Assembly: GCA_027297745.1 (NCBI GenBank)
Contig: JAPUHK010000116.1
Coordinates: 1 to 38,998 of the forward strand
Origin: Planctomycetota bacterium
GTDB lineage: Bacteria > Planctomycetota > PLA2
DNA: 38,998 bases
Direction: 5' to 3'
In this document: positions 1 through 38,998 of the stretch, piece after piece
Layout: each line of letters begins with the position of its first letter
How positions within the stretch are numbered: position 1 is the first letter of the stretch
Made by a program: the position numbers and the translations under genes
Notes under the pieces: model-generated
Database searches by the model: none
What the model was told of the DNA's origin: nothing
Seen by the model: the letters and a program-made list of their open reading frames with translations, nothing else

Positions 1-2471
1 TTCTCCACCTTCGTGATGTGCATGCTGCCGACATAGTCCTTCCCGCGCACGATGTGCATGAGGTCGCCGATGCGGACGCCGTCGTTGGACCCTACGGAGA
101 TCAGGATCAGCTGCCCCTTGGCCCGCAGCACGTGTCCTTGAATGTTGTTCGGAGCGCGCACGGCAGGCAGGCCCTGAACGAATGCTCGCGCGGGTGGCGA
201 GCGCACACTGTCGCCGGCGCTCAGCGTGTAGCTGTTGCGAACGAACTTGAGCTGGGCGAGCGCGGTTTCCTTGTCGGTCTTGATGATGCGGACGCGGCCG
301 ATGAGCTCTTTGCCGCGCATGACGTCCAGCATGTCGCCTGCCTGCACGCCGTCGTTGGATCCCAAGGTAACCGTCACCTGGCCATTGCTGCTCGTGCCCA
401 GCACGCTGCCCTCGACCGGCCCCGGCCTGATGAGGATGCCCAGAGTCCCGGAAGGCTTGCGGACCGCCTCGATGTCCGTCAACCGTTGCCGGAGCCGCGC
501 ATTCTCGGCCTTGAGTTGCTGGAGACGGACACGCTCGAGCTTGAGACGATCGCGCTCGACCTGGAAGCTCACGATCTGGTCGTGCAGGTCCCGGGACTTG
601 CGGTTGACGTCGATCAAGATCAGCTCGACCTCTTTCCGGAGCATCGTCTCGAGCTTGCGCGCTTCCTGCTTGTCGCTCTCGCGAGCGACGCGCGTCTTCT
701 CGAGCAAGGCGAGGATCTTCTGCCGCCGCTCGGTGAGCTGGTTCTGGTTTTCCAACGCGTCCATGAGCCGCTCACCGCCCAGGACGTCGCCCTTCGCCAG
801 CACGTTTTCGAGCTGTTTCTGCAGGTCCGTCGTGGTTTTCTCCGTTCGCAGGACGAGGGAGTCGAGCAGCGTCTCGTAGTACTCGAGCGGCACCGCGTCC
901 GGCTTCGCTTTCCAGAGGCTCTTGCCAGTCGTGGCGTCGACCGCGTAGATGTTGCCCTCGGAGTCCGCAACGTAGACCGTGCCGTCCTTGGCCTCCAGCC
1001 GCCAACCCGTGGGCAGCCGCGGGTCACCTTGCGGGAGCCCAGAGAGGCCGGCCCCGCCCCTTTTCGACAGGAGCTTGCCGGTCTTGGCATCGAATGTGTG
1101 GACCGTGCCGCCGAAGTCGATGACGTAGTCCTCCAGCCGCCAACCCATAGACGGCCGCGGGTCACTGAGCTGGAAGGGACTGGCGCCGCTCGCCGGGTGG
1201 GGGGCGGGCACCGGTGGGAACGTTTCCGCATGCGCCGCCGGAGGAGCGACTTCGATCCGGACGTCTTGCAGCGGGTTACCGTCCGCGCCGACGATTCGTC
1301 CCGTCAGCTTGCCTCCCTTGAGCGGGAAGCTGCCGTCGTCGAGTGTCAGGCGGTACTCCCCGGCCTCCAGCCGGCCGATCCGGCCTCCGACCGCACGCTC
1401 GATGCGTTGCAGGATCTTGCGCAGCTCCTTGCGCGCCTGTGCGTCGCCGCGCTGCACGCGCTCGATCAGCGCGTTCAGGTCGGGGATCGGAGCGCCGGCC
1501 GGTCCCACGCCGAACCTCAGTTGCTTCCACCTCGCCTGCCGCGGCGAACCACCTTCGTTGGCGACGTAGATGTCGAGGTCCCCGTCGTTGTCCAAATCGA
1601 ATTCGATCGGTTGCCCGGGCTGTGGTTGCTTGGGCCACTGCGCGTCAAGGCGCTTCTCGAGCCGCTCCAGGCGCTCGAGGATCTCGCGCACGTAGTCGGG
1701 CGGCGCATCGCGGCCGACGGCCACCGGATTGTTCGGGACGACCTGTTTTTGCCCCTGCGCGTTGGCCACCTCGGCGCTGCCCGCCAGCATGGCGACGACC
1801 ATCGCCGCCGGCGCGCTCTTCATCAGCGTGTTGAAGCCCATCTCGTCCTCCCTTTGGGTGAACAGCAGCGCGCAGCGGCTGTTCTTTTGCAACCGGACCT
1901 CCCCCAGCGGCGTGCGGATGCGGCGCGGCTCCGTGGTTTCGAGCAGCACCCAGCCCGCGGTGACCTGCGCAGGCTCCGAGGCGCACAAGAGCGTGGCCTG
2001 GATCGCGCGCGCCCGCACTCCCGAGACCTCGGCGTCGTTGCCGGCCTGCAGTCCGAAGAACTCGCCCCCTTCGACGCGCTCGGCGTCGATCCAGAGCCCG
2101 TCGCTGCTCTGCACCTGCAGGCGGCCCGTGGCGCCGTTGTGGTCGCGGGGTGGAACGAGCAGCGCGATCAGCACGGCTGCCGCCACGAACGCGCCCAGCA
2201 GCGCAACGCTGCGCAAACGCGGGCGCGCCGCCTCGGCCAGCTCACGGTCGCGGCTCGGGGACACGAGCGCGTCCACGACCCGCTCGGTGAAGTCGTAGGG
2301 CACGTCGCTCCGGGGCAGGACCGCGCGCGCAGCTTCGGAAACGGCCTTGAGCCGTCCGCTCTCCTCGGCGCAGCGTGCGCATTGCTCCAGGTGGGCCGCG
2401 ATCTCCGCGGAGGGGTCGGAACGGCCGTCCAGATCCTGGCGCAGCCATTCGATGACGTCCGTGCATCTCAT
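1..2471 (-). CDS. Large chimeric anti-sigma factor: ZAS zinc-finger, TM helix, FecR-like region, FG-GAP-like DNDGDLD motif, PQQ-like segment, coiled coil and two copies of a GSNDGV..GD..RGK domain (C-terminus beyond window)
   Basis: Open minus frame from ATG 2471 to the window edge (absent from the ORF track because it has no stop). N-term MRCTDVIEWLRQDLDG..HLEQCARCAEESGR (HxxxCxxC); TM SVALLGAFVAAAVLIALLV; EFDLDNDGDLDIYVANEGG; NIYAVDATTGKSLW. Several internal Met codons checked to lie in one frame. ATGA overlap with the sigma gene. Confidence 0.85.
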   Translation of the reverse strand, partial: MRCTDVIEWLRQDLDGRSDPSAEIAAHLEQCARCAEESGRLKAVSEAARAVLPRSDVPYDFTERVVDALVSPSRDRELAEAARPRLRSVALLGAFVAAAVLIALLVPPRDHNGATGRLQVQSSDGLWIDAERVEGGEFFGLQAGNDAEVSGVRARAIQATLLCASEPAQVTAGWVLLETTEPRRIRTPLGEVRLQKNSRCALLFTQREDEMGFNTLMKSAPAAMVVAMLAGSAEVANAQGQKQVVPNNPVAVGRDAPPDYVREILERLERLEKRLDAQWPKQPQPGQPIEFDLDNDGDLDIYVANEGGSPRQARWKQLRFGVGPAGAPIPDLNALIERVQRGDAQARKELRKILQRIERAVGGRIGRLEAGEYRLTLDDGSFPLKGGKLTGRIVGADGNPLQDVRIEVAPPAAHAETFPPVPAPHPASGASPFQLSDPRPSMGWRLEDYVIDFGGTVHTFDAKTGKLLSKRGGAGLSGLPQGDPRLPTGWRLEAKDGTVYVADSEGNIYAVDATTGKSLWKAKPDAVPLEYYETLLDSLVLRTEKTTTDLQKQLENVLAKGDVLGGERLMDALENQNQLTERRQKILALLEKTRVARESDKQEARKLETMLRKEVELILIDVNRKSRDLHDQIVSFQVERDRLKLERVRLQQLKAENARLRQRLTDIEAVRKPSGTLGILIRPGPVEGSVLGTSSNGQVTVTLGSNDGVQAGDMLDVMRGKELIGRVRIIKTDKETALAQLKFVRNSYTLSAGDSVRSPPARAFVQGLPAVRAPNNIQGHVLRAKGQLILISVGSNDGVRIGDLMHIVRGKDYVGSMHITKVE

Positions 2472-2992
2472 TCTGTGACCTCCAACGCGCGGCGGATCGT
2501 CTTGTGGATGCGGGCGAGACGGCTGTAGACCGTCCCCGCGGGAAGCTCCAGCACGCGTGCGATCTGGATACAGCTGAGCCCTTCGTGATGCCGCAGCGCG
2601 AAGACGAGCCGCGCCTCGGGGGGCAACGTCGACGCCACCCGCTCGACGGCCTCGAGCAAGTCCTGCCGTCCGTCGGGCCCGGGCGCGACGGGTTCGCTTT
2701 CGAGGGGCAACATGGTTCCGCGTCTCTTGTGGCGGCGGATGTAGTCGATGATGCGGCGGCTTGCGATCGACAACAGGTAGGGGCGGAAGCGCGAGGGGTC
2801 GCGCAGCCGCCGCAGCGAGCGGAAGGCGGCCACGAAAGCGTCCTGCGCCAGGTCCTCCACGTCGTCGGGGTTGCGGATGGCCGCCCGTACCAGCCGGAAG
2901 ACCGCCCCGGAGTGGCGGTCCACGAGCTCGGCGAACCGTTCGGTACCGCCTTGCTTGACCGCCTCGACCAGGGCCGCGTCGTCCATATACAT
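2468..2992 (-). CDS. ECF-family RNA polymerase sigma factor
   Basis: MYMDDAALVEAVKQGG..NPDDVEDLAQDAFVAAFRSL (region 2) and LPPEARLVFALRHHEGLSCIQIARVLELPAGTVYSRLARIHKTIRRAL (region 4). The 3430 start in the ORF track is too far upstream. Confidence 0.95.
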   Translation of the reverse strand: MYMDDAALVEAVKQGGTERFAELVDRHSGAVFRLVRAAIRNPDDVEDLAQDAFVAAFRSLRRLRDPSRFRPYLLSIASRRIIDYIRRHKRRGTMLPLESEPVAPGPDGRQDLLEAVERVASTLPPEARLVFALRHHEGLSCIQIARVLELPAGTVYSRLARIHKTIRRALEVTE

Positions 2993-3126
2993 CCGCTCCA
3001 CTGTAAGAGTCGCGCCCGGTCCCCGATCCTTCCCTTTTGATGCCCCATCGGGCTGATGCCGGAACTGCCGCGGGCGCAACCGGTCATGCGGCGCAAGCTG
3101 CGCAGCGCTGCCGCGCGGATTCCAGC

Positions 3127-3954
3127 TCAGGCGTGGAAGGCCTGGATGCGCTCCCAGGCCTCCGTGGGGGAGTCGACGTACTCGAACAGCTTCAGGTGCT
3201 CGTCGCGGATGGCCCCCTCGTCTGCCAGGAACTGGAAGTCGACCACCTTGTCCCAGTAGTCCTTGCCGAACAGCAGGATCGGAATGTTCTGCATCTTGTT
3301 CGTCTGGCGCAGCGTGAGCGCGTCGAGCAGCTCGTCCAAGGTGCCGAGACCTCCGGGGAAGCAGACCAGCGCCTTGGCGCGCAGCAGAAAGTGCATCTTG
3401 CGCACCGCGAAGTAATGGAACTGGAAGCACAGCTCCGGAGTGATGTAGGGGTTGGGCAGCTGCTCGTCCGGGAGCGTGATGTTGAAGCCGGCCGACTTGG
3501 CACCGGCCTCGTACGCGCCGCGGTTGGCCGCCTCCATGATGCCGGGCCCGCCGCCGGTGACGATCATGTAGTCGCAGAGTCCATCGTTCTGGCAGGCCGA
3601 CGACACGATGCGCCCAAGCTCGCGCGCCTGGTCGTAGTAGCGGCTCTTGGCCAGGACGCGTCCTGCGATGGACGCTTCGCGCGCCGATTTGGCGGCCCCC
3701 GACGCCATGGCGGCGTTGGCGCGCTCCATTCGTGCCAGAGCCGCATCGTGGGGCAGGATCTGCGTCCCGCCGAAGACGACGATCATGGAGTGCACACCCT
3801 GTTCGTCCAGCAGCTTTTCAACCTTGAGGTACTCGAGCTGGAGACGCAGACCGCGCAGGTCCTCACGCGCAAGGAAGTCCGGGTCGTCGCGCGCCTTCCG
3901 GTAGCTCGGAGAGGCGAGCAGCTTTTCGAGGTCGGGTTTCGGCGGCTCAGCCAT
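3127..3954 (-). CDS. LOG family protein (TIGR00730-like, Rossmann-fold nucleotide-binding; 'lysine decarboxylase' family)
   Basis: MIVTGGGPGIMEAANRGAYEAG and CFPGGLGTLDELLDALTLRQT motifs. Confidence 0.93.
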   Translation of the reverse strand: MAEPPKPDLEKLLASPSYRKARDDPDFLAREDLRGLRLQLEYLKVEKLLDEQGVHSMIVVFGGTQILPHDAALARMERANAAMASGAAKSAREASIAGRVLAKSRYYDQARELGRIVSSACQNDGLCDYMIVTGGGPGIMEAANRGAYEAGAKSAGFNITLPDEQLPNPYITPELCFQFHYFAVRKMHFLLRAKALVCFPGGLGTLDELLDALTLRQTNKMQNIPILLFGKDYWDKVVDFQFLADEGAIRDEHLKLFEYVDSPTEAWERIQAFHA

Positions 3955-3991
3955 GATGCGCCGTGAGTGTAGCCTTCCGGTCCCACGCGGG

Positions 3992-5206
3992 TCAGCGGGT
4001 GAGTGAGGCGGTGCGCAGGCGGAACCCGTGCTCGGTCTGCGGGAGCTTGCCCAGGAGTGCGATGGAGGGGCCCTGGATGATGCGATGGAAGCCGTACCGG
4101 CGGCGGATGGCGTCCACGGCGCGGGTCAGCCGGGCGCTGCGGCGGCGGCGGTCGAGGTCCCACAGCTGCTCCTGCTCCGCCCAGCGGAAGACGAGGCTTT
4201 GCGCCTCGACGCCGACGCGGCGAATGCGCACGCGCCGGTCGTTCAGACGCTCGAACAACGGCCGCGCCCTTTCGTAAAGCACGCGCTCCAGATCGGTCGG
4301 CTCGCCGAGTGCGCAGCTCCCGGCGCGGGAGCGGTAATCGTCGTACTGGAGCAGTACGCGCAGCCGGCGCGCTCGCGCTCCCGCTTCGCGCAGGCCCCAG
4401 GCGCACCGTTCGCACAGGTAACCGAGATAACCGGCCAGCAGCGCCGGATCGGTGCTCGCACGCATCAGCGCGCTCTGGCGCGAGACCGAACGCGGGCGCC
4501 GGTCGGGTTGCAAGGGGCGGGCGTCCTCCCCGCGCGCCAGGCGATAAAGCGTCTTCCCGCGCGCGCCCACCGTTTCCTGCAACAGCTCCTGCGGCACGCC
4601 GGCCAGGTCTCCGACGCGCCGCAGGTTGAGCCGCTCGAACAGCTCCAGCGTCTTGCGGCCGACCCCGGGCAGGGTCTGCAGCGGCAAGCACTGCAAGAGC
4701 GCCCGCGCCCGCGCGGGCCACAAGAAGCCGATTCCGTCGGGCTTGGCGCAGGCGGTGGCGATGCGCGCGAAGATGCGGCTCGGCCCGAGCCCGCACGAAA
4801 CGTTCAAGCCCGTCCGCTCGAACGCGCGCCGGCGCAGGATACGCGCCGCCCGGAAGGCGCCGCCGTGCAGGTGCTCGGCGCCGGCGAGGTCGACGTACGC
4901 TTCGTCCAGCGAGACCACCTCGACGGTGGGGGAGAGATCGCGCAAGAGCCCGAACAGGATGTCGGACAGCCGCCGGTACTCCGGATAGGAGCCCGTCAAA
5001 AAGACCGCTTCCGGGCACAGGCGCCGGGCTTGCCGCAAAGGCATGCCGGCATGCAGGCCGTAACGCCTCGCTTCATACGAGCAGGAGGCGATCACGCTCG
5101 ACTCGCCCGGTTGTCCGCCGACGACCACCGGCTTGCCGCGCAAGCGCGGCTCGTGCGCTTGTTCGACCGCGGCGAAAAAAGCGTCGATGTCCGCGTGCAG
5201 GATCAC
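3992..5206 (-). CDS. dinB: DNA polymerase IV (Y-family)
   Basis: MILHADIDAFFAAVEQ..RGKPVVVGG; EVVSLDEAYVDL; LPGVGRKTLELF. Confidence 0.95.
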   Translation of the reverse strand: MILHADIDAFFAAVEQAHEPRLRGKPVVVGGQPGESSVIASCSYEARRYGLHAGMPLRQARRLCPEAVFLTGSYPEYRRLSDILFGLLRDLSPTVEVVSLDEAYVDLAGAEHLHGGAFRAARILRRRAFERTGLNVSCGLGPSRIFARIATACAKPDGIGFLWPARARALLQCLPLQTLPGVGRKTLELFERLNLRRVGDLAGVPQELLQETVGARGKTLYRLARGEDARPLQPDRRPRSVSRQSALMRASTDPALLAGYLGYLCERCAWGLREAGARARRLRVLLQYDDYRSRAGSCALGEPTDLERVLYERARPLFERLNDRRVRIRRVGVEAQSLVFRWAEQEQLWDLDRRRRSARLTRAVDAIRRRYGFHRIIQGPSIALLGKLPQTEHGFRLRTASLTR

Positions 5207-5457
5207 CGGGCGCCTTTTCCGCGGCGCACCACACCGACCACCACTCCGGCCACGGGCCCTCCGCCGTGACGCCCCAACCGTCCCTCCAGATCGACGATGA
5301 TCTCACCCCCCTCCGGCTCCGCTCCGGGCAGCACGAGCAGGATGTCGCCCTCTCGAAAACCCGCGGCCGTCCGCTTCAGCCGGTACACCTTGCAACCGCT
5401 CTGCGCCAATACGGCCGGCACCGCATCCGCGGCCCCGCATTCCACAACGTCGCGCAT
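5203..5457 (-). CDS. Small S24/UmuD-like peptidase-fold protein lacking obvious catalytic Ser/Lys, coupled to dinB
   Basis: 84 aa; FREGDILLVLPGAEPEGGEIIVDLEG..VVVGVVRRGKG resembles the LexA/UmuD C-terminal fold; ATGA overlap (5203-5206) with dinB. Confidence 0.6.
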   Translation of the reverse strand: MRDVVECGAADAVPAVLAQSGCKVYRLKRTAAGFREGDILLVLPGAEPEGGEIIVDLEGRLGRHGGGPVAGVVVGVVRRGKGAR

Positions 5458-5485
5458 CGCCCGGCCCTCCTGCCCGGGGCAGTAT

Positions 5486-5504
5486 ACCTAACAAAAACCT
5501 AACA
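5486..5504 (-). promoter_or_regulatory. Candidate operator: perfect 8-bp direct repeat ACCTAACA with 11-bp period, overlapping a TATACT -10-like box
   Basis: Plus strand ACCTAACA-AAA-ACCTAACA; minus strand TGTTAGGTTTTTGTTAGGTATACT, about 29 nt before the start codon at 5457. Confidence 0.5.
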
Positions 5505-5671
5505 TAAAAGGGATGGGCGACATGCTTTTGTGCAGACGGCGGAAGTCGTTCTTGCACAGCGGCTTGCACGGGCGAACGCGTCGACCGTCGGCGGTCTTTC
5601 CACAGGCCCGGTTTGCCGCGTGCCCCTGCGGGTCGGTCTTGGCTAGAATCCCCGGGTTCGTCGGAGAAGCC

Positions 5672-6010
5672 GTGTCCACTGGAATTTGCCTGCAATGCGG
5701 CGAGATGAAGGGCGGCGCACTGGCCGTGTGCCCGCACTGCGGCCATACCCCTTCGGATCTTCACGACAAGGCCAAGCACATCCTCGTCTCCGACCACAAG
5801 CTCTCGCAGGCGGCGTTGGAGAAGAGCTCGGCCGAGATCAAGCGCGGTGACGTGCTGCATCTCAATCCGGAAGAGATCCAGCGTTGGGAGGAAATGCTCG
5901 CCGCCGAGGGCAAGAGCGAGGACCCGGGCAAGGGGAAGCTGCTCAAGCTCGCCGGCATTGGACTGCTGGTCACCGCTGCTCTGTGGATGGTTTACCTGCT
6001 GGTAGCCTGA
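5672..6010 (+). CDS. Small zinc-ribbon protein with C-terminal TM helix
   Basis: GTG start; STGICLQCGEMKGGALAVCPHCGH (CxxC..CxxC); C-term LLKLAGIGLLVTAALWMVYLLVA. Confidence 0.7.
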   Translation: MSTGICLQCGEMKGGALAVCPHCGHTPSDLHDKAKHILVSDHKLSQAALEKSSAEIKRGDVLHLNPEEIQRWEEMLAAEGKSEDPGKGKLLKLAGIGLLVTAALWMVYLLVA

Positions 6011-6029
6011 TTCACGGGATCGTCTTGCC

Positions 6030-7352
6030 ATGTCTACGCTGGCGCTGGCCGGGGCCGCTCTGCTCGCCGTCCTGCTCGGTGCGCACGCCGTCTATTGGGG
6101 CGTCGTCCACTGGCGCACGCGGCGCGCGGCGGCGAGCTTGCCTTCCGTGCGCAGTGGCCTGGACGTTCCGGAGCCCGAAGGAGGCTGGCCGTCGGTCACG
6201 CTGATCATCCCCGCCTACAACGAGGAACGCGTGATCGAGGCTTGCGCCCGCGGGGTGCAAGGCCGCGACTATCCCAACCTGGAGATCCTCTTCGTCCTGG
6301 ACCGCTGCACGGACCGGACCGCGGCGCTGCTTGCGCCCTACGCGGCCGAGGACGACCGCATCCGCGTGATCGAGGTCGAAGAGTGTCCGGACGGCTGGAA
6401 AGGCAAGCCCCACGCGCTGCATGTGGGTTGCCTGCAGGCTGCGGGCGATTGGCTGCTGTTCGCCGACGCCGACACCAGCTTCGGTCCGGGCCTGGTGCGC
6501 GCCGCCGTAGGCCAGGCGCTCGAGCGCAAGCTCCACCTGCTGAGCCTGATTACCGACCTCTCTTTCGAGCACTGGTTCGAGAGGGTCGCGCAGCCGGTCG
6601 CCGGCCTGCGCCTCATGAGGCTGTTCGCACCGGACAAGGTGCAGCGCGGGACGCAGCCGTTCGCCAACGGCCAATTCATCCTGATCCAGCGCGACATGTA
6701 CGACCGTTTCGGCGGCCACAGGACGGTCCGGACGCACCTGATGGAGGACCTCGCGATCGCCTATGCCGTCCACGCGCAGGGCGGGCGCGGGGGGATCGCC
6801 CTGGCCGACGGCATGCTGGGCTGCTCGATGTATGGAAGCTACGAGGCCTTCCGCGCCGGGTGGAAGCGTATTTTCATCGGTAGCGCCGGCTACCGCGTGG
6901 ACCGCATGCTCTCCTACGGCCGGCGCCAGCTCGTGCAGGCCTTGTTCCCGCTCGTGCAGCTTACGGCGCTGGCCGCGACCGGCCTGGCGTGGGCCGCAGA
7001 TCACACCGGATGGGCGGCGTTTCTCGGCGCTCTCGTGGCCCTCGACCTGCTGTTGCAAGGCAGGGGGCTGTTGCGCATCTACCGGTTGATCGGCGCGCCC
7101 CTGAGCGCGATTCTGCTCTACCCGGCGGGGTGCTGGATCCTGGGCGGCATCTTGCTCGAAGGAGCGCGCGACCTGGTGGAAGAACGCCCCGTCCGCTGGG
7201 GCGGGCTGGAGCACAAGCTCAAGGGGCGTCGGTTCGATGCGCCGGGCTGTGCCTACCCGACGACGCCGGTTCCGGATCCTCCCGGTCGCCGGGACGCAGC
7301 CCGTACATCCGCTTCAGGAGCGCATCCACCCAGCGGGTCGGCAGGATCTTGA
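6030..7352 (+). CDS. Membrane glycosyltransferase family 2
   Basis: PSVTLIIPAYNEERVIEACARGVQGRDYPNLEILFVLDRCTD; FADADTSFGPG; C-terminal TM segments. Confidence 0.9.
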   Translation: MSTLALAGAALLAVLLGAHAVYWGVVHWRTRRAAASLPSVRSGLDVPEPEGGWPSVTLIIPAYNEERVIEACARGVQGRDYPNLEILFVLDRCTDRTAALLAPYAAEDDRIRVIEVEECPDGWKGKPHALHVGCLQAAGDWLLFADADTSFGPGLVRAAVGQALERKLHLLSLITDLSFEHWFERVAQPVAGLRLMRLFAPDKVQRGTQPFANGQFILIQRDMYDRFGGHRTVRTHLMEDLAIAYAVHAQGGRGGIALADGMLGCSMYGSYEAFRAGWKRIFIGSAGYRVDRMLSYGRRQLVQALFPLVQLTALAATGLAWAADHTGWAAFLGALVALDLLLQGRGLLRIYRLIGAPLSAILLYPAGCWILGGILLEGARDLVEERPVRWGGLEHKLKGRRFDAPGCAYPTTPVPDPPGRRDAARTSASGAHPPSGSAGS

Positions 7353-8133
7353 AGGCCGTCAGGAACGCTCGGGCGTTCCGCGTCACGACGTAGCGTGCCT
7401 GTGGGCGTCGCGCATCGATGGCCTTGGCGATGGCGCGGCTCACCTTCGCCGGCCCAGCGGCGATGCGCCGCGTGCGCTCGGCCAGCTTGTCGGCGCGTGC
7501 ATAGGCGTGCCGGTACGGCGAGCCGTCTTTGCTCGCGTCGTGCATGGTCTCCATGGTCCTGTCGAGGAGCTTGCTGCGAACGTAACCCGGTTCGATCAGG
7601 ACCACGTCGATGCCGAACATGGCCAGCTCGCGCCGCAGCGCGTCGGACATTCCCTCGAGCGCGTACTTCGTGCCGTGATAGGCCCCCAAGAAGGGGAAGG
7701 TGATGCGGCCGCCCATGCTGCTGATGTTGATCAGGCGTCCGCTCCCCCGCTCCTGCATAGCGGGCACGAACGCGCGGATCACGGCCATGGTCCCGAAGAC
7801 GTTCGTCTCGAACACGGCGCGCAGATGCTCGTCGTCCACGTCCGTGAGCGCGCCGCCCATGCCCCGCGCCGCGTTGCTCACCAGCACGTCGACGCCGTGG
7901 CCGTCCGTGCGCCGGTCCACCTCGCGGACGGCCTCCGCGATCGAGGCCGCATCCGTGACGTCCATGCGCAGCGTGCTCAACGGCAGGTCGGCCGCTTCCC
8001 GCTGTAGCTCCGCCAGCGCCTCGACGTTGCGCCCCGTTGCCAGCACGGTGTGGCCGCGCCCGGCCAGGAACACGGCCGCGTGGCGGCCGATTCCGGACGT
8101 GGCGCCGGTGACCAGCACGATCTTCTTCTCCAT
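7219..8133 (-). CDS. Short-chain dehydrogenase/reductase (SDR)
   Basis: MEKKIVLVTGATSGIGRHAA; NISSMGGRITFPFLGAYHGTKYALEG (S..YxxxK). The 9381 start in the ORF track is spurious. Confidence 0.94.
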   Translation of the reverse strand: MEKKIVLVTGATSGIGRHAAVFLAGRGHTVLATGRNVEALAELQREAADLPLSTLRMDVTDAASIAEAVREVDRRTDGHGVDVLVSNAARGMGGALTDVDDEHLRAVFETNVFGTMAVIRAFVPAMQERGSGRLINISSMGGRITFPFLGAYHGTKYALEGMSDALRRELAMFGIDVVLIEPGYVRSKLLDRTMETMHDASKDGSPYRHAYARADKLAERTRRIAAGPAKVSRAIAKAIDARRPQARYVVTRNARAFLTAFKILPTRWVDALLKRMYGLRPGDREDPEPASSGRHSPAHRTDAP

Positions 8134-8217
8134 CGCGGGGCGGATTATAGAGGGGCTCGCCACTAAACTTCCGTCCGATGCCCGCGAATCATGCATTCTG
8201 TCGTGCCAGGAAGCCGC

Positions 8218-9366
8218 ATGAGCGCACGCATTCTGAAGATCACCGGCAAACGCATTCGCGATCCTCTGGCGGTCGTCAAGCTGGGCGACTTCCGGTTGCG
8301 GGAAGCGGGCACGCTCGACACGGCAGAAGCACTGCGCGATCCGCGGCTCTCGCTGTACTGCCTGGACGGCCCGCGCCGGCGCGCCTTGTACGTGCGTACG
8401 CCCGACTCCGTGGACCTCACGCGCGAGCCGTTCATCTGGCGGGCGCAGCGGCTGCACGCCGAAGAGCTGGTGGCGATCGACCTGGATGAGCTGGACGAGT
8501 TGGCCGACGGGATGGAGGATCCGGGCGACCGCATCACGCTGCTCTACTCCGTCGGCCGCTGCGGCTCCACGCTGCTGAGCCGGGCGTTCCACAAGGCCGG
8601 CTGCCTCAGCCTTTCCGAGCCGGACGTGTACACGCAACTGCTGAGCTGGAAGATGAGCCCGGAGCAAGGGCCGCTGCGCCTGCGGCGCCTGACGCGCGTG
8701 TTGCTGGGAGGGCGGGGCCCGCGGCCGGCGCACCTCGTGCTGAAATTCCGCAGCATGTGCATGGAGCAGGCGGGCATGATGCACGCGGCCTTTCCCGAAG
8801 CCCGCATGCTGTTTCTGTACCGCGACGCCGAGGCCGTGGTGCGGTCCGGCATGGGCGCTTTCTGCCGCTTCGGCTCGAACCTGTGGTTGCTGCACCACTT
8901 CAGTCGCTGGGCACCCCTGCGCCCGCTGCTGCGCAGCCGGCTGCCCCGCCGCCTGCAGATGATGAGGCACTGGTCTCCGTGCGTGGATCTGTACGACACG
9001 CACGAGTGGAGCCGCATGGGCGCGGTGGGGATGCTTGCGGTGATGTGGCTTTCGGCCATGGCGCGTTGCCTCGCGTTGCACGAGGAGCGGCTGCCCTGGA
9101 CGACGCTGCGCTACGAGGACCTGATCGAGAGCCCGGAGCGGATTCTCGCGCAGGTGTTCCAGGCCTGCGGCCTTCCCGCGTCCCGCGTCGCGGACGCCCA
9201 GCGAGCGCTGCTGGAGGACTCCCAAAGGGGATCGATGGTGGCGCGCGCGACGGTCCGGCGTTGGACTCTGCGGGAGGCGGACCGCCGCACGATCGCCGAG
9301 GTGCTCGCGCGTCACCCGTGTATCCGCACGCCGGGATTCATCCTGCCCGGAACGTTGCGTGCCTGA
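8218..9366 (+). CDS. Sulfotransferase-like protein
   Basis: LLYSVGRCGSTLLSRAFHKAG (PAPS-loop-like); FLYRDAEAVVRSG; C-term pattern WTTLRYEDLIESPERIL. Alternative start at 8191. Confidence 0.75.
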   Translation: MSARILKITGKRIRDPLAVVKLGDFRLREAGTLDTAEALRDPRLSLYCLDGPRRRALYVRTPDSVDLTREPFIWRAQRLHAEELVAIDLDELDELADGMEDPGDRITLLYSVGRCGSTLLSRAFHKAGCLSLSEPDVYTQLLSWKMSPEQGPLRLRRLTRVLLGGRGPRPAHLVLKFRSMCMEQAGMMHAAFPEARMLFLYRDAEAVVRSGMGAFCRFGSNLWLLHHFSRWAPLRPLLRSRLPRRLQMMRHWSPCVDLYDTHEWSRMGAVGMLAVMWLSAMARCLALHEERLPWTTLRYEDLIESPERILAQVFQACGLPASRVADAQRALLEDSQRGSMVARATVRRWTLREADRRTIAEVLARHPCIRTPGFILPGTLRA

Positions 9367-9420
9367 GCCCCGTTGCGCCACCGTCGACGGGAGCAGGAGC
9401 GGGCAGATACGGGAACCGAG

Positions 9421-10161
9421 TCAGTGGCGGATGGCCGACGCGCAGGAGCCGTACTTGTCCTTCAGCTTCCCGTACTGCCCCTGGGTGAGCTGCATACGCC
9501 GGCCCTTGTCGAGCGTCTTGAGCGTGCGGCTTATGAGGTGTACGACGACCGCGTCGTGCACGAGGCCGTGCCGCAGGCCGTGCGCTTGCAGCTGCTTGCC
9601 GTAGTCGTCGTCCGAGCACCAGAAGACGAAGCGTTCGTCCAGCTTGCCGATCTTGGCGTAGATCGAACGCTCCTGCATGAGGCACCAGCCCGCCACGTGG
9701 CGTTGCGTGCGATAGCCGATCTCGACCTTCCCCCGCTTGCGCCGCAGCTTCCAGTGATCGCGGTGGGTCGCGGGGCAGAAGGGGCTGGCGCTCTGCAGCC
9801 CGTGCTCCCGCATGGCCTCGAGCAGGCGTGTGGCCCAGCGCGAACGGAACCGGAGGTCGTTGTTGCAGATCGTGACGTAGTCGGCTGTGCAGTGCTCCAG
9901 GCCGAGGTTGACGAACTTGTTGTAGCCGAACTCGGTCTTGGGGTAGATCGTCGTGGTGCCCTCGAACTGGAACGGCTCGAGCGCGGACTCCGTCTCGACT
10001 ACGAAGACGTTGAAGCGGATGCCGGGATCCCTGCGGCGCAGCTCGTGGACGCAGCGCTGGGTCATCCGCTTGAGCTTGCGGTCCCGGGCCCAGCTGGGGA
10101 TGACGACGTCGACTTCCGTACCTGTTCTCAAGTCTCGCGCTCCTGTAGGACCGAAGCTCAC
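9421..10161 (-). CDS. Glycosyltransferase family 2-like protein
   Basis: EVDVVIPSWARDRKLKRMTQRCVHEL..TICNNDLRFRSRWATRLLEAM..FVFWCSDDDYGKQLQAHG. Confidence 0.75.
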   Translation of the reverse strand: MSFGPTGARDLRTGTEVDVVIPSWARDRKLKRMTQRCVHELRRRDPGIRFNVFVVETESALEPFQFEGTTTIYPKTEFGYNKFVNLGLEHCTADYVTICNNDLRFRSRWATRLLEAMREHGLQSASPFCPATHRDHWKLRRKRGKVEIGYRTQRHVAGWCLMQERSIYAKIGKLDERFVFWCSDDDYGKQLQAHGLRHGLVHDAVVVHLISRTLKTLDKGRRMQLTQGQYGKLKDKYGSCASAIRH

Positions 10162-10257
10162 GGGCTCCGCAGTGGAGCCCTACGCCGCAACCGGCGCGGA
10201 TTGTAGCGGGATCCGTCGCCGGGCGCTGGTCCGCGATCGAGTAGTGTAGTCGCCCTC

Positions 10258-10923
10258 ATGAGCGAGGAGCTGACCGTCGTCTGCGCCGCCTACCGGCGCT
10301 ACCGCCGGATCCACGTGCTCGTGCACTCCTTTCTGTGCCAGACCCTCGACAACTGGAAGCTGCGCATCCTGCACGACGGTCCCGACGAGCGCATGGCGGC
10401 CGAGTTGGCGCCGTACGTGGAGGGACCCGCGCCCGTGGAGCTCTGCTGCACCGAGAGACGCTTCGACGACTACGGCTACTCCCTGCGCGAGCGCGGCCTG
10501 CGCGAGGCGGACACGGAATTCGTGATGTTCACCAACGACGACAACTACTACGCGCCGAAGTTCCTCGAGTACATGTTCGGCGCGATCCGCGCCGGCGACC
10601 TCGATTTCGTGCTGTGCAACATGATCCACAGCCCCCACAACCCCGGCGAATACAAGCAAGACGACTACCACGTGTTCGACTCCTATCCGCGCTTGAACTA
10701 CGTCGACATCGGCAATTTCATCGTGCGCCGCCGCTGCGCGCTGCAGGTCGGCTTCGAGGACAAGTCGTTCGGCGCCGACGGGATCTTCGTCGAACGCTTG
10801 ATGGACGCTTTCAACGTGCGCAGCTTCATTCCCGGCTGGCCGGCCGAGCCGCGGGCAGCCCGCCCGGGACACGAAGCGCTGCGGGTCGGCAAGGTCGACC
10901 GGGTGCTCTTCGTCCACAACTGA
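10258..10923 (+). CDS. Glycosyltransferase family 2-like protein
   Basis: ELTVVCAAYRRYRRIHVLVHSFLCQTLDNWKLRILHDGPD..FVMFTNDDNYYAPKFLEYM. Confidence 0.85.
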   Translation: MSEELTVVCAAYRRYRRIHVLVHSFLCQTLDNWKLRILHDGPDERMAAELAPYVEGPAPVELCCTERRFDDYGYSLRERGLREADTEFVMFTNDDNYYAPKFLEYMFGAIRAGDLDFVLCNMIHSPHNPGEYKQDDYHVFDSYPRLNYVDIGNFIVRRRCALQVGFEDKSFGADGIFVERLMDAFNVRSFIPGWPAEPRAARPGHEALRVGKVDRVLFVHN

Positions 10924-10972
10924 AACGCAAACGCAAAGGCGCAAACGCAAAGACGCAAAGGCGCAAAGAAAA
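10924..10972. repeat. (CGCAAAGR)n low-complexity intergenic repeat
   Basis: AACGCAAACGCAAAGGCGCAAACGCAAAGACGCAAAGGCGCAAAG between convergent genes. Confidence 0.85.
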
Positions 10973-10983
10973 GGGCGTGGTGG

Positions 10984-11877
10984 TTAGTCGAGGCGGGGGG
11001 GGCCGCCGGCGTCCGCATAGCCGCGGGCCAGGGCGCGGTGGATGGCGCCCCTCCAGTAGCGCTGCCGCGCACCGGGCACGCGCAGGCGCGCCAGGAGCCC
11101 GTCGAGCACGAGCCGCGCCCCCTTGCGCCCGTTCCAGCGCACGGGCAACAGCCCGAGGTCCTCGCGCACGAGCAGGGGGAGCGTGCGCCCCGTCCGGTAC
11201 GAGCGCTCCAGGTAGCCCTGCAGCGTGACCGGGTGGCGGTGGTGGCCGATGCACTCCTTGTCGAAGTAGAACTCGAAGCCCGCGCGTTTCAGCCGGTGGG
11301 CCCACTCGAGGTTCTCGTAGTAGCGCAGGTCCTCCCGGAAGCGCAGGTCGGGTCCCAGCTCCTCGCGCAGGACCGCGAACAGGCAGGCCTCCACGTAGCG
11401 CCATTCCACGTTGCCCGACTGTTGCAGCTCGTGGAAGATGTGCTGCCGATCGGAGCCCGCCAGCCAGCGCGCGAAGGCGTCGTCCCCGAGCTCTTGTACG
11501 AGGTTGCCCAGGAAGCCGGCTCGGGCATGCCCGGGGTCCGTGAAGAAACGGTCGCAGCGCGCGAGCACGTCCGGAGCGAGCAGGATGTCGTCGCCGAGGA
11601 AGAACAGGATCGTGCCGGACGCTTCCTCGACGGCGCGGTTGCGCGCCTGCGCGGCCCCGCGGTTGGGTTGCTCGACGACCCGCAGCCGGTCGTCCCGCTC
11701 CGCCCGCTCGCGCAGGAACGGTGCGGTCCCGTCCGTCGAGCCGTCGTCGATCGCAATCACCTCGAGGCTCCCGCCGCCGCGCAAGTAGTCCTGCGCGTCG
11801 ATGCGGTCGAGCGTCTGCTGCAGGACGTCCATGCGCTCGAAGGTCGGCAGCACGACCGAGAAGCGCGGCGCCGTCAT
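10984..11877 (-). CDS. Glycosyltransferase family 2
   Basis: MTAPRFSVVLPTFERMDVLQQTLDRIDAQ..VIAIDDGSTDGTAPFL..FLGDDILLAPDVL. Confidence 0.93.
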   Translation of the reverse strand: MTAPRFSVVLPTFERMDVLQQTLDRIDAQDYLRGGGSLEVIAIDDGSTDGTAPFLRERAERDDRLRVVEQPNRGAAQARNRAVEEASGTILFFLGDDILLAPDVLARCDRFFTDPGHARAGFLGNLVQELGDDAFARWLAGSDRQHIFHELQQSGNVEWRYVEACLFAVLREELGPDLRFREDLRYYENLEWAHRLKRAGFEFYFDKECIGHHRHPVTLQGYLERSYRTGRTLPLLVREDLGLLPVRWNGRKGARLVLDGLLARLRVPGARQRYWRGAIHRALARGYADAGGPPRLD

Positions 11878-12797
11878 CGCTGCGACCCGTGGTAGAGACC
11901 CCAGCGCCGGGCGGACCACTTCAGGTCCTCGGCCCAGCGCTCCGGGGGGCGCGTGAGGCGGCGCACGGCGTAGACCAGGTCGCCCCGGATGGCCCGGCGC
12001 AGCAGGCGCAAGCGGGCCACCCGGCCCGCACCCCCCTCCTTGCGCTGCCCGTCCCGGTCGAAGTAGGCGTAGCCCGCGAAGAGCCCCCGCAGGTAGCGGG
12101 TGCGCTGCCGCGAGCGGGTCACGAAGTGCAGCACCCGCGCCGCCTGTACCCAACGTCCCTGCGCCCCGTCGAGCATGGCCGTCTGCAGCAGCGTGGTCTC
12201 CTCACCCGACAAGAGGCCGCCCGCGCGGCGCCCCCGGCCGGGGTCGAAACGGTAGCGCGCCTGCAACTCGCGCCGGATCGCGAAGTTGGCCCCGTAGGGG
12301 ATCTGAGCGTGGTCCTCGGGGTCGAGCCGTCCGTGCTGCGGTCCCAGGTCGAGGCCGGAGTAAGCCGCGACGAAGTGGGGCAACGTGCGCCGTAGCCATT
12401 CCGGCATCGGCCGCTCGAAGTCCAGCTCGATCGGGCCGCCGAGCACGCCCGCTTCCGGATGCCGCTCGAACTCCTCGAGGTAAGCGCGCATCCAGCCCGG
12501 GGTTACGCGTATGTCGTCGTCGGTCCACAGGAGGTACTCGCCGTCGGCCCCCTCGACGGCCCGGTTGCGGGCATGCGAGACGCCCGGGCGCGGCTCGAAG
12601 GCGCGCTCGAGCGGCAGCCGCCCTTCGAAGTCGTCCAGCAGCCGCTGGGTGCCGTCGGTGCAGTTGTTGTCCACGACCAGTAACTTCCAGTGGACACCCG
12701 CCGGGACCTCTACGCGCTCGAGCGCCTCGAGGCAACCACGCAGCAGAGAGGCACGGTTCCACGTGCACAGACAAACGGTCACTCGCACGGGCGGCAT
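11874..12797 (-). CDS. Glycosyltransferase family 2
   Basis: VRVTVCLCTWNRASLLRGCLEAL..LLVVDNNCTDGT..YLLWTDDDIRV; 4-bp overlap with the downstream GT. Confidence 0.94.
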   Translation of the reverse strand: MPPVRVTVCLCTWNRASLLRGCLEALERVEVPAGVHWKLLVVDNNCTDGTQRLLDDFEGRLPLERAFEPRPGVSHARNRAVEGADGEYLLWTDDDIRVTPGWMRAYLEEFERHPEAGVLGGPIELDFERPMPEWLRRTLPHFVAAYSGLDLGPQHGRLDPEDHAQIPYGANFAIRRELQARYRFDPGRGRRAGGLLSGEETTLLQTAMLDGAQGRWVQAARVLHFVTRSRQRTRYLRGLFAGYAYFDRDGQRKEGGAGRVARLRLLRRAIRGDLVYAVRRLTRPPERWAEDLKWSARRWGLYHGSQR

Positions 12798-12864
12798 TAT
12801 TCACGATTCGACGCGTAGGGGGCTGCGTTGGGGCGCAGGCCGTTTGCTATAGTCCTCCTGAGCT

Positions 12865-13830
12865 ATGGGGGTTCTAGCGGTTGCAGCCGTCGTCCCGGTC
12901 TACAACCGCCCCCGGGTCGTCATCGAGGCGCTGGACTCGGTGGCTGCCCAGACCCGCCCGCCCGACGAGCTTGTCGTGGTCGACGACGGGTCCTCCCCGG
13001 AGACCGCGCGTCGCGTGGCGGCCTGGATCGAGGCGTCCAACGGGCGCTTGCCCACCCGGCTGATCCGGCAGACCAACGCGGGCCCGGCCGCCGCCCGCAA
13101 CCGCGGCGCGGCGGAGGTGAACGGTTGCGACCTGCTGGCTTTCCTGGACTCGGACGACCTGTGGCCGCAGGACTATCTGGAGCGCATGACGCAGGCGTTC
13201 GAGCGCAACCCCAGCGCGGCCGCGGCCTCCTGCGACCAACTGCTGCTCGACGCCCGGACGGAGCACTCCGAGCTCATTCGGCGCGACGTGGCCGCTCCGC
13301 GCGCGACCTCCCGCATCCTGGCGGAGGGGGCGCCGGGCACGCCGAACACCGTCGTGCGCACGGCGCCCTTCCGCGCGGCCGGCGGGTACCACCCCAAGTG
13401 GCCCCTGGGCGAAGAGTTCGACCTTATGCTGCGCCTGAGCCAGCACGGCGAGTGGCTGTACGTGCCGGGCGCTCCTGTGGTCGTGCGCCTTGGACGGGCC
13501 GCGGCCGCCGGTGAAGAGGGCCACTTCGGGAAGCTGCGCCCGGACCCGCGGCGCATCGAGGCGCAGCTGATCGAGGAGTTCCTCACGAGCTACGTGCCCG
13601 GTCGCAACGGCGGGGCCAACGGCGGTCCCGAACCCGCCGAGCGCCGCGTGCTCGCCTACCGCTGGTACAAGGCCGGGCGGCAGCTGGCGCGCCTAGGCAA
13701 GCGCCACGAAGGGCACGAGTGCTTCCGTCGTGCGTTGCATTGGCGGCTGGGCTACTTCCGCGCCTGGTGGGGCGCCGCCGCCACGGTCGGATTCCGCAAC
13801 GGCGCGGGCGGCAACCGGGCAGCACCCTAG
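12865..13830 (+). CDS. Glycosyltransferase family 2
   Basis: VAAVVPVYNRPRVVIEALDSVAAQTRPPDELVVVDDGS..LLAFLDSDDLWPQDYLERM. Confidence 0.94.
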   Translation: MGVLAVAAVVPVYNRPRVVIEALDSVAAQTRPPDELVVVDDGSSPETARRVAAWIEASNGRLPTRLIRQTNAGPAAARNRGAAEVNGCDLLAFLDSDDLWPQDYLERMTQAFERNPSAAAASCDQLLLDARTEHSELIRRDVAAPRATSRILAEGAPGTPNTVVRTAPFRAAGGYHPKWPLGEEFDLMLRLSQHGEWLYVPGAPVVVRLGRAAAAGEEGHFGKLRPDPRRIEAQLIEEFLTSYVPGRNGGANGGPEPAERRVLAYRWYKAGRQLARLGKRHEGHECFRRALHWRLGYFRAWWGAAATVGFRNGAGGNRAAP

Positions 13831-13848
13831 GCGCCCACGCCACCCGGC

Positions 13849-14724
13849 TCAGTCCTCATGCATGCCGATGATGCGGCGCGCCTCGGCCGGGTCGGCAATC
13901 TCGCGCCCCGCAGCGCGCGCGAGCTTGACGATGCGCTCGATCAATCCGGCGTTGGTCGCCGGCCGCGTTCGTTCGGCGTCGTACCAGAGGTTGTCCTCGA
14001 GCCCCACGCGGACATGCCCACCCATGGTGACCGCCAGGGACTGGACGAAGAACTGGTAGCGGCCGATCCCCGTGGCCGACCAGGTCATCTTGTCGGGCAA
14101 GGCGCGCACGATCGAAGCCAGGTTGAAGGGCGTGGCGCTCAGCGTTCCTAGCGAGCCGAGCAGGATGTTTCCGTACAGCGGCAGACGGAGGATCTGCTTG
14201 CGCAGCAGGAAGTGCGCGTAGTCGGCCATGCCCATGTCGAAGATCTCGAGCTCGGGAACGATGCCCAGCTCGTTCATGGCACCTGCCAGGGAGTGGATCA
14301 TGTCGGGAGCGTTGACCGACGCCTGCTTGGGGAAGTTCAGCGATCCCAGGGTCAGCGACCCGAAGTCCGGTCGGCAGCCGGGTCCCGGGTCCAACACCTC
14401 CGAGCGCTGCGAGAGCTCATGGAAGACGCGGCCGCTGGTCGACCCCGAGATGAGCATGCCCGGGCAGGCCGCGTGGATGCCGCCGATGATCTCGGCGTAG
14501 ATCTCTTTGCGGTAGTCGGGCGTCCCGTTCCCGGCCCGCGCGTGCACGTGAATCACGCTCGCTCCGGCCTCGAAGCAGCGCCGGGCGTCCGCGACGACCT
14601 GCTTGGGGGTGATGGGTACGGCCGGGTTTTGCTCGCGGGTCGGGACCATCCCGGTGACCGCGGCGTTGATGATCAGGTCGTTCAGAGGATCCCCTGTTGC
14701 ACCGCGAGCGGCTTGCCTGCGCAC
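13849..14724 (-). CDS. BKACE family (DUF849, beta-keto acid cleavage enzyme)
   Basis: LIINAAVTGMVPTREQNPAVPITPKQVVADARRCFEAGASVIHVHAR..GGHVRVGLEDNLWY. Start uncertain: GTG 14724, or a CTG overlapping the upstream TGA. Confidence 0.9.
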   Translation of the reverse strand: MRRQAARGATGDPLNDLIINAAVTGMVPTREQNPAVPITPKQVVADARRCFEAGASVIHVHARAGNGTPDYRKEIYAEIIGGIHAACPGMLISGSTSGRVFHELSQRSEVLDPGPGCRPDFGSLTLGSLNFPKQASVNAPDMIHSLAGAMNELGIVPELEIFDMGMADYAHFLLRKQILRLPLYGNILLGSLGTLSATPFNLASIVRALPDKMTWSATGIGRYQFFVQSLAVTMGGHVRVGLEDNLWYDAERTRPATNAGLIERIVKLARAAGREIADPAEARRIIGMHED

Positions 14725-15842
14725 GTGCGCAGCATCGTCTCGAGCGACTCGGCGAGGGTCAGGTCGCGTTCCAGGAACGTGCGCGCCCGGCGCGTGATCC
14801 CCGCCCGCTCCTGCTCATGGTCCAGGTAGTGCAGGATCGTCTCGCTCAGGCGATCCACGTCCGCCCATGCGAAGTGCACCCCGGGCTCGTAGGGCTCGGC
14901 GTTGCCGCACGCCTCCGAGACGACCAGCGCGCCGCAGGCCATGCCCATCAGGATGCGCATGCCGCAGAACTCCCAGGGGAACTTGGGCAGGTTGAGCAGC
15001 ACCTTGGTTCGGCTGAGCAGGCGGTCGCGGTCCTCGCCCCAGCACCCGTGGTCCACGATCTCGAGCTTGCGCCCCTTTGCCTTCAGCTCCGAGCCCAGGC
15101 GTTGCAGCAGACGGGCCCGACGGTTCCCGTGGAAGCGCCCCAGGAAGAGCACGTCCACGTCCCGTTCGATCTGCAGGTCGCGGCCCCAGGCGGCGTGCGA
15201 GCCCAGCGGCACGAAGGTGGCCGGGATCCCGCGGCTCTCCAAGAACTCGACGCGCGGACGGGTGGTGGCGCACACGTGGTCGAGCGCGCCCGCGGCTACC
15301 ATGTCGGCCACCCACAGGTACTGCGTCATGACGAAGAAGAAGCTGTCGCTGTCGAACTCGCCCCAGCCCTGGCGCTGCGGATCCCGCTCCACCTCCGCGG
15401 CGTAGCTCCGCGCGCGGTACGAGCGCAGTGCGCGCACGAGCCGCGTCCGGTAAGGGACCACACCCTCGAGCAGCTTGCCCCAGAAGCGGGGCAGGCGCGC
15501 CCACGTGCAGGCGGCGACCTTGCGCCCAACGGCTTCGCCGTGCCGGCTCAGCGCGGGCGGGGGGAGCGGTTCCAGATCCCAGAACACGGTCCGGGGGCCG
15601 CTTGCGGGGCGTCGCCGCAAGAGCTCCGGCAGGTTCCGCAGCTTGCGGCAGTCGCCCGCCAGCAGGAGCAGGTCGCAGTCCAGTGCGGCCGGCGTCGCCT
15701 CATGCGCGGCCGTGGCCTCCAGCCCCCGGCCGCGCAGCACGTCCGTGATCATCACGCCGACGTCTCGAAACAGCCGGTCCGCAGGCAACAAGACGTGCAC
15801 GCGGCTGACGCCCTGCATGGTCGAGTCCGTACTCACACCCAT
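14682..15842 (-). CDS. CgeB-like glycosyltransferase
   Basis: VHVLLPADRLFRDVGVMITDVLRGRG..DVDVLFLGRFHGNRRARLLQRL..LNLPKFPWEFCGMRILMGMACGALVVSEACGNAEPYEPGVHFAW. Confidence 0.8.
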   Translation of the reverse strand: MGVSTDSTMQGVSRVHVLLPADRLFRDVGVMITDVLRGRGLEATAAHEATPAALDCDLLLLAGDCRKLRNLPELLRRRPASGPRTVFWDLEPLPPPALSRHGEAVGRKVAACTWARLPRFWGKLLEGVVPYRTRLVRALRSYRARSYAAEVERDPQRQGWGEFDSDSFFFVMTQYLWVADMVAAGALDHVCATTRPRVEFLESRGIPATFVPLGSHAAWGRDLQIERDVDVLFLGRFHGNRRARLLQRLGSELKAKGRKLEIVDHGCWGEDRDRLLSRTKVLLNLPKFPWEFCGMRILMGMACGALVVSEACGNAEPYEPGVHFAWADVDRLSETILHYLDHEQERAGITRRARTFLERDLTLAESLETMLRTCAGKPLAVQQGIL

Positions 15843-15908
15843 TTGTGCTTCCAGTCGGGGCGACCATCATACCGGTCCGCCCGCCTGCACCCCTCAGCCG
15901 CGCCGGCC

Positions 15909-16499
15909 TCAGCTTGGGACGGACGCCGCGCCGTTGAGCACCTCCGGGATGCGCTCCTCCGGCAGCGGCGTGTATTCGCCTGCGGTGGACCACAAGACCT
16001 CGAACGCGATGCCGCGCTTCCTAAGAAACGCCAGCCAGAGCCTGTACACCTCGTGTAGATCCACAGTGTCGTAGATCGCCCGCCAGAGGTCCGACGGAAA
16101 CGCCTGGGGAGGGTCGTTCAGGGGGTCGATCACTCCGCGTTCCGCGATCCGCTGCAGGAGCTCCTCGCGCGCCGCTACCAACACCGTGGCGCGCACGCTG
16201 CGCGCGTTGGCCATGGCCACCCTCCTCCAGCCGGCCTCATACACCCCCCAGCGCTTCCGGTCGCGCAAGAGGCGGAACAAACGCAGCCGCTTGCGGATCG
16301 ACCAGCCGCGGCCTAGCACGTAACGCTGCTCGAAGGGAAACAGGATGTTGTAGTGCACGATCGCGTCGGAGTGCTCATGCAGCCGCCGTGCCGCGCGCTC
16401 CACCCCGACGATCACCTCCGCGCCACCCCTCTCGAGCTTGTGGATGAGCGTGGACTTGCCGCTGCACGAGGGGCCGCTGACGATGTGGACTCCAGGCAC
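15909..16499 (-). CDS. P-loop NTPase/kinase-like protein
   Basis: VPGVHIVSGPSCSGKSTLIHKLERGG (Walker A). GTG 16499 chosen; the ATG at 16562 would overlap the upstream gene by 56 bp. Confidence 0.75.
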   Translation of the reverse strand: MPGVHIVSGPSCSGKSTLIHKLERGGAEVIVGVERAARRLHEHSDAIVHYNILFPFEQRYVLGRGWSIRKRLRLFRLLRDRKRWGVYEAGWRRVAMANARSVRATVLVAAREELLQRIAERGVIDPLNDPPQAFPSDLWRAIYDTVDLHEVYRLWLAFLRKRGIAFEVLWSTAGEYTPLPEERIPEVLNGAASVPS

Positions 16500-16506
16500 G
16501 GGTGGC

Positions 16507-17193
16507 TCAGGCGTGTTCGACGAGGTAGGCGTGGAGTGCGGTGGTTTCCTCGGGGAGGCCATTCGCGCCTTCGCCGTCGTGTGAGATCAGGTGCGGGGCG
16601 TAGTGCCGCGCGGCGGCCTCTTCGTCGCACGGGATGTCGAGGCTCGCGCAAAGGCTGCGGAAGCGGTCGAGATAGTCGTCGCCGCTGGCATCGAAGCAGA
16701 TCAGCGGGAAGGGATGCCGCCGGTGCAGCGCGACGAGCTTGTGGTTGTAGCGCGTCCACAGCGCGATGCCCTGCTCCAGCGGCAGGTCGTCCCGCGCGCG
16801 CAGCGAGCGGGCCACTGCCAGCGGATGCCGAAACGTGCCCACCAGGCGGTAGGCGCCGGCGTGCGGCAGCCAGGCGTCGAGCGTGAAGAGGAAACGCGGA
16901 TCCTTGATCACCCAGTAGGGGTGGCGGGCGTAAGGCCTCAGCGCGCGCCGAATGCGGCCCCGGCGCACGCGCGTGCAGTCGACGGTGCGCGGCGGCCGTT
17001 TCCAGGTTCCTCCGAAACGGCTCAGGATGAGGTCGTTGATGCGGTTGACGTCGCTGCGCTCCATGTGGTTGTGGCGCTGCGAGATGTTGCCGACCCACAG
17101 CCCCCCGGCCGCGAACAGCCCCGCAAGCGAGGACGTACCGCTGCGGTGCATGCCGAGTACGAAAACTCCAGTGCTGTTGCCGTGCCGCTCCAT
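16507..17193 (-). CDS. Sulfotransferase family protein
   Basis: GVFVLGMHRSGTSSLAGLFAAGGLWVG; WVIKDPRFLFTLDAWL; VGTFRHPLAVARSL. Alternative start 17205. Confidence 0.88.
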   Translation of the reverse strand: MERHGNSTGVFVLGMHRSGTSSLAGLFAAGGLWVGNISQRHNHMERSDVNRINDLILSRFGGTWKRPPRTVDCTRVRRGRIRRALRPYARHPYWVIKDPRFLFTLDAWLPHAGAYRLVGTFRHPLAVARSLRARDDLPLEQGIALWTRYNHKLVALHRRHPFPLICFDASGDDYLDRFRSLCASLDIPCDEEAAARHYAPHLISHDGEGANGLPEETTALHAYLVEHA

Positions 17194-17337
17194 ACCACCG
17201 GGCAAACGGGAAAACCCGGGCTCCGGCGCATAGCATTACCAGAGGCCGCCCCGCAGCGCCAGCGGACCTCATTTCGCCCCCCCCGCGCCGGTTGTCGGTG
17301 CTTTCGCTGGCTGGAAGAGTTCGTGGGCGCGCGTAGC

Positions 17338-18102
17338 ATGGTGCGCGCCGTGAACAAGAGAGGAACCCTGTGGGGGAAGCTGCGCTGGGGGGTCGGCGCG
17401 CTGCGGGACTGGCGGCTCGTGCCGAGGTTGCGCGCGCACCAGCGCGAGCTGGATGCGACCGAGGACCTGGGCCAGGTCGTGCGCCAGGTCTGCTTGCGGC
17501 GCGACCGCGGCCGCATCTACGCCAACCAGGATCCGACCGAGATCGGCGAGCTCTGCCGCCGCGTGGCACAGCGGCGGCCGGCGGTGATCCTCGAGATCGG
17601 GACGGCCCGCGGGGGCACGCTCTATCTCTGGTCGCGGCTCGCGCAGGACGGGGCCACCATCCTCTCGATCGACAAGCCCGGCGAGGACGGCAGCGTGCGC
17701 GCGCCCGTGCTCTCGGTCTACCGGCGTTTCGGCCAGGACCGCGACGTGCGCGTGGTGCTGCTCCCACTCGACTCGCACTCCGAAGGGGCCCACGCCAAGG
17801 TGTCGCGGGTGCTTGCCGGGCGGAAGGTCGACCTGCTGTTCATCGACGGCGACCACAGCTACGAAGGCGTGCGGGCGGACTTCTACGACTACTTGCCTTA
17901 CCTGGCGCCGGACGCGATCGTCGCCATGCACGACATCGCCGTGCCGGCCAGCGACCCGGCCATCCAGGTGCAAAGGCTCTGGGACGAGATCCGCGCGCGC
18001 GGCTTCAAGACCGAGGCGGTCATCGCCGAACCCGGAAGCAGTCCCGGCATCGGCATCGTCTCCATGGACGACGCCGCGCAGCAGCGCGTGCCCTCCCCCT
18101 AG
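17338..18102 (+). CDS. Class I SAM methyltransferase, CmcI/cephalosporin hydroxylase-like
   Basis: VILEIGTARGGTLYLWSRLAQDGATILSIDKPG; DLLFIDGDHSYEGVRADFYDYLPYLAPDAIVAMHDI. Confidence 0.9.
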   Translation: MVRAVNKRGTLWGKLRWGVGALRDWRLVPRLRAHQRELDATEDLGQVVRQVCLRRDRGRIYANQDPTEIGELCRRVAQRRPAVILEIGTARGGTLYLWSRLAQDGATILSIDKPGEDGSVRAPVLSVYRRFGQDRDVRVVLLPLDSHSEGAHAKVSRVLAGRKVDLLFIDGDHSYEGVRADFYDYLPYLAPDAIVAMHDIAVPASDPAIQVQRLWDEIRARGFKTEAVIAEPGSSPGIGIVSMDDAAQQRVPSP

Positions 18103-18106
18103 CCCT

Positions 18107-18196
18107 ACGGCAGAGGACGCTGAGCACGGGTTCGCTGAGCGAGTCTCGACGCGTTCCCGCTTCTCTCGTTGCGTCCTTGGCGTTTCTTTGCGGTTC
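18107..18196. repeat. Imperfect inverted low-complexity repeat (CGGCAGAGGACGC... / ...GCGTCCTTGGCGTTTCTTTGCGGTT)
   Basis: Purine-rich left arm and pyrimidine-rich right arm between convergent genes. Confidence 0.6.
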
Positions 18197-18222
18197 AGTC
18201 CCGCTCCGCGTCCCCTGCGGTC

Positions 18223-18834
18223 TCAGGCGGCTTCTGGTTCACGCTTTCGGAGGCGGCGGAGGGCGCGGGCGAGCAAGGCGGCGCCGCTCGTGACCAGGAA
18301 GAGCGGGTCGACCACGTAGTCCCACAGGTTGAGCGAGTCCACGAGCCGCAGGGTGTGGGCGAGCGCGGCGGCGAGCAGCACGGCCCCGAAGCGGTTGCGC
18401 CGCCACAGCAGCAGGAGCGTGAGCACGAGCAGGACGAAGTGCAGCGCGCTGCCCCAGCCCCGCGCGTAGAGGTCGAAGGGCACCAGGCCGAGCGCCGACG
18501 CATACAGCAGCAGGCCCGCGCCCAGCCCGAACAGCCACGCCCCGCTGAGCGCCCTGCGGTCGAGCAACGGACCGGTGCCGGCCGCCGTCAGGAAGCGGTG
18601 CAGCAAGAGAGCCGTCAGGGGCACGCTGAAGTTGAGTTGCAGGCCCTCGATGCGGTGCCAGGTGCACAAGCCGCCGAGGGGAAAGCGCGCCAGCCACAAG
18701 GCCGCCACGGCGATCAAAGACGCGGGCCACCAGCCGCGCAGGCGTTGCCCGCACCAACCAAGCAGCGTCTGCAGCACGACGGCCAGCAGCAAGACCGTGC
18801 CGAGCAGGCTCCACAGGCTGCTCAGGGCGCTCAC
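18223..18834 (-). CDS. Multi-pass membrane protein
   Basis: VSALSSLWSLLGTVLLLAVVLQTLLGW.. several TM helices; GTGA overlap with the upstream sialidase-like gene. Confidence 0.75.
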   Translation of the reverse strand: MSALSSLWSLLGTVLLLAVVLQTLLGWCGQRLRGWWPASLIAVAALWLARFPLGGLCTWHRIEGLQLNFSVPLTALLLHRFLTAAGTGPLLDRRALSGAWLFGLGAGLLLYASALGLVPFDLYARGWGSALHFVLLVLTLLLLWRRNRFGAVLLAAALAHTLRLVDSLNLWDYVVDPLFLVTSGAALLARALRRLRKREPEAA

Positions 18835-19979
18835 GAACCGGCCTCCAGCAGCTTGTCCTGGATCCATGCCTCGTTGAGCATCACGTGCCGGATGCGCCGC
18901 TCGTTGAACACGTAGAGCAGATGGATGCGGCCCTCGCGGTCTTGCAGCAGGCACGGATCGCTGTAGCGTTCGCCCTCTTCATCCTCGAGCACCGCGACGG
19001 GCGCCCAGGACTCGCCGGCGTCGGTGGACAGCGAGAGGTGCAGGTCCTGCAACGTCTGCGGGTTGCCGTTGTGAACGAGCAGCAGGCGTCCGTCCGACAG
19101 CATGAGCGCGTCGATGCGCGAGCTCGAGTTGGCCACGCCGATCGGCGCGGCTCCGCTCCAGGTGCTCCCGCCGTCGTCGGTGCGAGCGCGGCCGAGCCGG
19201 CGCCGGTCCGTCGTGTCGCGCCAAAGCGCCACGGCCGTCTGTCCCAGCAGCGCGACGAGCGCCGGCTGCGTGAAGCCGTTCCCCGGCAGACGCTCCATGC
19301 GCACGGTCACGGCCTCGCCGTCGTCTCCGGTATGAACCCACAGGAGTTGCGGGACGGGTCCACAGAGCGCCTGTTCCAGAGGCACCACGAAGCCGCCCTG
19401 GAGCAGGCCGACCGGCCGGTTGCTGCAGCGCAGGTCGGCATTGAGCAGCGGACTCAGCCTGAGCCGGCGCGCAGGTCCCCAGGTGCGCGCCCCGTCGCTG
19501 GAGGTTTGCAGGTTGATCGAGCTTCCGGCGGGCCCGGTCGAGCTGAAGAGCAACCAGACCCGTTTGTCGCCGCCGGCGTAGAGCACGGGGTCGCCCACCG
19601 CCGCCGCGTAGCGCCTGGTCTCGCGCAGCGCCGAGCCCGCGCTCACCATGCGCCGGCCGTCGCCCCAGGGAGCGTCTTTGCCCGCGCCGCGCCGGGCTGT
19701 GTAGATGCCTGCGCGACTCGTTCCGGCGGCGCCCTCCTGCCAGGCCGCGAGCAAGCTGCCGTCCGCGAGCTGGCACAGGGACGGCCCGTGTACCGGCCCG
19801 ACGATCGTGCCGGCTGCGACCCATTCCATCCAGAAGTAGGCGGGCCCTTCACGGACGGATGCGGGGCCGGGGCCCACGACGACGAACGGCGCGAGCTTGG
19901 TCGAGGGAGCGCGCGCGATGCCCCAACCGTGGGCCAGGCAGGCCGCGATCGCCAGGAGTACGGCACTGCGCGTACTCAC
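18831..19979 (-). CDS. Secreted sialidase-like BNR/Asp-box protein
   Basis: Signal peptide; Asp-box-like repeats SSDGARTWG, TDDGGSTWS, STDAGESWA; GTG start. Confidence 0.82.
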   Translation of the reverse strand: MSTRSAVLLAIAACLAHGWGIARAPSTKLAPFVVVGPGPASVREGPAYFWMEWVAAGTIVGPVHGPSLCQLADGSLLAAWQEGAAGTSRAGIYTARRGAGKDAPWGDGRRMVSAGSALRETRRYAAAVGDPVLYAGGDKRVWLLFSSTGPAGSSINLQTSSDGARTWGPARRLRLSPLLNADLRCSNRPVGLLQGGFVVPLEQALCGPVPQLLWVHTGDDGEAVTVRMERLPGNGFTQPALVALLGQTAVALWRDTTDRRRLGRARTDDGGSTWSGAAPIGVANSSSRIDALMLSDGRLLLVHNGNPQTLQDLHLSLSTDAGESWAPVAVLEDEEGERYSDPCLLQDREGRIHLLYVFNERRIRHVMLNEAWIQDKLLEAGS

Positions 19980-19987
19980 GGCCGCCG

Positions 19988-20153
19988 GGGCCTTTCTGAG
20001 AACTCATCGTCAAGACCGAGGCCGGGCGCGAGGACAAGCCTGGCGGCGTCGCGTCCCCGACGTCGTATCAATGGAAGGATACGTCTAGGCGGGCGCGACA
20101 CAGCCAGGTGCCGCCGCAGCCGGCCGAATCTAGATGAGTTCTCAGACAGGCCC
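19988..20153. repeat. MITE-like element: 21-bp terminal inverted repeats (20/21) around a 124-bp imperfectly palindromic interior
   Basis: GGGCCTTTCTGAGAACTCATC (19988-20008) versus GATGAGTTCTCAGACAGGCCC (20133-20153). Confidence 0.75.
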
Positions 20154-21343
20154 TACCCTCCCGAGACGAGCTCCTCGGCTTCCACGCCGGGCGGTTGATC
20201 GTCGTCCAACCGGTCCAGGTAACCATGCGGCAAGCGCACCTTCTGGCGGCCGCCGTGTTTGCCGCGTTTGGCGCGCATGCCGGCGGGCGGGAACGGGATC
20301 GAACGATCGATGCCGGACACCCGCTCGCGCAGCTCGGCGATGCTCGAGACGGAAGTCAGCTGTTGCCTTAGCGCTGCGCTGCCCGGGAAGCTCTTCGTGT
20401 ACCACGTCGTGAACTTGCGCATCATCAACATGCCGCGGAACTCGCCGAACCAGTCGCACAGCAGGCGCGCATGCTCGACCATGATGTCCAGTACCTCGCC
20501 GTAGCAGGGCGGGTTGTGTGGCTCGTGCCCGTCGAAGACGTCGTGCAGGTCGCGGAAGAGCCAGGGCCGCCCCAGGCAGCCACGGCCCACGATCACCCCG
20601 TCGCACCCCGTGCTGCGCATCATGCGCAGCGCGTCCTGCGCTTCCCAGATGTCGCCGTTGCCGAGCACGGGAATGCGCACGTGCGCCTTGAGCGCGGCGA
20701 TCGCATCCCAGTCCGCTTCCCCGTCGTAGAGTTGCGCTGCGGTGCGGGCATGCAGGCCGACGGCGGCGCAGCCCTCTTCTTCCCCGATGCGCCCCGCGTC
20801 CTTCCAGGTCAGCAGATCGTCGTCGATGCCCTTGCGGAACTTGATCGTCACGGGGACCTCGCCGGCCGCCTGCACGACCGCGCGCACGAGCTTCCGCAGC
20901 AGCTTCGGCTTGAGGGGGATGGCGCTCCCGCCGCCCTTCGAGGTCACCTTGCGCACCGGGCAGCCGAAGTTGAGGTCGATGTGATCGACGCGGCCCGCGC
21001 CGGTCAGGCAGCGCGCCGCTTCAGCGAGGCTTTGCGGTTCCACGCCGTACAGCTGGATCGAGCGCGGCGACTCGTCGGGCCCGAAGTCCGCCAGCTTGAG
21101 CGTCTTCTCGTTTTGCTCGACCAACGCGCGGGCCGTGATCATCTCGCTCACGTAGAGGCCGGCCCCGTAGCTGCGGCAGAGCGCCCGGAACGGGTAGTTG
21201 GTCACCCCGGCCATGGGCGCCAGGACCACGGGCGGCCAGACCGCGAGCGCGCCCAGCCGCAACGGCTCGAACTCGCCCGCGGCTGCCGGCGGCACGTCGC
21301 GGTTGACCTCGCTGCGATAGATCGCGTCCATCTCCGGCGGCAT
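20153..21343 (-). CDS. dusB: tRNA-dihydrouridine synthase (DusB-like)
   Basis: VVLAPMAGVTNYPFRALCRSYGAGLYVSEMI; DHIDLNFGCPVRKVTSKGGGSA; GLHARTAAQLYDGEADWDAI; GNGDIW. Confidence 0.95.
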   Translation of the reverse strand: MPPEMDAIYRSEVNRDVPPAAAGEFEPLRLGALAVWPPVVLAPMAGVTNYPFRALCRSYGAGLYVSEMITARALVEQNEKTLKLADFGPDESPRSIQLYGVEPQSLAEAARCLTGAGRVDHIDLNFGCPVRKVTSKGGGSAIPLKPKLLRKLVRAVVQAAGEVPVTIKFRKGIDDDLLTWKDAGRIGEEEGCAAVGLHARTAAQLYDGEADWDAIAALKAHVRIPVLGNGDIWEAQDALRMMRSTGCDGVIVGRGCLGRPWLFRDLHDVFDGHEPHNPPCYGEVLDIMVEHARLLCDWFGEFRGMLMMRKFTTWYTKSFPGSAALRQQLTSVSSIAELRERVSGIDRSIPFPPAGMRAKRGKHGGRQKVRLPHGYLDRLDDDQPPGVEAEELVSGG

Positions 21344-21450
21344 CGTAGCGCATCCCTTTTGGCGCGCCCGCGCGTGCCCTATGATCCCTCGCTGGGCATG
21401 GAGCCGAATCTCGGGCCTGCGGCCGCATCCGCGGTGGAGACGAACGTCAC

Positions 21451-22104
21451 GTGACCGTGCACCTCGAGCGGCCGCTCCTGATCGTGGGCGCCGGGGCCGG
21501 AGCCGAAGAGGTCGCGGACCTGGCAGGGCAGATCGAAGGCGTCGAGATCGCGGGCTTCGTCGAGGGGCTCGACCGGGAGCGCTGCGCTGCCGGCTTGCTC
21601 GGGCTGCCCGTGCACTGGGTCGACGACCTGGCTCCGCTGGCGGAAACGCACTGCGCCGTGGGCGCGGTCGGCAGCACGCGCCGAGCCGGGTTCATCGGGC
21701 GCGTCGAGGAACAGGGGCTCCCCTTCGCAACGCTCGTGCACCCGTCGGCCGAGGTCGCGCCGTCGGCGACGCTGGGGCCGGGCACGGTCGTGGGCGTGCG
21801 CGCCGTGATCGCCAGCCACACACGCATCGGGCGCCACGTGTACGTCAACCGCGGCGCCCTGATCGGCCATCACGACACGATCGGGGACTTCGTCACCATC
21901 GCTCCCGGTGCGAACATCGCGGGCAAGTGCACGATCGGCGAGCGCGTCTACGTCGGCATGGGCTCCACGGTCGTCGACCACACTGTGGTGGGGGAGCGCT
22001 CCGTCATCGGAGCGGGCGCGGTCGTGGTCCGGGACGTGCCGCCGCGTGTGCAGGTGGTCGGCGTGCCGGCGCGTGTGGTCCGGACGGAAGTGGACGGCCT
22101 CTAG
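21451..22104 (+). CDS. NeuD/PglD-like sugar O-acyltransferase (left-handed beta-helix)
   Basis: LLIVGAGAGAEEVADLAGQIEGVEIAGFVEG; hexapeptide repeats IGRHVYVNRGALIGHHDTIGDFVTIAPGANIAGKCTIGERVYVGMGSTV. Confidence 0.92.
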   Translation: MTVHLERPLLIVGAGAGAEEVADLAGQIEGVEIAGFVEGLDRERCAAGLLGLPVHWVDDLAPLAETHCAVGAVGSTRRAGFIGRVEEQGLPFATLVHPSAEVAPSATLGPGTVVGVRAVIASHTRIGRHVYVNRGALIGHHDTIGDFVTIAPGANIAGKCTIGERVYVGMGSTVVDHTVVGERSVIGAGAVVVRDVPPRVQVVGVPARVVRTEVDGL

Positions 22105-22129
22105 GGCCCCGCTCGTGTGTCCTGTTGTG

Positions 22130-22154
22130 AGCTGACGGCTGATAGCTGACAGCT
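22130..22154. repeat. 7-bp tandem repeat (RGCTGAY)n
   Basis: AGCTGAC-GGCTGAT-AGCTGAC-AGCT, spanning the end of the minus-strand hydrolase gene. Confidence 0.75.
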
Positions 22155-23349
22155 ACTTCATCGTCTCGTTGGCGATCTTGGCGGCGGGCGTATCGGGATA
22201 TTGCTGCATGATCTTCTCGAACAAGGTGAAGGCCTTGTCCTTGTCCCCGCGGTTGAAGTACCGGAGCGCCTTGCGCAGGATCTCGTCCGCCTTGAAGGCA
22301 TCCGTCTGCTTGAGCCGCTTCTTCTCCGCCCGCGCCGCCTTGCCGACGGGCAGCGGAAAGTAGGTGTTGTCGACGTCCGCGTAGACCTCGGCCGCCTCGA
22401 CCATGCGTCCGCCCGCTTCCATCGTTTTGGCCTGCTGCATGAGTGTCAAGGCGCGTTTCGAGACCTCGGCGACCAACTCGGCGCCGCCCGCCGATACGCC
22501 CGCCTTGGCCTCCTGCTGCACCAACTTGGCCAGCTTGGAGTAGACGGACCGGCTGGTGCCCTTGGCCAGCTGGGCGCGAATCTTGTCCGCCTCGATCAAC
22601 AGCTTGCGGACCGCCTGGCGTTGCTTCTTGGTGCTCTTCAGCAGCTCCTTCGCCCACGTGACGAAGGTCTTCACGTCGGGGAGGTGTCCCAGCTTCGGGA
22701 CCGTCTTGTAGGTGACGTTCTTGTAGCCCGCCTTCTTGAGCTGGTCCCGCGCCTGTTCCGTCCCCTTGCGGGCGCGCGTGTTGTCGAGCTCGCCGCGGTA
22801 GAGCAGGATCGGCAGGTCCAGGTCGGGCTTGACCTTCTCGTATTTGTCGTCGACGGGGATCGCCTCTTTGAAGAAGACCACGCCGTCCCCGCAGATGCCC
22901 AGGAACAAGTCCGGGCGCCGCAGCCCCAGCCACAGCGTCAGGTACGTGCCTCCGCTGTGCCCGCGGAGGATAATCGCGGTCTTGTCGATCGGCGCCCGCT
23001 TCATGGCCTCTTCCAGCGCCGCGAGCGTGGCCTCCATGTCCTCCTGCATCTCGAGCTGCTCTTTCGGATGCCACCCGCGCTTGCGGCTCGTCATGATGTC
23101 GAGGCTCAAGACAGCCCAGCGGTTCAGCATGGCTTCGTGACGCCAGCGATCGAGCTCGAGGCTGCCCAGGCCGGCTGTGTCGGGGAGCGCCAGGAGCAGC
23201 GGAACGGTCTCCTTTTTCCTGAGCTTGGGGGGCACGAGCATGCCGCACTTCCGGTTGTGGGCCGGCTCCTTGAAGCGGTGGGTCTCAGCCTCGTCCTGGG
23301 CCCAGGCCACGGCCGCAAATAGCAGCAAAATCACCGGCGCTCGGAGCAT
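22153..23349 (-). CDS. Secreted alpha/beta-hydrolase with helical C-terminal region
   Basis: Signal peptide MLRAPVILLLFAAVAWAQ; AIILRGHSGGTYLTLWLGL; C-term ILRKALRYFNRGDKDKAFTLFEKIMQQYPDTPAA (TPR-like). Alternative start 23373. Confidence 0.8.
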   Translation of the reverse strand: MLRAPVILLLFAAVAWAQDEAETHRFKEPAHNRKCGMLVPPKLRKKETVPLLLALPDTAGLGSLELDRWRHEAMLNRWAVLSLDIMTSRKRGWHPKEQLEMQEDMEATLAALEEAMKRAPIDKTAIILRGHSGGTYLTLWLGLRRPDLFLGICGDGVVFFKEAIPVDDKYEKVKPDLDLPILLYRGELDNTRARKGTEQARDQLKKAGYKNVTYKTVPKLGHLPDVKTFVTWAKELLKSTKKQRQAVRKLLIEADKIRAQLAKGTSRSVYSKLAKLVQQEAKAGVSAGGAELVAEVSKRALTLMQQAKTMEAGGRMVEAAEVYADVDNTYFPLPVGKAARAEKKRLKQTDAFKADEILRKALRYFNRGDKDKAFTLFEKIMQQYPDTPAAKIANETMK

Positions 23350-23492
23350 CGCGATCTCCCTCCGAACGGCCATGCTAACCGATCTTGTAACCCCTTGATG
23401 TATCTGGATTTAGGCCACTCTCCAGTTCGGCGAACGGGGGCCCGATAAGACGGAAGACCTTATTTTTGAAGGACTTAGGTACGCAGAGCTAG

Positions 23493-24452
23493 ATGAGCGA
23501 CTGGGCTGATAGCGCCCAGCCGGGAGACGTATACAGGCTGGTATTCGATCTCACGGCTAGGGCGACGGACGTTCCGTATGAGAGCTTCGTCACCGAGCTG
23601 GTGGAGGCGATGTGTGCGCATTACCACGCCTCCGCTTGCCGCCTCCACCTGGGGCACTCGACCAAGGCGGTGGCCACCGCCGACCCGGGCAACGCACTGG
23701 GGAAGCTCGACCGCAACGAGCGCGCGCGCTTCGACACGATCGACGCGATGCTGGCCGATGCGGTGCGGAAGGACGGCGTGCTGCGCACCGCGCTCGACCT
23801 CGACGGCGGCGATGAGATCTGCAACTACTTGCGCCGCGTGCTTGGGTCCGAAGAGTCGTTCGCCTTCCCCTTGATCACGCGCGGGCAGGCGTTCGGTGCG
23901 GTCACGCTCTATCCCACCGAGGCCTATCCGTTCACCGAGGCGGACGTGCGCGGCCTACAGGCCATCGGCAACGTTCTGCATGCCGCCCGGCATCAGACCG
24001 GACCCGGCCTCATCGGCTCGAATCCCATCCATGTCACTTCCGAGAAGCTGCGTGCGTACCAGGAGCATCTGGAAGAGATCGGGCGCATTCTGGACGAGCT
24101 GATCTTCCTGACCGCGGCGCGCAACGTGCTGTTGCTCGACGTGAACGGCGACTTCATTGCCAAGCGTGGGGAGGAGTCGGACTTCAGCGCCTCGAGCTTT
24201 GCCACGCTCGTGGCCAGCTCCTTCGCCGCCTGCCGCCGCCTGGGCGGGATCTACGGCGCGACCGACATGCGCTCCACGGTCCACGAGGGCGACGAGGGCA
24301 ACGTTTTCGTGATGGAGGTCTCGGACCGCGCCCTGCTCTGTGTGGTCTACGGCGATCACGAGGCCCCGAGCTTGCTGGCCCGCTGGTCCGCTTCGGCGGC
24401 CAACCGGCTGAGCGACAAGTACGAGTCCTTGCTGGAGGCGAGGCTCCTATGA
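23493..24452 (+). CDS. GAF domain + roadblock/LC7 domain protein
   Basis: N-half GAF-like (EESFAFPLITRGQAFGAVTLYPTEAYPFTEADVRGLQAIGNVL); C-half roadblock-like (ILDELIFLTAARNVLLLDVNGDFIAKRG..FATLVASSFAACRRLGG..VMEVSDRALLCVVYGD). Confidence 0.7.
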   Translation: MSDWADSAQPGDVYRLVFDLTARATDVPYESFVTELVEAMCAHYHASACRLHLGHSTKAVATADPGNALGKLDRNERARFDTIDAMLADAVRKDGVLRTALDLDGGDEICNYLRRVLGSEESFAFPLITRGQAFGAVTLYPTEAYPFTEADVRGLQAIGNVLHAARHQTGPGLIGSNPIHVTSEKLRAYQEHLEEIGRILDELIFLTAARNVLLLDVNGDFIAKRGEESDFSASSFATLVASSFAACRRLGGIYGATDMRSTVHEGDEGNVFVMEVSDRALLCVVYGDHEAPSLLARWSASAANRLSDKYESLLEARLL

Positions 24453-24946
24453 CTCGCGGTCATGGGCCGGACCGCACGGTCTTCTACGCCCGGGAGATCC
24501 ACCAGATGAACCTGGTGCTGGGCAAGTTCCTGCAAAAGAGCGGGGCGGAGACGGTGCTGCTCGTCGATGTCGCAGGCCACCTGCTCACCCGCCAGGGGGC
24601 GCAGTCGCCCGCCAGCGAGGACACGATCACGGCGCTCGTTGCCGGTAACTGCGCCGCTTCGCGCGCCATGGCCACCATGCTCGGGACGCAGGAGTTCTCG
24701 AGCTGCATCCGGCGCGGCGGTGGGGGCCACCTGCTGCTGCTCCCGGCCGGGGACGGCATGCTGGCGGTGGCCTTCGGCGACGACACGAGCGTGTCGCTGG
24801 TACGCACCTATGCGCTCGAGGCGGTCCGGCGCCTGAACCCGATCCTGACCCGCGAGCTGGGCGACCCCGCGACGGGCGAGGAGCGCATCGAGAAGGACCG
24901 CTTCGAGGCCGAGATCGACGACGCGCTGACGGACGTCTTCGGTTAG
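24449..24946 (+). CDS. Roadblock/LC7 (MglB-like) domain protein
   Basis: LGKFLQKSGAETVLLVDVAGHLLTRQG..TALVAGNCAASRAMATMLG..LLLLPAGDGMLAVAFGDD; ATGA overlap with the GAF-roadblock gene. Confidence 0.75.
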   Translation: MTRGHGPDRTVFYAREIHQMNLVLGKFLQKSGAETVLLVDVAGHLLTRQGAQSPASEDTITALVAGNCAASRAMATMLGTQEFSSCIRRGGGGHLLLLPAGDGMLAVAFGDDTSVSLVRTYALEAVRRLNPILTRELGDPATGEERIEKDRFEAEIDDALTDVFG

Positions 24947-24976
24947 GGGCCAGTGGTTGCGGCCTATCTGAGCCGT

Positions 24977-25090
24977 TCCCCTACCTCCGCCCCTACCCAC
25001 ACCTCTACCCTTGGTCCTATCCCTTGCCCCGTGTGTAGACGCACGTCGTAGAGGTAGGGCGGTAGGGGCAGGGGCAGTGGCAGGGGTAAG
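24977..25090. repeat. C-rich / G-rich imperfect inverted repeat
   Basis: CCCCTACCTCCGCCCCTACCCACACCTCTACCC ... GTAGAGGTAGGGCGGTAGGGGCAGGGGCAGTGGCAGGGG in a convergent intergenic region. Confidence 0.65.
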
Positions 25091-25099
25091 AACGGAGAC

Positions 25100-26248
25100 C
25101 TAAACGCCGGCCAGTATGGGGTCCTCGACGAGGACCCGCGGCCGGTACTTGGTGATCACGATCTCGTTGCCGTTCCGGTTGAACTCGATGCGATCCACAT
25201 CGCGCAGGATGCGCGCCAGGCCGCCGACGGCGTTGTTCTCGGGCAGCACCGCGCCGACGCTGGGCGTGAAGTCGCGCTGCGCGTTGCCGGCTTCGCGTGC
25301 ATTGGCCAGCACGCTCGAGTGGTCGTAGCCCTTGCCGGAATCGCGTACCGCCAGCAGCAGCCGCCTGGGATCGAGGATCAGGCGTACCTGGATCGTGCAG
25401 CACTCGATCCCGCAATGGCCGTAGCGGACAGCGTTGTCGAGCGCTTCGTGCAGCGCCCAGCTGGCCCGGTGGACGAAGTCCTCGGGCAGGCTGTTGCGGT
25501 ACAAGACCTCTTCCACGAGCTCCCGCGCGCGCTTGCGCTCGGCCAGGTGGCCGGGCAGGGCAAGCGTGAGCTCGAAGATGTCCTCTTGCGGCGTGGCGAC
25601 GCGCGCAGCCAGCTCGACGCCCGCCGTTTGAATGAACTCTTTGATGTCGAAGGGCTCGATGATGATGTCGTCGGGCTCGACGTGCAGGCGCAGCGCCGCG
25701 CTCTCCCGCTCACCCGGCTTGAAGATGCCGACCACGGGGACGCCGTTCGTGAGCGGGTTGCACTTGACCTCGCGGATCAGGTCTTCCCAGCCCGGGATCT
25801 TGCTCTCGAGCACGACCGCCACGGGGGGATCGCTGTCGAGGCGCCGGAGCATCGTGGGCGTGTCGTCGCTCGTGCTGAGCTCCCATCCCTTTCGTCCGAA
25901 GTGCTCCCCGAGCATCTGCGCGAAGATGTCGTTGCCCTGACCCAGGTAGTAGATCGAGGTGGGGTGCAGGTGCGCGAGGTCTTTCTTGAACGAGCCGACC
26001 GGCGTGACCTCGAGCGAGCCCGGGCCCGGGGCGTAGGCGGCCAGGCCGCCCGATTCGTCTTCCCTCAGCAGGGCCTGGTTCGAGACCGCGATGGAGCACA
26101 AGTCGTCGATCTCCACCGCGTTGCCGGCGCGCAAGTGGCGCCGGATCGTCGCGAAGATCTGCTCCACCATCTCGATCGCCTGCTCGGGGTCGGTCTGCAG
26201 ACGAACAGCGAGGTCGCGTGCGAGTCTTTCCTTAGTGACTGTGACCAT
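25100..26248 (-). CDS. Three-module regulator: HU/IHF-like N-term + degenerate REC-like + RsbW/HATPase-like C-term
   Basis: TKERLARDLAVRLQTDPEQAIEMVEQIFATIRRHLRAGNAVEIDDLCSIAV (HU-like); PPVAVVLESKIPGWEDLIREVKCNPLTNGVPVVGIFKPGERESAALRLHVEPDDIIIEPFDIKEFI (REC-like); WALHEALDNAVRYGH, LLAVRDSGKGYD, GGLARILRDVDRIEFNRNGNEIVITKY (HATPase). Confidence 0.75.
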   Translation of the reverse strand: MVTVTKERLARDLAVRLQTDPEQAIEMVEQIFATIRRHLRAGNAVEIDDLCSIAVSNQALLREDESGGLAAYAPGPGSLEVTPVGSFKKDLAHLHPTSIYYLGQGNDIFAQMLGEHFGRKGWELSTSDDTPTMLRRLDSDPPVAVVLESKIPGWEDLIREVKCNPLTNGVPVVGIFKPGERESAALRLHVEPDDIIIEPFDIKEFIQTAGVELAARVATPQEDIFELTLALPGHLAERKRARELVEEVLYRNSLPEDFVHRASWALHEALDNAVRYGHCGIECCTIQVRLILDPRRLLLAVRDSGKGYDHSSVLANAREAGNAQRDFTPSVGAVLPENNAVGGLARILRDVDRIEFNRNGNEIVITKYRPRVLVEDPILAGV

Positions 26249-26396
26249 CGAAGGTGTTCGTGCGATACCTAGGTGCCTACATAAATATCGGACATGCACA
26301 GCGCGGGGATTCGGCTTTCCGGGGCGCTCCCCGGCCCGAGCGCCTCATTCCGAGACGGTTGTGCGAGGCGGCCGTCCGAAGGGACTCCGACGGGGG

Positions 26397-26465
26397 CTAG
26401 GGGCGGCTGGCGGCCTCCCGTCCCCGGCCCGCGGAAGCCGCGTACGAGTCGGGCAGCTCCCCTAG
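26397..26465 (-). terminator. Long inverted repeat spanning the gspK-like stop codon (possible terminator/attenuator)
   Basis: CTAGGGGCGGCTG ... CAGCTCCCCTAG; no clear U-tract. Confidence 0.35.
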
Positions 26466-27721
26466 GGCGCGTCGGCTCCGACCTCTTTGTACTCTGCGGC
26501 CGGAATATCCCCCAGGTCGGCGGTGCGCACCTCGGTCTCCCAGGTGACCGTTCCTTTCGCGTGGCGCTGGAAGACGGCGCGGCGCTGGTACAGGAAGTTG
26601 TCCCGGCGGGCGGTGACCACGATCAGGAAGAAGTTCGTGCGCACCGTGAAGTCGCGCCCGACGTCGATGTCGTTGCGCCGCAGCATGGCCTGGTCGTTCA
26701 TGCCGTCGACGTTCTGGACGATGTCGTTCAGGTTCTTGTAGGCCTGCTCGAGCGATTGCGCGCCCTGCTCGTCCTCGTTGTCGAGGTACTCGCGGCGCTC
26801 CTCGTCCCGCTCGTGCTTGAGATCCGCGTCCTCATCGGTGTTCAGGAAGCCTCCGCGGCCGTGGAAGATGCTCTCGGCGATGCGCTGCTGGCCCTCCGGC
26901 TCGCGGAACATGGCGCGCAGCACCTGGATCGGCGCCGTGTTGGCGTTGAGACGCCCGTCACCGTAGACGGTCACGAAGTCCAGCAACCCGGGCATCGTTT
27001 GACCGCTATCGATGTCGGTGAACGTCTCCAGAATGCGCTTCTCGCGCAACAGCGTGTGGGCGAAGACGAGGTCGTCGACCGTGTACAGACCCTGCTGCAT
27101 GTTCGCGTTGGGCGCGGGGATCTTGGCCTTGGGGATGCGCGCGTCGCGCTCCTCGCCCAGGCACAGCTTGACCACCGCATCGGCGATCTCGGCGGCCTGG
27201 GCGGGGTCGAGGTCCCACTGGTTATCGCGCAGGTCGCCGAAGCGGCTGTCGCGCAGGAAGTCGAGCAGGTGGACGAACCACTCCCGCGCCCGGCCCCGGC
27301 GCTGTGCGTCGTTGTGCGAGAGCAGGTTGAGGTTGAACTTCCCCTGCTCGTCGTACACCTCCGTGTAGAGCGTGACCTCGTCGCCGTATTCCCGGTCCCC
27401 CTTGCGCACGACCGCGCCCGTTTCCCCGCCATCGGTGCCCCACAGGTCGGCGTAGGAGTCATACGCGGACTGCGGGTCCTCCTCGTCGTCCTTGAGGTCG
27501 CGCAGCAACCGCAGGCGCATCTGCGCCAGCCGCGCCTGGACCGCGCCCTTGAACTGCTGGTTGGCGAGCAGGTTGCTGGCCAGCTGTGACGAGATCGTGG
27601 CTTCGAAGGACAGCTGCGTGACGATGATCGCCACGAGCGGCAGCAACACCAGGACCAGGATCAAGGCGACGCCGCGCTGGGCGGGGGCGGGACGGCCAGA
27701 CATCAAGGGTGAGACGATCAT
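26462..27721 (-). CDS. Type II secretion GspK-like minor pseudopilin
   Basis: QRGVALILVLVLLPLVAIIVTQLSFEA; DEQGKFNLNLL; LLDFVTVYGDGRLNANTAPIQVLRAMF. Confidence 0.85.
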   Translation of the reverse strand: MIVSPLMSGRPAPAQRGVALILVLVLLPLVAIIVTQLSFEATISSQLASNLLANQQFKGAVQARLAQMRLRLLRDLKDDEEDPQSAYDSYADLWGTDGGETGAVVRKGDREYGDEVTLYTEVYDEQGKFNLNLLSHNDAQRRGRAREWFVHLLDFLRDSRFGDLRDNQWDLDPAQAAEIADAVVKLCLGEERDARIPKAKIPAPNANMQQGLYTVDDLVFAHTLLREKRILETFTDIDSGQTMPGLLDFVTVYGDGRLNANTAPIQVLRAMFREPEGQQRIAESIFHGRGGFLNTDEDADLKHERDEERREYLDNEDEQGAQSLEQAYKNLNDIVQNVDGMNDQAMLRRNDIDVGRDFTVRTNFFLIVVTARRDNFLYQRRAVFQRHAKGTVTWETEVRTADLGDIPAAEYKEVGADAP

Positions 27722-27727
27722 GAGCAG

Positions 27728-29140
27728 CTACTTCTTCCTGCTGAGCAGCAGGACCAGCTTGTCGCGCCGGTCGCCGCGGCCCTGGTAATGCACCAGGATA
27801 TCGGACCGCCGGTCCCCGTTCAGTTCTCCCGCCGCCGATTTGATCTGGGCGTACTCCGTGGGGTCGGGGATCGCCACCGTCGCGGCCGGCTTCTCCTCGA
27901 ACAGCGTCTCCGGGACCCCGCGGTAGATGCCGAGCAGCGCCGGCTCGCGGCTGACCAGCAGGTCGCGCCGCCCGTCGCCGTCGAGGTCCCCCCCGTGCTC
28001 GACCACGATCACGCCCCCCAGCGACAGGCGCCCCGAGGTCTCGGTCATCAGCCGCACCTTGACCGGCAGCGTGAGCACGCGGTCCGCGGTGCGCCGGAAG
28101 GGGGTCTTGCCCCCGCGGTTGATGAACAGCGGCACCTTGATGCGTACCTCGCTGCGCACGAAGATGCGCACGCCGTCGCCGACCGACGGCGAAGGCACGT
28201 AGGGCAGCGCCAGGTCGGGCAGCCCGTCGCCGTTCAGATCGTCGAGCACCGGATAGCGCATGTAGCCGGGGACCGACAGGACGAGCCGGCGGCCGTCGTT
28301 CAGACCCCAGTCCTTGAGCGCCATCAGGACGACGGCGTGCCCCACGGGACGGTTCACGGCGAGCACGTCCATGAACCCGTCGCCGTTGAAGTCGACGAAT
28401 TCGAGGCGGTGCTCCTTGGCCTCCGGCAGATGGATGCGGTGGGAGCGCTCGCGCGAGAAGCGGCCCTCGAGGTCGCCCGGAAACACGTTGAGCCCCTGCG
28501 CGTCCAACGTCGCGAAATCGAGCGACGGCCCCCTGTCGAAACGGCCGACCACCCACGCTCCGATGCTGACGCGCTGACGGTAGCGTTCATTTGCGTGCAG
28601 CGCCGTCGTCTCGACCGTCTCGCGCAGCGCGGGGGGCAGGATGGTCGGCTCATCCTTGCCGTAGAACAGCTGGTAGCCGGCCAGCGAGACGTCGACCACC
28701 TCCGGCTTGCCGTCGCCGTCCATGTCCGCCACCAACTGCCGCCACAGGATCTGCTTCGAATTGTGCGGCAGGCCGAGGCCGGCCGGATAGCCTAGTCGGC
28801 GCGGATCGCCCGCGGTCGGCACGACCCACCAGCCGATCCCCGTGCGCACGAGGATCTCTCTGCTCTGCGGTGTCCCGTCGATGTCCGTGACGTCGAACAG
28901 CGCGGCGCCGGCGGGCAGCTTCAGCACGCGGTCGGCCTTGGGGCGCAGGCCCTGCTTGCGGCCGTTCCACAGCCAGATCTCCGTGGGTGTCACCAGCATC
29001 AACTCGTCGAGCCCGTCGCCGTCGAGGTCGCGCAGGATGCGGTAGCTGACCCGTTTCGGGCCTTCGAGCTCGATCACGTCGAACTCCATCCCGGCGACCG
29101 CGGCGCAGCACAGCAGGAGCAGCGCGGTGCAGACTCTCAC
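27728..29140 (-). CDS. Secreted FG-GAP/VCBS repeat protein
   Basis: Signal peptide VRVCTALLLLCCAAVAG; repeats DLDGDGLDELML, DMDGDGKPEVVDV, DFNGDGFMDVLAV, DLNGDGLPDLALP, DLDGDGRRDLLVS, ELNGDRRSDILV. Confidence 0.9.
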   Translation of the reverse strand: MRVCTALLLLCCAAVAGMEFDVIELEGPKRVSYRILRDLDGDGLDELMLVTPTEIWLWNGRKQGLRPKADRVLKLPAGAALFDVTDIDGTPQSREILVRTGIGWWVVPTAGDPRRLGYPAGLGLPHNSKQILWRQLVADMDGDGKPEVVDVSLAGYQLFYGKDEPTILPPALRETVETTALHANERYRQRVSIGAWVVGRFDRGPSLDFATLDAQGLNVFPGDLEGRFSRERSHRIHLPEAKEHRLEFVDFNGDGFMDVLAVNRPVGHAVVLMALKDWGLNDGRRLVLSVPGYMRYPVLDDLNGDGLPDLALPYVPSPSVGDGVRIFVRSEVRIKVPLFINRGGKTPFRRTADRVLTLPVKVRLMTETSGRLSLGGVIVVEHGGDLDGDGRRDLLVSREPALLGIYRGVPETLFEEKPAATVAIPDPTEYAQIKSAAGELNGDRRSDILVHYQGRGDRRDKLVLLLSRKK

Positions 29141-30441
29141 CGTGCGACCTCCACGAAGACGATCCCGGTGCGCGCGGGGATGGCGGCAAGCTGCTTTCCG
29201 GAGCGCACGCGCCCGAGCGACGTCCCGTCCGGCTTCGAGCCCGTGTTCAGCTGCACGTCGAGCTTTGCCGCTTGTACGAGCTTGCCTTCGCCGTCCCCGA
29301 CGAGCAGGCGCACGCCGTTGCCGCGCTCGACGGCTTCGGGCCGTCCGTCTCCATCGAGGTCCGGCAAGAACGTGACGGGCGGCTGCGGGTCGAGGTTCAT
29401 CAGGGCGTCGGGCCCGATCCTGCCCTTGTAGGTCCAGGCCGCCGGCGCGTTGAAGCGCTTGCCGTCGAACAGATAGACCTGGTACAGGCCCGGAGCGCTC
29501 CCTGTCGCCAGCCCGATCACGCCCATGTCGATCGTGCACAGCACGAGGTCGAGGTCGCCGTCCGAGTCCACGTCGAGCAGGTCGGGCCGGATCAACGCCC
29601 CCGCGACCTTGATCGCCGAGGCGGGCGGGTACAGCCCGTTCTTCTCCTTGTTCCACACGCGCCCCTTGAGCCACAGCCAGGCGTGCGTGTCGAACGAGGC
29701 GAAGATGCCCGCCTTGCCCCACGAGGGCGTGATCAGCAGGTCGAGCCGGCCGTCCCCGTCCACGTCGGCGATGAGGATCTGCGTGCGGCGCAGCGCGGCC
29801 GCCTTGGCGCCGGCCTCCTCGTCATGCAGCGCGATGCGCTCGACCAGCTTCGGCCCCTTGTAGACGAGGATCTGCTTGTCTTCGAAGAAGACCAGCTCGC
29901 TGCCCGCGCCGGACCAGTTGCCCGCCACCGGCACGGCGATCTCGTACTTGATCGCGAAGGTCTCGTTGCGCCGGATCTCGATCGTGCTGCGTGGAGGGAT
30001 CGGCACGAGCTTGCCGTTGACGTGGAATCCGTCCAGGTCGGGCAGCACCGCGTCGTCGATGCCGTCGCCGTCGACGTCGCCGGGCGAATCGAGCAGCGCC
30101 GGCAGGCCGGCGCCCAACGCTCCGAGAAGGCACCGCGCTCCGGCCGGCCCGCGTTTGGAGGCGTCCCCCATCGGGTCCGGCACGGCGTGGTAGTAGCCGT
30201 CGATCACGAAACCGCACAGCCCCTTGCCGACTACCGTGACCGCCGGTGCGGCGATGCGGGTGACCGGCTGCTTGCGCAGGCCGTGCTTCGTGCCGCGAAA
30301 GATGAACAGCTCCTTCGCGGTGACCGCCACGATGTCCTCGAAGCCGTCGTTGTCCAGGTCCACGACGCGGACCTGGTGGACTTCAGCTCCGAGATCGATG
30401 GATTGGAGAGTGAGACCAGCCAGGAGTAGAGCGGAGAGCAT
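29137..30441 (-). CDS. Secreted FG-GAP/VCBS repeat protein
   Basis: DLDNDGFEDIVAV, DVDGDGIDDAVLPD, DVDGDGRLDLLI, DVDSDGDLDLVLC, DLDGDGRPEAVE; GTGA overlap with the next gene. Confidence 0.9.
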   Translation of the reverse strand: MLSALLLAGLTLQSIDLGAEVHQVRVVDLDNDGFEDIVAVTAKELFIFRGTKHGLRKQPVTRIAAPAVTVVGKGLCGFVIDGYYHAVPDPMGDASKRGPAGARCLLGALGAGLPALLDSPGDVDGDGIDDAVLPDLDGFHVNGKLVPIPPRSTIEIRRNETFAIKYEIAVPVAGNWSGAGSELVFFEDKQILVYKGPKLVERIALHDEEAGAKAAALRRTQILIADVDGDGRLDLLITPSWGKAGIFASFDTHAWLWLKGRVWNKEKNGLYPPASAIKVAGALIRPDLLDVDSDGDLDLVLCTIDMGVIGLATGSAPGLYQVYLFDGKRFNAPAAWTYKGRIGPDALMNLDPQPPVTFLPDLDGDGRPEAVERGNGVRLLVGDGEGKLVQAAKLDVQLNTGSKPDGTSLGRVRSGKQLAAIPARTGIVFVEVAR

Positions 30442-30485
30442 GAGTAGGGAGCGATTCTACCCCGCTCGTGCTCCCTGTCGCCGCG

Positions 30486-31334
30486 TCAGTCGGTCAGCTC
30501 GGCACGGCCGAAGACGAGCGCCGCGGCCAGCGGCAGACCGAGCACGAAGACCAGCGCGCCGCCGAGCTCCGGCACCCCGTACGGCGGCCATTGGGCGCTC
30601 GACAGCCCGCGCCCGAAGTCGCGCAGCTGCACCCAGAACCCCTCGGTCGCGCGCAACGGAGAGGCAGCCGCGACGTCGTCCGCCAGACCGAGCACGTTGG
30701 GCAGATAGTGCAGCATCATCAAGAGGAAAAGCGCGCTGAACACCGCACCCGCGGCGGAGCGCGTCCAACTGGAGATGAGCATGCCCAGCCCGGCCGCCGT
30801 CAACAGCGCCGGCAGCAGGATCAACGACGCCCACCACGCGCGCGCCCGCAGGGTCGCCGCCGTGAAGTTCGTGTCCTGCTCGATCTCCTCGGTGAACTTC
30901 CAGCCGCCATCCGCTTCGCCGCCGCCGCCCGCCATGGGCACGTCTCCGAACCCGAGATCGCTCCCCGCCAGCGCGGCCGATCCCAGGCACAAGATCAGGA
31001 ACAGCGTCGCCAGCACGGCCAGCGCGCAGGCCTTGCCGAGCACGAAGCCGGCGCGGCCGACGGGCCGCGGCAGGATCCAGCGCACCGTTCCCCGGGTGCG
31101 GTCGCCGGCGAGCGTGATCGCGCCCGCGAAGACCAGGAAAAAGGCGGCGATCGCACCGCCTTGCTTGGCCGCCTCCGCGAACGCGGACCAGCTGGTGAAG
31201 CGGTGCGGTGTGGTCTTGCCTATGAAGTAGGTCCCCACCGCGGTGAGCAGCAGGCCCAACCAGATCAGGGAGCTGCGCGCGAGGTCGCGCAGCTCCGCGC
31301 GGAAGCAGGCCCCGAGTCCACGCAGGGCCTTCAC
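30486..31334 (-). CDS. ABC transporter permease
   Basis: VKALRGLGACFRAELRDLARSSLIWLGLLLTAVGTYFIG.. multiple TM; LAGDRTRGTVRWILPRPVGRAGFVLGK; GTGA overlap with the ATPase gene. Confidence 0.9.
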   Translation of the reverse strand: MKALRGLGACFRAELRDLARSSLIWLGLLLTAVGTYFIGKTTPHRFTSWSAFAEAAKQGGAIAAFFLVFAGAITLAGDRTRGTVRWILPRPVGRAGFVLGKACALAVLATLFLILCLGSAALAGSDLGFGDVPMAGGGGEADGGWKFTEEIEQDTNFTAATLRARAWWASLILLPALLTAAGLGMLISSWTRSAAGAVFSALFLLMMLHYLPNVLGLADDVAAASPLRATEGFWVQLRDFGRGLSSAQWPPYGVPELGGALVFVLGLPLAAALVFGRAELTD

Positions 31335-32221
31335 CGGTCCACCTCGCGCAGATAGAGGTCGTCCAGCGTGTGGCGCTGCAGCGCCAGCTCGAAAACGCGC
31401 ACGTCCGCGCCCACGCAGGCCGCGGCGGCGTCCGCCGCCTGCGCCTCCGTGGCTTTCAAGATCAGCACACCGTCCTGCGCGTCGCAGCCGAGGTCGGGCA
31501 GCGCCTCGGCGATGGCGGCGCGCGCGCGTTCCGGGTCGTTCACGCGCAGGCGGTAGCGCGAGTCCTCGGTGTGCAGCAGGTCCTCGACCGCCCCCGAGCG
31601 CAGCGTGCGTCCCGAGACGAGGATGGCCGCGTGCGTGCACAGCCCTTCGACCTCCGCCAGACGATGCACGGAGACGAGCACGGTCGCGCCCCGCGCGTGC
31701 TCCTCCTGCAGGATGCCGCGGATCATCTGCAGCCCCTTCGGGTCGAGGCCGTTCTGCGGCTCGTCCAGCACGAGCAGGTCCGGCGCTCCGAGCAGCGAGC
31801 AGGCGAGCCCCAGGCGCTGGCGCATCCCGTGGCTGAAGCCACCCGTTTTGCGGTCGGCCGCGTAGGAGATGCCCACGCGCTCGAGCACCCCCTGGTCCGC
31901 TTCGATTCCGGCATAGGCACCCGCACGCTTGATCGTCTCGCTCGCCGTCAAGTGGGCGGGGAACACGGCGTCCTCGATCAAGAAGGATGCCTTGGCGACG
32001 GCGGCCACGTGATCGCTTACGTCCATGCCCAACACGCGTGCGGACCCGGCGTCGGAGCGGATCAGGCCCGCGAGGATGCGCAGCGTGGTGGACTTACCCG
32101 CCCCGTTGGGGCCCAGGAGGCCGAACAGGCTTCCGGACGGCACTTCGAGGTCCAACCCGCAGAGCGCCTCGTGGGGGCCGTAGCTCTTGTGGAGTCCCGA
32201 GCATTCGACCGCCGCGGGCAT
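31331..32221 (-). CDS. ABC transporter ATP-binding protein
   Basis: LLGPNGAGKSTTLRILAGLI (Walker A); FSHGMRQRLGLACSLLGAPDLLVLDEPQNGLDPKG (signature/Walker B). Confidence 0.96.
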   Translation of the reverse strand: MPAAVECSGLHKSYGPHEALCGLDLEVPSGSLFGLLGPNGAGKSTTLRILAGLIRSDAGSARVLGMDVSDHVAAVAKASFLIEDAVFPAHLTASETIKRAGAYAGIEADQGVLERVGISYAADRKTGGFSHGMRQRLGLACSLLGAPDLLVLDEPQNGLDPKGLQMIRGILQEEHARGATVLVSVHRLAEVEGLCTHAAILVSGRTLRSGAVEDLLHTEDSRYRLRVNDPERARAAIAEALPDLGCDAQDGVLILKATEAQAADAAAACVGADVRVFELALQRHTLDDLYLREVDR

Positions 32222-32244
32222 GGCGTAGAGGGTATCTGATTTGG

Positions 32245-32318
32245 GCCGTAGCCTTGGACCCGGCCCTAGCCTCCGCCTTGGAGTCGAAGGCTGAGGCTGA
32301 GGCCGAGGCTGAGGGTGG
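32245..32318. repeat. Imperfect inverted low-complexity repeat (TAGCCTTGG.. / GGCTGAGGCTGAGGCCGAGGCTGAGG)
   Basis: C-rich arm then (GGCTGA)n arm in a divergent intergenic region. Confidence 0.6.
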
Positions 32319-32336
32319 GTTACGCTGTACCCCACC

Positions 32337-33389
32337 GTGGACCTGCGCACGACGCACACCGTCCTGTTCAAGAAGTTCGCTCACTTCTACGACGCGGGCG
32401 TACCGCTCGTGCAGGCGCTGGAGACCGCGGCGCGCGACCTGCCGGCGGGCGTCAAGGAAGCCGTCGACGGGATCACGAGCGAAATCTACCGCGGGTCGAG
32501 TCTCGCGGAAGCCTTCGCGCAACGGCCGGAGTTGTTCGGCGCGGACGTCGTGGAGCTCTTGCGGGTGGGGGAGCGGCGCGGCGACCTGAGCACCGCGGCC
32601 CGCAGCATCGCCTCGGGTCTCGAGGATCTGGTGCTGGCTGCCACCCGCGTGAACCATGCCGGACTCGACGCATTGCTACGAAAGGTCGAGGGAGGCGGAA
32701 TCCTGCACCTGGAGCAGGACGGCGCCAACGGCGAAGGGCGCATCCGCGTGCGTGACGGCGACCGGCTGCGTCCCGAGGGCGAGACCGACATCCTCGAGCT
32801 CATCCCGGCCCTGATGGAGCGCGCGCGCATCGGGGCGGCCGGGGGCCAGGGCGTGTTCCTGTGGGAGCAGCGCATCGTGCGCGCCGCCGTGCTCATCGGG
32901 ACGCGGGCTACCAGCGCGGTGGTGCGCATCTCCGGCCCGCTGCCGCCGACGCCGCGCGAGCTCGGAGCCTGGCTCAAGGGCCCGCCCACCGTCATGTGTG
33001 TAGCCGGGCCCGTGCGCGACGACAAGGACGCCGTCTTGTGGTCGGTCGTGAAGGCCCTGGCGGAAGCGGATGCGAAGGTGGTGAGCGTGGGGCTGCCGGT
33101 CCCGGAGACGCTCGAGGCGGACGATCTTGAAGCCGCGGTGGCCCAGGATCCCGACGTGCTCTGCATCGCGCGGATTGGGGGCCGCGATCAGGTGCAGGAG
33201 CTTGGGCGCTGGGTGGCTGCGGGCCTTCCGGCCGTCTGCGGGATCGACGCGGGCAGCGCGGAAGCCGCGCGCAGGCAGCTGCAGGTGTGGATCCTGAGGG
33301 ATCTCGTAGGTCCCGTGCTCGAAGTGAGGGGCCACGACGTCATCCGGCGTGGGAAGCGCAACAAGAACTCGCAGCCCAAAAGGGGGTAG
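32337..33389 (+). CDS. T2SS/T4P GspF-type half-domain fused to a degenerate GspE/PilB-like ATPase
   Basis: N-term KFAHFYDAGVPLVQALETAARDL..ITSEIYRGSSLAEAFAQRPELFGADVVELLRVGERRGDL (GspF-like); then GGILHLEQDGANGEGRIRVRDGDRL, TVMCVAGPVRDDKDAVLWSVVKAL, AVAQDPDVLCIARIGGRDQVQELGRWVAAGLPAVCGIDAGS (aligns by eye with GspE; Walker A lost). Confidence 0.7.
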   Translation: MDLRTTHTVLFKKFAHFYDAGVPLVQALETAARDLPAGVKEAVDGITSEIYRGSSLAEAFAQRPELFGADVVELLRVGERRGDLSTAARSIASGLEDLVLAATRVNHAGLDALLRKVEGGGILHLEQDGANGEGRIRVRDGDRLRPEGETDILELIPALMERARIGAAGGQGVFLWEQRIVRAAVLIGTRATSAVVRISGPLPPTPRELGAWLKGPPTVMCVAGPVRDDKDAVLWSVVKALAEADAKVVSVGLPVPETLEADDLEAAVAQDPDVLCIARIGGRDQVQELGRWVAAGLPAVCGIDAGSAEAARRQLQVWILRDLVGPVLEVRGHDVIRRGKRNKNSQPKRG

Positions 33390-33483
33390 CGCACCGAGCG
33401 CCGTTGTTGCGATACTAAGGGCGACCACAGCTTGTTGAGGTGGGCTTCGGACAAACCGAGGTGGCCGGTCGGGCTAGCTGTGG

Positions 33484-33505
33484 AGGCCCCAGCTTGCTGG
33501 GGCCT
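33484..33505 (+). terminator. Strong hairpin downstream of the GspF-pseudoGspE gene
   Basis: AGGCCCCA-GCTTGC-TGGGGCCT, followed by GCTAATTAG; weak U-tract. Confidence 0.45.
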
Positions 33506-33606
33506 GCTAATTAGTGAGCCGTTAGCCACCCGCCGGCGAGCGCAGCCGACATTCGCAGGGTAGGGCGGCCACATGGGGCCGCCGCCACAGGCAGCCGCAC
33601 GCCGCC

Positions 33607-33658
33607 TTGACGGTAACTAGGCGAAGAGGGTCGCTCGGCCGCACGCAACTGGTTAACG
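33607..33658 (+). repeat. 52-bp direct repeat, copy 1
   Basis: TTGACGGTAACTAGGCGAAGAGGGTCGCTCGGCCGCACGCAACTGGTTAACG. Confidence 0.95.
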
Positions 33659-33752
33659 CGTGTGACTGCTCAGCCCGCGCTCGCGAGCCACGGCAATTGG
33701 CCCCGCTCACAGAGACGATGCTTATCTCTCAAGCGCACCAACTAGGGGCCAA

Positions 33753-33804
33753 TTGACGGTAACTAGGCGAAGAGGGTCGCTCGGCCGCACGCAACTGGTT
33801 AACG
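33753..33804 (+). repeat. 52-bp direct repeat, copy 2 (identical to copy 1)
   Basis: Identical sequence to 33607-33658. Confidence 0.95.
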
Positions 33805-33915
33805 AAAGAGGGCGGCTCGTGGTGAGCCGCCCAGGTGTTGCCGTCCTCCGTTCGAGAGGACCCGTCAGTCGTCCCGTTAGGGGGACGGCTTCCTTTTCGG
33901 ACTACACATAGGCGA
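33753..33915 (+). ncRNA. Candidate structured RNA with serial hairpins; possibly orphan IscB omegaRNA/HEARO-like
   Basis: Hairpins 33810-33832 (9-bp stem), 33843-33861 (6-bp stem) and 33868-33889 (8-bp stem with G-U), joined by GTGTTGCC / CCGTCA / TTCCTTTTCGGA linkers; no convincing ORF. Confidence 0.45.
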
Positions 33916-34128
33916 CCACCTCCTTTCAGCAAGCCTCGCCGCGCGCGCGCCTATCCGTCGGCGCCGCTGCGGCCTCCTTGCCCGTCCCGCCCGTCGGCAG
34001 GACCCGAGCGCGGTGCGCGACCGGAGTCACGCGCCGCTATTCAGAGCATAACCCACCCACCAGGTAGGCCGGACTCTATTCCTATAGATCGGCACTGACA
34101 CTCGAGCACGGAACCCGGAGCGGGGCGG

Positions 34129-35655
34129 CTAGCTGGTGGCTTCGGCCACGCTCTCGCGCGCACGGCCGGCTGCGTGGGACACGCGCTCGAGGAAGCCGTT
34201 GAGCTGTCCGCGCGTCTTGGAGCGGAAGTCCTGGTCCTTGATCGAGCCGACGTTGATGTTGACGTTGTCGGCCGCCAGCTTGGCCGCCGCCTCGGCCAGG
34301 AGCGCCGCTCCGCCGCCGTCCGTGACGGCATTGGGGTTGCCGATGTGCACCGCCTCGGCCGACAGCTCGCAGATCTCGGCGCACAGCTCCGCGGTGCGCA
34401 GGGGCACGGTCGTGGCTTGTCGCGTCGCCTCTTGGATCGTCTTGCTGCGCGCCTTCTTCTCGTCGTCGCTCTCCTTGGGCAGCTTGAAGGCTGCCAGCAC
34501 CGCCTCGAAGGCGGTCGCGTCCTCCCGCGCCAGCTGCTGCAGCTCGGCCCGCACCGTCTCGGCCCGGGCGCGGATCTCGGTCATGCGCTCCTCGACCTCT
34601 GCGAACTTCTTCCGACCCAGCGTCAGGTTGGAGACCATGCCCACGAGCGAAGCGGCCATCGCGCCGGTCATCGCCGCGGCCGATCCGCCGCCCGGTGTCG
34701 GATTCTTGCTTTGCAGCGCGTCCAGGAAGGCCTGCGGCGCGTCGTATGCCGAGCGCATGCTCTCGATGCGCGTCTCGATCACCGACTCCGGCGTGAAGTT
34801 CGTGCACTTCGTCGCTTCCTTGAAGCCTTGGTCGATGGCGTCGCGCGGCACGAGCCCGATCATCTCGCTCTCGCGCACCTCGACGCCGCGCTCGCGCGCC
34901 TTCTGCTCGATCACCGAGTAGACCTTTTGCGGTCCGGTCTTGCGGTAGTCGACCAGGTTCATGGAGACCTGCGCGCACTTCTGCTCCTCGAGCATGAAGC
35001 CCATCCCCTTGACGCCCGGCAGGCCGCCGTCCTTTTCGCGCACCTCCTTGGCGATCGCCTTCGCGATCTCGACGTCCTGGGTTTCCAGGTTGACGTTGTA
35101 GGCGATCAGCCAGAAGCGTGCGCCTACTCCCGTGGCGCCGGCTGTGGGATGGATGTGGTGCGGGCCGAAGTCGGGCTCGCGCTCCGCATCGGTCCCGATC
35201 AGCTCCTTCAGCTTCTCGAACTGGCCTTTGCGCACCTTGACCAGGTTGCCGCGCCCCTCACGCAGCGCCGCGTCCCCGTAGCAATAGGTGGGGATCTCCA
35301 GCTCGCGGCCGATGCGCTCCGCCAGCTCGCGTGCCAGCTCGACGCAGTCCTCCATGGTCGAGCCCCCCAGCGGCGTGAAGGGGATCACGTCCGTCGCCCC
35401 CATGCGCGGGTGCTCGCCCGTGTGCTGGTTGAGGTCGATGTGCTTTTTCGCCTCCGCCGCGCAGCGGAAGGCGCCCTCGAGCACCGCCCGGCCGGGGCCG
35501 GCAATCGTGATCACCGTGCGATTGTGGTCCGCGTCGGACTCCACCGACAGGAGCATGACACCGGGCACGGAGCGGATCGCGTCGGAGACTTTCTCGACGA
35601 CGTCCAGCCTGCGCCCCTCGGAAATGTTCGGTACGCACTCGACCCATCCAGCCAT
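34129..35655 (-). CDS. Glutamate formimidoyltransferase / formimidoyltetrahydrofolate cyclodeaminase (FTCD)
   Basis: WVECVPNISEGRRLDVVEKVSDAIRSVPGVMLL; HPRMGATDVIPFTPLGG; C-terminal cyclodeaminase FLDALQSKNPTPGGGSAAAMTGAMAASLVGMVSNLTLG. Confidence 0.95.
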   Translation of the reverse strand: MAGWVECVPNISEGRRLDVVEKVSDAIRSVPGVMLLSVESDADHNRTVITIAGPGRAVLEGAFRCAAEAKKHIDLNQHTGEHPRMGATDVIPFTPLGGSTMEDCVELARELAERIGRELEIPTYCYGDAALREGRGNLVKVRKGQFEKLKELIGTDAEREPDFGPHHIHPTAGATGVGARFWLIAYNVNLETQDVEIAKAIAKEVREKDGGLPGVKGMGFMLEEQKCAQVSMNLVDYRKTGPQKVYSVIEQKARERGVEVRESEMIGLVPRDAIDQGFKEATKCTNFTPESVIETRIESMRSAYDAPQAFLDALQSKNPTPGGGSAAAMTGAMAASLVGMVSNLTLGRKKFAEVEERMTEIRARAETVRAELQQLAREDATAFEAVLAAFKLPKESDDEKKARSKTIQEATRQATTVPLRTAELCAEICELSAEAVHIGNPNAVTDGGGAALLAEAAAKLAADNVNINVGSIKDQDFRSKTRGQLNGFLERVSHAAGRARESVAEATS

Positions 35656-35815
35656 GAGGCGGCCAAGTCTACGCGCCGCTCCCCGTCCATTCCAGACTGA
35701 CGAAGTAACGGTTACCTCATCCCGTGTGCGTAACTCCGGACGCGCGTGGGGGTTGGACGCGGCCGGTGCGGCCGCGTTTTCTACAGCTGCGGCGTTCCCG
35801 ACTGGGCGCGCTGAG

Positions 35816-37072
35816 CTATCCCCTCTTGCGCGTCAGGCGCACGAACGCCAGTCCCAGGCAGAAGAGCAGCACGAGGCCGCCGCCGCCGAACAGCGCGCCG
35901 CGCCTGAACACGGAGTCGATCATGTCCATCCCACGCCCGACGGACTCGTCGATGGCCTTCGTCGCGAGCCTGTCTACGTCAGCCATGACCGCCCGGCGCT
36001 GTTCGTCGACCGCGTCCAGGATGATCCTGCGCTCCTCACGCAGCGCCTCCAGCACAGCTTCACGCTCCTTGCGGATCTGGTCGAAGACTGCCTCGCGCTC
36101 CTTCTCGAGCGTGTCGAGGGTCGCCAGGCGCTGGGAATCGACTTCCTCGAAGATCGTCTCGCGCTCCACCTTCAGCGCGTCCAGCGTGGCCACTCGCTGC
36201 TCGTCCACCAGCCTGCCGATCTCCTGCCGCTCGGACTGGACCAGCTCCGTGAGCTTCTCCCGCTCCGCGGCGACGAGCTCGGGCAGGTCGGTCTGCAGCT
36301 TGCTGAGCTGCTCCAAAGAAGCGCTCATGCTGGCCACCTGCCGCAGCGTGGCGTTCTTCTCCTCGCGCGTGAGCAGCTGCTGCTCGATCACGTACTCGGC
36401 CTGCCAGCGTGCCTGATGCGGGGCCGCCTCGATGTAGAGGTCGAGCCGCTCGAGGCCGTTCGCGATGCGCTCCTCGACGCGCTGCAGGGTCGCGAACGGT
36501 GAACGGCGCACGCTGCTGGCGTGTCTGGCCAGCACCGGCCCGGTGGTCGGACGGTTGAGCAGCGAGCCCCGAATCGGATTCTGGTCGACCCACTCGTAAA
36601 CCAGCCGCTTGCCGCGCTCGCCGTCGGTGAACTCGAACGCGACCTGCTCGATCTCGGCTTCGAGCTCCTTGGCGGCCGCGACGGCGATCCCTTGGTACGG
36701 CCCGAACAGGTTGCTGCCCACTCCCGTCTCGAAGTATTGGGTGTGCTGGGCGGCGAGCGCGAAGGTGTCCATCAGCGCTGCGACGGGATCGTCGCGCAGC
36801 GCTGCCGTCTGGCAGGCGCCGACCGCGTCCATCTTCCAACGGATGGCGTTGCGGCGCAGGGTCGTGTCGTCCGACTTGAAGCCGATCTCGTCCGCGGCAA
36901 TTTCGACCACGGCCGTCCAGTGCCGGACGTACTCGATCATGCGCATGCGCAGCTCGCGCTGGGAGATCTTCGGATCTTTGACTTCCTTGATCAGGCCGCC
37001 GGAGCCGGAGCCATGGCAGCCCGTCAGGGCGAGTGCGAACACGAACAGGAAGAGCCCTCTTTGCTTCTGCAT
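35816..37072 (-). CDS. Lipoprotein with long hendecad coiled coil and C-terminal TM helix
   Basis: MQKQRGLFLFVFALALTGCHG (lipobox); 11-residue repeats; GALFGGGGLVLLFCLGLAFVRLTRKRG. The 38041 start in the ORF track is spurious. Confidence 0.8.
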   Translation of the reverse strand: MQKQRGLFLFVFALALTGCHGSGSGGLIKEVKDPKISQRELRMRMIEYVRHWTAVVEIAADEIGFKSDDTTLRRNAIRWKMDAVGACQTAALRDDPVAALMDTFALAAQHTQYFETGVGSNLFGPYQGIAVAAAKELEAEIEQVAFEFTDGERGKRLVYEWVDQNPIRGSLLNRPTTGPVLARHASSVRRSPFATLQRVEERIANGLERLDLYIEAAPHQARWQAEYVIEQQLLTREEKNATLRQVASMSASLEQLSKLQTDLPELVAAEREKLTELVQSERQEIGRLVDEQRVATLDALKVERETIFEEVDSQRLATLDTLEKEREAVFDQIRKEREAVLEALREERRIILDAVDEQRRAVMADVDRLATKAIDESVGRGMDMIDSVFRRGALFGGGGLVLLFCLGLAFVRLTRKRG

Positions 37073-37171
37073 AGCGCGGCCACCGTACCAATCCCGGCAG
37101 TGCGTGTCAGGAGGAGACCGGCGCCGCAGGGCTCGCGCCCGCGCGCGGCCATCGGTACCCTGGCGCCGCGC

Positions 37172-38998
37172 ATGCTGGGCAACTTCCAACCGCTCGTTGA
37201 AGCCGCGGGGCTGGTGCGCAAGTCGTTCTGGCCACTGGTGCTGTACGGCGCCGGCGTCTACCTGATCGCCGGCGTCCTGCTGGCGCCGCTCGTCCTGTGG
37301 ATCCTGGCCGAAGTGCTGTCGCTGGCGCACTCGGACGTCATCGTCAACTACGACGTGGCCGCCCTGGCCTTCAGCTTGAACGGCATCCTGCTCGGCTTCT
37401 TGTGGGCGCTCGTGTTTTGCTCGCTCGCGGTCGTCATCCTCGGCGGGGGCGTGCTGCTCATCGCCGTCGCCCACACGGGGCGCAACATTTCCCTGCGACG
37501 GCTCGTGCGGCGCTCCGTGGCCCTCGTCCACCGCGTCCCGGGGCGCGGCGTGCTGAAGCTGACGCTCTGGATCGTCGCCCTGGTCCCCCTCATCGGCGCC
37601 GCGGCCACTGCGTTCTGCGCACTCCTGCTGGCGCCCTTCGGCGCAGGGCCCGTGGAGCATTGGCTGCCTGACGAAATCCGCGAGATTGCCTGGGTCGCCC
37701 CCGCCTTCATCGCGCTCTTCTGCCTGGCCTACACGCTCTACGTGCGCTGGTCCATGACCCTGCACTGCCTGGCCATCGAGCGCCTCTCGTTGACGAAGGC
37801 GCTGCGCCGCAGCGTCGAGCTGGTGCGCGGTTCCTTCTGGCCGGTGGCCCGCGTGCTCTTGCTGCGCCACGTGGCCGCCGCACTCTTCCTCGGGCTCGCC
37901 GCCCTGCTGTTCGGGCTGCTGGACTCGCTGACCCTGGGCCTCGTCGGCCAAGAAGGCTCGTCGTTTCCGGGCTTGGTGGCGCTCGTGATCGTGCTGGACG
38001 CTCTTGGTTTGGGCCTGGCCGCGATCGTCAGCCTGAGCCACGGAATTGCGACCGGCACCATCCTCTACTTCCGCTTGCGGGGCGGCAATGCGGCGGCCGA
38101 CCTCGATGTGGACGAGCCCGACATCGTTGCCGCCGGCTCACGGCGCCGCTTGCTCGGTGTCGTCGGGATCTTCGCCGCGTTCGGCCTGGCCGTGGGGCTC
38201 ATGGTGCCCGAGGTCATCGAGGGACTGGAGGACCTGGATACGAAGGTCGCGGTCACGGCGCACAGAGGCAGCTCCGCGCGCGCTCCCGAGAACACGCTGG
38301 CGTCCGTGGAGGCGGCCGTCGAGGACGAAGCTGACTTTGCCGAGATCGACATCCAACCTACGAGCGACGGAACGCTCGTGCTGATGCACGACGCGAGCCT
38401 GAAGCGCACGACCGGCGTGGACCGCACGGTTGCGCAAACGACCGACGCCGAGATCGGGGCCCTGGATGCGGGAAGCTCCTTCGGCGCCGCGTTCGAGGGG
38501 GAGCCGGTTCCCACGCTGGACGACGTGCTGGCCCTGGCCCAAAACCGCATCGAGCTCAACATCGAGCTGAAGGTGTACGGGGAGACCGACCGGGCCGCGT
38601 TCGCCGCGGCGGTCGTCGAGGCCATTCACGAGGCGGATTTTGCCGGCGACTGCGTGATCCAGACCACGGACGCTCCGATCCTGGCCGAAGTACGCAAGCT
38701 GGACCCGAGGCTCGAGATCGGCCTGATTCTTGCCGTCAGGGTCGGCCGCATCGAAAGGCTCGACGTGGACTTCTACAGCGTCCCGCGCAAGTTCGCGACC
38801 GTCGCTTTCATCCGTAGGGCGCACGAGAGCGGACGGCAGGTCCTCGTGTGGACAATCAACGACCGGGTCTCGATGGAGCGGTTCATCAACCGAGGCGTGG
38901 ACAGCATCATCACCGACGACCCGCGGCTGCTGCGCAGGATCCTGGACGAACGCTCGGAGGCGGACGAACTCTACGCCGCCCTGGTGCGGCTGTTCCGG
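37172..38998 (+). CDS. Membrane glycerophosphodiester phosphodiesterase (GDPD) with N-terminal multi-TM domain (partial, open at the window edge)
   Basis: Multi-TM N-term; VAVTAHRGSSARAPENTLASVEAAVEDEADFAEIDIQPTSDGTLVLMHDASLKRTTG; VLVWTINDRVSMERFINRGVDSIITDDP. Absent from the ORF track because it has no stop in the window. Confidence 0.93.
   Translation, partial: MLGNFQPLVEAAGLVRKSFWPLVLYGAGVYLIAGVLLAPLVLWILAEVLSLAHSDVIVNYDVAALAFSLNGILLGFLWALVFCSLAVVILGGGVLLIAVAHTGRNISLRRLVRRSVALVHRVPGRGVLKLTLWIVALVPLIGAAATAFCALLLAPFGAGPVEHWLPDEIREIAWVAPAFIALFCLAYTLYVRWSMTLHCLAIERLSLTKALRRSVELVRGSFWPVARVLLLRHVAAALFLGLAALLFGLLDSLTLGLVGQEGSSFPGLVALVIVLDALGLGLAAIVSLSHGIATGTILYFRLRGGNAAADLDVDEPDIVAAGSRRRLLGVVGIFAAFGLAVGLMVPEVIEGLEDLDTKVAVTAHRGSSARAPENTLASVEAAVEDEADFAEIDIQPTSDGTLVLMHDASLKRTTGVDRTVAQTTDAEIGALDAGSSFGAAFEGEPVPTLDDVLALAQNRIELNIELKVYGETDRAAFAAAVVEAIHEADFAGDCVIQTTDAPILAEVRKLDPRLEIGLILAVRVGRIERLDVDFYSVPRKFATVAFIRRAHESGRQVLVWTINDRVSMERFINRGVDSIITDDPRLLRRILDERSEADELYAALVRLFR

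Follow-up and report, generated by a model that had tools for sequence, protein, structure and literature searches.

A planctomycete fusion of an HU fold, a pseudo-receiver and an RsbW-type HATPase: an apparently undescribed, probable variant of the partner switch

The stretch of DNA analysed here, hereafter called the window, comprises 38,998 nucleotides of a Planctomycetota genome (GenBank assembly GCA_027297745.1, contig JAPUHK010000116.1). Its minus strand carries a gene for a 382-aa protein in which an HU/IHF fold, a receiver (REC) fold that we read as a pseudo-receiver and an RsbW-type HATPase follow one another. The features discussed below are the following, with positions counted in the window and residues in the 382-aa protein:

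25100..26248, minus strand: HU / pseudo-REC / HATPase gene, 382 aa, ATG at 26248, stop codon at 25100-25102
25967..26248, minus strand: HU/IHF-fold domain, residues 1-94 (PF00216; AlphaFold model of residues 1-96 and Foldseek)
26045..26068, minus strand: HU arm tip LREDESGG, residues 61-68, acidic and without the intercalating proline
25595..25960, minus strand: putative pseudo-REC domain, residues 97-218 (PhoB, 2.2e-5; YycF, 3.8e-16, by profile; key residues)
25805..25807, minus strand: phosphoacceptor position, Glu148 in place of Asp (alignment to PhoB)
25655..25657, minus strand: Glu198 (EPF for KPF) at the conserved Lys of active receivers (alignment)
25139..25579, minus strand: RsbW/SpoIIAB-type HATPase (Bergerat) domain, residues 224-370 (PF13581; Foldseek matches to SpoIIAB, RsbW and LvrC)
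25415..25450, minus strand: N-box HEALDNAVRYGH, residues 267-278, with E268 and N272 (alignment)
25328..25342, minus strand: G1 box DSGKG, residues 303-307 (alignment)
25214..25225, minus strand: G2 box GGLA, residues 342-345 (alignment)
26462..27721, minus strand: GspK/PilX-like gene directly upstream of the fusion gene (Pfam match below cut-off; linkage conserved)

The codon-position G+C of the 382-aa open reading frame (0.69/0.42/0.87) is like that of the coding neighbours, and the plus-strand frame at 25100-26248 was rejected as antisense and unrelated. A preliminary description of this DNA had given both the coordinates 25100-26248 and the length of 382 aa correctly; the strand, which it left unstated, is the minus strand. 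The three domains that it proposed—HU/IHF, REC and an RsbW-type HATPase—are supported by Pfam, PDB profile searches, AlphaFold and Foldseek. Modelled as a whole with the family alignment, the protein reaches a pLDDT of 82.9 with secondary structure as expected, and a Foldseek search with this full model ranks LvrC best (9qih, E=1.2e-12), followed by SpoIIAB and RsbW. Searching the PDB with a 30-member family profile recovered IHF (1.5e-15), YycF (3.8e-16) and RsbW (4.1e-14), values that are a test less of the window protein by itself than of the family, because the profile contains better-conserved relatives. No PHROG match was obtained and tblastn gave no match to plasmids, leaving a phage or plasmid origin unsupported, and no Rfam match was obtained across the window at gathering thresholds.

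The fusion had initially been singled out as a single unusual protein. Unusual it is—none of the NCBIfam models scores above cut-off on those HU-bearing fusions that were scanned, and searches of an open-access library turned up no description of an HU-REC-HATPase fusion—but it is not a one-off, since it recurs phylum-wide. A second, full-length copy with 28% identity lies on another contig (C3) of the same genome, and some match is present in 37 of 59 relatives. At 1e-25, the family profile matches 70 of the 147 Planctomycetota genomes sampled, and a full-length match including the HU segment is found in about 44 of the 147, as counted from rows. The contig scan with the window protein as single query returned no relative. 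Scanning GTDB genomes with another query (A2) yielded 78 loci, nearly all of which are titled Planctomycetota or lower planctomycete taxa (a few only 'bacterium' or 'uncultured bacterium'), a distribution that, resting on two short patterns, does not prove a restriction to Planctomycetota. One of the 78 loci (L057) comes from Candidatus Uabimicrobium amorphum, whose genome is complete.

After duplicate removal, one and the same REC-HATPase core is seen in three main architectures, namely HU-REC-HATPase (29 members), HU-HU-REC-HATPase (31) and STAS-REC-HATPase (13), with 10 members having no recognised N-terminal domain. STAS and HU interchange at the N-terminus of this core, and in the tandem HU-HU forms the first HU match is often partial only. 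Loci with STAS instead of HU include L021, L022, L023, L025, L026 and L027. At L086, a free-standing 98-aa HU-like open reading frame lies three genes before the STAS-REC-HATPase gene, possibly a split fusion. A quickly searched maximum-likelihood tree built from the REC-HATPase core shows 7 changes of architecture, compared to a mean of 41 with shuffled labels; several long branches make the deeper order of this tree unsure. The clade containing the window protein is well supported (SH-aLRT 100) and its stem is 1.86 changes per column long, which together point to a diverged, fast-evolving paralog.

In 56 of 75 loci, the gene directly upstream on the same strand encodes an MshEN-domain protein, an assignment made by scanning one representative (L032; PF05157, 2.1e-16) and extended to the others by homology. 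In some lineages the kinase gene is followed by a STAS gene and by another MshEN gene, and the 53-residue c-di-GMP motif of the neighbouring MshEN proteins is partly retained, varying among lineages. The paralog on C3 (L115 8086-12119, in genome G000) heads an operon-like run in which it is followed by genes for a STAS protein (PF01740, 1.5e-16; the anti-sigma antagonist model TIGR00377 scores above its cut-off), an MshEN-like stretch (PF05157, 4.4e-5) and a SpoIIE phosphatase (PF07228, 1.1e-34). Judged by its predicted domains, this run is a complete set of parts for partner switching; the pair of HU-kinase and STAS genes is retained in three related genomes (G001, G002 and G003).

Two side observations concern other members of the family. 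STAS proteins encoded directly after an HU or degenerate-HU kinase (L115 9251-10417, L068 9164-10183, L087 8925-9929) share a CxxC...CPxC segment resembling a zinc ribbon, and their HATPase-like tail is weak or degenerate. At L043, L044, L047, L056 and L102, genes resembling mraZ and rsmH—so named from sequence—are found a few genes downstream of an HU-HU-REC-HATPase gene and form the apparent start of a cell-division cluster.

As for the window copy itself, no adjoining sigma factor or STAS gene was identified, and no partner-switch genes (STAS, PP2C/SpoIIE phosphatase) were found beside it. Its GspK/PilX-like upstream neighbour is also present in three related genomes (L110, L111 and L112), a linkage seen within one family only. 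This neighbour opens a stretch (26462-33389) of GspK/PilX-like, FG-GAP, ABC-transporter and divergent GspF-like genes, the order of which is preserved in related genomes belonging to the same family. On the other side, plus-strand genes at 23493-24946 encoding a GAF-Roadblock and a Roadblock/LC7 protein (PF03259) are convergent with the HU-kinase gene; homologs of both are present in one related genome (G003, L112).

Within the window protein, the HU assignment is borderline by profile: PF00216 covers residues 4-58 with E=5.9e-5 and 23.7 bits, against a cut-off of 22.4. Several relatives match the same model at E=7.9e-11 to 7.5e-18, and a single-sequence phmmer search with the 96 HU residues gave no match in the PDB. 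Structure prediction for residues 1-96 alone, using an alignment of the HU segments from 19 relatives, gave a pLDDT of 89 and the HU topology, i.e. two helices, a three-stranded sheet with a beta arm and a third helix. All 50 PDB matches listed by Foldseek for this model are of the HU/IHF type, the viral histone-like protein pA104R included. The scores across the family and the fold predicted for residues 1-96 led to the rejection of a chance HU match, and the HU/IHF fold of the N-terminal ~90 residues, which the preliminary description had named as the point to be checked, was borne out by the model and its Foldseek matches.

A canonical HU arm carries the basic motif GRNPxTG; the window protein has LREDESGG there, with Glu replacing Pro63, meaning that the basic DNA-binding arm with its intercalating proline is absent. 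The motif REDESGG is preserved in four related genomes, and this conservation indicates an arm that has been kept rather than one that has decayed. The arm has a net charge of -2 and the whole segment one of -4; this genome also encodes two canonical HU proteins, with charges of +5 and +10 and basic arms. Given the acidic arm and the lost proline, canonical DNA binding by the HU domain of the window clade is unlikely as far as these residues tell, and of the DNA- or partner-binding module first envisaged, the DNA-binding half is weak for the window protein.

The same evidence weighs on the alternative of a DNA-tethered regulator, in which HU would bind or bend DNA and thereby place the anti-sigma/kinase domain at promoters or the nucleoid. 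The HU fold is well supported, tandem HU-HU forms occur, and most of the other members examined retain KDPxTG or a similar motif—that is, the arm-tip proline—on arms that outside the window clade are often basic or neutral (+5 in L009), all of which would suit such a tether. Members with arms of this kind may bind DNA. Yet the arm of the window clade is acidic and has lost the proline, the domain is net negative, and STAS, which is not known as a DNA-binding domain, can substitute for HU on the same core. On balance, we regard DNA tethering as unlikely.

The C-terminal HATPase is matched by PF13581 (HATPase_c_2) over residues 236-367 (E=1.6e-11). N272, D303, G305 and G307 do not vary across a 30-member alignment, in which 29 sequences have Glu at the position of E268, and the window protein retains all ATP-contact residues checked. 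It scores 16.1 bits with the NCBIfam RsbW equivalog NF003144, for which the cut-off is 145. After the G2 box, a deletion of two residues is common to five of the six window-clade sequences aligned and is absent from the G040 copy. Together, the long stem of the clade and this altered ATP lid suggest that kinase activity may have been lost. The window copy could then be a catalytically dead scaffold, with nothing but the family's interaction surfaces preserved, an alternative with which the long stem, the shortened lid, Glu148 and the lack of adjoining partner-switch genes would agree; however, the retained ATP-contact residues and the conservation of the gene and its neighbours in related genomes argue the other way and make a dead scaffold rather improbable.

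The middle third of the protein matches PhoB receivers by phmmer (2.2e-5), and the alternating beta-alpha fold of REC domains is present. The phosphoacceptor position, which had been left unclear in the preliminary description, is Glu148, located in the segment AVVLESKIPGW. In addition to having Glu148 for Asp, the window protein has no acidic pair, Phe for Thr and Glu198 for Lys. Glu occupies the phosphoacceptor position in seven of eight window-clade members; Asp is retained there in 54 of the 54 other members with HU. All 54 have another residue for Thr83 (mostly Tyr, Leu, Phe or His) and Glu or Gln at the position of Lys105; where the beta1 pair has its first acidic residue, they carry Pro, Lys or Arg. 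We read this pattern as that of a receiver degenerate throughout the family, i.e. a putative pseudo-receiver. A conventional response regulator of the LvrC type, with a histidine kinase phosphorylating the receiver and the receiver controlling an anti-sigma output, could draw on LvrC being the best structural match of the full model and a target of LvrB (PMC13269768) and on the Asp retained in those 54 members, but it is very improbable given the family-wide loss of the conserved Thr/Ser, the Lys and the first acidic position, the Glu acceptor of the window clade and an upstream neighbour that is usually an MshEN protein, not a histidine kinase.

The reading we prefer, and hold to be reasonably probable, is that the window protein belongs to a family of Planctomycetota proteins that act as partner switches of the RsbW/LvrC kind. 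Observed directly are the domain folds (from sequence and predicted structure), the conservation, the residue losses and the gene linkage, whereas for kinase activity, partners, dimerisation, signal and target we rely on inference; the protein's resemblance to partner-switch proteins follows from the context of the C3 paralog and from the fold. The input in most members would probably be the MshEN-domain protein encoded next door. The Bergerat domain is predicted to bind ATP and, family-wide, its most likely role is to phosphorylate a Ser/Thr of a partner with a STAS domain, to sequester a target (a sigma factor, for example), or both; a SpoIIE-type phosphatase would undo the STAS phosphorylation. 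Through HU the proteins would form an intertwined dimer, and members whose arm is basic might also contact the nucleoid. Having the receiver fold without most of the receiver chemistry, the pseudo-REC domain is probably an interaction surface between the HU and kinase parts rather than a phosphorylated switch. In the window copy, HU with its conserved acidic arm probably docks a protein, not DNA, and the location of the gene behind a GspK-like gene suggests that this copy was perhaps recruited to an envelope or secretion-linked operon. More tentative, and in our estimate rather doubtful, is the fuller picture of an HU dimer—with or without DNA—in a phylum-wide anti-sigma/partner-switch kinase with MshEN input and a possible link to c-di-GMP, in which the arm of the window clade would have switched from DNA binding to protein binding.

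Partner switching is known mainly from Bacillus, the actinobacteria and their stressosome relatives. That the fusion recurs across Planctomycetota beside parts of this known regulatory switch is what makes it real and widespread, and it apparently constitutes a conserved, hitherto undescribed variant of the partner switch. If true, a planctomycete partner switch with HU and a pseudo-receiver would provide the phylum with a concrete, testable switch, and it raises the question of what role a nucleoid-protein fold plays within a kinase in which STAS can stand in for it. For testing the role of HU, the family offers a natural series of members with a basic arm, a neutral arm, an acidic arm, tandem HU domains or no HU at all.

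Several known systems invite comparison. LvrC of Leptospira, a REC-Bergerat protein for which an anti-sigma role under REC control has been proposed and whose receiver is phosphorylated by the kinase LvrB (PMC13269768), joins a receiver fold to an RsbW-like Bergerat domain in the same order as the window protein. It differs in having no HU and a canonical, phosphorylated receiver, whereas the planctomycete family has a degenerate receiver and MshEN, STAS and SpoIIE neighbours. RsbW and SpoIIAB share the HATPase fold with its N, G1 and G2 boxes, and STAS and SpoIIE genes lie beside the C3 paralog; however, RsbW and SpoIIAB are single-domain proteins, and the planctomycete fusion has two extra N-terminal domains. 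The usual MshEN neighbour carries the N-terminal domain of MshEN/GspE proteins (PMC5013675), but at ~200 aa it is too short for a GspE-type ATPase. HU domains embedded in larger proteins are also found in the HU-HIG and CCDC81 families (PF18291, PF14908, PF18289), to which some relatives show weak Pfam matches below cut-off; the partner domains differ according to the Pfam descriptions. Finally, the HU/IHF nucleoid proteins have the same fold, topology and length as the HU domain of the window protein, which differs from them in being fused to a signalling protein and in carrying, in this clade, an acidic arm without the intercalating proline. The window protein departs in at least one tested feature from each of RsbW, active receivers and DNA-binding HU.
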